The notes below the pieces were generated by a model. The model saw only the letters and a program-made list of their open reading frames with translations. It was not told the DNA's origin and did not search any database. This document shows, piece after piece, positions 1 through 52,834 of a stretch of 52,834 nt of DNA. Both the position numbers and the translations under genes were made by a program. How positions within the stretch are numbered: the first letter of the stretch is position 1; each line of letters opens with the position of its first letter. The stretch is taken from the NCBI GenBank assembly GCA_020052095.1, contig JAGVPT010000151.1, positions 1 through 52,834 of the forward strand, read 5' to 3'. The stretch comes from Bacteroidota bacterium (lineage in GTDB: Bacteria; Bacteroidota; Ignavibacteria; UBA10030; UBA8401).

Positions 1-107
1 ACGGAGACAATTAAATTGATGAATTTGTGAAAAATATTCCCCACTGAAATTTTTTGACGGTACTTTTTACACAGTCTGGATCCCTTCGGGAGCGGTTCAT
101 CTTTCAT

Positions 108-956
108 TCAATGAGGGTTTTCCAATATCGCAAAATCAAATCCAACGACCAACTCAGCCCCGTTGGAATTGTCAGACGGAGCGAATGATCTGACGCCGAG
201 AAATTTCCATGAAAGGCCGGCGAACAATGCCTGAGCTCCCACTTTTGCATTCGCCAATCGGTACACGCCGATTCCATCGTGCCCGGTTCGTCCTGCTGTC
301 TCGAACACAAGCATCGACCGCTCACCAACGGGTATGTAGCTGCCAAACGCAAAAATGAATGTATCGTGTTGATCGCTCAGCGTGGCCGGGTCCCCCAGTA
401 TTCCGAGACCCGTGTTCACAACCCATCGAATGCCGGCGTAGTGTTTTTCAAACAAGAACGAAGAATAGAAGTTAAACTCATCGATGCCGAGCCCTGATTC
501 GTTGCTCGCATTGGGAAGTTGAACTCCGAATCGAATTGAGGCCAATGAAAAAAACCTGTACTCGGAGATCAACCGGAACTTTGTCCAAATCGTGAAGTCG
601 CCTATATCTGCTGTGACCGAATTCGCCGACGCAATCGCGCTATTGAATGCAGCCTCCCTGCTCTTAACGCGCAAGATGTCGAGAAGTGTGCCGTCGAATT
701 GAAGCTCGACATTTCCATCGTACGAAAAACCGAAATGCAGCATACCGAGCTTTGTTAAGTTGCCGTCGAGGCCGGAAAGGGGAAACGATTGATCGAAGTA
801 TTCTCCCACGCCAACTTCGGCACGTGCTGTGCCTGCCGGAATAATCGAAGGTGTTTCGGTAGTGACAGGATATTGTTGGGAGAGGAGCGAGACCGGAATG
901 ATGAACACGAAACAAAAAACGGCGCAGAATCTTTGAAAGGCGGTGAGGAAAATCAT
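108..956 (-). CDS. putative outer-membrane / transporter-like protein with signal peptide
   Basis: 282 aa ORF; hydrophobic N-terminal signal (FCAVFCFVFIIPVSLLSQQ) and alternating beta-strand-like pattern; last codons lie in a dispersed repeat. Confidence 0.6.
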   Translation of the reverse strand: MIFLTAFQRFCAVFCFVFIIPVSLLSQQYPVTTETPSIIPAGTARAEVGVGEYFDQSFPLSGLDGNLTKLGMLHFGFSYDGNVELQFDGTLLDILRVKSREAAFNSAIASANSVTADIGDFTIWTKFRLISEYRFFSLASIRFGVQLPNASNESGLGIDEFNFYSSFLFEKHYAGIRWVVNTGLGILGDPATLSDQHDTFIFAFGSYIPVGERSMLVFETAGRTGHDGIGVYRLANAKVGAQALFAGLSWKFLGVRSFAPSDNSNGAELVVGFDFAILENPH

Positions 957-995
957 TAAGCAAATGATTGATGGTGGCGTAGTCCGGAAGACTAC

Positions 996-2303
996 TTACA
1001 AAGAGACCGTCGCGGTTTTTTCGGCGTGTCGATTCCGATCTGATGGCTCTGGTGAGCCGTTGGGCGTCTTCGACACTCGCTTTTCAAACTCATCGCGGAA
1101 GCGGCGAATCATACTTTGCACGGGCCAGGCCGCAGCATCGCCCAGCGCGCAAATGGTGTTGCCTTCAATGTTGTTGGCGATATCCATCAGCAAGTCGATG
1201 TCTGACGTTTGCCCGTCGCCGGTTTCAAAGCGCTTCAAAATCTTCCAAAGCCAACCCGTTCCTTCGCGACAAGGAGTGCATTGTCCGCACGATTCATGGT
1301 AATAGAATTTCGCGATTCGCGTAATGACACGAATTAAGTCGGTATTCTCATCCATCACGATCATTCCAGCCGTGCCTACGGAAGACCCGGCAGCTTTCAA
1401 AGATTCTGCATCCATCCGAACGCCTTCGAGTGCGTCGCCGCGAAGTATCATCGTCGACGAGCCGCCGGGAATCAGCGCTTTAATCTTGGTATCCCCCGGT
1501 ATTCCCCCCGCATAACGGTAGATAAGATCTGTGAGAAGTTCTCCGGTAGCAACCTCATAGACCCCGGGCTTATTCACATGTCCGCTCACGCCGACGAGGA
1601 TTGGTCCGGGATGTTTCGGCGAACCGATCTTCGAGTACCATTCCCAACCCCGGTTGATAATGAGGGGGACGTTGCTGATGGTTTCAACATTATTGATCGT
1701 CGTCGGGCATCCCCATACTCCATTTTGTGCGGGGAAAGGTGGCCTAACGCGAGGATATCCACGTTGACCTTCGATCGAATTCATCAGTGCAGACTCTTCG
1801 CCGCAAATGTACGCCCCCGCGCCTTTGTGCAAATAAATATTTGTCGAGAATCCGGAGCCGAGAATATTTTCACCCACGTATCCTTTTACGTACGCGTCGT
1901 CGAGCGCCTTTTGCAGCATCTTTATCCACTTGCCATATTCGCCGCGAATGTAGATGTACGCTGTCGTGATCCCCATGGCGCAACACGCGATCGCCGTTCC
2001 TTCGATCAACAAATGCGGATTGAATTCGAAGATCTGACGGTCTTTGAAGGTCCCCGGTTCCGATTCGTCGCCGTTTACGCAGAGATACTTCGGCTTTGTG
2101 GTCTGCTTCGGCATGAATGTCCATTTCAATCCCGTGGGGAAACACGCGCCGCCGCGCCCGCGGAGATTTGATTTCTTCACCTCGTCCGTGACTTCTTCCG
2201 GCTTCATGCCAAGCGCTTTTTTCAACGCGGCGTATCCGCCGTGCTGCTCGTAGACTTCGAGCTTGTGATAGTCGGGGATTTCGGGGAGGATGTATCGTTC
2301 CAT
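996..2303 (-). CDS. nuoF: NADH-quinone oxidoreductase subunit F
   Basis: NLRGRGGACFPTGLKW, GAGAYICGEESALMNSIEG, ESCGQCTPCREGTGW motifs (NADH/FMN and N3 Fe-S cluster). Confidence 0.97.
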   Translation of the reverse strand: MERYILPEIPDYHKLEVYEQHGGYAALKKALGMKPEEVTDEVKKSNLRGRGGACFPTGLKWTFMPKQTTKPKYLCVNGDESEPGTFKDRQIFEFNPHLLIEGTAIACCAMGITTAYIYIRGEYGKWIKMLQKALDDAYVKGYVGENILGSGFSTNIYLHKGAGAYICGEESALMNSIEGQRGYPRVRPPFPAQNGVWGCPTTINNVETISNVPLIINRGWEWYSKIGSPKHPGPILVGVSGHVNKPGVYEVATGELLTDLIYRYAGGIPGDTKIKALIPGGSSTMILRGDALEGVRMDAESLKAAGSSVGTAGMIVMDENTDLIRVITRIAKFYYHESCGQCTPCREGTGWLWKILKRFETGDGQTSDIDLLMDIANNIEGNTICALGDAAAWPVQSMIRRFRDEFEKRVSKTPNGSPEPSDRNRHAEKTATVSL

Positions 2304-2331
2304 AATCTAAATAATCGTTTACTTGACCTAA

Positions 2332-2533
2332 CAGGGTGTTGAAAAACCCTCATTGAACGTCGGCCATAGGCTGATGAGCCTACGGCTCAAAAGATGAACC
2401 GCTCCCGAAGGGATCCCTTTGGGACAAGACGCCAAGAACGCGAAGAAAAATTGTTGAAATGAGAAAGAAACAGTAGCTCTACTTTGATCTTGGCGTCCTT
2501 CGCGCCTTTGCGGTTTTCTTTTTCAACAGCCTG
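2332..2533. repeat. MITE-like island between nuoF and nuoE with terminal inverted repeats (CAGGGTGTTGAAAAA / TTTTTCAACAGCCTG) and an internal inverted word CGCCAAGAACGCGAAG / CTTGGCGTCCTTCGCGCC
   Basis: Read directly: inverted ends and internal inverted words; the part around 2335-2420 recurs in reverse complement at 75-125. Confidence 0.7.
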
Positions 2534-2538
2534 CTAAA

Positions 2539-2567
2539 CCTCCCGAAGGTTTGAAACCTTAGGGCGG
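2539..2567. repeat. small palindrome CCTCCCGAAGGTTTGAAACCTTAGGGCGG
   Basis: Self-complementary; resembles the CCGAAGTTTTGAAAACTTCGG hairpins at 52648-52728. Confidence 0.55.
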
Positions 2568-2571
2568 TATA

Positions 2572-3036
2572 TTATTTTAACGACTCAAGAAGTCGTTCAG
2601 TTTTATCCGGAGTAAGATTCTCGTAATACTCTTCGCCGATCGCGAGCATCGGCGCGCCGCCGCATGCGCCCATACATTCTACCTCGCTTACGCTCCACTT
2701 TCCGTCTGCGGAAGTTTGACCGGGCTTGGCCCCGCATCGATGTTCGACAGCTTCTAAGATCTTGTCCGAGCCTCGCAGCATGCATGAAACATTCGTGCAG
2801 ATCTCGATGTGGTACTTTCCTTTCGGTGCTGAGTTGTACATTGTATAAAACGTTACAACACCGAGCACGTGACCGAAAGGCAAGTTCAACATTGTGCCAA
2901 TGTGGCGCATCATGTCTTCGGAGATCCAACCCTCTTGTTCCTGCGCTATCCACAGCACAGGAAGAAGCGCGGCCTGACTCTTCGGGTACCGCTTCCGCAA
3001 TTCATCTACTTTTTTGAGATTTTCTTCAGTCAACAT
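2572..3036 (-). CDS. nuoE: NADH-quinone oxidoreductase subunit E (thioredoxin-like 2Fe-2S)
   Basis: GHVLGVVTFYTMY, EICTNVSCMLRG, VECMGACGGAPM motifs. Confidence 0.96.
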   Translation of the reverse strand: MLTEENLKKVDELRKRYPKSQAALLPVLWIAQEQEGWISEDMMRHIGTMLNLPFGHVLGVVTFYTMYNSAPKGKYHIEICTNVSCMLRGSDKILEAVEHRCGAKPGQTSADGKWSVSEVECMGACGGAPMLAIGEEYYENLTPDKTERLLESLK

Positions 3037-3118
3037 GGAAACAATTAAAAATTAAAAGTGAGACGTTCGCCGGAGTATCCTTCATCCCTCATCTTTCATC
3101 CTTCACCTCTTCTCCCCG

Positions 3119-4375
3119 TTACTTATCCGCTTCTCCCATCACCGGATCTATGCTGCCGATAATCGCCACAACGTCTGATATCATCCTTCCTTGGAGCAGC
3201 AGCGGAAGAGATTGGAGATTCATGAATGAAGGGGAGCGGATCTTCAATCGCCACGGATGTCCCTCTCCTTTGCTCTGGATGTAGAAACCGAGTTCCCCTT
3301 TTGAGCCTTCAACCGCATGATATACTTCACCGACCGGCGGATCGACGCCGAAATTGATGATCATGAAATCGTGAATCAGTTCTTCCATTTTCGTGTAAAC
3401 GCGTTCCTTCTTCGGAAGCACTTTCTTCGGCTCGAACGCATGAACTGGGCCTGCGGGAATTTTGTCGAGCGCTTGCTGGACAATGTTCGTGCTTTCTTTC
3501 ATCTCGTTGACGCGCACGTAGTATCGCGCGAGAGAATCGCCGTCGTTGTAGACCGGAACGTTGAAATCCAATTCGTCGTAAACGAGATATGGATTTGACC
3601 GCCGGATATCGTGATCGACGCCCGAAGCGCGCAAGTTTGGACCCGAGAACCCCATCGCAATAGCGTTCTCGCGCGACATCACGCCAACGCCGTCGGTTCG
3701 TCCTATAAAGATCTTGTTTCTATTGAGGAGACTTTCGCACTCGGCGAGCTTCGCCGGGAACTGATCGATGAAGTCTTGTATCATCTGCTTGGTTGCATCG
3801 GTCATATCCTGGGAAATGCCGCCGATGCGCGTGTAACTTGTCGTAAATCGCGCTCCGGTGAGATTTTCGAAAATGTCGTATAATTTTTCCCGCTCGCGAA
3901 ACGTCCACATAAATACGGTAACGGCGCCAATGTCCAATCCGAGCGCACCGACTGCCAAAAGATGCGACGAGATGCGCGCCAGCTCCGAAATGATGACGCG
4001 GATGAACTGAGCCCGGCAGGGCGTTTCGACGCCGAGCAATTTTTCCACCGCGAGGACGTACGCGGTATTGTTCATGAGCGGTGAAATGTAGTCGAGGCGG
4101 TCGGTGTGGGGGATGAACTCGTGATAACTGCAGTTTTCGGCGAGCTTCTCATATCCGCGGTGCAAATATCCAAGCTCCGGAACCGATGTAACGACCGTTT
4201 CCCCGTCGAGCTTAATGAGCAATCGGAGAACACCGTGCGTCGCCGGATGCTGCGGACCCATGTTGATGATCATTTCGTTCTCAAGTGGGTCGGTAAACTG
4301 CGCGCTCGTGTCTTTATCCTCGAGAGCCTGGAGAATTTTGCTTTTTTTCGGTTCTACGTCGTACACGGGGTCCAT
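3119..4375 (-). CDS. nuoD: NADH-quinone oxidoreductase subunit D
   Basis: NMGPQHPATHGVLRLLIKLDGE, LGYLHRGYEKLAE, C-terminal DVVAIIGSIDPVMGEADK. Confidence 0.97.
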   Translation of the reverse strand: MDPVYDVEPKKSKILQALEDKDTSAQFTDPLENEMIINMGPQHPATHGVLRLLIKLDGETVVTSVPELGYLHRGYEKLAENCSYHEFIPHTDRLDYISPLMNNTAYVLAVEKLLGVETPCRAQFIRVIISELARISSHLLAVGALGLDIGAVTVFMWTFREREKLYDIFENLTGARFTTSYTRIGGISQDMTDATKQMIQDFIDQFPAKLAECESLLNRNKIFIGRTDGVGVMSRENAIAMGFSGPNLRASGVDHDIRRSNPYLVYDELDFNVPVYNDGDSLARYYVRVNEMKESTNIVQQALDKIPAGPVHAFEPKKVLPKKERVYTKMEELIHDFMIINFGVDPPVGEVYHAVEGSKGELGFYIQSKGEGHPWRLKIRSPSFMNLQSLPLLLQGRMISDVVAIIGSIDPVMGEADK

Positions 4376-4392
4376 GAGATGTTACGCGGGAA

Positions 4393-4875
4393 TTATTTTC
4401 GTGGTAATGGAATTGAATCGGGGATGCCCATGAGAGGAAAATCTTTTCTCAGCGGGAAATACTCAAACTCTTCCGGCATGTACATTCGCCTGAGGTCTTT
4501 GTTACCGTCAAAGATAATTCCAAGCATATCGTACGCCTCACGCTCCGGCCACTCTGCTCCAGCCCACACAGATGTGACGCTCGGAACGTGCATATCCGTC
4601 TCGTCCGTGAAGACCTTGAGACGAAGACGTTGTTTGCTCGCCAGAGAATACAAGTTGTAAATCACTTCGAACCTGTTCTCAGGCGTGTACGCGTCAGCTC
4701 CGCAGAGATCGCTCAGGTAGTCGAATCTGCAATCCGGATCGTCGCGAAGAAATCCGCACACCGCTACGATATCTTCCTTCCTAATATGAAGTGTCGTCTC
4801 GGCGCGAAATTCCTTCGCTTCGAGGAGGCTCGCTGGAAATTCAGACTTTAACTTTTCTACAACTTTGGTTAGCAT
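4393..4875 (-). CDS. nuoC: NADH-quinone oxidoreductase subunit C
   Basis: EREAYDMLGIIFDGNKDLRRMYMPEEFEYFPLRKDFP motif; start placed at MLTKVVEKL because the ORF extension upstream is repeat DNA. Confidence 0.93.
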   Translation of the reverse strand: MLTKVVEKLKSEFPASLLEAKEFRAETTLHIRKEDIVAVCGFLRDDPDCRFDYLSDLCGADAYTPENRFEVIYNLYSLASKQRLRLKVFTDETDMHVPSVTSVWAGAEWPEREAYDMLGIIFDGNKDLRRMYMPEEFEYFPLRKDFPLMGIPDSIPLPRK

Positions 4876-4887
4876 GCTTCGCTTGTC

Positions 4888-5005
4888 AAATTCTAATTGC
4901 AGGAATACAGGAGTCAGGATACAGGAGTCACGAGTAATGGTATAGCCACTCGCACGATGCATGTTATCCTGTCTCCTGACCCCTGTATTCTGAATTCTGT
5001 CTCCT
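4888..5005. repeat. word-hairpin island (AGGAATACAGGAGTCAGGATACAGGAGTCA ... TATCCTGTCTCCTGACCCCTGTATTCTGAATTCTGTCTCCT) between nuoC and nuoB
   Basis: Tandem degenerate words, then their reverse complement; shares loop GCACGATGCATGTTAT with 6018-6110. Confidence 0.8.
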
Positions 5006-5013
5006 CAAAAGAA

Positions 5014-5544
5014 TCATACCCCAATTTGCAGCAATTGCTGTTCCCGTCGTTCATCGGCGACGGTCATCGGTGTGCTTTTGCTTTCGCCGCGCTGTATCTT
5101 CTGCTGGATCAACATTATCGCATTGAGCAAATTGTCGGGCCGGGGTGGACAACCGGCAACATAGACGTCGACCGGCACAAACTGGTCGATGCCTTGCACG
5201 ACAGAATATGTACGGTACATTCCTCCCGTCGATGTGCAGACTCCCATCGCAATAACCCATTTCGGGTCAGGCATCTGGTCGTAAATCTTTCGCACGACTT
5301 TTGCCATCTTGTACGTCGTCGTTCCGGCGACAATGAGCAAGTCGCACTGTCGTGGAGAGAACCGCATAACCTCAGAACCGAACCGAGAGACGTCGAATCG
5401 GGGATCGACGAGCGCCATCATTTCGATCCCGCAGCAGGAAATTCCGAGCGGCATAGGCCAAACAGAATTTTTCCTGCACCAGTTGATGGCGGCGTCAATT
5501 TTTGTCGTGATGAGGCTGTCGCCCAATGCATGTTCTAATCCCAT
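5014..5544 (-). CDS. nuoB: NADH-quinone oxidoreductase subunit B
   Basis: [40 protein letters not shown]; start at MGLEHALGD (10 bp overlap with nuoA). Confidence 0.96.
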
Positions 5545-5897
5545 TTTAATGCTCCCTTCCTCAAAATATAGAAATATCCAATGAACAAGATGGTGATAAA
5601 GATGACCATCTCCACATATCCAAACAATCCCAACGCCCGAAAGTTCACAGCCCACGGATAGAGGAAGATCACTTCTATATCAAAGAGAATGAAGAGGACC
5701 GCCACCATGTAATACTTCACAGAGAAGCGTTCGCGAGCGGATCGGATCGGCTCCATGCCGCTTTCGTATGTGGAAGTTTTTTCGTCGTTGGGGCGATGGG
5801 GACCGAGCCACTGGTGGAGTTTCAGGAGCACAATCGCGAGAAACATCCCTGCCGCCAACATTAAAATAAGTGGGATATACGAAGCCATCATAACCAA
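5535..5897 (-). CDS. nuoA: NADH-quinone oxidoreductase subunit A
   Basis: [40 protein letters not shown] motif, three TM helices. Confidence 0.95.
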
Positions 5898-6017
5898 GAT
5901 CTCACAATCCTATGCTGCACACAGGTCATTGTCAAGCGCCAATTCCACAGAAAATTATCAAAAAAATGGGCGAAAGTCAATGAAAGCTTCGGGATAAGTG
6001 GAAAGGGAGGTGTGATT

Positions 6018-6110
6018 TGAGGATGCAGGAGTAAGAATACAGGATTCAGGAGTAAGGAAAGAGTCAATTGCACGATGCATGTTATTCTGTATTCCTGCAA
6101 TTAGAATTGG
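6018..6110. repeat. word-hairpin island upstream of nuoA, same family as 4888-5005
   Basis: AGGATGCAGGAGTAAGAATACAGGATTCAGGAGTAAGG ... TTATTCTGTATTCCTGC; shared loop GCACGATGCATGTTAT. Confidence 0.75.
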
Positions 6111-6154
6111 ATAAGCAAGATATGCTAACCAAAGTTACTGATGTGGGGCGGCTG

Positions 6155-7975
6155 TCAGGCAACGTTTTTGTACATACCTTCTATTAAATGCGCGTAGCGT
6201 TCTTCGATGATTTTTCTTTTCACCTTAAGGGTCGGTGTGATTTCTCCTTCTTCCAGCGAAAACTGTCTGTCGAGGAGGACGAATTTGCGGACCCGTTCGA
6301 AGTTTGCCAGATCCTTTTGCAGGTTCTGGATATCCCTCTCTATAATAGAGACGATGACGGGATTCTTCACCAGCTCGCTCACTGAAGTGTACTGGATCTT
6401 GTTACGATCGGCGTACTCCTGGATTGCATCAAAATCAGGGACGATAAGTGCGCTCAAAAACATCCGCTTATCGCCGATCAAGACGAACTGATCAATATAC
6501 TTGCTTTGTAGGAAGAGATTCTCAATCGGCTGGGGTGCGATATTCTTCCCCCCCGAGCTGACGAACAGATGCTTCTTGCGATCCGTGATTACCAGCATCC
6601 CGTGCGCATCAAACGCTCCGATATCGCCCGTATGGAACCAACCCTCTTTGTCGATGACTTCCTCGGTCGACTTCTTATTATTGTAGTAGCCGAGCATGAT
6701 GTTCGGACCCTTGGCCAGAATTTCCCCGTCGTCCCCGATCTTGATGGAAACGCCGTGAATGGGCTTTCCAACGGTTCCAAACTCATAATCGTCGAGGCGA
6801 TTCGCGCAGAGGACGGGAGAAGTCTCGGTCAATCCATATCCTTCGATTATAGTGATCCCGACAGCTTCAAAGAACTCGCCGATCTGGCGCGGGAGGGCCG
6901 CGCCGCCCGATACGAAGTACCTGATTTTCCCGCCGGTACGTTCTTTCAGCTTCTGGAACACGAGCAACTCTGCAAGAGCGAACTGCGCTTTTAAGACCGG
7001 ATTGACGGCCCCCTTTTTCTTTGCCGCCACATATCGCCGGCCTGTGTTCACCGCCCAATAAAAGATCTTCTGTTTTGCTGCCGAACTGCCGTCAATTTGT
7101 TTCTGCAATCTGCTTTGAATGCGCTCGAAGAGCCGCGGCACGGTCGTGACAATTGTCGGGTGAATCTCCATCAAATTATCCCGAACAGTCTCTGCACTTT
7201 CGGCATACGCTACGGTAGCGCCGCATGCCATCGCCGTATAATAGCCTGCCATACGTTCAAAAGAGTGGCACAGCGGAAGAAAAGAAAGGAACACGTCTTC
7301 CGAGGTTATGGGAATTGCGTCAGCAGATGCAATAATGTTGGAGACAAGATTCGAATGGCTTAGCATGACGCCTTTGGGATTTCCAGTTGTTCCTGACGTG
7401 TAGATAATTGTGAGAAGGTCACCGGGCTTCACATGCGAGATTGCATTCTCAAAAAAGTCTCTGTTCTGTGCCTCAAATTCTTTCCCCTTCTCATAAATGC
7501 TGGAAAAACCGATTACCGAACCATCGGTCGGTGCATCAGTTTTTTCTGTCATCAGGATAATGGTCTCAAGGGTCTTCACCTGATCCTTTATTTTCATCAC
7601 TTTGTTCAACTGGGACTGGTTCGAAACGACCGCGATCGAGATCTGTGCGTCGTTGAAAATAAATTCAATTTGCTTTGCCGTGAGGGTCGGGTAGATGGGC
7701 ACGTCGACAGCTCCGAGGAGAACAATCCCCATATCCGCAATCACCCACTCAGGTCTGTTTTCGGAAATGATCGCGATTGCATCATTCTTTTTGACGCCGA
7801 GGGACGCAAGTCCGAGCGCGAACATTTCAACTTTTCTTCGGAACTCTGCGTAAGAAATTCCGCGGTACTTTTTATCTACTTTGTGCATGAGAATCGGACG
7901 CGACTCTGCATAGTACTTCTTGGTCACTGTGTCAAACATTTCAATGATCGTCGAAAATTGTGCAGCGACTCCCAT
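6155..7975 (-). CDS. AMP-forming long-chain acyl-CoA synthetase
   Basis: TIIYTSGTTGNPKGVMLSH, GYGLTETSPV, GWFHTGDIGAFDAHGMLVITDRKKHLFVSSGGKNIAPQPIE. Confidence 0.93.
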   Translation of the reverse strand: MGVAAQFSTIIEMFDTVTKKYYAESRPILMHKVDKKYRGISYAEFRRKVEMFALGLASLGVKKNDAIAIISENRPEWVIADMGIVLLGAVDVPIYPTLTAKQIEFIFNDAQISIAVVSNQSQLNKVMKIKDQVKTLETIILMTEKTDAPTDGSVIGFSSIYEKGKEFEAQNRDFFENAISHVKPGDLLTIIYTSGTTGNPKGVMLSHSNLVSNIIASADAIPITSEDVFLSFLPLCHSFERMAGYYTAMACGATVAYAESAETVRDNLMEIHPTIVTTVPRLFERIQSRLQKQIDGSSAAKQKIFYWAVNTGRRYVAAKKKGAVNPVLKAQFALAELLVFQKLKERTGGKIRYFVSGGAALPRQIGEFFEAVGITIIEGYGLTETSPVLCANRLDDYEFGTVGKPIHGVSIKIGDDGEILAKGPNIMLGYYNNKKSTEEVIDKEGWFHTGDIGAFDAHGMLVITDRKKHLFVSSGGKNIAPQPIENLFLQSKYIDQFVLIGDKRMFLSALIVPDFDAIQEYADRNKIQYTSVSELVKNPVIVSIIERDIQNLQKDLANFERVRKFVLLDRQFSLEEGEITPTLKVKRKIIEERYAHLIEGMYKNVA

Positions 7976-8266
7976 AAAAAACTCCTTGGTGTAATGAATT
8001 CAAATGCAGAAAAAATATCTGAGGAAGATGATGATGAAAGTATGTCAACTGGCTGCAAAATGCAAGAGTTTCATCCGTAAGATTTGCGCACACTCGTCCA
8101 CGATTTCGTTTTGAGCCCCTGCCCGAGAATATTCGTGAAATTACATTTTAAACTCGTATCGTTAGTTTAATAACGGCATTATGTGGAAACAGTCAAACAA
8201 AACTACATCACATTCTACTGATGTCAAGCTGTTTTTTCACACGGCATTTTTTTTCTCATTTTTTAC

Positions 8267-8295
8267 TTGACTTGTATGCCTTAAGCGGCTATATT
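8267..8295 (+). promoter_or_regulatory. sigma70-like promoter candidate upstream of the B12-dependent RNR gene
   Basis: TTGACT - 17 nt - TATATT. Confidence 0.5.
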
Positions 8296-8532
8296 CACAA
8301 CCAGTTAGCTATTGATTTCCCACCGGCATAGTTCATCCTAATAAGTGGTTTGAATATCTAGCGCCCGTTCTTTCTGAAACTCAGCAATTGTTGAAGATTT
8401 GGCGGGATTGGAACAGAAAATTCACCGGTATTGATATATAATTCGGGATGCGAGAATTTTTTGGAATGAGTCTTTTTTTCCAGAATGAGCATCTCAATAC
8501 ATCGTTTGGCAAATTTGGAGAGGAAGTAAGAC

Positions 8533-11295
8533 ATGGCAGAGAGCGACATCACGGTTGCGGAAAAAAAGGGGAGCGCACGCTCAGGAAATGGCGCCGCGGC
8601 AGGGCAGGGATTGACTATCCAGCGCTATTTCACAAAGCCTGGTGTTCATCCGTTTGACGAGATTGAATGGGAACTGCGTTCTGCCTCGATCTCTAATGAG
8701 AAAGGAGAGAAGATTTTTGAGCAGAAGAATGTCGAGATTCCCAAATCATGGTCGATGACTGCGACGAACGTTGTTGTGTCGAAGTACTTTCATGGTCTTA
8801 TTGGAACACCCGAGCGCGAGACGAGTGTACGGCAATTGGTGGATCGCGTCGCTAAGGCGACGTCTGTATGGGGACGGAAAGGGGGCTACTTTGCGTCCGA
8901 GGAAGATGGGAAGATCTTTTATAATGAGTTGACATACCTTCTGGTGAATCAATACATGGCGTTCAATAGTCCTGTCTGGTTTAACGTCGGTGTTGAAGAG
9001 AGGCCACAGTGTTCTGCGTGCTTTATCAATTCTGTTCAAGACACGATGGACTCCATTCTTGAACTTGCACGAACGGAAGGAAGACTCTTTAAGTTTGGTT
9101 CCGGCACAGGGTCGAACCTCTCGACACTCCGCTCGTCGAGAGAAAATCTTTCCGGAGGAGGAACAGCTTCCGGTCCCGTCTCTTTCATGAAGGGTTTCGA
9201 CGCCTTCGCCGGCGTCATTAAGTCCGGAGGCAAAACCCGCCGCGCTGCAAAGATGGTTATTCTCAATATCGACCACCCCGATGTTGTCGATTTCATTAAT
9301 TGCAAAGCGGAAGAAGAAAAGAAAGCATGGGCGTTGATCGAAGCAGGATATAACGGCGGCTTCAACGTGCCCGGGGGCGCATACGATTCGATAGCGTATC
9401 AAAACGCAAATCATTCCGTCCGCGTCACGGATGAATTTATGAAAGCGGCTCTCGAGGACAAAGAGTGGACGACGAAAGCAGTCCGAGGCGGCAAGGTGAT
9501 GGATACGTTCCGTGCGCGCGACCTTTTGCGCCAGACGGCGGAAGCGGCATGGCTCTGCGGCGATCCGGGAATGCAGTATGATACGACGATCAACAATTGG
9601 CATACATCGTCCGCGACAGCGCGCATCAATTCATCGAACCCGTGCAGTGAATACATGTACCTCGACGATTCTGCCTGCAATCTCGCGTCGCTCAATCTTA
9701 TGAAATTCAGAAAGAATAACGGCGAGTTGGATGTCGAGTCGTTCAAGCATGCAGTCGATATCACAATCACCGCGCAGGAAATCTTCGTCGACAATGCAAG
9801 TTATCCGACGCCGGCGATCGAGAAAAACAGTCACGATTTCCGTCCGCTCGGACTCGGCTACGCAAACCTCGGCGCACTGCTGATGGCACGCGGTCTTGCC
9901 TATGACAGCGATGCCGGCCGAGAATACGCCGCTGCAATCACATCGTTGATGTGCGGCCAGGCGTACAAACAATCTGCCCTCATTGCAAGAGAAATCGGGC
10001 CGTTCAGAGGCTTCGCGGCGAACCGGGAACCGATGTTGAATGTCATGAACAAACACGGCTTGTATGCGGATAGAATCAGCGACAATTATGTCCCGAATGA
10101 ACTCCTCTTGGCGTCAAGCCAAGTGTGGAAGGAAGCCATCGTTGTCGGCAAAGAGTTCGGCTTCCGTAACGGCCAGGCGACGGTGCTCGCTCCGACAGGC
10201 ACAATCGGCTTCATGATGGATTGTGATACGACCGGCGTCGAACCGGATATCGCGCTCGTGAAGTATAAAAAACTCGTCGGCGGCGGGATGATGAAAATTG
10301 TGAATCAGACAGTTCCCGAAGCCCTGAGAAAACTCGGGTACGACAGCGAGCAGATCGAACACATCGTGAAGTTTATCGAGAAGAACGATACCATTGAAGG
10401 GGCGCCATATTTGAAAGAGGAGCATCTTTCCGTATTCGACTGTGCGTTTAAGCCGGCGAAAGGGGAGCGTTCCATACAATATATGGGCCATATCAAGATG
10501 ATGTCGGCCGCGCAGCCATTCCTTTCCGGCGCGATATCAAAAACGGTGAACATGCCTACCGAAGTAACGCCCGACGAGATTATGCAAGCGTATATCGAAG
10601 CATGGAAACTCGGCTTGAAGTCGATCGCCGTCTACCGCGACGGCTGCAAGCGGACCCAGCCCCTCAGTACGTCGCTGGAGAAGGGCGATAAGCAGAAGGC
10701 ACGTCCCGCCCGGCGCCGGCGACTGCCCGATGAACGCCAGGCGATAACCCACAAATTCAGCATTGCGGGACATGAAGGTTACATCACTGTCGGACTCTAT
10801 GAAGATGAAACTCCGGGAGAAGTGTTCATTACAATGTCCAAGGAAGGTTCTACTATTTCCGGTATCATGGACGCGCTGGCAACCTCCGTTTCGCTCGCCT
10901 TGCAGTACGGAGTTCCGTTGAAAGTCCTCACGGACAAATTCACACATATGCGGTTCGAACCGTCCGGTTTCACCAACAACAAAGATATTCCTATTGCGAA
11001 ATCAATCTGCGATTATATTTTCCGATGGCTCGGAATGAAATTCCTACCGAAAGAAGAACAACCCGCGACGACCCTCGTTGCTGATTCGCCGATGCTTGAA
11101 AAGACCGATGCCGGAAATCGATCCCTTCGGGAAAAGCTCGAATTGAAACGTGCGTCGGCAATCGAATCGAATGAGAAGGTCATTTTCCAGACTCAGGCGG
11201 ACGCGCCGCCCTGTTCGGAGTGCGGAAGTATCATGATTCGATCGGGCAGTTGTTACAAATGTCTGCAGTGCGGATCGACAAGCGGATGCTCGTGA
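8533..11295 (+). CDS. nrdJ: adenosylcobalamin-dependent ribonucleoside-diphosphate reductase (class II)
   Basis: RLFKFGSGTGSNLSTLRS, NPCSEYMYLDDSACNLASLNL, VLAPTGTIGFMMDCDTTGVEPD, C-terminal Cys-rich CSECGSIMIRSGSCYKCLQCGSTSGCS. Confidence 0.95.
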   Translation: MAESDITVAEKKGSARSGNGAAAGQGLTIQRYFTKPGVHPFDEIEWELRSASISNEKGEKIFEQKNVEIPKSWSMTATNVVVSKYFHGLIGTPERETSVRQLVDRVAKATSVWGRKGGYFASEEDGKIFYNELTYLLVNQYMAFNSPVWFNVGVEERPQCSACFINSVQDTMDSILELARTEGRLFKFGSGTGSNLSTLRSSRENLSGGGTASGPVSFMKGFDAFAGVIKSGGKTRRAAKMVILNIDHPDVVDFINCKAEEEKKAWALIEAGYNGGFNVPGGAYDSIAYQNANHSVRVTDEFMKAALEDKEWTTKAVRGGKVMDTFRARDLLRQTAEAAWLCGDPGMQYDTTINNWHTSSATARINSSNPCSEYMYLDDSACNLASLNLMKFRKNNGELDVESFKHAVDITITAQEIFVDNASYPTPAIEKNSHDFRPLGLGYANLGALLMARGLAYDSDAGREYAAAITSLMCGQAYKQSALIAREIGPFRGFAANREPMLNVMNKHGLYADRISDNYVPNELLLASSQVWKEAIVVGKEFGFRNGQATVLAPTGTIGFMMDCDTTGVEPDIALVKYKKLVGGGMMKIVNQTVPEALRKLGYDSEQIEHIVKFIEKNDTIEGAPYLKEEHLSVFDCAFKPAKGERSIQYMGHIKMMSAAQPFLSGAISKTVNMPTEVTPDEIMQAYIEAWKLGLKSIAVYRDGCKRTQPLSTSLEKGDKQKARPARRRRLPDERQAITHKFSIAGHEGYITVGLYEDETPGEVFITMSKEGSTISGIMDALATSVSLALQYGVPLKVLTDKFTHMRFEPSGFTNNKDIPIAKSICDYIFRWLGMKFLPKEEQPATTLVADSPMLEKTDAGNRSLREKLELKRASAIESNEKVIFQTQADAPPCSECGSIMIRSGSCYKCLQCGSTSGCS

Positions 11296-11316
11296 CAATC
11301 AACAATGGACAATAAG

Positions 11317-11347
11317 AAAACGCCGATGATCAATTCATCGGCGTTTT
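11317..11347 (+). terminator. rho-independent terminator after nrdJ
   Basis: AAAACGCCGATGA TCAAT TCATCGGCGTTTT stem-loop. Confidence 0.8.
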
Positions 11348-11402
11348 GCTTTGCGGCTCCTCCCCTTGAAACTCACTCAAAAATTTTGCATAATTACCTA
11401 CG

Positions 11403-11431
11403 GGACGTTCGGATGAACGTCCTTATTTTTT
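11403..11431 (+). terminator. second hairpin + T-tract 20-50 bp before hisB (terminator or attenuator)
   Basis: GGACGTTC GGAT GAACGTCC followed by TTATTTTTT. Confidence 0.55.
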
Positions 11432-11450
11432 CCTCTACGAAAAGAAAACT

Positions 11451-12035
11451 ATGCGCAGCGCAACGATCCAACGCAAAACCAAAGAGACGAACATCTCCGT
11501 GACACTGGAGATAGATGGGAGCGGGAAGTATTCCATCTCGACCGGCGTCGGATTTCTTGATCACATGCTCGAGCTGTTTACGAAGCACGGCATGTTCAAC
11601 CTCCAACTGAAATGCAAGGGCGATCTCCATGTGGACGATCACCACACTACGGAAGATGTCGCCATTGCACTCGGGAAGGCGTTCGACAAGGCTCTGAAAG
11701 AGAGGGCAGGAATTTCACGCTACGGCTCAGCATATGTTCCCATGGATGAATCGCTGGCGCGCTGCGTAGTTGATCTCGGCGGGCGCTCGGCATTGGTGTT
11801 CAAAGCAGACTTCAACAGAAAAAAAGTCGGCGATCTTTCCACCGAGATGATCAAGCACTTCTTTCAGTCGTTCGCCGAGAATGTCAAAGCAAACGTCCAT
11901 ATCGAAGTTTTGTACGGCGTCAACACGCATCACAAAATTGAGGCATTGTTCAAGGCGCTTGCGCGGGCGATGTGTATTGCGTGTGAGAAGGACGCGAGGG
12001 TGAAAGGTGTGCTCTCGACTAAAGGAAGACTGTAG
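11451..12035 (+). CDS. hisB: imidazoleglycerol-phosphate dehydratase
   Basis: GFLDHMLELFTKHG, DLHVDDHHTTEDVAIALG, HIEVLYGVNTHHKIEALFKALARA. Confidence 0.97.
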   Translation: MRSATIQRKTKETNISVTLEIDGSGKYSISTGVGFLDHMLELFTKHGMFNLQLKCKGDLHVDDHHTTEDVAIALGKAFDKALKERAGISRYGSAYVPMDESLARCVVDLGGRSALVFKADFNRKKVGDLSTEMIKHFFQSFAENVKANVHIEVLYGVNTHHKIEALFKALARAMCIACEKDARVKGVLSTKGRL

Positions 12036-12046
12036 TTAACGCATGA

Positions 12047-12126
12047 GTTAAAAGTGAAAAGTTAAAAGTGAAAATTAATCCGGTCGTCTCATTGCTCTTT
12101 TAACTTTTCACTTAAAACTTTTAACT
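12047..12126. repeat. solo word-hairpin between hisB and hisH (GTTAAAAGTGAAAAGTTAAAAGTGAAAA / TTTTAACTTTTCACTTAAAACTTTTAAC)
   Basis: Read directly; word is nearly that of the stem at 21048-21088 / 21464-21499. Confidence 0.85.
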
Positions 12127-12134
12127 GTTGTTCC

Positions 12135-12731
12135 ATGATTGGTATCATCGATTACAAACTGAACAACCTCCGCTCCGTCCAGAAAGCCTTTGAAAAAGTT
12201 GGGGCGGTCTCGTTTATTTCGAGCGATCCGAAAGAGCTCGCGCGTTCGGACAAACTTGTGCTGCCGGGAGTCGGAGCGTTCGGGAAGGCGATGGAGAATA
12301 TTTACTCGCTCAATCTTGAAGAAACGATCCGAGCCCATGTCGCAGACGGTAAGCCCCTCATCGGCATTTGCCTTGGCATGCAGCTTCTTTTTACACGGAG
12401 TTATGAGAACGGAGCGCACAACGGCTTGAATTTCATTAACGGAGAGGTCAAACTGTTTCCGAGTTCCGTGAAGGTTCCGCATATCGGATGGAATCAGGTC
12501 GAGATACGGCGGCAATCGAAGATTCTCACATCCGTAGTAAACAACAGTTTTGTCTATTTTGTCCACTCCTATTATACGGAACCGAAGGAGAACGTTACCC
12601 TGACAACGACTGAGTACGGTTTTCATTTTGCATCCGTCGTTCAACGTGAAAATGTGTTCGGCATTCAATTTCATCCGGAAAAGAGCCAAGTTGCGGGTCT
12701 TCAAATGCTGAAAAACTTCTCAGAACTATAA
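12135..12731 (+). CDS. hisH: imidazole glycerol phosphate synthase, glutaminase subunit
   Basis: LPGVGAFGKAM, PLIGICLGMQLLF, GIQFHPEKSQVAGLQMLKNF. Confidence 0.97.
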   Translation: MIGIIDYKLNNLRSVQKAFEKVGAVSFISSDPKELARSDKLVLPGVGAFGKAMENIYSLNLEETIRAHVADGKPLIGICLGMQLLFTRSYENGAHNGLNFINGEVKLFPSSVKVPHIGWNQVEIRRQSKILTSVVNNSFVYFVHSYYTEPKENVTLTTTEYGFHFASVVQRENVFGIQFHPEKSQVAGLQMLKNFSEL

Positions 12732-12736
12732 ATTTC

Positions 12737-13501
12737 ATGATCCTAATATTTCCCGCTATCGACATCAAAAATGGAAAATGTGTCCGGCTGGTCCAAGGAG
12801 AGCCGGGCACGGAGAAAATCTATTCGGATGATCCGGCGAAAATGGCGATTCTCTGGCGGGGTGAAAATGCAAAGACGCTGCACGTGGTCGATCTCGACGG
12901 CGCCTTCCAGGGACACCTGAAAAACCTTGAAGCAATACGAAGAGTTGTCGATGCGGTCGATATTCCGATTCAACTGGGGGGCGGAATCAGAACATACGAA
13001 GAAGTAAAACAACTCTTTGAGATCGGAATTTACCGCGTCGTATTGGGGACCGCGGCAATTGAAGATCCCGAGCTGGTAAGGCGTGTGATAAAGGATTTTG
13101 GGATCAGAAAGGTCGCGGTCGGTATCGATGCGAAGAACGGCGTCGTGATGACGCAGGGATGGAAGCACGATTCAGGGGTCGACGCGATTTCACTTGCGTT
13201 GACAATGAAGGAGTTAGGCGTCTGCAGGATTGTCTACACCGATATCGCGCGGGATGGAATGATGTCCGGCCCAAACTTCGACGCGATAAAAGAGATGGCA
13301 GTGAAGACGAGTATAAAGATAACCGCTTCTGGCGGCGTCTCGTGCTTCAAAGACCTGATCAGGATGCAGGAACTGGAAAAATTTGGTGTCGATTCGGTTA
13401 TCGTGGGAAAGGCTTTGTATGAAAATAGATTCCCGTGCCAGGCGCTTTGGCGGATGAACGAAAAGGAACTTGAAGACCTCGGTCCGACGAGGCGAATTTA
13501 A
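12737..13501 (+). CDS. hisA: ProFAR isomerase
   Basis: FPAIDIKNGKCVRLVQG, HVVDLDGAFQG, IQLGGGIRTYE, YTDIARDGMMSGPNFD, ASGGVS. Confidence 0.96.
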   Translation: MILIFPAIDIKNGKCVRLVQGEPGTEKIYSDDPAKMAILWRGENAKTLHVVDLDGAFQGHLKNLEAIRRVVDAVDIPIQLGGGIRTYEEVKQLFEIGIYRVVLGTAAIEDPELVRRVIKDFGIRKVAVGIDAKNGVVMTQGWKHDSGVDAISLALTMKELGVCRIVYTDIARDGMMSGPNFDAIKEMAVKTSIKITASGGVSCFKDLIRMQELEKFGVDSVIVGKALYENRFPCQALWRMNEKELEDLGPTRRI

Positions 13502-13504
13502 ACA

Positions 13505-13592
13505 ATGACCAATGATCAATGAGTAATGGGCAACGGGAAGAACATTCTCAATTCATCACCCATTATTCATCACCCATTATTCATTACTCATT
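13505..13592. repeat. solo word-hairpin between hisA and hisF (ATGACCAATGATCAATGAGTAATGGGC / CACCCATTATTCATCACCCATTATTCATTACTCATT)
   Basis: Read directly: short degenerate word repeated and inverted. Confidence 0.8.
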
Positions 13593-13598
13593 AAGAAA

Positions 13599-14360
13599 GT
13601 GTTGGCGAAGAGAATCATACCGTGTTTGGATGTCGACAAAGGCCGTGTGGTCAAGGGCGTGAACTTTGTCGGCCTTGTGGATGCCGGCGATCCTGTCGTG
13701 CAAGCGAAATTCTATGATGGCGAAGGTGCCGACGAACTTGTTTTTCTCGATATCACCGCTTCGTCGGACAACAGAGCAACGATGCTCGACGTAGTGCGAC
13801 GAACCGCTGAAGAAGTCTTCATTCCATTCACCATCGGCGGCGGGATACGATCTGTGGAGGATATGCGAGAGATTCTCCGCAGCGGTGCGGACAAGATCAG
13901 CATCAATACTGCCGCAGTCAAAAATCCCGCACTCGTTTCGGAAGGGGCTGAACGTTTCGGTGTGCAGTGTATCGTCGTAGCCATAGATGTAAAGCAGGTT
14001 CCCTCAGCACACAATTGGAAAGTGTATATCAACGGCGGGCGGACGGAAACGGAACTCGACGCAGTCGAGTGGGCGCGAAAAGCAGAGTCTCTCGGCGCCG
14101 GCGAAATTCTTCTCACGAGCATGGATCGCGATGGGACGAAGGACGGTTATGACATTGCGCTTCTGCGTGCAATCACTTCCGTTGTGAAAATTCCTGTCAT
14201 CGCCAGCGGCGGCGCAGGGACTCTTGAGCATTTCCATTCTGCCCTTCACGAAGGACGCGCCGACGCGGTTCTGGCAGCGTCGATCTTTCATTTCCGAGAG
14301 TACACGATCAGGCAAGCGAAGGAATATTTGTTATCGAAAAATGTCCTCGTACGAAATTGA
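13599..14360 (+). CDS. hisF: imidazole glycerol phosphate synthase, cyclase subunit
   Basis: [72 protein letters not shown]. Confidence 0.97.
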
Positions 14361-14390
14361 ACTGTTCATCGCAGAGGCGCTGAGAAGAAT

Positions 14391-14780
14391 ATGAATATAC
14401 TGGACCAACTGAAATTCGATTCACAGGGGCTCATCGCTGCTATTGCGCAGGATGAGAACTCGGGGGCGGTATTAATGATGGCATGGATGAACAAAGAAAG
14501 CCTGCGAGTGACTATTGAAACTCGGCGGGCGACGTACTGGAGTCGATCGAGAAAAAAACTCTGGGCCAAAGGGGAAGAGTCGGGAAATATTCAGGAAGTC
14601 AGATCGGTTTACGTCGACTGCGATGGCGACGCTGTCCTGTTGAAGGTGCACCAGGTCGGCGGTGCAGCGTGCCATACCGGACATAGAAGCTGCTTCTATC
14701 GCGAAGTTGTCGACGCCGGGAAGGGTTTTAAGGAATCGGGGGAGATCCTGTTCAATCCGGACAACGTGTACAGGAAATAG
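14391..14780 (+). CDS. hisI: phosphoribosyl-AMP cyclohydrolase (no HisE domain)
   Basis: [69 protein letters not shown]. Confidence 0.95.
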
Positions 14781-14783
14781 AAA

Positions 14784-15707
14784 ATGAAATTCACTGTCAT
14801 CGGGCATCTTTGTTTAGATGTTATCCATCACCCGGACGGGACGGAGACGAAGAGCTACGGCGGGATTTATTTTGCCGTTGCCGCGTTGGCGAACATTGCA
14901 TCGAAGGACGACGTCATTTATCCCGTATTCGGTGCCGGTGAAGGGGAGTTCGAAACAGTGAAGCAAATTTTTTCGCGATATTCCAATGTTGACTCTGAAG
15001 GAGTATATCAAATCGCAGGAGAAACAAACCACGTCCATCTTTTTTACGGGGACAAAGGGACGAGGACCGAGTGTTCAAAACATATTGCACCGCCGATTCC
15101 ATTCCCGCGGATTGAACCGTATCTTTCGGTTCATGGGATTCTCCTCAACATGATATCAGGAACGGATATTACGCTGGACACGCTCGATCAGATCCGTCTC
15201 TCGGTGAGATCGAAGAACACTCCGATTCACCTCGACGTTCACAGCCTGACGCTCGGCGTCAATTCCGATGCTACGAGGTTTCGGCGGGCAGTATCGGAAT
15301 GGCGGCGATGGTGCTTCATGATTAACTCAGTGCAAATGAACGAGGAGGAGGCTGCCGGTCTCACGATCGAGAAATATGACGAGGAGTCCTTTGCAAAACA
15401 GATGCTGCCGTTGATGGTTAACGCATTGTTCATTACCCGCGGCGCGAGAGGTGCGACGGTGTTTCAACAAGAGCACAAACATTTGATACGAAAGGATATT
15501 CCCGGCATCGCAGCCGGCTCAACAGACCCGACAGGGTGCGGCGATGTGTTCGGCTCTGCTTTTTTCTATCAATATTGCCGGACGAAAAATTTTGACAGGG
15601 CGGCTGAGTTTGCCAATCAGGTCGCCGCGGCGAACAGCACATTCGCCGGTTCGGGGAGCATTGACGAGCTCTCTCGATTCAAAGCATCGAACGGAAATGG
15701 AAAATGA
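14784..15707 (+). CDS. PfkB-family carbohydrate/nucleoside kinase-like protein
   Basis: C-terminal ITRGARGATVFQ ... GSTDPTGCGDVFGSAFFYQY signature. Confidence 0.8.
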   Translation: MKFTVIGHLCLDVIHHPDGTETKSYGGIYFAVAALANIASKDDVIYPVFGAGEGEFETVKQIFSRYSNVDSEGVYQIAGETNHVHLFYGDKGTRTECSKHIAPPIPFPRIEPYLSVHGILLNMISGTDITLDTLDQIRLSVRSKNTPIHLDVHSLTLGVNSDATRFRRAVSEWRRWCFMINSVQMNEEEAAGLTIEKYDEESFAKQMLPLMVNALFITRGARGATVFQQEHKHLIRKDIPGIAAGSTDPTGCGDVFGSAFFYQYCRTKNFDRAAEFANQVAAANSTFAGSGSIDELSRFKASNGNGK

Positions 15708-16615
15708 AACGCATCCTCATTTGCGGCAGCAATGGTTTACTGGGACAGCGTTTGGCTATGATGCTGGGCCACGAGACTGAGTATGAAGTGCTCAATACGT
15801 CCTACCACAGGTCGTTTGTGCTCGACAATCATTTTTTTGACTACACACAACTTGACGTCACAAACAAAAGCGATGTGAAGAGTCTCATCACAAGTTTTCG
15901 TCCGGACATCATCATCAACGGGGCGGCGATGACGAACGTCGACGCGTGTGAAACGCAGCGGGAACTTGCGTGGAAGGTGAACGTCATGGGTGTCGAGAAT
16001 CTGGTCGAAGTCTCCCGGCGAATCGACTGCACACTATTTCATCTTTCGACGGATTATGTGTTCGACGGAAAGAACGGTCCGTATAAAGAAAGCGACCGAG
16101 TGAATCCGATCAATTATTACGGGAAGACAAAGCTGGCAGGAGAGAACGCAATTCTGGCCGGCGGAATTTCTTCCACAATTATTCGGACAATCGTTGTCTA
16201 CGGAACCGGCATCAACGTGAAGAATAATTTCGCGCTTTGGGTCGTCAACAGACTGCGAGCGGGTGAGGCTATCCGCTGCGTCGAAGACCAAATTGCCAAT
16301 CCGACACACGTGAGCGATCTCTCGGCCGGCATCCTCAAGGCGATCGAGCGCGAGCGTACAGGCCTGTATCATATCTGCGGCGCGGATGCAGTCAGCCGGT
16401 ACGAGTTTGCCATGAAAGTTGCCGAAGTATTCGGGCTCGATGCCTCACTGATCGAGGGTGTAAAATCCGACACGTTCCGACAGACCGCGCCCCGGCCGAT
16501 GATGACAGGGTTCATTACCTCGAAAGCTCAAAGCGAACTCGATTTTCATCCGATGACTGCGACCGAAGGACTCGAAACGCTAAAACGAGAATTGCTACAC
16601 TTGACTTTGAATTGA
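15704..16615 (+). CDS. RmlD-like dTDP-4-dehydrorhamnose reductase / SDR
   Basis: ILICGSNGLLGQRLA, INGAAMTNVDACE, LSTDYVFDGKNGPYKESDRVNPINYYGKTKLAGE. Confidence 0.88.
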   Translation: MKRILICGSNGLLGQRLAMMLGHETEYEVLNTSYHRSFVLDNHFFDYTQLDVTNKSDVKSLITSFRPDIIINGAAMTNVDACETQRELAWKVNVMGVENLVEVSRRIDCTLFHLSTDYVFDGKNGPYKESDRVNPINYYGKTKLAGENAILAGGISSTIIRTIVVYGTGINVKNNFALWVVNRLRAGEAIRCVEDQIANPTHVSDLSAGILKAIERERTGLYHICGADAVSRYEFAMKVAEVFGLDASLIEGVKSDTFRQTAPRPMMTGFITSKAQSELDFHPMTATEGLETLKRELLHLTLN

Positions 16616-16622
16616 TAGGAGA

Positions 16623-17441
16623 ATGGGAGCAATGTTCCGAATCGCCGGCAAATTTCCGCTTGCACTATTTCCCTTACTTTTTCTTATTCTTGCAGTCGCG
16701 ATCGACTCTTGCGCGCCGTCGAAGGAAGCTGGGGTAACGCCTCCGGCCCCGAAAAAGGAACTTACGACAACGTTCAAAATTTTATCGCTCAATGTTCGTC
16801 ATACGTTGAAGGAAAAGAGTGATGTACGGAAGCTCACGAAATTCATAAAATCATCCGGAGCGGAAATAGTAGCAGTGCAGCAGATTGAACGGCCGACGGA
16901 GGGAAAAACAGGTTTCGATGCCGTCAAGGAACTTGCGAAGCAAACCGAAATGTACGACTTTTTCGGGAAGGCGCGGTTTCTGGAGGGATTCGATTCCGGC
17001 AATGCGCTTCTCAGCATCTATCCCGTGGAGCAGACGTCTGTCCGTTCGTTGCCTGTCGAGAAAGGGAAAGTCCGCCGTTCACTCGCGTTTGGCGTCGTTG
17101 ATGTCGGTTTAAAGGAACTGGGCGTGGCGTCGACAGAGTTGGATGATCAGTCGGCGCCTGAGCGACTCGCGCAGGCGGAAGAGATCTTTTCGATCGCCCA
17201 ATCGCTTTCTGACGTGTCTTTGGTTGTCTGCGGGGATTTCGGAGAATCGCTTTCGGGGAAAGCTTCGGCGAAGATGGCGGAACGATTTAACGCAGCAAAT
17301 TCGTTACAGGAAGCAGCCAAGATCTCTCAGCAACATGTCTATGCGATTAAGAATCCAAAAATCGAGCCGCTCTCAGTCGAGAAGCTGAAATTCAGCGGCT
17401 CATTCGACGCGATCCTAGTCACCATGCGAGTTACGCAGTGA
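16623..17441 (+). CDS. endonuclease/exonuclease/phosphatase-family lipoprotein
   Basis: Signal + Cys (AIDSCAPSKEA), FKILSLNVRHTLKEKSDVRKLTKFIKSSGAEIVAVQQIE, VVCGDFGE. Confidence 0.7.
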   Translation: MGAMFRIAGKFPLALFPLLFLILAVAIDSCAPSKEAGVTPPAPKKELTTTFKILSLNVRHTLKEKSDVRKLTKFIKSSGAEIVAVQQIERPTEGKTGFDAVKELAKQTEMYDFFGKARFLEGFDSGNALLSIYPVEQTSVRSLPVEKGKVRRSLAFGVVDVGLKELGVASTELDDQSAPERLAQAEEIFSIAQSLSDVSLVVCGDFGESLSGKASAKMAERFNAANSLQEAAKISQQHVYAIKNPKIEPLSVEKLKFSGSFDAILVTMRVTQ

Positions 17442-17443
17442 AC

Positions 17444-17598
17444 AGCGAACAGTAATCAGTAAGGAGTAAGCAGTAAGCAGTAAGCAGGATGCCTGACCCA
17501 CGACTCAGGACCACGGACCCAGGACCCATAACCCATAACCCATAACCCATAACCCATAACCCATAACAACGAACTCATAACTCCGAACTACTAACTCA
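17444..17598. repeat. word-repeat island upstream of serS including (AGTAAGC)3 and six exact-period ACCCATA heptamers
   Basis: Direct reading: AGTAAGCAGTAAGCAGTAAGCAG and (CCCATAA)6 at about 17525-17566. Confidence 0.85.
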
Positions 17599-17603
17599 AG
17601 ACA

Positions 17604-18869
17604 ATGCTGGACCTAAAATTTATTCGCGAACATACCGAACTCGTCAAGCAAGGCATCAAAGCGAAGCGTGAAGTTGACAACGTAGACAAAATTTTATTGC
17701 TCGACGAACAGCGCAGGGCATTCATACAGGAGGGGGAGACGTTAAAAGCGAAGCGCAACGATGTCTCGGCAAAGATCGGCCAAGTGAAAAAATCAGGCGG
17801 CGATGCAAGCAGCGCGATCACCGAGATGAACGAAGTGAAATCGCGCATTCAAGCAATAGACGAGGAATTAAAAGTCGTTCAAGAGCAAGTCGAGGCGTTG
17901 CTGCTAACGGTTCCCAATGTTCCCCACTCGTCGGTTCCTGTTGGAGCGACACCTGGGGAGAATAAAGAAGTTTCTGTTTGGGGGGAGAAGCTCTCCGTCG
18001 ACTTTGAGTTGAAGCCCCATTGGGATCTAACCGACAAACTCAGCATTATTGATTTTACGCGGGGTGCAAAGGTCACAGGCGCCGGCTTTCCGTTCTATGT
18101 CGGAAAGGGTGCGATTCTTGAGCGCTCTCTCATCAATTTTTTTCTTGACCAGGCGGCGGAACGAGGATACAAAGAATTGGCACCGCCGTTGCTCGTGAAC
18201 GAAGAGAGCGCCCGCGGCACAGGACAGATTCCCGATAAGGAAGATCTGATGTATATCGCAGAGCGCGAGGGGTACTATATGATACCCACAGCCGAAGTGC
18301 CGGTGTCGAACTTTCATAGGAAGGAAGTATTTGAGGAGAAGGAACTGCCCGTTCAATATGCCGCCTACAGCGCGTGCTTTCGTCGTGAGGCTGGTTCGTA
18401 CGGCAAAGATGTCCGCGGCCTGAACAGGCTTCATCAATTTGATAAAGTGGAGCTGGTTAAGTTCGTCTTGCCGACGAGGTCATACGAAGAATTGGAATCG
18501 CTTCGCAGCGATGCCGAGCATCTTCTGCAGTTGCTCGGACTTCCCCACCGTACATCGCTCATGTGCACTGGCGACATGGGGTTCACGCAAACAAAGAAAT
18601 ACGATCTGGAAGTCTGGGCTCCCGGTCAAAAGAAATGGCTGGAAGTTTCTTCGTGCAGCAACTTTGAAGCGTTTCAGGCCCGGCGTATGAACATTAAATA
18701 CAAAGTGAAAGAAACAGGCAAGCAAGAATTTGTCCACACGTTGAACGGTTCCGCCCTCGCGTTGCCGCGCGTCGTCGCCGCCCTCCTTGAACATTATCAA
18801 ACGCCGGAGGGGAAGGTCATTGTTCCGAAAGTGCTCCAGGCGTATACGAAGTTTGCAGTGATAGAATAG
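17604..18869 (+). CDS. serS: seryl-tRNA synthetase
   Basis: MLDLKFIREH, ACFRREAGSYGKDVRGLNRLHQFDKVELVKF, EVSSCSNFEAFQARRMNIKYK, LNGSALALPRVVAALLEHYQ. Confidence 0.97.
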   Translation: MLDLKFIREHTELVKQGIKAKREVDNVDKILLLDEQRRAFIQEGETLKAKRNDVSAKIGQVKKSGGDASSAITEMNEVKSRIQAIDEELKVVQEQVEALLLTVPNVPHSSVPVGATPGENKEVSVWGEKLSVDFELKPHWDLTDKLSIIDFTRGAKVTGAGFPFYVGKGAILERSLINFFLDQAAERGYKELAPPLLVNEESARGTGQIPDKEDLMYIAEREGYYMIPTAEVPVSNFHRKEVFEEKELPVQYAAYSACFRREAGSYGKDVRGLNRLHQFDKVELVKFVLPTRSYEELESLRSDAEHLLQLLGLPHRTSLMCTGDMGFTQTKKYDLEVWAPGQKKWLEVSSCSNFEAFQARRMNIKYKVKETGKQEFVHTLNGSALALPRVVAALLEHYQTPEGKVIVPKVLQAYTKFAVIE

Positions 18870-18880
18870 GGAGAGGGTTC

Positions 18881-19283
18881 TTAGCTCTTTGCCATTAGCT
18901 ATTGGGGGGACAAATGAGAAATTTCACAACACTCAATATTTGGCAACAGGGAATACAACTTGTTATTGATGTATACAAGTTGTCTGAAAAGTTACCAGCG
19001 GAAGAGAAGTACGGATTGAAGAGTTAGATATGCCGCGCGGCGGTTTCTATTCCTTCCAACATTGCCGAAGGTAGCAGTAGACCGAGCGAAGCAGAGTATG
19101 GACGCTTTTTGGAAATGGCGTTGGGATCTGCGTACGAAGTAGAAACCCAATTAATAACAATTCAAAGATTGCATTTAGTTTCCAGCGATCAAATAGAAAA
19201 ACCGCAAACCTTGTTGGATCTAGAGCAGAAAATGATCAACAGTCTAATAAGCAAGCTAAAGCCAAAAGCAAATAGCTAACAGC
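18881..19283. mobile_element. IVS-like element: inverted TTAGCT..TTTGC words bracketing an interrupted four-helix-bundle gene
   Basis: Left TTAGCTCTTTGCCATTAGCTATT (18881-18903); right AAGCTAAAGCCAAAAGCAAATAGCTAAC (about 19253-19280) is its degenerate reverse complement. Confidence 0.6.
18914..19279 (+). pseudogene. four-helix-bundle (23S rRNA intervening-sequence protein family) gene with in-frame TAG at 19025-19027
   Basis: One frame reads [120 protein letters not shown]; the stop sits where the family usually has Q of [17 protein letters not shown]. Confidence 0.85.
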
Positions 19284-19288
19284 CAATC

Positions 19289-21052
19289 ATGAAATCCCTT
19301 CTGCGTCTCCGTTCCTACCTCGCAAAGTATAAAACCACGTTATTCTGGGGTATCTGTACGGTGATCGTCAGCAATCTGTTCATGGTCGCAACGCCTCTTT
19401 TTATCGGCAATGCGATCGACACAATCAAGCGCGGACTTGAAACTGGCGTGTTGCATCACACAGATTTACTGGCGTATGCCGGATTGATCGTCGGGTTTGC
19501 ATCGGTGTCTGGCTACATGACCTTTCTGACGCGGCAGACCATCATTGTTGTTTCGCGCAAGATTGAATATGACCTGCGCAATGATTTTCTTTCGCACATT
19601 CAAAAGCTACCCCTTAATTACTTTCAGAATACTCCGACCGGCGATCTGATGGCGCACGCAACTAATGACATCTCCGCGGTGCGCAACGCGCTCGGTCCGG
19701 GCATTATGTACCCATCCGATACATTCATGACATTTTCAATGGCGCTGACGCTCATGTTCATTATGGACTCATCGCTGACATGGATGGCGCTGGTTCCGCT
19801 CCCGCTTGTGTCGTACGCGGTCTATAAGCTTGGACAGATTATTCATGCCAAGTTCAACGAGAGGCAGGAGCAGTATTCTCTCCTGACCACGCGCGCCCAG
19901 GAAAATCTTTCGGGCATTCGTGTGGTAAAGGCGTATGTGCGCGAGGAGTACGAGATCGGACTTTTCGAAAAATTGAGTTGGGAGTATTTGAAGAAAAATC
20001 TCGTTCTCGCGAAGGCGCAATCGGTGATGTGGCCGTTAATGTACATGCTTGTGGGATTCTCATTGGTTATCACAGTGTATTTCGGCGGCCTTCAGGTGAT
20101 TGAGGGAAAAATCACCATCGGCACATTAACCGCATTCTTTACGTATCTCTCCATGTTGATCTGGCCGATGATCGCCTTCGGTTGGGTGACGAACATCATC
20201 CAACAAGGGGCGGCATCGATGGAAAGGCTTGGCAAAATATTTGACACGGTGCCGGAGATTCGGGATACCGATACAACGGATATTCTGATCAAACACCTCG
20301 ATGGCGGAATAGAATTCAGCAATGTCTCCTTTACGCACAAAGGGGCGCCAAAGCCGACGTTGCAGAACATTTCTCTGAAAATACCCAAAGGAACGACGCT
20401 TGCCGTCGTTGGCTATACCGGCTCCGGGAAGAGCACGTTTATCAATTTGATCTCCCGATTGTACGATGTAACTGAGGGAGAACTCCGTATCGATGGAGTT
20501 GACATAAGGAAAATTCCGCTTGAGGTGTTGCGCACACATATCGGCTACGTGCCGCAGGAGACATTTCTTTTCTCCGAATCCATATCGGAAAACATCAGTT
20601 ACGGCGCAGACGGGACTTCGCGGGAACAAATCCATGAAGCAGCGGAGATTTCCCAAATCGGCAAGGATGTTTCGGAATTTCCGCAGCAGTTCGACACCAT
20701 GCTCGGCGAGCGGGGCATCACATTGTCGGGCGGACAAAAACAGCGCACAAGCATTGCGCGGGCAGTGATGCGCAGGCCGAAGATCCTCATTTTGGATGAT
20801 GCCCTCTCGTCGGTCGATACGTACACGGAAGAGGCGATACTCGGTCGGCTTCGCCGCGTGATGGAAGACCGGACAAGCATTATTATCAGTCACCGTATCT
20901 CCACGGTGAAAGAAGCGGACATGATTATCGTTCTGGATAAAGGGCGGATTGTCGAGCAAGGATCGCACGATGAACTCGTGGAACGGGGAGGGATCTATGC
21001 GAATCTGCACTACAAGCAATTGCTGGAGAAGGAATTGGAGCAGCTCAATTAA
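19289..21052 (+). CDS. ABC exporter, TM + ATPase half-transporter
   Basis: Walker A GYTGSGKSTF, LSGGQKQRTSIARAV, Walker B ILILDDALSSVD; six-TM N-terminal domain. Confidence 0.95.
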   Translation: MKSLLRLRSYLAKYKTTLFWGICTVIVSNLFMVATPLFIGNAIDTIKRGLETGVLHHTDLLAYAGLIVGFASVSGYMTFLTRQTIIVVSRKIEYDLRNDFLSHIQKLPLNYFQNTPTGDLMAHATNDISAVRNALGPGIMYPSDTFMTFSMALTLMFIMDSSLTWMALVPLPLVSYAVYKLGQIIHAKFNERQEQYSLLTTRAQENLSGIRVVKAYVREEYEIGLFEKLSWEYLKKNLVLAKAQSVMWPLMYMLVGFSLVITVYFGGLQVIEGKITIGTLTAFFTYLSMLIWPMIAFGWVTNIIQQGAASMERLGKIFDTVPEIRDTDTTDILIKHLDGGIEFSNVSFTHKGAPKPTLQNISLKIPKGTTLAVVGYTGSGKSTFINLISRLYDVTEGELRIDGVDIRKIPLEVLRTHIGYVPQETFLFSESISENISYGADGTSREQIHEAAEISQIGKDVSEFPQQFDTMLGERGITLSGGQKQRTSIARAVMRRPKILILDDALSSVDTYTEEAILGRLRRVMEDRTSIIISHRISTVKEADMIIVLDKGRIVEQGSHDELVERGGIYANLHYKQLLEKELEQLN

Positions 21053-21499
21053 AAGTTGAAAATGAAAAGTTGAAAATTATAAATGATTAGGGGGGATCAT
21101 GAAAGAGAAGGATATAAAGATTTTAGATAGAAGTTATCAATTTGCGCTCAGGGTAGTCAAAATGGGGCAACAACTACCCGAGAATAATGGCGCCAGGATT
21201 ATTGGCAAGCAACTTCTCAGAGCGGGGACTTCAGTAGGTGCAAATATCGAAGAAGCAATCAGAGCATACTCAAAACCAGAATTTACCCACAGAATGAGTG
21301 TTGCACTGAAAGAGGCAAGAGAGACTCACTATTGGCTTCGTCTTCTCCGGGATTCATCAATAATAAAGCAGATAAGACTTCAAGCGATCATATTGGAAGC
21401 TGAAGAAATGAAGAAAATTCTCGGTGCAATTGTCCGCACCGCTCGCAAGAACAAAATATGTTGAATCATTTTTCACTTTCAACTTTTAACTTTTCACTG
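21048..21499. mobile_element. IVS-like element: inverted AAAAGTTGAAAA words bracketing an intact four-helix-bundle gene between two ABC exporter genes
   Basis: Left inner AAAAGTTGAAAATTATAAATGATT vs reverse complement of right AAAAGTTGAAAGTGAAAAATGATT; ORF start and stop directly abut the inner ends. Confidence 0.75.
21099..21464 (+). CDS. four-helix-bundle protein (23S rRNA intervening-sequence protein family)
   Basis: DRSYQFALRVVKMGQQLPEN...IGKQLLRAGTSVGANIEEAIRAYSKPEFTHRMSVALKEARETHYWLRLL; RBS AGGGGGG. Confidence 0.93.
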   Translation: MKEKDIKILDRSYQFALRVVKMGQQLPENNGARIIGKQLLRAGTSVGANIEEAIRAYSKPEFTHRMSVALKEARETHYWLRLLRDSSIIKQIRLQAIILEAEEMKKILGAIVRTARKNKIC

Positions 21500-21504
21500 T
21501 CTTC

Positions 21505-23274
21505 ATGCACGAAGAAGAAATCCTCGGAAAAGCGTACGACGGCACATTGATGAGGCGGCTGCTGCACTATCTCCGCCCGTACCAGTGGTACGTTCTCCTC
21601 GGTATCGCTTTAAGCATGGTGGTCTCCGGTCTCGAAGCGGTGCGGCCGTACTTCACAAAAATCGCAGTTGATGTCAATATCAAAAATCACGACGCGCACG
21701 GCCTGTTAGTGACCGCGCTCATGTTTCTGGGCGTGATGACGCTGCGCGGAATACTGCAATACTTCAATTCATACCTGGTCCAGTGGATCGGACAGCGCAC
21801 AATTTTTGATTTGCGGATGGAAATCTTCCGTCATCTGCAAAATCTCTCGCTCAAGTTCTACGACAAGAATCCCATCGGGAGACTCATTACGCGCGTGACG
21901 AACGATGTCGAGGTGTTGAACGAAATGTTTTCTTCCGGCATCGTGATGGTCTTCAGCGATGTGTTTATGATTATCGGAATCCTGTGGTTTATGTTTTCGA
22001 TGAACTGGCAGCTTGCGTTGGTGTCGCTCAGCGTTCTGCCTTTCCTTTTTTACGGAACGTTCCTCTTCCGGAAGAAAGCGCGCGAGGCGTACCGCGACGT
22101 TCGCATACAAATTGCGAAGATCAACACCTTCATGCAGGAGCACATTACGGGAATGATCGTTGATCAGATTTTCAATCGGGAGAAGAAAGCGTACGATCAG
22201 TTCGACAGGTTAAATGCAGCGCACCGGAATGCGAACATTCGCTCGGTTTTCTACTATGCCGTCTTTTATCCCTCCGTCGATATCATCGGCGCAGTCGCGA
22301 TCGGATTGATAATCTGGTATGCCGGCGGCAGAGCATTGGAGGGAAAAGTCACGATCGGAACGATCATGGCATTCCTCCAATTCAACGAAATGTTCTGGCG
22401 GCCGATTCGAGACCTATCGGAAAAGTACAACATCATGCAGACGGCGATGGCGTCATCCGAAAGGATCTTCAAATTGTTAGATGATAAAACCATCATTCAC
22501 GATTCGAATACTCCGTCGCCGCTTCCGTCGGTAAAGGGAAAAATAGAATTTCGCAATGTATGGTTCGCGTATAACGATGAAAATTGGGTGCTAAAAAATG
22601 TATCGTTCACCATCCAGCCGGGAGAAACCGCGGCATTCGTCGGACACACGGGGGCCGGCAAGACGACGATCATCAGCCTGCTCTCGAGATTCTATGATAT
22701 CCAAAAAGGAGAGATTCTCGTCGACGACCTGAACATCAAGGACCTGAGAAAAGAGGATCTGCGAAAACATATTGCGGTGGTGCTGCAGGATGTCTTCCTT
22801 TTTTCGGGAGATATCAAGGGAAATATTAGTCTCGGAAACAAGAAGATTCCGTTCGAGCATGTCCGGGCTGCTGCGCAGTTTGTCGGAGTGGATCAGTTCA
22901 TAGAAGCAATGCCGCGGAAATACGATGAAGAGGTGAAGGAACGGGGCGCGACCCTCTCCGTCGGACAGAAACAACTTCTCTCATTCGCCCGAGCGTTGGC
23001 CTACAACCCGAAGATATTGGTTCTCGACGAGGCGACTTCAAGCGTCGATACTGAAACGGAGTTGTTGATTCAATCCGCGATCAAAAAATTGCTTACAGGG
23101 AGAAGCTCGATCGTCATCGCCCATCGTCTCTCCACAATCCAAAACGCAGACAAGATTATTGTGATGCACAAAGGGGAGATCCGCGAGACCGGAACGCATC
23201 AGGAGTTGCTGGCTCTTGGCGGGATCTACTTCAAGCTGTACCAGCTGCAGTACAGGGAACAAGAAGTCAATTAG
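21505..23274 (+). CDS. ABC exporter, TM + ATPase half-transporter (likely heterodimer partner)
   Basis: Walker A GHTGAGKTTI, LSVGQKQLLSFARAL, Walker B ILVLDEATSSVD. Confidence 0.95.
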   Translation: MHEEEILGKAYDGTLMRRLLHYLRPYQWYVLLGIALSMVVSGLEAVRPYFTKIAVDVNIKNHDAHGLLVTALMFLGVMTLRGILQYFNSYLVQWIGQRTIFDLRMEIFRHLQNLSLKFYDKNPIGRLITRVTNDVEVLNEMFSSGIVMVFSDVFMIIGILWFMFSMNWQLALVSLSVLPFLFYGTFLFRKKAREAYRDVRIQIAKINTFMQEHITGMIVDQIFNREKKAYDQFDRLNAAHRNANIRSVFYYAVFYPSVDIIGAVAIGLIIWYAGGRALEGKVTIGTIMAFLQFNEMFWRPIRDLSEKYNIMQTAMASSERIFKLLDDKTIIHDSNTPSPLPSVKGKIEFRNVWFAYNDENWVLKNVSFTIQPGETAAFVGHTGAGKTTIISLLSRFYDIQKGEILVDDLNIKDLRKEDLRKHIAVVLQDVFLFSGDIKGNISLGNKKIPFEHVRAAAQFVGVDQFIEAMPRKYDEEVKERGATLSVGQKQLLSFARALAYNPKILVLDEATSSVDTETELLIQSAIKKLLTGRSSIVIAHRLSTIQNADKIIVMHKGEIRETGTHQELLALGGIYFKLYQLQYREQEVN

Positions 23275-23276
23275 TG

Positions 23277-23326
23277 ATTGCGCGGATTCCTCAGATTTAT
23301 CGCAGATTGCAGATTGCGCAGATTAA
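23277..23326. repeat. left inverted-repeat arm of the HNH/VapBC cassette
   Basis: GATTGCGCGGATTCCTCAGATTTATCGCAGATTGCAGATTGCGCAGATT; near-perfect reverse complement at about 25357-25410. Confidence 0.85.
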
Positions 23327-23424
23327 AAGTGTGCTCTCCATCGCAAAGTGAATTGGGATTTTCGATGGTTCATAGTATACCCTGTTTTTGAGCTAATGGT
23401 GGGCCAAAGATGAACAAGAGAAAG

Positions 23425-23490
23425 AACGGCGCGCACCAGAACTTTTCGCATTAGGCAGTATCTATATCAACTGCAGTAAAGGGAACAGGG
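23425..23490 (+). pseudogene. decayed second copy of an ABC transporter 3' end
   Basis: GCGCACCAGAACTTTTCGCATTAGGCAGTATCTATATCAA..CTGCAGTAAAGGGAACA aligns by eye with ACGCATCAGGAGTTGCTGGCTCTTGGCGGGATCTACTTCAA..CTGCAGTACAGGGAACA at the end of the upstream ABC gene. Confidence 0.55.
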
Positions 23491-23516
23491 TAGGATTGAG
23501 CTGTATTTGGTACACA

Positions 23517-24449
23517 TTATTGGCTTGCTATTTTGAATTCCGCATAGCGTTTCTCAAGCAATATTTTACTTGGCGATAATTCGGAAGGTGTCGGTAAAAC
23601 AATTCTTTTCTCGCTAAGGTTTTTGAGTCCATGAAGCAACATTGGGCCGTCTTCTTCATCAAGAACATCTTTTCGTACCTCAATTATATAGTCAGGTCTA
23701 AGCCCCAACAAGTCAGAATCGAAGGCAGCGTGATGCAACTTGCAGAGAGCAATTCCATTTTGTACTGTAGGTATTCCTTCAGGTTCTGAGTCCGCGATGA
23801 TATGGGCAGCATCGAGCAATTCTGGATGTCTCAATCGGCAAAAAGAACATTGTTGCCTATATGCAAGAAGGACTCTTTCTCGAAACCCTCTTTGGTGCAA
23901 TCGCTGTTTTATCGTTGCAGTTATGTACGTTCTTCTTGCTTCATCGTTAGAATCAGCAACGAGCATTGCCCTTGAATTTCCTAGAAACGTTTTGAAATAT
24001 ACCGGATCGTCTGCCGCAACTTTGAATGTCAGACTGTGAAGCATATCACCAACTATAAATACTGGGAATATCACATAGTACTTTCCGGGAACAATACCAT
24101 GGAAGTAAATCAAAGGTATTTGTTCTTTCATTGCAGCACGCAATCCCTCATTGTCTTTGTGATTGGGGTTTGTCCCTCGATAGCGGTACAATAGCAAGCC
24201 GTTGTGATCGAAGCTGTCATCGTATGGTCCATCGGACGTTGTTGTGATAGACAATGGAATTTTGGACAGTGCCTGTGGTTTAAAGATTCCTTGTGGTCCG
24301 ACGAGTGGAACACGTTTTCCCTCGAACTCAAATCCTTGCGTCAACAGTTGCCGTTGCAGAACGTCTCCGTGAACTTTGATTTGTTTTGATAACCATGCGA
24401 ATGAAGCTAATCGGATTCTTTGGTCTAGACTAGATTCTTGTGAGTTCAT
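23517..24449 (-). CDS. HNH endonuclease, possible modification-dependent restriction enzyme
   Basis: RQQCSFCRLRHPELLDAAHIIADSEPEGIPTVQNGIALCKLHHAAFDSDLLGL (CxxC...HII...N...H) C-terminal HNH; separate N-terminal domain. Confidence 0.85.
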   Translation of the reverse strand: MNSQESSLDQRIRLASFAWLSKQIKVHGDVLQRQLLTQGFEFEGKRVPLVGPQGIFKPQALSKIPLSITTTSDGPYDDSFDHNGLLLYRYRGTNPNHKDNEGLRAAMKEQIPLIYFHGIVPGKYYVIFPVFIVGDMLHSLTFKVAADDPVYFKTFLGNSRAMLVADSNDEARRTYITATIKQRLHQRGFRERVLLAYRQQCSFCRLRHPELLDAAHIIADSEPEGIPTVQNGIALCKLHHAAFDSDLLGLRPDYIIEVRKDVLDEEDGPMLLHGLKNLSEKRIVLPTPSELSPSKILLEKRYAEFKIASQ

Positions 24450-24482
24450 TCTGAAGACTCTGAGGAGGTGTTAGCAAGCCCT

Positions 24483-24884
24483 TTATTTTATCCAGCGCAC
24501 TTTGATTTTATTTTCCACCTGCTTAAACTCTTTATCGCCGGTCACCAATTCGCACTTCTTTTTTATTGCCAGCGCTGCGGCAAAACAATCTGCGAAGGAC
24601 ATTTTATTGAAAGCTTTTAGCTCTGCAGCCGTGCGGGTCAATTCTTTATCTGCCTCGACTACGTGAATTGGCAGTGCCTTCAAAGTATCTTCTGCAAGCT
24701 TCGCTGTTTTTTCACCGCCGCTGCGATAACCGTGGTACAAAACTTCTCCCCAATTCACAACACACATGTATGCCATGCGGTCTTTTAATACGCACTCGTC
24801 AAGTACCGCAGAGACTTCATCGTAACCCTCTTCGCGTTCCAGAAATGATATCAGGGCATAGCTGTCTAAGACAGTCGCTTTCAT
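24483..24884 (-). CDS. PIN-domain toxin (VapC-like)
   Basis: VLDSYALISFLEREEGYDEV, SFADCFAAALAIKKKCELVTGDKEFKQVE; overlaps antitoxin gene. Confidence 0.9.
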   Translation of the reverse strand: MKATVLDSYALISFLEREEGYDEVSAVLDECVLKDRMAYMCVVNWGEVLYHGYRSGGEKTAKLAEDTLKALPIHVVEADKELTRTAAELKAFNKMSFADCFAAALAIKKKCELVTGDKEFKQVENKIKVRWIK

Positions 24885-25111
24885 AATTCCCGCTCCCGCT
24901 TCTTGTCTTCCATGAGCGACTTGAGCATTTTTCCTTCCGTCCCCAAAATTCCTGCCAGGCTTTCAAAATAGTTTTTGTCGAGGGGCTGGATCAGCAGCTT
25001 GCCGTTTTGTTCGATAAACGCGATCTTTGTTCCCTTTTTTATTCCGAACTTGCGGCGGATCTTTGCCGGTACAACAACCTGTCCCTTGACAGTGACAACT
25101 GATGTTTCCAT
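24881..25111 (-). CDS. AbrB/MazE/SpoVT-type antitoxin
   Basis: VVTVKGQVVVPAKIRRKFGIKKGTKIAFIEQNGKLLIQPL. Confidence 0.9.
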   Translation of the reverse strand: METSVVTVKGQVVVPAKIRRKFGIKKGTKIAFIEQNGKLLIQPLDKNYFESLAGILGTEGKMLKSLMEDKKREREL

Positions 25112-25198
25112 GGGTACCCTCTTTTTGTTTAAGGATACATAATTGTCAAATGTAAGTCAAGTAAAAAATATAGCTTACGAAAAAGTAATTTGTACTAC

Positions 25199-25411
25199 CC
25201 ATTGATTGCGCTGATTACGCTGATTGCGCTCAGATTGCTGATTTCTCAGATGGCGATGTACGCATCATCCCTCAACTCCTTATTCAAGAAAGTACAGCTT
25301 TCGTCTGAACTTTGGCCAATCCAAATTCACTTCTCATGGTCTATACCCTGCTTACAATCTGCGTAATCTGCAATCTGCGATAAATCTGAGCAATCAGAGC
25401 AATCAACTTGT
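25199..25411. repeat. palindromic island (ATTGATTGCGCTGATTACGCTGATTGCG ... CAATCTGCGATAAATCTGAGCAATCAGAGCAATCAA)
   Basis: Internal inverted words; its right arm also pairs with 23277-23326. Confidence 0.85.
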
Positions 25412-25479
25412 AAGTTCGCCCCATTTTTCCTACTTTTCCTTCAATAAATTTATCAATCAAAACGAGTTGGGAGTGGTGT

Positions 25480-26490
25480 ATGTCCAACAAAGTCATAACC
25501 ATTGAGCGCCACATCATCGATGGTGAGCGTCAGCATCCCGGGGCGACGGGAAATTTCTCCGCCGTTCTCCGCGACCTCACGCTGGCCATCAAAGTGATTT
25601 GGCGGGAAGTAAGCAAGGCGGGATTGGTGAACATCCTTGGAGTTGTCGGCAAGGAGAATATTCACGGCGATGTTGTGAAAAAATTGGACGTGTTCGCCGA
25701 CGAAGCAATTTACAAGGCAATGGACCATGGCGGGCATCTTTGCGTGATGGCGTCGGAAGAGAATGAAGACGTACTGCACATCCCCGACGATTATCCGAAG
25801 GGAAAGTATGTGCTTCTATTTGACCCGCTCGACGGATCGTCGAACATCGACGCCAATGTCAGTATCGGCACAATATTCTCCATCTATCGCCGCGTTTCTA
25901 ATTCCGGCAAAGGAACGCTTGCCGATTGCACACAACCCGGCTACAAGCAAATTGCGGCGGGATACGTGGTATACGGTTCAAGCACGATGATGGTGTACAC
26001 GACGGGCGACGGAGTGCACGGATTCACGCTCGACCCGAGCATCGGCGAGTTCTTGCTGTCGCATGAGAACATTCGCGTTCCGAAACGCGGGAGGATATAT
26101 AGTGTGAACGAAGGAAACTATCGTTATTGGGATGAGGGCGTGAAGAAATACATCAAATATTTGCAGGAGGAAGATAAGGGGACCAGCAGGCCTTACTCCG
26201 CCCGATACATCGGTTCGATGGTCGCGGATATTCACCGGACGCTGTTGTACGGCGGTATTTTCCTCTATCCGGGCGACACACGATATCCGAAAGGAAAGCT
26301 GCGCCTCATGTACGAAGCGAATCCGTTGGCGTTCATCATGGAACAAGCGGGAGGCGCGGCAAGCAACGGCGACCAGCGGATTCTCGATGTCATTCCATCG
26401 ACGCTGCACCAGAAAACGCCCCTCTTCATCGGCAGCGAAGAAGACGTTGCGTTATGCAAAGAATTCCTACAAGCGCGAACGGCCCGATGA
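25480..26490 (+). CDS. fbp: class I fructose-1,6-bisphosphatase
   Basis: LFDPLDGSSNIDANVSIGTIFSIY, GFTLDPSIGEFLLSHENI, KGKLRLMYEANPLAFIMEQAGG. Confidence 0.96.
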   Translation: MSNKVITIERHIIDGERQHPGATGNFSAVLRDLTLAIKVIWREVSKAGLVNILGVVGKENIHGDVVKKLDVFADEAIYKAMDHGGHLCVMASEENEDVLHIPDDYPKGKYVLLFDPLDGSSNIDANVSIGTIFSIYRRVSNSGKGTLADCTQPGYKQIAAGYVVYGSSTMMVYTTGDGVHGFTLDPSIGEFLLSHENIRVPKRGRIYSVNEGNYRYWDEGVKKYIKYLQEEDKGTSRPYSARYIGSMVADIHRTLLYGGIFLYPGDTRYPKGKLRLMYEANPLAFIMEQAGGAASNGDQRILDVIPSTLHQKTPLFIGSEEDVALCKEFLQARTAR

Positions 26491-27080
26491 CACAACCTTT
26501 CGACGACATCATGGATAAGACAATCGCGCAGACGACGTTCGTTGTTGTGGATGTTGAAACAACCGGGCTTTCTCCGCGCGATGGCGGCATCACCGAAATT
26601 GCGATGATCAAAGTCCGCAATGGATTAATGTGGGACGAATACTCGACACTTGTCAATCCGTTGATACCGATTCCGTTCGACATTACATCGCTGACCGGCA
26701 TTGACGACGAGATGGTTGCCGATGCGCCGACGGCGGAGGAAGTCGCGCCTGTCATCGCGGAATTTCTTGGCGACGGAGTATTCACCGCGCACAATGCGCC
26801 GTTCGATCTGGGGTTCGTGAACAGCACGCTCTCGAAAGGCCGCATCGACCGAATTCAGAACCCGGTTCTCTGCACGTGCAAATTGGCGCGCCGTTTACTG
26901 CCGAACCTGTTCAGCAAATCGCTCGGCCCCGTGGCGAAGCAACTCGGTATCAAGAACTCACACCGGCATCGTGCATCCGGGGACGCATATGCGACCGCGC
27001 AAGTTCTGATTCATTTCCTGAATAGACTTGAAAAGGACTTTGAGGTGAGCGACGTAAAGGGTTTGATGCGGTTTCAGTGA
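26487..27080 (+). CDS. DnaQ-like 3'-5' exonuclease
   Basis: VVVDVETTGLSPRDGGITEIAMI, FTAHNAPFDLGFVN, HRHRASGDAYATAQVL; ATGA overlap with fbp stop. Confidence 0.92.
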   Translation: MTQPFDDIMDKTIAQTTFVVVDVETTGLSPRDGGITEIAMIKVRNGLMWDEYSTLVNPLIPIPFDITSLTGIDDEMVADAPTAEEVAPVIAEFLGDGVFTAHNAPFDLGFVNSTLSKGRIDRIQNPVLCTCKLARRLLPNLFSKSLGPVAKQLGIKNSHRHRASGDAYATAQVLIHFLNRLEKDFEVSDVKGLMRFQ

Positions 27081-27103
27081 GCGTTCAATCACTGTGAAAA
27101 TAA

Positions 27104-27139
27104 AAAGACCGGCATTCAAATTTCTCGATGCCGGTCTTT
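27104..27139. terminator. bidirectional rho-independent terminator between convergent genes
   Basis: AAAGACCGGCAT ... ATGCCGGTCTTT. Confidence 0.85.
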
Positions 27140-27158
27140 CTATGAACGTCAGGATTTC

Positions 27159-27983
27159 TTATTTCACCTTTGCCTGCGCGCGTTTTAGGTATTCGCTGTT
27201 GGGGTACATCTCAACAAACTTTCTATACTCCGCTTGTGACTGCTGGCGATTTCCCATGCGCTCGTAGCTTTGTGCGATCATAAATTGAGAATCGTCTTTC
27301 TTTTCTGAAACCTTGAATCTCTCTACGTCTTTGAAATGATCGATTGCTGTTTTGTAGTCGCGCAATCCGAAATAGCATAAGCCGATCCAGTAGTGGCAGT
27401 TGTCCGCGTAGTCGGCTTTAATGCCGGCGTCTAACAGCACCTTAAACTCTTCAATTGCCTCTTTGAGTTTCCTCTCCTTTGCAAGCCCGACAGCGCCTTC
27501 GTAGTGTTGAACATCTTCGTTCGTCGATGTGCCCGCGGGAGCTTTCCTTATTGAGGGTGACTTTTTCTCAGAGGAGAGTGCCCCTCCCGGTTTCATTCCC
27601 TTTTCTTGCGCCGTAATTTGTGCCGCTTCGAGATCGGATATCTTTGCCATCAACTCTTTGTTTTTCTGTTCCGCCGCATCGAATTTTTGCTTCAATTGAA
27701 TGTTCTCGGTCTTGATTTCCTCTATCTGCTGCTGCAGCATCTCTTCCTTCGTCGGAGGAGGCGCGGGTTCCACCGCAGTTGTTTCGGGCGCGGCGACTTG
27801 TGTGGTATCGGCCGCGATCGTCGTGCTGTCCGGCGGAACTGCCGTTAAGTCGGACTGTTCTGTTGTCTGTGTCGTCTCCGAAGAACCACCACATCCGACG
27901 AGGCTCAGGAATGCGATGAGTGCTGCCAAACCAACTGCCTGACGAGCGTTAAGTCTCGCCATGTTGGATACCCAGGAAATCAT
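27159..27983 (-). CDS. YbgF/CpoB-like TPR lipoprotein
   Basis: Lipobox LSLVGCGG, coiled coil, C-terminal tetratricopeptide repeats ending NSEYLKRAQAKVK; true start likely MARLNARQ. Confidence 0.8.
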   Translation of the reverse strand: MISWVSNMARLNARQAVGLAALIAFLSLVGCGGSSETTQTTEQSDLTAVPPDSTTIAADTTQVAAPETTAVEPAPPPTKEEMLQQQIEEIKTENIQLKQKFDAAEQKNKELMAKISDLEAAQITAQEKGMKPGGALSSEKKSPSIRKAPAGTSTNEDVQHYEGAVGLAKERKLKEAIEEFKVLLDAGIKADYADNCHYWIGLCYFGLRDYKTAIDHFKDVERFKVSEKKDDSQFMIAQSYERMGNRQQSQAEYRKFVEMYPNSEYLKRAQAKVK

Positions 27984-28526
27984 AGATCCTCCAAATGATT
28001 ATTCAACATGTGGTGTGTCTTTGAGTAAGATTGCAACGTGTTGGATGTAAATGTATTAAAGGCTCGTTTGAAAGTCAAGTATGCAATGAGAAATAGTTTG
28101 TTCATGAATTCTTTGGCACAAGTGCTGCTCAAAGAGTGCAAGCGAAGGAGTGAACGCCTCTTTGGAGGGAGGTATTAGTCGATTATCGGCTCTCGTCCGT
28201 TGACATTCTTTGGGAAAACAATTACTTTCTGTATGTATAATGAATGCGGGAATCGCTTTTCTGAGAGTGTGGTCGTATGATTCTGTTCCGGACTGCTCAT
28301 TCTGAGATCCTTCCCTCAACTTCCTTTCTTCATCGTTTCCATTTATGCTGGCGTATGTCCTTTGGTTATGAATTTTTGGTGATCGTCGATGACATAATGT
28401 GCGCGACACGCACAGTAAGTCTCGATCGCTGACCAGGGATTATCGTCCGACATTTTTGGGTACACGACGCCGGCACCATTCCATTTTTGAATTTACTATT
28501 TCATCATCGTTCAACGGAGTTGCTCT

Positions 28527-29894
28527 ATGAGTGAACAATATAAATTTATGTTGGAGGAGAAAAAAATCCCGAAGGCATGGTATAACATCAATGCCGATAT
28601 GCCGGTACCGCCGGCACCTGTGCTGCATCCCGGCACGATGCAACCGGTGACGCCCGATTTCCTGAGCGTCCTGTTCCCGATGAGCCTCATCATGCAAGAG
28701 ATCAGCCAGGAGCGCTGGATTGAAATCCCGGAGCCGGTCCGTGAAATCTACAAGTTGTGGCGTCCAACACCTATGTATCGCGCCGTGCGACTAGAAAAAG
28801 CGCTCGGCACTCCGGCCCACATATATTACAAATATGAAGGCGTAAGTCCGGTAGGTTCGCACAAACCGAACACGGCGGTGCCACAGGCATTTTTCAATAA
28901 AGAAGCCGGCACAAAAGCATTGACGACAGAGACCGGCGCGGGTCAATGGGGGTCGGCGCTGGCAATGGCGTGCAATTTTTTCGGACTCGATCTCGAGATA
29001 TATATGGTGAAGGTCTCGTATCATCAGAAACCGTACCGCAGGGTAATCATGGAAAATTTTGGCGCCCAGGTCTACGCGAGTCCCAGCGACCGGACGCAGT
29101 TTGGCAAGAAAGTTCTGGCCGAGCATCCCGATTCACCCGGATCGCTGGGTATCGCAATCTCCGAAGCGGTTGAAGTTGCTGCGACAAGCGGCGGATCAAA
29201 AAAATACAGTCTCGGTTCAGTGCTCGGCCACGTGCTCATGCATCAAACAGTGATCGGCATCGAAGCGCTCGAGCAGATGGAAATGGCGGGAGAGTATCCG
29301 GATATCGTGATCGGCTGCGCGGGAGGCGGTTCGAACTTTGCAGGATTCGCCTATCCCTTCGTACATCAAAATCTTACGAACGGAAAAAAGGCGAGGATTA
29401 TCGCCGTCGAACCGGCGTCGTGTCCGAGTTTGACAAAAGGTAAGTACACGTTCGATTACGGCGATGCGGCAGCGATGGCGCCAATCGTAAAAATGCACAC
29501 TCTCGGCCACACATTCATCCCTCCGGGAATTCACGCCGGCGGGCTCCGCTACCACGGCATGGCACCGAGCGTGAGCGCGCTCGTTGATCATGGAGATGTT
29601 GAAGCGCAGGCGGTAAATCAATTGGAAACCTTTGAAGCCGCCGTCCGTTTTTCAAGATCCGAGGGAATTATTCCTGCGCCCGAGTCGGCGCATGCAATCC
29701 GCGTAGCGATCAACGAAGCGTTGAAGTGCAAGCAAACCGGTGAGAAAAAGGTGATCGCGTTCAATCTCTCCGGACACGGTCATTTCGATATGATGGCTTT
29801 CGAACAGTATCACCACGGACGGCTCACGGATTTCGAATATCCTGCCGCCGAGATCAACGAAGCGATGACACATCTCCCAAAGGTCGTTGTATAA
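28527..29894 (+). CDS. trpB2: tryptophan synthase beta-like protein, TrpB2 type
   Basis: [77 protein letters not shown]. Confidence 0.9.
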
Positions 29895-29903
29895 TTGCAC
29901 CGC

Positions 29904-30020
29904 GTGGCCGTAGGCGCGGCCATGTGACCGTAGGCTTGGTCACGTGACCGTAGGCTTGGTCACGTCACCGTAGGCTTGGTCACGTCACCGTAGGCTTGGT
30001 CACGTGACCAAGCCTACGGG
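29904..30020. repeat. tandem array of 20-bp self-complementary units GTGACCGTAGGCTTGGTCAC ending in an inverted unit
   Basis: Five direct units at exact 20 bp period (29904, 29924, 29944, 29964, 29984) plus inverted GTGACCAAGCCTACGG at 30004. Confidence 0.95.
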
Positions 30021-30929
30021 TATTGTCACCTTTTTCGTCTCATCCGCGATCAACTCCTGAATTCTCTGCACAACATCATCCGGCACGCCGTCTATGTGTT
30101 TCGATTGCAGCCGCATGTCGCAAACTTCATTTACATAATCGACGACAACAAACTTGTTTTCACCAGTCATAACGATTTCGGAAGAGAAGAAATCAAGCTT
30201 ACATACTTTTTGGATGGACTTCGTCACATCATGGAGGGCTTCAATGCGGAAAGTTCGCTCCTCTTCAATCGTGACGCGGCGATAAATATGGGTGACGTCG
30301 TCCCACCAGCAGGGAATAATCTCGCCGAACGCGTGCAGCACACGAAACCAGGCCTTGTTTCCCTCAAGATATTTCGGCTTCACGGTCTCTTGCAACAAAT
30401 ATTTGTCATTTTTGTGATGCTGGCGTGTTTCGATGACATCCTTCAATGATTCCGCGCCGAGCACAACTCCCACGCCGCCTCCCGTTGTGTTTGCCGGCTT
30501 AATGATGAATGGCCGGCCCAGCATCGCAAGCTCGGAGAGGCTGAGTTCGATCTCCTTTTTCTTGTTGTAGGGAGAGACGATGATTGTGTACGGGACGTGC
30601 AAGCCGCTGGTAATGAATTCGAGGTGCATTGTTGCTTTGTCCACCGCATGTTCCACATGATCGAAGGCGTTGAATATTCGCGTGGGAGATTTCGTCAGGG
30701 ATTTCATTATCGGCGAAAACGATTCGTCGTCCGCTGCGCGGTCAAGAAACGCGCAGAAAGCAATTTCGCCTGCATATAACCGGCGGATAGTGTCGTGGAG
30801 GTTGTGAAGCACTATGCGGCATGTCGACAGCCCTCGTTTCGAGCACGCATATTCAATTCCGGCGATAAAATCTTCGTCGTATTCCCAATTCCAGGCTATC
30901 CCGAGAGAGAATGTCTCCATGGCGTGCAA
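30000..30929 (-). CDS. ATP-grasp-like ligase domain protein
   Basis: GRPFIIKPANTTGGGVGVVLG, KYLLQETVKPKYLEGNKAWFRVLHAFGEIIPCWWDD, VVVDYVNEVCDMR. Confidence 0.7.
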   Translation of the reverse strand: MHAMETFSLGIAWNWEYDEDFIAGIEYACSKRGLSTCRIVLHNLHDTIRRLYAGEIAFCAFLDRAADDESFSPIMKSLTKSPTRIFNAFDHVEHAVDKATMHLEFITSGLHVPYTIIVSPYNKKKEIELSLSELAMLGRPFIIKPANTTGGGVGVVLGAESLKDVIETRQHHKNDKYLLQETVKPKYLEGNKAWFRVLHAFGEIIPCWWDDVTHIYRRVTIEEERTFRIEALHDVTKSIQKVCKLDFFSSEIVMTGENKFVVVDYVNEVCDMRLQSKHIDGVPDDVVQRIQELIADETKKVTIPVGLVT

Positions 30930-31062
30930 TTAGTGAAAATTGCGGAGAAGACGCAAGAGGTGACGCCCAGAGCGTGGGAACGAGAAAGGGCTGCGACCGT
31001 AACTACGCGGCGCGTGCGGGTACGAGAACGGCAGCCCTCTCAGTAGGAGAAAGGTAGATAGT

Positions 31063-31875
31063 TTACTTCAGCAACGATTTCGGGTCGAGATTCATAGCTT
31101 CGATATCTTTGAAATATCGAACCGTGCCGACTCGCAGTTCATCGGTCGATTCATCGTCGCACACGATAATTCCGTGCGGATGCAACTGCAACGCGCTTAC
31201 CGTCCACATGTGATTCACGCTTCCTTCCACGACGTTCGCCAACGCGCGCGCCTTCTTGTGGCCGTTAATGATAATAAGAACCGTTCTGGCATCGAGCACG
31301 GTCGCCACGCCCACCGTCAATGCGGTCTTCGGCACTTTGGTAACGTCGTTATCGAAGAATCGGGAATTGGCAAGAATTGTATCGTACGTAAGCGTCTTGA
31401 TTCTTGTCCGAGACGAGAGGGATGAGCCCGGCTCGTTGAACGCAATGTGTCCATCCGGACCGATCCCACCGAGAAACAGATCGATCCCGCCGGCTTTCTT
31501 AATCCGCTCTTCGTACAGCTCGCATTCTTTTTCCAGATCTTTCGCATTGCCGTTCAGGATGTTGACATTTTCTTTGCGTATGTCGATGTGCTTGAAGAAA
31601 TTGTTCCACATAAACGAATGGTAACTCTCCGGATGGTTCTCGGGGAGCTTCACATACTCGTCCATGTTAAAGGTGATGACGTTCTTAAACGAAACCTTTC
31701 CCGCCTTATGGAGCGCGACAAGTTCTTTGTACGTGCCGAGCGGAGAAGAGCCGGTCGGAAGTCCAAGCACGAAGGGTTTCTTTGGGGTCGGGTCAAAGTC
31801 GCGGATCTTCTTTACAGCGTACGATGCTGTCCATTTGCTAACGAGTTCATAACTTTGCTCAATGATAACACGCAT
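31063..31875 (-). CDS. nagB: glucosamine-6-phosphate deaminase
   Basis: [71 protein letters not shown]. Confidence 0.96.
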
Positions 31876-31990
31876 ACTGTTTCCTTTCGATGGTTGTCCT
31901 GTTAACTCATGTTCCGCAAAACGCCAATATTATTGCCACTTCCAAAGGGTTCCTTCGGAAAGGCATCGAGCTTGTGTAAAAAGGAGTCTC

Positions 31991-32044
31991 AAAAAATTTC
32001 AGTGGGGAATATATTTCACAGATTCATCTATTCAATTTTCTCCG
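31991..32044. repeat. dispersed ~55 bp repeat, reverse complement of window bases 1-55
   Basis: AAAAAATTTCAGTGGGGAATATATTTCACAGATTCATCTATTCAATTTTCTCCGT vs ACGGAGACAATTAAATTGATGAATTTGTGAAAAATATTCCCCACTGAAATTTTTT. Confidence 0.85.
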
Positions 32045-32185
32045 TATACGAATTGTTCATATCGCTGTAACTTTTTCCCCACAGTGATTACTTTTTCCAA
32101 ATTGTGCATCGGAAATAATTACTTTTTACACAGTCTGCATCCTTTGAGAGTGGCAAGGCTTTTAAACTCTGCGTAACATCAGCTG

Positions 32186-33568
32186 TTAATTTCGGCGATG
32201 TTTTTCGTAGTAGTCCTGCAAATTTGTCTTGACTTGCTCCTCCAACTCTTCATCGGTAATTGAAGACATGCGCCCTTCTTTTTCGTATTGATCCATTACC
32301 CATCGTTGGATCTTCGCGACTTTCGTAATGCTCAGCCGTTCGTCCCCCTTCAATCCCAAAAATTCATTTACCCACAACGCAATGCCATCTGTTCCTGATT
32401 TGTCGGTGATCGACACCCGCGGTGGTCGATTCAGAAGCGCCGTCGTGTCGAAAATATTGTAGATTTGTTCGAATTTCCGTAAGCCGCCTGCATGGATTCC
32501 GGCGCGGGTTGTGTTGAAGTCTTTTCCGACAAACGGATAATTTGTGGGGAGGTGTGTGCCGATGACTTTCTCATAGTACTGAACCATCTCCGTAATGACC
32601 GAGAGATTGATTCCGCTCAGGCTCCCTTTCAGCGCGATGTATTCAACAATCGCCCCTTCGAGAGGGGGATTGCCGCACCGCTCGCCGAATCCGAAAAGTG
32701 TTCCATTCAGTGCGTTGAGTCCGTAGATCCACGCACTCGCTCCGTTGATGTGAACTTTGTGAAAATCGTTGTGACCGTGCCATTCGAGTCGGTCGGGTGA
32801 GATGCCGCATTCGTTGCGGAGCCTCCAGATGAGTTTTGGAATTGAACGCGGTTCGGCAGCGTTAGGGTACGAGAGCCCGAAACCCATCGTGTCGCACAGC
32901 CGGATCTTCACCTTCATGTGCGCCGGCTGATTTTCCGTCAAGCGTTCGAGGCGCTGTACGAACGGAAAGACGAATCCGGGCAGGTCGGCGCGGGTGATAT
33001 CTTCGAGATGGCATCGCGGACGAATCCCGGCTTCAAGGGCGGCTTCCACGACTTCGACGTACTGGTCCATCGCTTGCTGGCGCGTCTGGTTTTGCTTATG
33101 GAAGATGTGGTAATCGGAAGACGAAGTCAGCATTCCGGTTTCTTTCAATCCCATTTCTTTCACGAGCCGGAAGTCGCCTTTGTTTGCGCGAATCCAACCG
33201 GTGATCTCGGGGAACCTCAGATTGAGGCTGCGACACGCATCGATTGTTTCGCGGTCATTCTTCGTATAAAGAAAGAACTCCGACTGACGGATGACACCGT
33301 TCGGTCCGCCGAGACGCGACATCATTTCATACAACTTCACCATGTGTTCTTTCTTGTACGGTGGACGCGCCTGTTGTCCGTCGCGGAATGTCGTATCGGT
33401 GATGTGAATGTCGCGGGTCTTCACTTCGTTTGGGTCGAACTCGACGGTCTTTCCATCGATCGTCTCCTGGATTTTTCCTTCAAACTTGATGAGCGGCGGC
33501 AGGGAGTAGGGAAAGATATTCTCCAGCAAATTCGGCTGTGACACATTCTGCAAAACGTATGTTCTCAT
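32186..33568 (-). CDS. HMGL-like / Re-citrate (isopropylmalate/homocitrate-type) synthase
   Basis: DIHITDTTFRDGQQARPPYKKEHMVKLYEMMSRLGGPNGVIRQSEFFLY, EWHGHNDFHKVHINGASAWIYG, GNPPLEGAIVEYIAL. Confidence 0.8.
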   Translation of the reverse strand: MRTYVLQNVSQPNLLENIFPYSLPPLIKFEGKIQETIDGKTVEFDPNEVKTRDIHITDTTFRDGQQARPPYKKEHMVKLYEMMSRLGGPNGVIRQSEFFLYTKNDRETIDACRSLNLRFPEITGWIRANKGDFRLVKEMGLKETGMLTSSSDYHIFHKQNQTRQQAMDQYVEVVEAALEAGIRPRCHLEDITRADLPGFVFPFVQRLERLTENQPAHMKVKIRLCDTMGFGLSYPNAAEPRSIPKLIWRLRNECGISPDRLEWHGHNDFHKVHINGASAWIYGLNALNGTLFGFGERCGNPPLEGAIVEYIALKGSLSGINLSVITEMVQYYEKVIGTHLPTNYPFVGKDFNTTRAGIHAGGLRKFEQIYNIFDTTALLNRPPRVSITDKSGTDGIALWVNEFLGLKGDERLSITKVAKIQRWVMDQYEKEGRMSSITDEELEEQVKTNLQDYYEKHRRN

Positions 33569-33582
33569 GGCTTCAGTCCTTC

Positions 33583-33831
33583 TTATTGTTTGTTGAGTAA
33601 CTTGTCAAAGAAATCAATCGCGCTCCCCACGGATTGGACCTTCAACGCTTCTTCTTCAATTACGGAAACTTCAAACTCTTCTTCGAACGCTGCAACGAGC
33701 TCGATGGATTTCAGAGAATCGGCTCCGAGCTCCATTGCGAAATTGTCCGTTTCCTTAATATCCGCAGCATTCATATTCAACTCTCTCGCAGTGATCTTCA
33801 CAACTTGCTGCGCAATTTCCCTTCGTGTCAT
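33583..33831 (-). CDS. acyl carrier protein
   Basis: MELGADSLKSIELVAAFEEEFEVSVIEEEALKVQSVGSAIDFF with DSLKSIE phosphopantetheine site. Confidence 0.93.
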   Translation of the reverse strand: MTRREIAQQVVKITARELNMNAADIKETDNFAMELGADSLKSIELVAAFEEEFEVSVIEEEALKVQSVGSAIDFFDKLLNKQ

Positions 33832-33865
33832 ACAGTATTCCTTCCACTCCTAGATAGTTACTTTA

Positions 33866-33959
33866 GTTGACCGTTATCTTCACTCTGTTTGAAAATTCAT
33901 TCCTCTGATCTGTGGTGGCCCGAACAGAAGTCCAACGGATTGAAAAGATAACGGTCAAC
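33866..33959. repeat. 94 bp element with perfect 15 bp terminal inverted repeats GTTGACCGTTATCTT / AAGATAACGGTCAAC
   Basis: Direct reading; core resembles RAYT-flanking palindromes at 49177-49250 and 49850-49882. Confidence 0.85.
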
Positions 33960-35943
33960 CTGAAGTTGTTAGTTTGTTTTTGAAATGAGTATATCGTTGT
34001 CGGATTTCATTTCCTTCTTTGACGAGCTTTTGGACAACGCTGTTTGTTTCGCTGGAACCGCGGACCGCGGTAAAATCGCGTTCCATTGCCTCATCGGATT
34101 GGTCAATGCCATACCCGATTTTCGCAATCGGACCGAATTCCCGCTTCGAGTCTTCGAGTATCATAGAATGGAAAGAGATGGCCGCTTTCTGCCATTCTTC
34201 GATTGCAGCGAGCGCCTGTTCTTTCGTGATGGCGTCGAGCCGGATGTTGTATTCTTTGAAGAACGTCTCGTACACGTACTGCCACTCGTCGGCGCGGTAA
34301 TTGTCGTACATCGACTGAAATTCCTTGAGCAGATCGTCGTACGATCCGCACGAGCCGCACGCGACCTTCTCTTCGAGTGTAGCAAGACGTTCGCGTGGAG
34401 TTAGCAGACCACAGACGTCCGTCCACTCACCCAATTTTTTCAATCGAGAACGAGGCTTCAGCAATGAGATCGCAGAATTCCAATCGTCCGACTGTTCCAT
34501 CGCATCGGCAATACGTGCGCAGGCCTTGTCATTGAGGTAGCGGGCAATCGCCATCGAGTAATATTTTGCACCTTTGCGGAGGAGCAAACGATTCAGTTGA
34601 AGTCCTCCGTACGTTACATATGCTTTGTCTTTGGACGTTGACTCGCTCAGCGCGATGAGTTCGTCCCTGCCCCGCCGCATTTTTTCCACCGTGTAGGGAG
34701 AAAATACATCGAAGATGATCAAGTCGCGCTTCACCGGCGCTTTGCGGTTGTCGCGCTTGGGCCACTTCTCGCCGTCACGGACGGTACCGACAGAAAACAA
34801 ATTCATGCCGGGGATGATTTTGGAAATTCCTTCTCCCTCTTGAATGTATGAGAACGGAAGATTCGGAGCATCGATATTGGTAAAGTGCTTCCCGATGACG
34901 ACGCTGAAAGCGCCGATGTGACCTTCCAACAGTACATACGAAAACGATCCTGTTTTGCATCCGCGCTCGAAGACTCCTTGATGCACCGGCCCGAGCTTGT
35001 ACATATGATTACTCTGATTCGTTCCGCTCCCCGCATTGTAAAATGAAAAGATACCTGCGATCAGCAGCGTCGACTTGTGATGTGTAACGGTATACGGGCC
35101 CGCAAACAGTGATACTGCCTCGCCGTGAAAACCTTCACAGTTCGCGAAGAAAAGAGAATTCTCTGCCGAGAACTGCTTCCCCATTTTCACCGCTTGCCCG
35201 ACGTACACTTTGTCGAGGATCGCGCCGCTATCGACGCGGGCGCCTTCCGCAAGAATGAACGATTTTGCCTGGACCGCTTCACCGATTTCTGTCGGATGCT
35301 CTTTGCAACTGTTGACAGTCCCATTCTCCAGAGACTGCGCGCCATGGACGTATGCGTGCGCTCCAATATTCACGTTCGTGATCGCGCCGCAATGAACGAT
35401 GCGCGTGTGTGTCCCGATGTGTCCCGGTCCGGAGTGACTCTTCGCTTTCTTCTCGATGATCGTTGAGAGATTGCGAGTAAACGCATCGTTATGCTTCATC
35501 ATCGCCTGAACGTACGCAGTCTGCGCCGTCAGCTCGTTGATAATTTTTGTACCGCGCCCTCCCCCCTCGTTCACGACGTCAAGTTCAACGCCGTTGCCAA
35601 ATGTTGCATCGGCACCGGCAACGATCGAAGCGACGTTTTCGATGAGCGCGTTTTTGTCGATGAAATAGTTCGCAATGGCAGAACCGATATTGGCGATGCG
35701 AACGTCGTCTCCGACCGTGCAATCGGCGATCGCTGCATTGTAAATTCCGCACGGCATCTCCGTCCCGCCGTCAGAAAGAGAACCGCCGTTTTTTCCTACG
35801 GTAACTTTTCCGATGAAGGCGACATTGCGGAAACGAGAGAGGTCACATTGTGGCGAGAGTGTTACGGATTTCCAATTGTGAGCGGTGCATCCTTGCTGAC
35901 TGAGTTTCTTAATTTGCGACAGTGTTACGCGAGTTGATTTCAT
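33955..35943 (-). CDS. DUF4954-like left-handed beta-helix protein
   Basis: Hexapeptide-like repeats (CTVGDDVRIANIGSAIANYFIDKNALIENVASI...), 662 aa. Confidence 0.75.
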   Translation of the reverse strand: MKSTRVTLSQIKKLSQQGCTAHNWKSVTLSPQCDLSRFRNVAFIGKVTVGKNGGSLSDGGTEMPCGIYNAAIADCTVGDDVRIANIGSAIANYFIDKNALIENVASIVAGADATFGNGVELDVVNEGGGRGTKIINELTAQTAYVQAMMKHNDAFTRNLSTIIEKKAKSHSGPGHIGTHTRIVHCGAITNVNIGAHAYVHGAQSLENGTVNSCKEHPTEIGEAVQAKSFILAEGARVDSGAILDKVYVGQAVKMGKQFSAENSLFFANCEGFHGEAVSLFAGPYTVTHHKSTLLIAGIFSFYNAGSGTNQSNHMYKLGPVHQGVFERGCKTGSFSYVLLEGHIGAFSVVIGKHFTNIDAPNLPFSYIQEGEGISKIIPGMNLFSVGTVRDGEKWPKRDNRKAPVKRDLIIFDVFSPYTVEKMRRGRDELIALSESTSKDKAYVTYGGLQLNRLLLRKGAKYYSMAIARYLNDKACARIADAMEQSDDWNSAISLLKPRSRLKKLGEWTDVCGLLTPRERLATLEEKVACGSCGSYDDLLKEFQSMYDNYRADEWQYVYETFFKEYNIRLDAITKEQALAAIEEWQKAAISFHSMILEDSKREFGPIAKIGYGIDQSDEAMERDFTAVRGSSETNSVVQKLVKEGNEIRQRYTHFKNKLTTSG

Positions 35944-36206
35944 ACATTCTGGTCATTTCAGTTTTCGTTCTTAGCGGTTGGATTGAACGCGCACGTATCT
36001 GCTACGCCACATGATGAAGAGAAAATTGCCGCTGGGAAGTAGAATGTAAGAAGATTGCAGGGCGTGATGCAATTGCGTCGGATTAAGTCTACGCAAAGAT
36101 TTAGAAAATGTCAAGAAGGGCAAAATTTTTGAGCATAATGTGTTTACTCTCGTACACTAACTAAAGATCACGGACTGCAAGAACCGCTTTTTTATTCCCT
36201 AAGTGG

Positions 36207-37085
36207 CTATTGAAATGATCGTTGATGCCGGGCTTCATATAACACTACGGCGCTTGCGCTTCCGACGTTGATGGAATCAACTCCGTTCATCATGGGGATT
36301 GTCACCGCTTCGTCGCAGACCGCGAGAACGGCTTCGGAAATGCCGTTGCCCTCGCTCCCGAACACTACACAGCAGTCACCGGCAAGATCAACCATGCTGA
36401 CGTCCTTGCTTCCTTCCCGCGGATGCGCGGCGATCAACTTGGTGCTGTAGGAAGAGCGGAGAATCGACAATTCCTTTGCAATATCTCTCAATTGCACAAT
36501 CGGCAGAACAAATACATTTCCCATCGAATTCCTCACTGCGCGCCGGAGATACGGGTCGCACGAAGTCTCGCCAACGAGGATCGCCTGCACTCCGAAGGAG
36601 GCACAGTTGCGCACGATGACGCCGAGGTTTTCCGAGTTCATAATTCCGTCGACTGCGGCAAAAAGGAACGGATGGTGCGTTGTCGCGACGATTTTCGCTA
36701 TCGTGGTCCTCTCGGGAATTTCCGCTAACGCCATGATTCCTTTATGCAACGGATAACCGACGATCGTCTCCATCAAGTCCTTATCGGCAATGTAGACTTC
36801 GATAGTCTCGCGACGCGACTGAAGAAGGGATTCGTACACCGCAAACCACTCCTTTGTGAGGAGGATGGATCGGACGCGCAGCGTACTTTCGGCCAAACGA
36901 CGAACGACCTTTTCCCCTTCGGCAATAAAAATGCCCTGCTGTTGGTGATCGATGGGGCGTTTGAGCGTCCGATACGGTTCGAGATCCGCATGGTGAACGC
37001 TTGTAATGTGGTGTAAAAGGAGTGCCATAAGAATACGTGCGCTCTCTTTGGATCGTGCGATGCGGTGAAATTTCTTGTTTCTCAA
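36207..37085 (-). CDS. TrmH/SpoU-family RNA 2'-O-methyltransferase
   Basis: GIMNSENLGVIVRNCASFGVQAILVG, VVFGSEGNGISEAVLAVCDEAVTIPMMNGVDSINVGSASAVVLYEA. Confidence 0.93.
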   Translation of the reverse strand: MRNKKFHRIARSKESARILMALLLHHITSVHHADLEPYRTLKRPIDHQQQGIFIAEGEKVVRRLAESTLRVRSILLTKEWFAVYESLLQSRRETIEVYIADKDLMETIVGYPLHKGIMALAEIPERTTIAKIVATTHHPFLFAAVDGIMNSENLGVIVRNCASFGVQAILVGETSCDPYLRRAVRNSMGNVFVLPIVQLRDIAKELSILRSSYSTKLIAAHPREGSKDVSMVDLAGDCCVVFGSEGNGISEAVLAVCDEAVTIPMMNGVDSINVGSASAVVLYEARHQRSFQ

Positions 37086-37146
37086 ACTCCCAACGACTAT
37101 ATTTTACGTGAAATTTTCATTCTTTCAAAATATTTTGTAGGAATTC

Positions 37147-37992
37147 GTGGAAAAAAAAATCCTCTGCATTCTGATCGCCCTCGTTTGTTCGACCACAGGA
37201 GCGTTCCCGGGCGACAAAGTTGAATTTTCGCTTCTGCCAATGCGTCATCTCATCCCGGTCTGGTCCGCGAACAGCACGGCCCATCGTATTTCGGCTTCAA
37301 AAATCATGGAGAACAACAACTACATCGGAAGCATGGGGGGCGTTTTTCCTCTGATTTCGGCTGCCCAGGAGGAAAAGGTCGTGCAGGTGAGCATCGCAAG
37401 CACTCTTTATACACAGCTTGAGAGGCCGCCAAAGCATTTGCAGGTGATCAATGTCGATTTTTTTGTCGATCTATTCGTCGATGTTAGTTTAAATGAAAAT
37501 CTCGTTCTCAGAAGCGGATTCGGCCATACAAGTCAACATCTCACGGATGACGCTATTGAGATTTTGGGGTACGGCCGCTCGATCAACTACCTTCGCGATT
37601 ACTGCCAGTTATTCGGGATGCTCAAAGCCGAAGCCATCAAAGGATTCGTCTATGGTGGGGCGTACTACAACTACAAATTTAAGACGCAGGCAGCCGGAAA
37701 ATATGATGTACCGGACGACGCGCCCAACCCGATGATCTATGAAATGGGGACTGAGATCACACCGCTTCAAGTGGGAGCATCATCGTTTGTGTATGCGGGA
37801 GTTGACATTAAGTTGAGAGGAGAAGCTAAATTCGGCGCATCTCAAAATTATCAAATTGGAATCAAGCATGTGAACGACCTCGGCCGGACAATTCGATTTG
37901 CATTCAACCATCATGCGGGATTGGAAGAGCGGGGACAATTCTTTGTGTTGCACAATACCTTTAATACCTTCTCGTTGTATTTTGACTTCTAA
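37147..37992 (+). CDS. secreted/outer-membrane protein (DUF1207-like)
   Basis: Signal peptide; RSGFGHTSQHLTDDAIE ... RSINYLRDYCQLFGML ... VYGGAYYNYKF beta-barrel pattern; GTG start. Confidence 0.6.
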   Translation: MEKKILCILIALVCSTTGAFPGDKVEFSLLPMRHLIPVWSANSTAHRISASKIMENNNYIGSMGGVFPLISAAQEEKVVQVSIASTLYTQLERPPKHLQVINVDFFVDLFVDVSLNENLVLRSGFGHTSQHLTDDAIEILGYGRSINYLRDYCQLFGMLKAEAIKGFVYGGAYYNYKFKTQAAGKYDVPDDAPNPMIYEMGTEITPLQVGASSFVYAGVDIKLRGEAKFGASQNYQIGIKHVNDLGRTIRFAFNHHAGLEERGQFFVLHNTFNTFSLYFDF

Positions 37993-38037
37993 CGGGAGAG
38001 CTTTGATCGCAAAACGTTTGTTTCTCTTCTGAGCCGC

Positions 38038-38973
38038 GTGGCCGACAGTACAATGTATCGTAACATATCAGACAAGGATGAACACTTTTCAATGAGAAGC
38101 TGGGCGGTATTACTTCTTATTTGCGTTGTTGCATTCTCGGAGCGGGCCGCTTCGCAGGTGGAGGCTCACACCGTGAAAGAAGACGCGACGCATTCGTTCC
38201 TCAGCCGGAAGACCGCAATTACCATCGGCGTCTCGGTCCATTCCGCACTGGCGATCGTTCTGGAATACCGCTGGTGGTGGCGAGGGAACTATCATCCCTT
38301 CCGTTTTGAAGTCGAGGGTTTCTTGAACGACTATAGCCTGGGAGTTGATAAGGTCGGACATTTCTTTACTTCATATTTCTATTTCAACGCGTTGTATCGC
38401 ACGATGAGGTGGGGAGGGTACGATGAATCGACTGCGACCTGGGCAAGCGTTGTCGTACCTGTCCTCTACGCTACATCGCTGGAGATAGGGGACGGCTTTT
38501 CGATATACCAATTTGGTCCCGATGACTTGGTGGCGAATTTCCTCGGCATTGGGTATGGAGTGCTCCAGTTGAAATACCCGATCTTACGGGACTTCAATTT
38601 TAAGTGGAGCTACTATCCCGCCGGGAAGTACGCTGCAAGCCTTGATCATCCGCTCTCAAACGATTACGACGGACACATTTATTGGCTGAGCTTCAGGATG
38701 CATAACCTTTTGCCGGAATCGATGAGTCGATATTGGCCGAAATTCCTGAATCTCGCAATCGGATACGGCGCAAAAAATTCATCGCTGGAATCGACCGGTC
38801 CAATGAAGCGGAAATATGCCATCGCGCTCGACTACAATCTCACCGAATTGCCGCTAACGGGTGAGACGTGGGAGACTGTTAAGAACATCTTCGATCTGCT
38901 CCATTTCCCGGCTCCCGGCGTAAGGAATGTTGAGGGGGAGCGCCCGCAATTCAAGCCATTACTTCTTAATTAA
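38038..38973 (+). CDS. DUF2279-like membrane/periplasmic protein
   Basis: DKVGHFFTSYFYFNALYRTMRWGG ... GPDDLVANFLGIGYG; true start probably MRSWAVLLL at 38092. Confidence 0.65.
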   Translation: MADSTMYRNISDKDEHFSMRSWAVLLLICVVAFSERAASQVEAHTVKEDATHSFLSRKTAITIGVSVHSALAIVLEYRWWWRGNYHPFRFEVEGFLNDYSLGVDKVGHFFTSYFYFNALYRTMRWGGYDESTATWASVVVPVLYATSLEIGDGFSIYQFGPDDLVANFLGIGYGVLQLKYPILRDFNFKWSYYPAGKYAASLDHPLSNDYDGHIYWLSFRMHNLLPESMSRYWPKFLNLAIGYGAKNSSLESTGPMKRKYAIALDYNLTELPLTGETWETVKNIFDLLHFPAPGVRNVEGERPQFKPLLLN

Positions 38974-39059
38974 GTAGAATCCCCGACAGAGACATAAAGT
39001 ACTACGCGAGGTATCCTTGCCTTCCCCTGCAAAGTTTTGTATATTTCACGGCAAATTTC

Positions 39060-39274
39060 GCACCCATTGCTTAATCCTGCAGACAGGTCAGCGTGGTTGA
39101 GCAGAGTTTAATTTCGCCAATCACGAAGTGATGCCTTCGGCAAGTGCGGCGGGATTTCGCGCAGCATATGTGTTCGAAGACTAAGTATGCACCCATAGCT
39201 CAATCCCGCTAAAGAGCGGCGGGATTTCGCTTGACATATGTGCGACAAGTTTAAGTCTGCACCCATAGCTCAAT
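39060..39274. repeat. partial tRNA-Arg 5' ends and a 70-bp period direct repeat upstream of the intact tRNA
   Basis: GCACCCATTGCTTAAT (39060), GCACCCATAGCTCAAT (39189), intact copy (39259); GCGGCGGGATTTCGC at 39146 and 39216. Confidence 0.8.
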
Positions 39275-39332
39275 TGGATAGAGCATCAGACTTCGAATCT
39301 GAGGGTTGGGGGTTCGACTCCCTCTGGGTGCA
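39259..39332 (+). tRNA. tRNA-Arg (anticodon TCG)
   Basis: GCACCCA TA GCTCAATTGGATAGAGC A TCAGA CTTCGAA TCTGA ... GGGTTCGACTCCC TCTGGGTGC A folds as a cloverleaf. Confidence 0.95.
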
Positions 39333-39490
39333 CTAGATATGCAGAATAACAATTCTCACATAATTGTATTTGGATTTTTCTAAATTGCCAACTACCTATG
39401 TACTGCATGCTCAAGAGTTCAACGATGTCGCGTTGTTGACACGATGAGATAGAGAGGGCAGTTGGAACTATGCAATAGAAAACCGAGTAT

Positions 39491-40774
39491 TTGACCAACA
39501 TTCCCCAAAATACGGCAAAGAGCACTCCAGCGGTGGGTCCCGATAAAACGGCTGCCAAGCAATGCCTGTTATCGGCAGACCGTTTTCTAAAGGAGTCTCG
39601 TTTTCAGGATGCGCGGACAGAAATTGAAAAAGCAAAAAAGTTCGACCCTTCCAATGTGTATGTACTCGCATTCTTAGATCGAATAAACTATTTCGAAGCT
39701 CAGCAAAAGAAAGAGGCGCAAGTTAGCGCAGCGAAAGCTCATCCCTCGCCTGCGCCAGCCGCTCCTTCTCCTCAGCCGCATGCGGCCACTCCTCCGCCTC
39801 ATGCCGCAATTCCACAGCCGGTGAAACCAATTGTTCCGAATGTGCCGAAGCCAGCCCCGGCAACTACCGAAGTTCCGCTCGCGAGTGCTCCGCCGCCGCC
39901 GGTGAAACCGAAAGAGGCGCCCGAGCCCGTGGCTCCAGCGCGATCGGAACACAGGGGTGTTGAGACAACGCTTGAGGAAATGAAGCGCCAGATAGAAATG
40001 CTGACGCATTCATTGGAGCAGGAGAAAAAGGCGCGCGAGGATATGAGCAAGCAACAACTGCAGAGCACCGTGCTGCAATTGCGTACCTCGATGGAGAAGG
40101 CGTGGGCGACCGGTGCTCCGAACGAACAGGAAGAAGAAGCGCTCCATAAACTCGCGATCTCGCTTTCGATACCGGAAAATGTCGAGCTCTCCCTCCGGCG
40201 CGAAGTTAAGCTGAAAATGTACAGCACCGCCGTGAAGGAAGTGATCTCGAAACGGCAGCTCTTGCGAAGTTCTTCATCGACCCTTGAATGGCTGCGCAAA
40301 GTATACCAAGTGTCGATGGAAGAGTATCTTGAGTATGAGACAAAATTCCTGCTGGACCTTGTGGCCGACCAGTACAAAGGAACCTTGCTGTACGTAACGC
40401 CGAACGTGAAAACAAAAGACGAATTGATACCGCGGCTCAAAGCGGCCGGTTATGCAGTTGTGCTCTCAGGAACGCCCGAAGAAGCACTGGAAAAAATTGA
40501 AAAGATTAATCCTAATATCATTTTGTGCCACACGGAATTTTCTCCGGGGAGCCTCAGCGGAGTAAAATTTCTCCACCTGCTTCGCGCAAGCGCCAAATTC
40601 AATTTTATCCCCTTCCTTCTTCTCTGCGAGTCGCCCGAAGTTTCTCAACTGAAGTCGTCCGAGCTTCGCCAGCATGAAGGATTCTTGAAGAAGCCTGTAG
40701 ATGTTGACGAGCTCATGATCGCAATGAACGAAAAGCTTGCTCGTTTCCGTGATTATGTCTCTTCATTAAGCTGA
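39491..40774 (+). CDS. TPR-like / Pro-Ala linker / coiled-coil protein with degenerate receiver domain
   Basis: TTG start; C-terminal LLYVTPNVKTKDELIPRLKAAGYAVVLSGTPEEALEKIEKINPNIILCHTEFSPGSLSGVKFLHLLR...GFLKKPVDVDEL. Confidence 0.75.
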   Translation: MTNIPQNTAKSTPAVGPDKTAAKQCLLSADRFLKESRFQDARTEIEKAKKFDPSNVYVLAFLDRINYFEAQQKKEAQVSAAKAHPSPAPAAPSPQPHAATPPPHAAIPQPVKPIVPNVPKPAPATTEVPLASAPPPPVKPKEAPEPVAPARSEHRGVETTLEEMKRQIEMLTHSLEQEKKAREDMSKQQLQSTVLQLRTSMEKAWATGAPNEQEEEALHKLAISLSIPENVELSLRREVKLKMYSTAVKEVISKRQLLRSSSSTLEWLRKVYQVSMEEYLEYETKFLLDLVADQYKGTLLYVTPNVKTKDELIPRLKAAGYAVVLSGTPEEALEKIEKINPNIILCHTEFSPGSLSGVKFLHLLRASAKFNFIPFLLLCESPEVSQLKSSELRQHEGFLKKPVDVDELMIAMNEKLARFRDYVSSLS

Positions 40775-40832
40775 TGTCGAGAAGAGAAGGCATTATTGTT
40801 GTTTGCATTTGAAAACTGAAAGGAATGTAAAT

Positions 40833-41207
40833 ATGAGTAAAAAGATCTTGTTGGCAGAAGACGATGAGGATAATCGAGACCTGGTCTCGTTCGTGTTGCA
40901 GAGGAGTCGTCTCGGCGCCGAATTGATCGTGGCGGAAAATGGGCAGGAGGCTGTTGACAAAGCATTCGAGTCCATTCCAAATCTCATCCTCATGGATATG
41001 CAAATGCCCGTGATGGACGGATGGACCGCGATTCCCATTCTTAAGGGGGACAAACGGACAAAACATATTCCCATCATAGCGTTCACGGCTCAGGCAAAGC
41101 CGGAAGACAAGGTGCGGACGCTTGAAATCGGGTGCGCAGAGCATTATTCGAAGCCGATGGACCCTGAAGAACTCATCGCGCTTATCCGGAAATATCTTGC
41201 CGACTGA
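40833..41207 (+). CDS. single-domain response regulator (CheY-like)
   Basis: KKILLAEDDEDNRDLVSFVL, NLILMDMQMPVMDGWTAI, IAFTAQAKPEDK, HYSKPMDPEEL. Confidence 0.95.
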   Translation: MSKKILLAEDDEDNRDLVSFVLQRSRLGAELIVAENGQEAVDKAFESIPNLILMDMQMPVMDGWTAIPILKGDKRTKHIPIIAFTAQAKPEDKVRTLEIGCAEHYSKPMDPEELIALIRKYLAD

Positions 41208-41284
41208 CCTATGACACAGCCGACAATGAATTCACTATTCGCCGTCAGTCGATACGATTCTATTTTCTTAGGCAGGAGAAGACC

Positions 41285-44161
41285 ATGTTGAAGACTAAAT
41301 TGTACTGGAGAGTACTGGCGAACTTTGCCTTTTTGCTCCTTATTCTTACTGCAATGACGCTTCTGACGCTGTATCTTCTTGCTGAGATTGAAAAGAATTT
41401 CAGTTTTGCTTCGAGCGAGATCCGCGTGCTCACTAACGTCGAGAATGTTCGCCATGTGCTTGCCGATGCGCCGGAACAAATAAACCAGTATTTACTCACG
41501 GGGGAGGAGTCCTCCCGCCTCGGATATCTAACCACGATCAAGGAATTCGACGACGCCATGACGGCCGCCGAGCACAGCATAACAGATACTATAATGGCTC
41601 CATTGTTCGGCGAGATCAAGAGCCTCACGTACAAATGGATTGGAGAGATTGGTGAAAACAAGATGCGGCTCGGCGATGCCCATAAGAACGGCAAGGACAT
41701 CAGCGATGAGCTGGCATCTTTGGGTGCCGAGGAACTGCGAACGCAGTATCTTGATCGGGCCCGGGCACTGGTCCGGGAAATGACGAGACAATTGTCGACG
41801 TCGCAACAACGCAGTCTCGACCACGCGACCAATTTGGGCAAAGACCTTGGAGCCTTCATCGGTTTGGTCAATATCTTGCTGGCCGTGTTCGCAGTTGCGC
41901 TCGGGTTTGTGCTGACACGTTCAATTACGAACCCCGTACGCATTCTGAAAGAGGGGACACAGAACATCATGGCAGGTAAATTTGATCCGATAAATCTCAA
42001 TCGCTTTGACGAGCTCGGACAACTCGCCGCTGACTTTAACAAGATGTCGATGATGCTTGGCAATAACTACACTCGCTTGAACGCCTATTCCGAGCTGGTG
42101 ACCGCGCTGAACACGCACGCGGATATGGGTAACATCGAGCAGCGCAGCATGCAATTGCTTTGTCACCACGCACGCGCATCGGTCGGTGCCTTGTACCTGT
42201 TCAACACGGAGAAAAACGTCTTCGAACTTTCCGCGGGATATGCGCTGAAAGACAAAGGCGAAAAGGTAAAGACGTTTGCGATGGGTGAAGGTATTCCCGG
42301 CCAATGCGCAGCAGAGCAACGGGTACTTGAAGTCAAAAATATTCCCGTTCTCTCCCACTTTGCGGTTGATACAGGGCTCGTCGAAGTTGCACCGTACTGC
42401 GTTCTCGCCGTCCCGATTCTTTTTCAGGACAAAGTGCTCGGTGTGCTGGTGCTCGGATCGATGAATCGTTTTGACGACCTGCAAAAGGAAATTATTAACA
42501 ATTCAGTACCACAGCTCGGCGTCGCTATCACGAACGCACGCAACTTTGAAGCATCCCAGAAACTGACACGCGAGGTGGCCCAAAAGAACGAGGAGATGAA
42601 TGTAAAAAATATGGAGCTGGAAAAAGCCTACAGGGTGAAGTCGGATTTTCTCGCAAGCATGTCGCACGAGCTTCGTACGCCGCTGAATTCTATTATCGGA
42701 TTCAGTTCCGTGCTGCTCGGCCCGAGCGGCGACCAACTGACGGAAGACCAGCGTATGGCGTTGGAAAAGGTGCTGCGCAACGGGAAACATCTGCTCCAAC
42801 TCATTAACGATATTCTTGACTTCTCCAAACTTGAATCTGGAAGGATGTCGGTAAATATCGAGGCGGACGAAGTTGTCAACGTCGTCTCCAATTCAATTAT
42901 GACTGTCGAAGGTCTCATCAAAGGGAAAGAGGTCACGTTAAAACAAAACATCCCGCCGAATCTCGGCCTTTTGAAGACCGACGTCCTGAAGGTGAAGCAA
43001 ATACTCGTCAACCTTCTAAGCAACGCAGTGAAGTTCACGGAGAAGGGAGAAGTCTCGGTGACGGTAACGCAAAAGGGGCATATGATTGCATTTGCGGTGA
43101 AAGACTCCGGGATCGGAATCGAATCGAAGAATTTTCACAAGGTCTTCGAAGAGTTTCAGCAAATAGATAACAGCAATACACGGAAATATAAGGGAACTGG
43201 TTTGGGACTTCCGATCTCGCGCCGCCTCGCGCGCGTCCTCGGAGGAGATCTGACAGTCGAGAGCGGGTTTGGACACGGGTCAACGTTCACGCTGGAAATC
43301 CCTCAGGAATTTCCCGAGGAGCAGAAAGGAAAAATAGAGAAACCACCGGAACGACCCGTGGCGCCGGTCGCGGCGCGTCCGGCGGCGCCCCAATCGACCG
43401 TGCCCCGTCCGAGTATGCCGGCGCAGGGCTCGGGCACACGCGTTCTCTGCATTGACGACGACCCGGACGTGATCGAGATCCTGACCAAATACCTCGTGCC
43501 GGAAGGATATTCGGTGCTCGGCGCAAATTCGGGTGATGAGGGAATACGAATTGCGCTGGAACAGCGCCCTTCGCTTATCACACTCGACATCATGATGCCG
43601 CACAAAGACGGATGGCAAGTCCTTCGTGAGTTGAAGGCGAACCCCGAACTCCAGGATATTCCGGTGATCATTCACTCGATCATCGACAACAAGCCCCTGG
43701 CCATCTCGCTGGGTGCGATCGACGTTGTGGCGAAGCCGGCCGAACCAAAGCGGCTGCTGTCGCTCGTTCAACGCGCGGCCAACTCGCGCGAAAGCTTCGT
43801 TCTCGTAATAGATGACAATGAGGATTTCACGCTTGCCGTGAAGCGTTTGCTCGAAGCAGAGGGTTTTAAAGTTGAAGTTGCGAACAGCGGCATCCAGGCC
43901 CTCCAAATTCTCGAGAAATCGAGCCCATCGATAATCTTCCTGGATCTTGTCATGCCGCAGATGGACGGCTACGCCGTGATTCAACGATTGCAGGGCAACG
44001 AAACGTGGAAGAATATTCCGCTCGTTGTTCTTTCAGGCAAGGAGCTCTCGAACGAGGAGTGGGAAAAACTGAACTCGTACGCAAAAGAGCATCTTAAAAA
44101 GAGTGATTTTACGCAGGAAACATTGTCCACGACAATTAGACAGATCCTTCACAAGGCATAA
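41285..44161 (+). CDS. hybrid sensor histidine kinase: TM sensor-HAMP-GAF-HisKA-HATPase-REC-REC
   Basis: FLASMSHELRTPLNSIIGFS, VNLLSNAVKFTEKGEV, GTGLGLPISRRLA, two REC domains (TLDIMMPHKDGW; FLDLVMPQMDGY). Confidence 0.95.
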   Translation: MLKTKLYWRVLANFAFLLLILTAMTLLTLYLLAEIEKNFSFASSEIRVLTNVENVRHVLADAPEQINQYLLTGEESSRLGYLTTIKEFDDAMTAAEHSITDTIMAPLFGEIKSLTYKWIGEIGENKMRLGDAHKNGKDISDELASLGAEELRTQYLDRARALVREMTRQLSTSQQRSLDHATNLGKDLGAFIGLVNILLAVFAVALGFVLTRSITNPVRILKEGTQNIMAGKFDPINLNRFDELGQLAADFNKMSMMLGNNYTRLNAYSELVTALNTHADMGNIEQRSMQLLCHHARASVGALYLFNTEKNVFELSAGYALKDKGEKVKTFAMGEGIPGQCAAEQRVLEVKNIPVLSHFAVDTGLVEVAPYCVLAVPILFQDKVLGVLVLGSMNRFDDLQKEIINNSVPQLGVAITNARNFEASQKLTREVAQKNEEMNVKNMELEKAYRVKSDFLASMSHELRTPLNSIIGFSSVLLGPSGDQLTEDQRMALEKVLRNGKHLLQLINDILDFSKLESGRMSVNIEADEVVNVVSNSIMTVEGLIKGKEVTLKQNIPPNLGLLKTDVLKVKQILVNLLSNAVKFTEKGEVSVTVTQKGHMIAFAVKDSGIGIESKNFHKVFEEFQQIDNSNTRKYKGTGLGLPISRRLARVLGGDLTVESGFGHGSTFTLEIPQEFPEEQKGKIEKPPERPVAPVAARPAAPQSTVPRPSMPAQGSGTRVLCIDDDPDVIEILTKYLVPEGYSVLGANSGDEGIRIALEQRPSLITLDIMMPHKDGWQVLRELKANPELQDIPVIIHSIIDNKPLAISLGAIDVVAKPAEPKRLLSLVQRAANSRESFVLVIDDNEDFTLAVKRLLEAEGFKVEVANSGIQALQILEKSSPSIIFLDLVMPQMDGYAVIQRLQGNETWKNIPLVVLSGKELSNEEWEKLNSYAKEHLKKSDFTQETLSTTIRQILHKA

Positions 44162-44188
44162 CGACGGCAACTTTAATAAGGTGCACTT

Positions 44189-45310
44189 ATGGACTATACA
44201 GACCCTACACTCTTGGTTGTTGATGATACCGAAGACAATCTTGACCTCCTCGAATTTGCGATGAAACGCAAGCCGATCAAGATGCTGCGTGCCAATAGCG
44301 GCAGGCAGTGTCTGGAAATCGCACAAGAAAAAAACCCGGACGTCATACTTCTCGATATCCAGATGCCGGAGATGGACGGGTTTGAAACGCTGATGCATTT
44401 GCGCGCAAATCCTGTCACGGCAAAAATTCCGGTCATTTTCCTTACTGCTCAACGCAAGGATGCCAGCAGCATTGAACAAGGATTAGAGCTTGGCGCCGAC
44501 GAGTATCTGACGAAGCCTATCGACACCGAAGAGCTGCTCGTGCGGACGAGAATGCTTGTGAGAGTGAAACGCGCGGAATCGGAACTTGAGCGGACGAAGG
44601 CGGACTTCATGGCGATGCTCGTGCACGATCTTCGCAGCCCGCTCAATGGCATCAAGAGCGTCATCGATTTCTTCAAAGAGTTGCGCGATCAGGGGAAGCC
44701 GTTTTCCGCCGAGCAACTCGGACTGCTCGACACCGCCGGAGAATCTGCAAAACGGATGCTAGAACTGATCAACGATATTCTCGACCTCTCGAAGTTTGAG
44801 GCCGGCAATATGTCTCTGGATAAACAGAAGATTGCGCTCCCCATTATTATTGATACCGTGGTCCGCGAATTGTCGCTCCAATTCAAACAAAAAAATATCG
44901 AAGTGGTGAAAAAGTACGGAGCGAATTTGCCGGAAGTCGTTGTCGATGCCGAGAAGGTCGGCCAAGTGACGATGAACATTCTCAGCAATGCAATGAAGTT
45001 CACGAAGTCCGGCGGTTCTGTCACGATCGCAACAAGTCTCCAGGTGGATCAGCCCGACGGCGTTGATGAGAAGAAAGACGTCGTTCAAGTGAGCGTCACC
45101 GATACTGGCGTGGGGATTGCGCAGGAGGAAATATCGCAGCTCTTCGAGCGCTACAAACAAGTCTCCTCCGCGAAGAGGACAAAGCAGAAGGGAACGGGGC
45201 TCGGTCTCTCAATCTGCAAATTAATCGTCCAGGCTCATGGCGGAAGAATGAGCGTCGAGAGCGAAGTGGGAAAATACACGACGTTCCATTTTACACTTCC
45301 CATTGCGTAG
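44189..45310 (+). CDS. REC-HisKA-HATPase histidine kinase
   Basis: [68 protein letters not shown]. Confidence 0.94.
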
Positions 45311-45345
45311 ATAACTTAATCATATCACATTACTCGTGGATACGT

Positions 45346-46446
45346 ATGAAAGATAAAATCCTTGTTGTAGATGATGAAGACAGTCTGCGGATGACGCTGA
45401 AGATGCGTCTTCAATCCTCCGGCTTCGATGTTGAGACAGCAGCGGACGGAGAAGAGGCCTTGGAGATATTGAAGAGATTCAGTGCCGACCTCGTCCTTCT
45501 CGACATCAACATGCCCAAGATGGACGGCATCGAAACGCTCGGAAACATTGCTGAGATCTATCCAACGATCGAGGTAATCATGTTGACCGGATTTGCCGAC
45601 TTCTCCACGGCCATTGAATGCCTGAAGAAGGGGGCAGAGGATTATCTCGTCAAGCCGATCGAGGTCACTGAGCTGATCACGCGGGTCAAATCGACACTGC
45701 GGGCGAAAACTTCGGAGCGTGCGTATCACGAGCTGCAGCAGCAGTACATGTCGACGTTCTTCCACGACTTACTGGGACCGATCATGACCGTCGATTCGAC
45801 GATTGAGCACGTCATCGAAGGCAAGTCGGGAGCAGTCTCCAAAGAGCAGGCCGTGCTGCTTCGCTACGCCGGTGAATTGTCCGACAAAATGCTCGCGCGC
45901 ATCAAAGAAATGATCGACCTTTCCCTATTTGAATCCGGTTTGGTGAACCTGGAACGCAAGCCGCTGGATATCGGAATATTTGCCGACATGATGTGCATCC
46001 GCTATGAAATACTGGCGAAGGCGAAGGACATTACATTGGTAAAGAAGGTCGACAAGAATCTTCCCGCTGTGAATTTTGACTTCGATAAGGTCGCTCAAGT
46101 AGTGAACAATATTCTGGACAACGCCATCAAGTACTCACTGCGCGAGGGGAAAATCCACATCACCGTCTCAAAGAAAGTAGACGAAGTTCATGGGAAGAAA
46201 GAGGAGTTCGTGATGTTCACGATTAAAGACAACGGCGTTGGCATTCCGGCGGACGAACTTCCGCTTGTATTTAACAAATACAAAGAACAGCTCACACCAA
46301 AGCCTTCCGACCTAAAAACAACGGTACTCGGTCTCGCAATCTCAAAACATATTGTAGAAGCGCACGGCGGCAAAATTTGGGTTGAGTCGGAAGTCGGCAA
46401 AGGAAGCGCGTTCAGCTTTACATTGCCGGTGGCGGCTTCATCATAG
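45346..46446 (+). CDS. REC-HisKA-HATPase histidine kinase
   Basis: [67 protein letters not shown]. Confidence 0.92.
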
Positions 46447-46569
46447 CTAGCCGATTATACGCGAGGCACATCGTTACCCCGAAGGAATTCTTCGGACGCG
46501 TGACGATGGGTCTCCGTGAATATCATTCCGGTCCGCGGTTTCGGCATCACTGTAGGCGTGGAGGATTGA

Positions 46570-47289
46570 ATGGTTCAAAATAGCACACCGGGGAATATTC
46601 GGTTCCGGTACACGTTCAAATTTGAAAATGGGAACTCCAAAACATTTGAGATTGTGCTGGACAACACTACGCTTGAGCTTGTTCCCGAAAAGGACATTCC
46701 TAAACCTGAATGGGCGAAGCTGAGTTTTTCCCCGTGTGAACATTGTCCTCTTGAGGCTCACACCGAATATTGTCCCGTTGCCGTAAACCTCTCGCACATC
46801 GTGTCGGAGTTCAAGGACTCCGTATCGCACGAGAAAACGCTGGTGACCGTTGAAACACCGGAACGCACGTACTTCAAGGAAACGACGCTGCAGAAAGGTC
46901 TCAGCTCCATTATCGGCATCTACATGGTAACGAGCAATTGTCCGGTGATGGATAAACTGCGTCCGATGGTGCGCTTCCATCTGCCGTTCGCGACGCCGAC
47001 GGAGACAATGTTCCGGACGGTATCGACATATCTTACGGGACAATTCATCGCAATGCGTGAGGGGAAGAAGCCGGACTGGGAATTGCACAAGCTAGTTGAA
47101 ATGTATAAGGCTGTCTCGGCGGTGAATAAAGGGATGTCGCGCAGAATCTCGAACGCATCGCTCAAAGATGCCAACGTGAACGCCGTGATCATCCTCCATT
47201 CGTTCGGCGATGCTGTGCCATACTTCATCGAAAACGGGCTTGCCGAGCTCAAATATTTGTTTGAAGTCTACACGAAAAACGAGATTTGA
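46570..47289 (+). CDS. conserved hypothetical Cys-containing protein following the signalling cluster
   Basis: Intact 239 aa ORF; SPCEHCPLEAHTEYCPVAVN and SNCPVMDKLRPMVRFHLPFATPTE. Confidence 0.65.
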   Translation: MVQNSTPGNIRFRYTFKFENGNSKTFEIVLDNTTLELVPEKDIPKPEWAKLSFSPCEHCPLEAHTEYCPVAVNLSHIVSEFKDSVSHEKTLVTVETPERTYFKETTLQKGLSSIIGIYMVTSNCPVMDKLRPMVRFHLPFATPTETMFRTVSTYLTGQFIAMREGKKPDWELHKLVEMYKAVSAVNKGMSRRISNASLKDANVNAVIILHSFGDAVPYFIENGLAELKYLFEVYTKNEI

Positions 47290-47435
47290 ATCCCGTCTCC
47301 ACCGCAGTCTATCTGCTTGAAAAATTTTTGCCGTTGCCGTATCATGTGTTGTGAATTAGCGACACGGAGTAAAGTGTCGTCTTCCTCGATCAGGAACAGG
47401 GAGTCTTGTTGGTTGACTAAATCTTCTCGTTAAGG

Positions 47436-47494
47436 ACCACCCCTTTTTCCCCTCCTCGAAGGAGGAGGGGAAGGCCGGTAGGGCCAGGGGTGGT
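47436..47494. repeat. compound hairpin ACCACCCCT-TTTTCCCCTCC TCGAA GGAGGAGGGGAAGG..CC-AGGGGTGGT
   Basis: Nested inverted repeats read directly. Confidence 0.85.
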
Positions 47495-47626
47495 GACAAA
47501 CAATCCCGGCGTTGGCTCACTTTCCTTTGACCACAGAGTGATTATCAGTAGCATCTTCGTATCCGGTTTACTATATTTTTCGACGATTCAACAGCTTTAA
47601 TTCACTCATCAACTGGAGCATTACGA

Positions 47627-49156
47627 ATGGCAAACAATCTCTTTGCAAAAAAACCTCTCTCGTTGTTGTTGGAAGAAATGAAAGGAGAAAATCGGTTGCG
47701 TCGTGTGCTCGGGCCGGTTACGCTCACAAGCTTAGGCGTCGGGGCGATTGTCGGGACGGGAATCTTTGTTCTTACCGGTGTAGCGGCTCACGACAAAGCG
47801 GGTCCCGGACTTATCCTGTCTTTCGTCGCGGCAGGAATTGCCTGTATCTTTGCGGCACTGTGTTATGCAGAGTTCGCCTCGATGGCGCCTGTTGCCGGGT
47901 CGGCGTACACATATGCTTATGCGACGCTGGGAGAACTTTTTGCATGGATCATCGGGTGGGACTTAGTGCTTGAATACGCCGTTGGGTCTTCCACAGTCGC
48001 TCATGGATGGTCGGCGCACTTTCAGGATTTGCTAAATAGTTTCGGCATTCACATCCCGTACGCTTTTGCCAACGCTCCGTTCGATTACAATCTGGACACC
48101 GGCCAGTTCTTTGCCACCGGTGCGTACTTTGACGTCCCGGCGATCGTCATTACAGCGATCATCACGGCAATTCTTGTTTACGGCATTCGAGAAAGCGCCG
48201 GATTCAATGCGGGTATGGTCATTGTCAAGCTTGCCATCGTGCTCTTTGTGATCGTCGTCGGCGCGTTCTACGTCGATCCCGCGAATTGGCAGCCATTTGC
48301 ACCGTACGGCTATACGGGAATAAGTTTCTTCGGCTACACGTTGTTCGGGCAGACGGGGGCAGGCGGGGCGCCGATCGGTGTGCTGGCGGGTGCCGCAATT
48401 ATTTTCTTCGCGTATATTGGATTCGACTCGGTTTCCACCCATGCTGAAGAAGCCAAGAATCCATCGCGCGATGTTCCGATCGGGATCATTGCATCGCTCA
48501 TCATTTGCACCGTCCTTTATATCGCGGTCTCCGCGATCTTGACGGGAATGGTCCCTTATGACAAGATCAACATCAACGCACCCGTAGCCGATGCGTTTGC
48601 ACAGAAAGGTCTGCCGTGGGCGCGTCGCCTGATTGACGTCGGCGCAATCACGGGTATCACTTCAGTGTTGCTCGTGATGATGCTCAGTCAGCCAAGAGTA
48701 CTGCTTGCGATGGCCCGCGATGGAATGGTGCCTACCAGTTTCTTCGGTGCGGTCCACGAGAAATTCCGCACGCCGTGGAAGTCGACAATGCTCACCGGCT
48801 TTTTCGTTGCGCTCATGGCGGCATTTCTTCCGTTGCGAATTCTTGCCGAGTTAACGAACATCGGAACGCTGCTCGCTTTTACGATAGTCTGTGCGGCAGT
48901 GCTGATTATGCGTCGGACGAATCCAAAAGCGGAACGTCCCTTCCGCGCCCCATGGGTCCCGTTCGTACCTATTATGGGGATTCTCAGCTGCCTTCTGCTG
49001 ATGTTTTCGCTTCCTGTTGAAAATTGGTGGCGGCTCTTCATCTGGCTTGGTCTCGGCTTCCTGATCTATTTCGGATACGGACGCCGTCATAGCGTCATGG
49101 CGAAGATGCGCGCGACAGAGGCTGCGAACTTGCAGGCTGGCGAGGGGGTCAAGTAG
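47627..49156 (+). CDS. APC-superfamily amino acid permease
   Basis: LTSLGVGAIVGTGIFVLTGVAAHDKAGPGLILSFVAAGIACIFAALCYAEFASMAPVAGSAYTYAY; 12+ TM. Confidence 0.94.
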   Translation: MANNLFAKKPLSLLLEEMKGENRLRRVLGPVTLTSLGVGAIVGTGIFVLTGVAAHDKAGPGLILSFVAAGIACIFAALCYAEFASMAPVAGSAYTYAYATLGELFAWIIGWDLVLEYAVGSSTVAHGWSAHFQDLLNSFGIHIPYAFANAPFDYNLDTGQFFATGAYFDVPAIVITAIITAILVYGIRESAGFNAGMVIVKLAIVLFVIVVGAFYVDPANWQPFAPYGYTGISFFGYTLFGQTGAGGAPIGVLAGAAIIFFAYIGFDSVSTHAEEAKNPSRDVPIGIIASLIICTVLYIAVSAILTGMVPYDKININAPVADAFAQKGLPWARRLIDVGAITGITSVLLVMMLSQPRVLLAMARDGMVPTSFFGAVHEKFRTPWKSTMLTGFFVALMAAFLPLRILAELTNIGTLLAFTIVCAAVLIMRRTNPKAERPFRAPWVPFVPIMGILSCLLLMFSLPVENWWRLFIWLGLGFLIYFGYGRRHSVMAKMRATEAANLQAGEGVK

Positions 49157-49176
49157 AAGTTCAGCTTCGTAGGGAC

Positions 49177-49250
49177 GATGACCGTTACCTCCACGGTAAC
49201 GGTCATCTTTCTAATCGAGGTAACCGTTATCCTGAAGATAATGGTTACCT
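49177..49250. repeat. two REP-like palindromes 5' of the RAYT gene
   Basis: GATGACCGTTACCTCCACGGTAACGGTCATC (49177-49207); AGGTAACCGTTATCCTGAAGATAATGGTTACCT (49218-49250). Confidence 0.9.
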
Positions 49251-49272
49251 TTTTTCAAAAAGGGGGGAATTC

Positions 49273-49845
49273 ATGTCGCAAAAAACCGCTCATCTTCTTT
49301 CTATTGGGGAATACTTTCATATCTACAATCGCGGTGTCGATCGCAAACTAATTTTTTTTGAAGAGGAGAACTACGAGTTCTTCCTTCGCCGAATCGACAA
49401 GTACTTAGACCCATCAAAGCTCACACTTCTTGTTTTCTGTCTCATGCCGAATCATTTTCATTTTGTATTTCGGCAAGATCAGCCCAACGCTTTATCTGAA
49501 TTCATGGGTAACATCTGCAAGTCGTACGCCAAGGCTATCAACAATCGTCTAGACCGGAGCGGGCATCTATTCGAAAGCAAGTATAAGCTCAAGCACATTG
49601 ACGAGGAAATGTACTTGCTGAATTTGTCAAGATATATTCATCTCAATCCGGTTGCCGCTGGTTTGGTAACCTCCCCAGTACAATGGCAATTCAGCAGTTA
49701 CGGGAGCTATTGTGGATTACATGGGCAAGCATTTGTTTCGACGAAGGAAATACTCTCGTTGATGAAGGGGAGTGAATACTACGAGGAATATGTGAATGGA
49801 TATAAAAAAGAAGACAGAAAAGTGATTGCGAAGTATCTCTTTTAA
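49273..49845 (+). mobile_element. REP-associated tyrosine transposase (RAYT, IS200/Y1-like)
   Basis: EYFHIYNRGVDRKLIFFEEENYEFFLRRI, CLMPNHFHFVFRQ, LHIKY-like KYKLKHIDEEMYLLNLSRYIHLNPVAAGLV; flanked by REP-like palindromes. Confidence 0.93.
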
Positions 49846-49849
49846 GGGG

Positions 49850-49882
49850 AGATAACCGTTACCTGCAAGGTAACGGTTATCT
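49850..49882. repeat. REP-like palindrome 3' of the RAYT gene
   Basis: AGATAACCGTTACC TGCAA GGTAACGGTTATCT. Confidence 0.92.
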
Positions 49883-50042
49883 TTAAACAATCCTCTACGC
49901 CTTGAATCCCTTCAATCGGTTCGTTATATTTATCGAAGTTATTTTTGCTGACGACCAATACATTCGAATCCCTCCCCGCCGAATGATAGCTTGTTCTTCA
50001 ATCGAACATCCTGAAAACCCAACTTTTACCATAGGGAAGCCA

Positions 50043-52595
50043 ATGAGGTATGTCTTTCAGCTTTTCCTGACAATATCGCTGTTCCTCGCAGTAGTGAATG
50101 CACAGGAGGAAAACCAGATGGTGCCGACAGTTATTCCAACGCCACAGCAGGTATCATCGAAGAACATCCATTTCAAAATCACTGCCGGAACGAAGATCAT
50201 CCTCGGTGCAAACTCGAAACAGGAGCAGTTCACGGCTCAGCAAATCAACGATGAGTTGGTAAACCTGAAGGTAGCTCAATTGAAAATCTCAGGTGAGAAT
50301 TCCCTCCGCAAACTTCCGGCGAGCTTCATTTTTATCGGAGGTCCATCCTCGGATTACGGCCGCCAGCTCTTAAGGGGCCGCAATGGAACGCTGACGCCCG
50401 CGATGAAGGACGAGGGATATTTTCTTGATGTCGATGCAAACGGTATCGTCATTATCGCGGAATCGGATAAGGGGAAATTTTATGGCATGATGTCGTTGAT
50501 GCAGATGATCCACCGGGAGAAGAGGAGCATGATAATAGATGGTGTGACGATTCACGATTTTCCACTTGAGAAAATACGCGGCATAACCGACGATATCAGC
50601 AGGGGACAGGTTTCAACGCTTGTTAACTTCAAAAAAATTATCCGCTTTCTTGCACGGTACAAACTGAACACGTACTCGCCGTACCTCGAGGATATGTTCG
50701 TATTCAAAAATCATCCCCTTATCGGCAAAGGCCGGGGAGCCCTGACGTCGCAGGAGGTCAAAGAACTCGATGCGTATGCGAAAAAATATTATGTCGAGCT
50801 CATTCCAATTTTTGAAACGCTCGGCCACTGGGAAAATATCCTGGCCATGCCGCAGTATATCGGCTACGGGGAATTTCCCGGAGCGCATACGCTCAATGTC
50901 TCCGATGAAAAGGTGTACGCTCTGCTCGACGAAATGATCGGCGAACTCTGCGCGTCGTTCAGCTCCCCCCATTTCAATATGGCGGCGGATGAATCGTGGG
51001 ACGTAGGTCTGGGCGCCAATAAGGAGCGTGTCGCCAAAAGCGATCTCGCCACTGTCCACGCAGAGCACTATAAACGCGTCGTAGAGATTTTAGCAAAATA
51101 CGGCAAGAAGCCGATGATGTACGGCGACATCATATTGAACAATCCGACTATTCTCGAGAAAATCCCGAAAGAGATCACAATTGTGGATTGGCATTACGAT
51201 GCATCGTTCAAGTACAGCAGTCCCGAAGTTTTCAAGAAAGCGGGATTTCCGTTCATCGCTTCGCCGGCCGTCTGGAATTTTACAGGACCGTTCCCCAATG
51301 TGCTGAACACGTTTGTAAATATTCAGAATTTCAACCGCCAAGGTTACGAAAATGGTTCGTCCGGATTGCTGACGTCGAACTGGAACGATTACGGCGGCGA
51401 AGCGCTGCGGGAGTTAAACTACTACGGCTACGCCTGGACAGCCGAATGCGCATGGCAGCCTCTGAAAGCCGACGTTGAGGAGTTTAATAGAGTATTTTTC
51501 ATGGAATTCTTCGGCGCAAAAGAATACGAAGTGTTTCAATCGGTGTACGCGATTCTTTCGAGCCCCGCAAACCAGTATAATTGGCAGGAACTTTGGCGCC
51601 ACCCGATGCTGCCGTTCCGGCCGCAGTCGCAATGGGACGCCTCCCTCCCCACCGTGATTCGTGTGCAAAGCATTAAAGCGACAATGCCCCTCGTGCTCTC
51701 GATGCTCGACAATGGAAAAAAGGTAGCCACGAAGAAAGAAGACCATCTGCGTTACCTGGAATTTATTGCGCGGTTAAGTCTCTGGTTTGCGAAAAAGATT
51801 GACGTGCAAGAGAAGGTAAAAGAATTAAGCACCTCGATAAGCGGCGTCACAAACAAGGACTCCGTTGCAAATGAAATCACTTCGCTTTGTCTGGATGTAT
51901 TGAAAGATCTCGCGGAGTTGAAATCCAGTTTTGAGAAACTCTGGCTTGCGACGAACAAATCCGCGGGACTTGAGTTTCTATTGATGCGCTATGACCGGCA
52001 GGCCGCGTTCTGGCAGGAGAAAATTGAGCAGGTGAAACGCGGCGAATACTGGGTTGATCCGACGGTCGAAAGCGCGTGGGTGTACCATCCGAAAGCAAAT
52101 CCGGGTAAGAAAGATTCGCTGCAGGTTCAGAAGGCGTATTTCAGAAAAACATTTCCCACGCCGAAGGGCGTTCGCTCCGCGACAATGCAGCTAATCGGTG
52201 ATACCTATGCGAAGGCGTCCGTGAATGGAAAAAATGCGGGAGAAGTGTATGTTCGCAGATCGTTGTCGCTAAGCCTCGAGCATCAGAGAATCAAGACGTT
52301 CAGTATTCTGCCGTTCCTTGGCGATTCGGTGAACGTCGTCGCAGTCGAGGCGCAGACTTTTTCCCCCACGGGGTCTGCAGGCATCAACATCTATTGCGAG
52401 TTGGAACTGGCCGACGGGTCGATCCAAACAATTATGACGGATAGTACATGGAAAGTTACTGAAACTGCAGCCGCGAACTGGACAATGGCGGCCTTAAGCG
52501 ATTCTTCATGGTTGAACGCCGCGCCTAAGATTTTTCCATTTACGGTCGTGCGGCCAAATTTCGCAACGGGAAGAAGTTCGTGGATGGAAAGATGA
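50043..52595 (+). CDS. secreted GH20-like beta-N-acetylhexosaminidase
   Basis: Signal MRYVFQLFLTISLFLAVVNAQ; GH20b-like N-domain; FNMAADESWDVGLG catalytic D-E pair; start moved from 49902 to the signal peptide ATG. Confidence 0.8.
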   Translation: MRYVFQLFLTISLFLAVVNAQEENQMVPTVIPTPQQVSSKNIHFKITAGTKIILGANSKQEQFTAQQINDELVNLKVAQLKISGENSLRKLPASFIFIGGPSSDYGRQLLRGRNGTLTPAMKDEGYFLDVDANGIVIIAESDKGKFYGMMSLMQMIHREKRSMIIDGVTIHDFPLEKIRGITDDISRGQVSTLVNFKKIIRFLARYKLNTYSPYLEDMFVFKNHPLIGKGRGALTSQEVKELDAYAKKYYVELIPIFETLGHWENILAMPQYIGYGEFPGAHTLNVSDEKVYALLDEMIGELCASFSSPHFNMAADESWDVGLGANKERVAKSDLATVHAEHYKRVVEILAKYGKKPMMYGDIILNNPTILEKIPKEITIVDWHYDASFKYSSPEVFKKAGFPFIASPAVWNFTGPFPNVLNTFVNIQNFNRQGYENGSSGLLTSNWNDYGGEALRELNYYGYAWTAECAWQPLKADVEEFNRVFFMEFFGAKEYEVFQSVYAILSSPANQYNWQELWRHPMLPFRPQSQWDASLPTVIRVQSIKATMPLVLSMLDNGKKVATKKEDHLRYLEFIARLSLWFAKKIDVQEKVKELSTSISGVTNKDSVANEITSLCLDVLKDLAELKSSFEKLWLATNKSAGLEFLLMRYDRQAAFWQEKIEQVKRGEYWVDPTVESAWVYHPKANPGKKDSLQVQKAYFRKTFPTPKGVRSATMQLIGDTYAKASVNGKNAGEVYVRRSLSLSLEHQRIKTFSILPFLGDSVNVVAVEAQTFSPTGSAGINIYCELELADGSIQTIMTDSTWKVTETAAANWTMAALSDSSWLNAAPKIFPFTVVRPNFATGRSSWMER

Positions 52596-52605
52596 AGAGA
52601 TTTTA

Positions 52606-52728
52606 AGCTATCCGATTGCTCTGAGCAATCGGATAGCTGGTCCGAATGACTCCCGAAGTTTTGAAAACTTCGGGAGTCTGAGTTGTGATTCCCTGAGATC
52701 CCCGAAGTTTTGAAAACTTCGGGGATCT
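52606..52728. repeat. three successive hairpins after the GH20-like gene
   Basis: AGCTATCCGATTGCT/AGCAATCGGATAGCT (52606-52638); GACTCCCGAAGTTTTGAAAACTTCGGGAGTC (52648-52678); AGATCCCCGAAGTTTTGAAAACTTCGGGGATCT (52696-52728). Confidence 0.92.
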
Positions 52729-52834
52729 GGATTACATAACTGATGTTACGCAAAGAGACATTTTTTAGATAAAGCAATGGGCTGCAACAATCTGAGTTGT
52801 TGGAAAGCAGACTGCAGCGCTTGCATATAGATAT

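Follow-up and report, generated by a model that had tools for sequence, protein, structure and literature searches.

S23 intervening sequences (IVSs) were recognized in 23S rRNA decades ago, and to our knowledge neither a function nor a mode of spread has been accepted for them. The 23S rRNA IVS of Coxiella burnetii is 428 nt long, carries an S23 ORF, is closed by a 28-bp terminal stem and is excised by RNase III; it has been called a selfish element, its mobility not having been demonstrated (PMC4990558). The elements analyzed here are similar in that a PF05635 ORF lies in a unit of ~430-450 nt bounded on both sides by inverted repeats of about 28 bp. Unlike the 23S rRNA IVSs, they reside in gaps of protein operons, their arms consist of reiterated 7-8-nt words specific to S23 clades (here termed dialects), ORF-less hairpins of the same dialect occur alongside them, and their S23 ORFs evolve under purifying selection between species.

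The hairpin at 12046-12126, located between hisB and hisH, had been taken in a sequence-only reading for a solo, MITE-like derivative of such an element. It is indeed a short ORF-less inverted-repeat unit with ends matching those of a coding element (21048-21499). Unlike in MITEs, however, the coding partner encodes PF05635 only and no transposase, and the arms are drifting tandem words; no target-site duplication was found at the site and no recent copy in the genome, so that in the strict sense a MITE-like derivative is only putative. REP sequences, associated with RAYT-type transposases, are likewise dispersed intergenic palindromes found in operons and patchy among relatives. REPs are short conserved palindromes, most of them tagged GTAG or CGTC (PMC3733652). 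Neither tag is present in 12046-12126 and the words differ between islands; unlike REPs, the present elements use tens of unrelated dialects and occur with an S23 or GxxExxY ORF.

Cyanobacterial STRRs are heptanucleotide intergenic repeats. The TAACTGA repeats of Beggiatoaceae form 169 direct-repeat sets and one inverted repeat, and no linked ORF family was found there (PMC4679880). Both share with the present arrays a 7-nt unit and an intergenic tandem arrangement, but consist essentially of a single word repeated directly, whereas the arrays described here are inverted pairs of many different words and are ORF-linked. Avd of diversity-generating retroelements is an S23-like protein, and the resemblance lies in this related four-helix bundle. 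In contrast to those systems, no reverse transcriptase was found inside the present elements, and the single RVT_1 hit of the genome is on a contig (C36) where no S23 ORF occurs; retro-mobilization by an adjacent reverse transcriptase was rejected on these grounds. The open-access literature yielded no description of S23 or GxxExxY ORFs with intergenic inverted arrays of clade-specific words. The elements are thus apparently undescribed, a novelty that is provisional because subscription papers lay outside the search.

The hisB-hisH hairpin and a matching S23 element

Nearly all of the hisB-hisH gap is taken up by a hairpin with two 29-nt arms (Table 1). Folded as RNA, the gap has an energy of -24.9 kcal/mol (z -3.5), a stability reached by none of 200 dinucleotide shuffles. 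An intrinsic terminator and a known Rfam RNA were rejected as identities of 12046-12126, since the hairpin has no terminator-like T tract and matched no Rfam family.

Table 1. Coordinates of the hairpins, elements and neighboring genes; positions refer to the window (the whole stretch of 52,834 nt that was analyzed) unless preceded by a locus label.
Feature	Position	Strand	Description
hisB (PF00475)	11451..12035	+	Upstream neighbor of the hairpin; IGPD, E 4e-68; stop codon 10 nt before left arm
ORF-less hairpin, left arm	12046..12074	+	Four 7-nt words, GTTAAAA GTGAAAA GTTAAAA GTGAAAA
Hairpin loop	12075..12097		23 nt, no ORF; no S23 relic by tblastn
ORF-less hairpin, right arm	12098..12126	+	Words of the left arm as reverse complement, 83% complementary
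hisH (PF00117)	12135..12731	+	Downstream neighbor; start 8 nt after right arm
Second ORF-less word hairpin of the his operon	13511..13592	+	hisA-hisF gap; different S23 dialect (AATGATCAATGAGTAATGGG)
Second S23 element of the window	18881..19284	+	ORF interrupted by TAG (18929-19243); different words (TTAGCTATTGGC)
Left word array, ORF-bearing element	21049..21081	+	Same dialect as hairpin; overlaps stop codon of upstream ABC transporter gene
S23 / four-helix-bundle ORF	21099..21464	+	PF05635 (E 5.9e-24), TIGR02436; nearest solved structure 2rld
Right word array, ORF-bearing element	21466..21499	+	Same element as the S23 ORF 21099..21464
GxxExxY-dialect word island	25202..25406		Words CGCTGATTG / CGCAGATTG
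GCCACAAAGGCACGAAGG hairpins	L022 5663-5812; L079 4132-4291; L085 15337-15489; L089 1946-2122; L093 14157-14264; L096 6912-7061		

The element at 21048-21499 sits ~9 kb downstream of the hairpin, between two ABC transporter genes, and its arms (TTAAAAGTTGAAAATGAAAAGTTGAAAA / TTTTCACTTTCAACTTTTAACTTTTCACT) enclose a PF05635 ORF that is preceded by the G-run AGGGGGG. The arms are 35 nt long and 80% complementary, in keeping with the terminal inverted repeats of an IVS (~28 bp stem). No rRNA was found in the window, and the element thus lacks the 23S rRNA helix in which an IVS is set. The window also holds the S23 element at 18881-19284, in the gap that separates seryl-tRNA synthetase from an ABC transporter gene; the equivalent gap held no S23 ORF in the relatives examined.

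The claim that the hairpin uses nearly the same word as the element at 21048-21499 was borne out by several comparisons. Aligned ungapped with the reverse-complemented right arm of the element, its left arm is identical at 26 of 29 positions. Of 14,352 placements drawn at random from the intergenic sequence of the genome sample (781 kb of contig stretches), none reached the two-arm score. Among 148 ORF-bearing flanks from the family, comprising 124 S23 and 24 GxxExxY elements, this element ranked first, with a score of 18.7 against a shuffle mean of 12.4 and a maximum of 15.2. Word comparisons are weakened here by the A-rich composition of the GTTAAAA dialect. Second in rank was the S23 element of G011 in the orthologous ABC-transporter gap. 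The hairpin thus consists of inverted 7-nt arrays in a dialect found around S23 ORFs, and its best-matching flank, from an S23 element also in the window, ties it to the four-helix-bundle family, as had been proposed.

Pairing by chance in a generic A-rich sequence was the obvious objection. In its favor, the word by itself shows only a modest enrichment, a 14-mer with ≤2 mismatches forming 30 clusters in 781 kb against ~14.5 raw hits per shuffle. The sample nevertheless contains 74 of 375 intergenic regions with a self-complementarity of at least 14, where 1.3 were expected, and the arms are specific for their own partner. An inverted partner within 600 nt was present for 6 of 18 intergenic occurrences of the word and for 0 of 12 genic ones, contrary to what a generic AT-rich motif would give. 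Together with the placement control, these comparisons refute the objection and leave it with hardly any probability.

GTTAAAA-type words recur elsewhere in the genome, several times as ORF-less hairpins on other contigs. None of these is a near-identical copy of the hisB-hisH hairpin, the best full-length match being 74%, and no recent movement of this dialect is therefore visible.

Word dialects in the S23 and GxxExxY families

The genome encodes 12 PF05635 genes, nearly all of which are found inside inverted arrays of a 7-8-nt word, each with a different word. A family set of 124 distinct S23 ORFs was assembled from 22 genomes, the relatives in the named collection being uncultured Bacteroidota/Ignavibacteria MAGs. 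Inverted matching flanks (score at least 14) surround 77 of these 124 ORFs compared with 5 of 124 when the best of three dinucleotide shuffles was taken for each, and a period of 7 nt fits the arms best in 47 of 80 elements and one of 8 nt in 19. The arrangement extends beyond the family: in a phylum-wide sample, inverted word flanks were present in 17 of 28 S23 elements (3 of 28 after shuffling), and PF05635 scored above cut-off in 113 of 148 phylum genomes.

When words were compared along a tree of 118 S23 proteins, close relatives were found to share words at orthologous and different sites alike. Different-site pairs share a fraction of 0.34 of their 6-mers at distances of 0.3-0.8 and of 0.16 at 0.8-1.2, the background being 0.04. 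Close different-site pairs share 0.100 of their 6-mers compared with 0.048 after permutation, and none of 2000 permutations reached the observed mean; a different site here means flanking ORFs without detectable homology, a definition under which cases at contig ends may be misclassified. Since the words track the S23 tree even at different sites, word and ORF would most simply be one inherited unit. In the unselected set, the pairing of an element's own arms stays at ~15 at all S23 distances, whereas cross-pairing, in which a left arm is set against the right arm of a different element, declines with distance (15.6, 13.7, 11.9, 10.0, 9.0 and 8.5), indicating that complementarity is maintained rather than any particular word. 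The protein itself is under purifying selection, as judged from dN/dS values of 0.02-0.22 in 15 close pairs. Orthologous elements are often at the same site, with 174 same-site pairs across genera, and vertical inheritance therefore dominates.

A second ORF family has the same layout. GxxExxY proteins (PF13366) are enclosed by inverted 8-9-nt words of the types CACAGAGGC, CGCAGAGGA and CACGAAGGC, and 23 of 30 ORFs collected by profile have inverted flanks at a score of at least 14, compared with 0 of 30 in shuffles. For the island at 25202-25406 the best match is to the flanks of L362, a GxxExxY gene of the same genome, with a score of 32.5 against a shuffle maximum of 12.5. Dispersed ORF-less hairpins of a GxxExxY dialect (GCCACAAAGGCACGAAGG) have a conserved outer stem, TTACGCA. 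They belong to a similarity cluster in the genome sample with a best pair that is 94% identical over 166 nt, an identity that suggests a recent spread of these ORF-less members.

Word islands were defined as intergenic islands of the 781-kb sample with a score of at least 13 and short-period words (n=22), and were assigned to a dialect when the match to an ORF-bearing flank exceeded all shuffles by at least 1.5. Alignment scores with shuffles were used because 6-mer sharing with S23 arms is weak for A-rich dialects. With these thresholds, 19 of 22 islands fell with an ORF-bearing dialect, as against 2 of 22 control hairpins, both of them GxxExxY-type islands overlooked by the periodicity filter. 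This agrees with the expectation of the sequence-only reading that islands cluster with ORF-bearing members. Its more specific link of islands to S23 stood for 14 of the 19 and gave way to GxxExxY (PF13366) for the other five. Only 6 of the 14 S23 assignments were to an element of the same genome, 2 of these 6 being flanks of ORF-bearing elements, and the rest match S23 dialects of relatives. In one island of the hairpin's dialect (L005), inspection by eye revealed a loop in which, as in S23 leaders, a G-run precedes an ATG-like sequence (minus strand).

The reading we favor, with a probability of roughly 0.6, places the hisB-hisH hairpin, as a member without an ORF, in a group of intergenic elements that are self-complementary and in whose full-length members the S23 protein would recognize its own arms. 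A full-length member has two inverted arrays of one 7-8-nt word around an S23-type four-helix-bundle ORF, and the hairpin is a relative bearing the dialect of 21048-21499. The putative recognition would be directed at the arms in their paired state, as a hairpin of RNA (or DNA), and would explain the co-descent of protein and word. ORF-bearing elements may act in trans, allowing ORF-less hairpins of the same dialect to persist or spread as followers. Insertion into an operon may be tolerated because the hairpin would fold out of the mRNA and draw the hisB stop codon near the hisH start. In design, such an element corresponds to a 23S rRNA IVS transferred to mRNA gaps.

A broader proposal, which we hold only tentatively, is that S23 and GxxExxY (PDDEXK-type), two small ORF families unrelated to each other, each stand at the head of a large superfamily of self-pairing elements in intergenic gaps, with lineage-specific 7-9-nt dialects. 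These dialects would co-evolve with the protein (tested for S23), and the arms would be kept complementary while their sequence drifts. This would amount to protein-specific recognition of repeat-built hairpins with many ORF-less followers that compete for operon gaps across Bacteroidota. The presence of the S23 family in many mRNA-gap elements, under purifying selection and with lineage-specific arrays, makes recognition of the own dialect directly testable. The proposal also offers an explanation for many intergenic word repeats of these genomes, and the word predicts the ORF family to which an orphan hairpin belongs.

Insertion and decay in operon gaps

Synteny of the block from hisB to the second of two ABC transporter genes (ABC1 and ABC2) extends over much of the family, and the content of its gaps can be followed between genomes. 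The hisB-hisH gap has GTTAAAA words in G000, CAATGAA-clade S23 dialects in G001 and G011/G021, GTTTCAG in G004 and a GxxExxY dialect in G009; it is empty, short or overlapping in G010, G005, G012, G016 and G017. hisB and hisH overlap by 4 nt in 8 of the 15 other-family genomes of the order in which the two are adjacent, and likewise in G016 and G017. With mostly overlapping genes in the outgroups, the hairpin is, judging from this gene arrangement, derived, i.e., an insertion relative to the outgroup state. No filled and empty gaps could be paired closely enough for the ends of the insertion or a target-site duplication to be delimited, relatives being too divergent at this gap. Dialects vary among genomes at hisA-hisF as they do at hisB-hisH, and word hairpins are rare in the other gaps of the block. 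The occurrence of different element families in the same gaps would be explained most simply by independent insertion.

The patchy distribution also bears on a function for the host. A regulatory RNA of the his operon, such as an attenuator, an RNase III processing site or an mRNA stabilizer, would account for a strong mRNA stem placed exactly in an operon gap and recurring there in about half of the family. The hairpin is, however, missing in about half of the relatives, in which the genes overlap or nearly touch, and its sequence, length and dialect vary between genera. Similar hairpins occur in unrelated gaps, and neither an Rfam family nor a terminator-like T tract marks this one, making a host RNA highly improbable.

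Some islands are hybrids, with arms of two dialects that do not pair (window 17441-17604, hisB-hisH of G002 and hisA-hisF of G010); one example has GTAAGCA on the left and CATAACC on the right. They suggest recombination or nested insertion between islands. Such hybrids would also be expected if a resident hairpin had been inherited in the gap and its words rewritten by slippage or by conversion from other islands. Words do drift at orthologous S23 sites, and the dialect differs between genomes more often at hisB-hisH and hisA-hisF than at the other gaps of the block. We nevertheless regard a rewritten resident as quite unlikely: the overlapping genes of the outgroups and of G016/G017 make an empty ancestral gap most likely, and drift alone leaves unexplained why the hisB-hisH dialects are those of S23 in G000, G001, G011 and G021 but of another ORF family, GxxExxY, in G009.

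Decay can be followed at the ABC1-ABC2 gap, where G000, G009 and G011 have an S23 element and G003, G017 and G018, as read by eye, S23 C-terminal relics with word remnants. The S23 elements at this gap in three genera group together in an unresolved part of the S23 tree. The relics and the grouping indicate that this gap has seen old insertion, vertical descent, drift of the words and the decay in situ of ORF-bearing elements. An S23 element once present between hisB and hisH might likewise have lost its ORF by deletion and left its arms behind, and the leader-like loop of L005 would fit such a history. Set against this are the 23-nt loop without a recognizable remnant, the other dialects of the occupied relatives, and the lack of any S23 ORF or relic at this position in the family genomes with a hisB-hisH gap or in the order sample. 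Decay in place is therefore a rather unlikely origin for this hairpin, and an ORF-less member of the S23 group is the reading we retain.

Several further repeats were observed in intergenic positions. CAGGATT/CAGGAGT words are inverted across two adjacent gaps of the nuoA-nuoB-nuoC cluster (window 4861-5010 and 5990-6136). Short perfect palindromes (AGATGTAGGACATCTT, AGTGATGCCATGACT, AGCTATCCGATTGCT) form separate dispersed families without word periodicity or a known ORF link, and are found at L025 14068-14146, L085 11939-12003, L108 3383-3461, L096 10314-10414 and other places. The copies of another palindrome family (TGACCGTCACC / TAACCGTTACC) show compensating differences, and its presence at one gap varies between relatives; it occurs in the hisF-hisI gap of G004, G009, G011, G019 and G021, and in the window at 33866-33959, 49177-49207 and 49850-49882.
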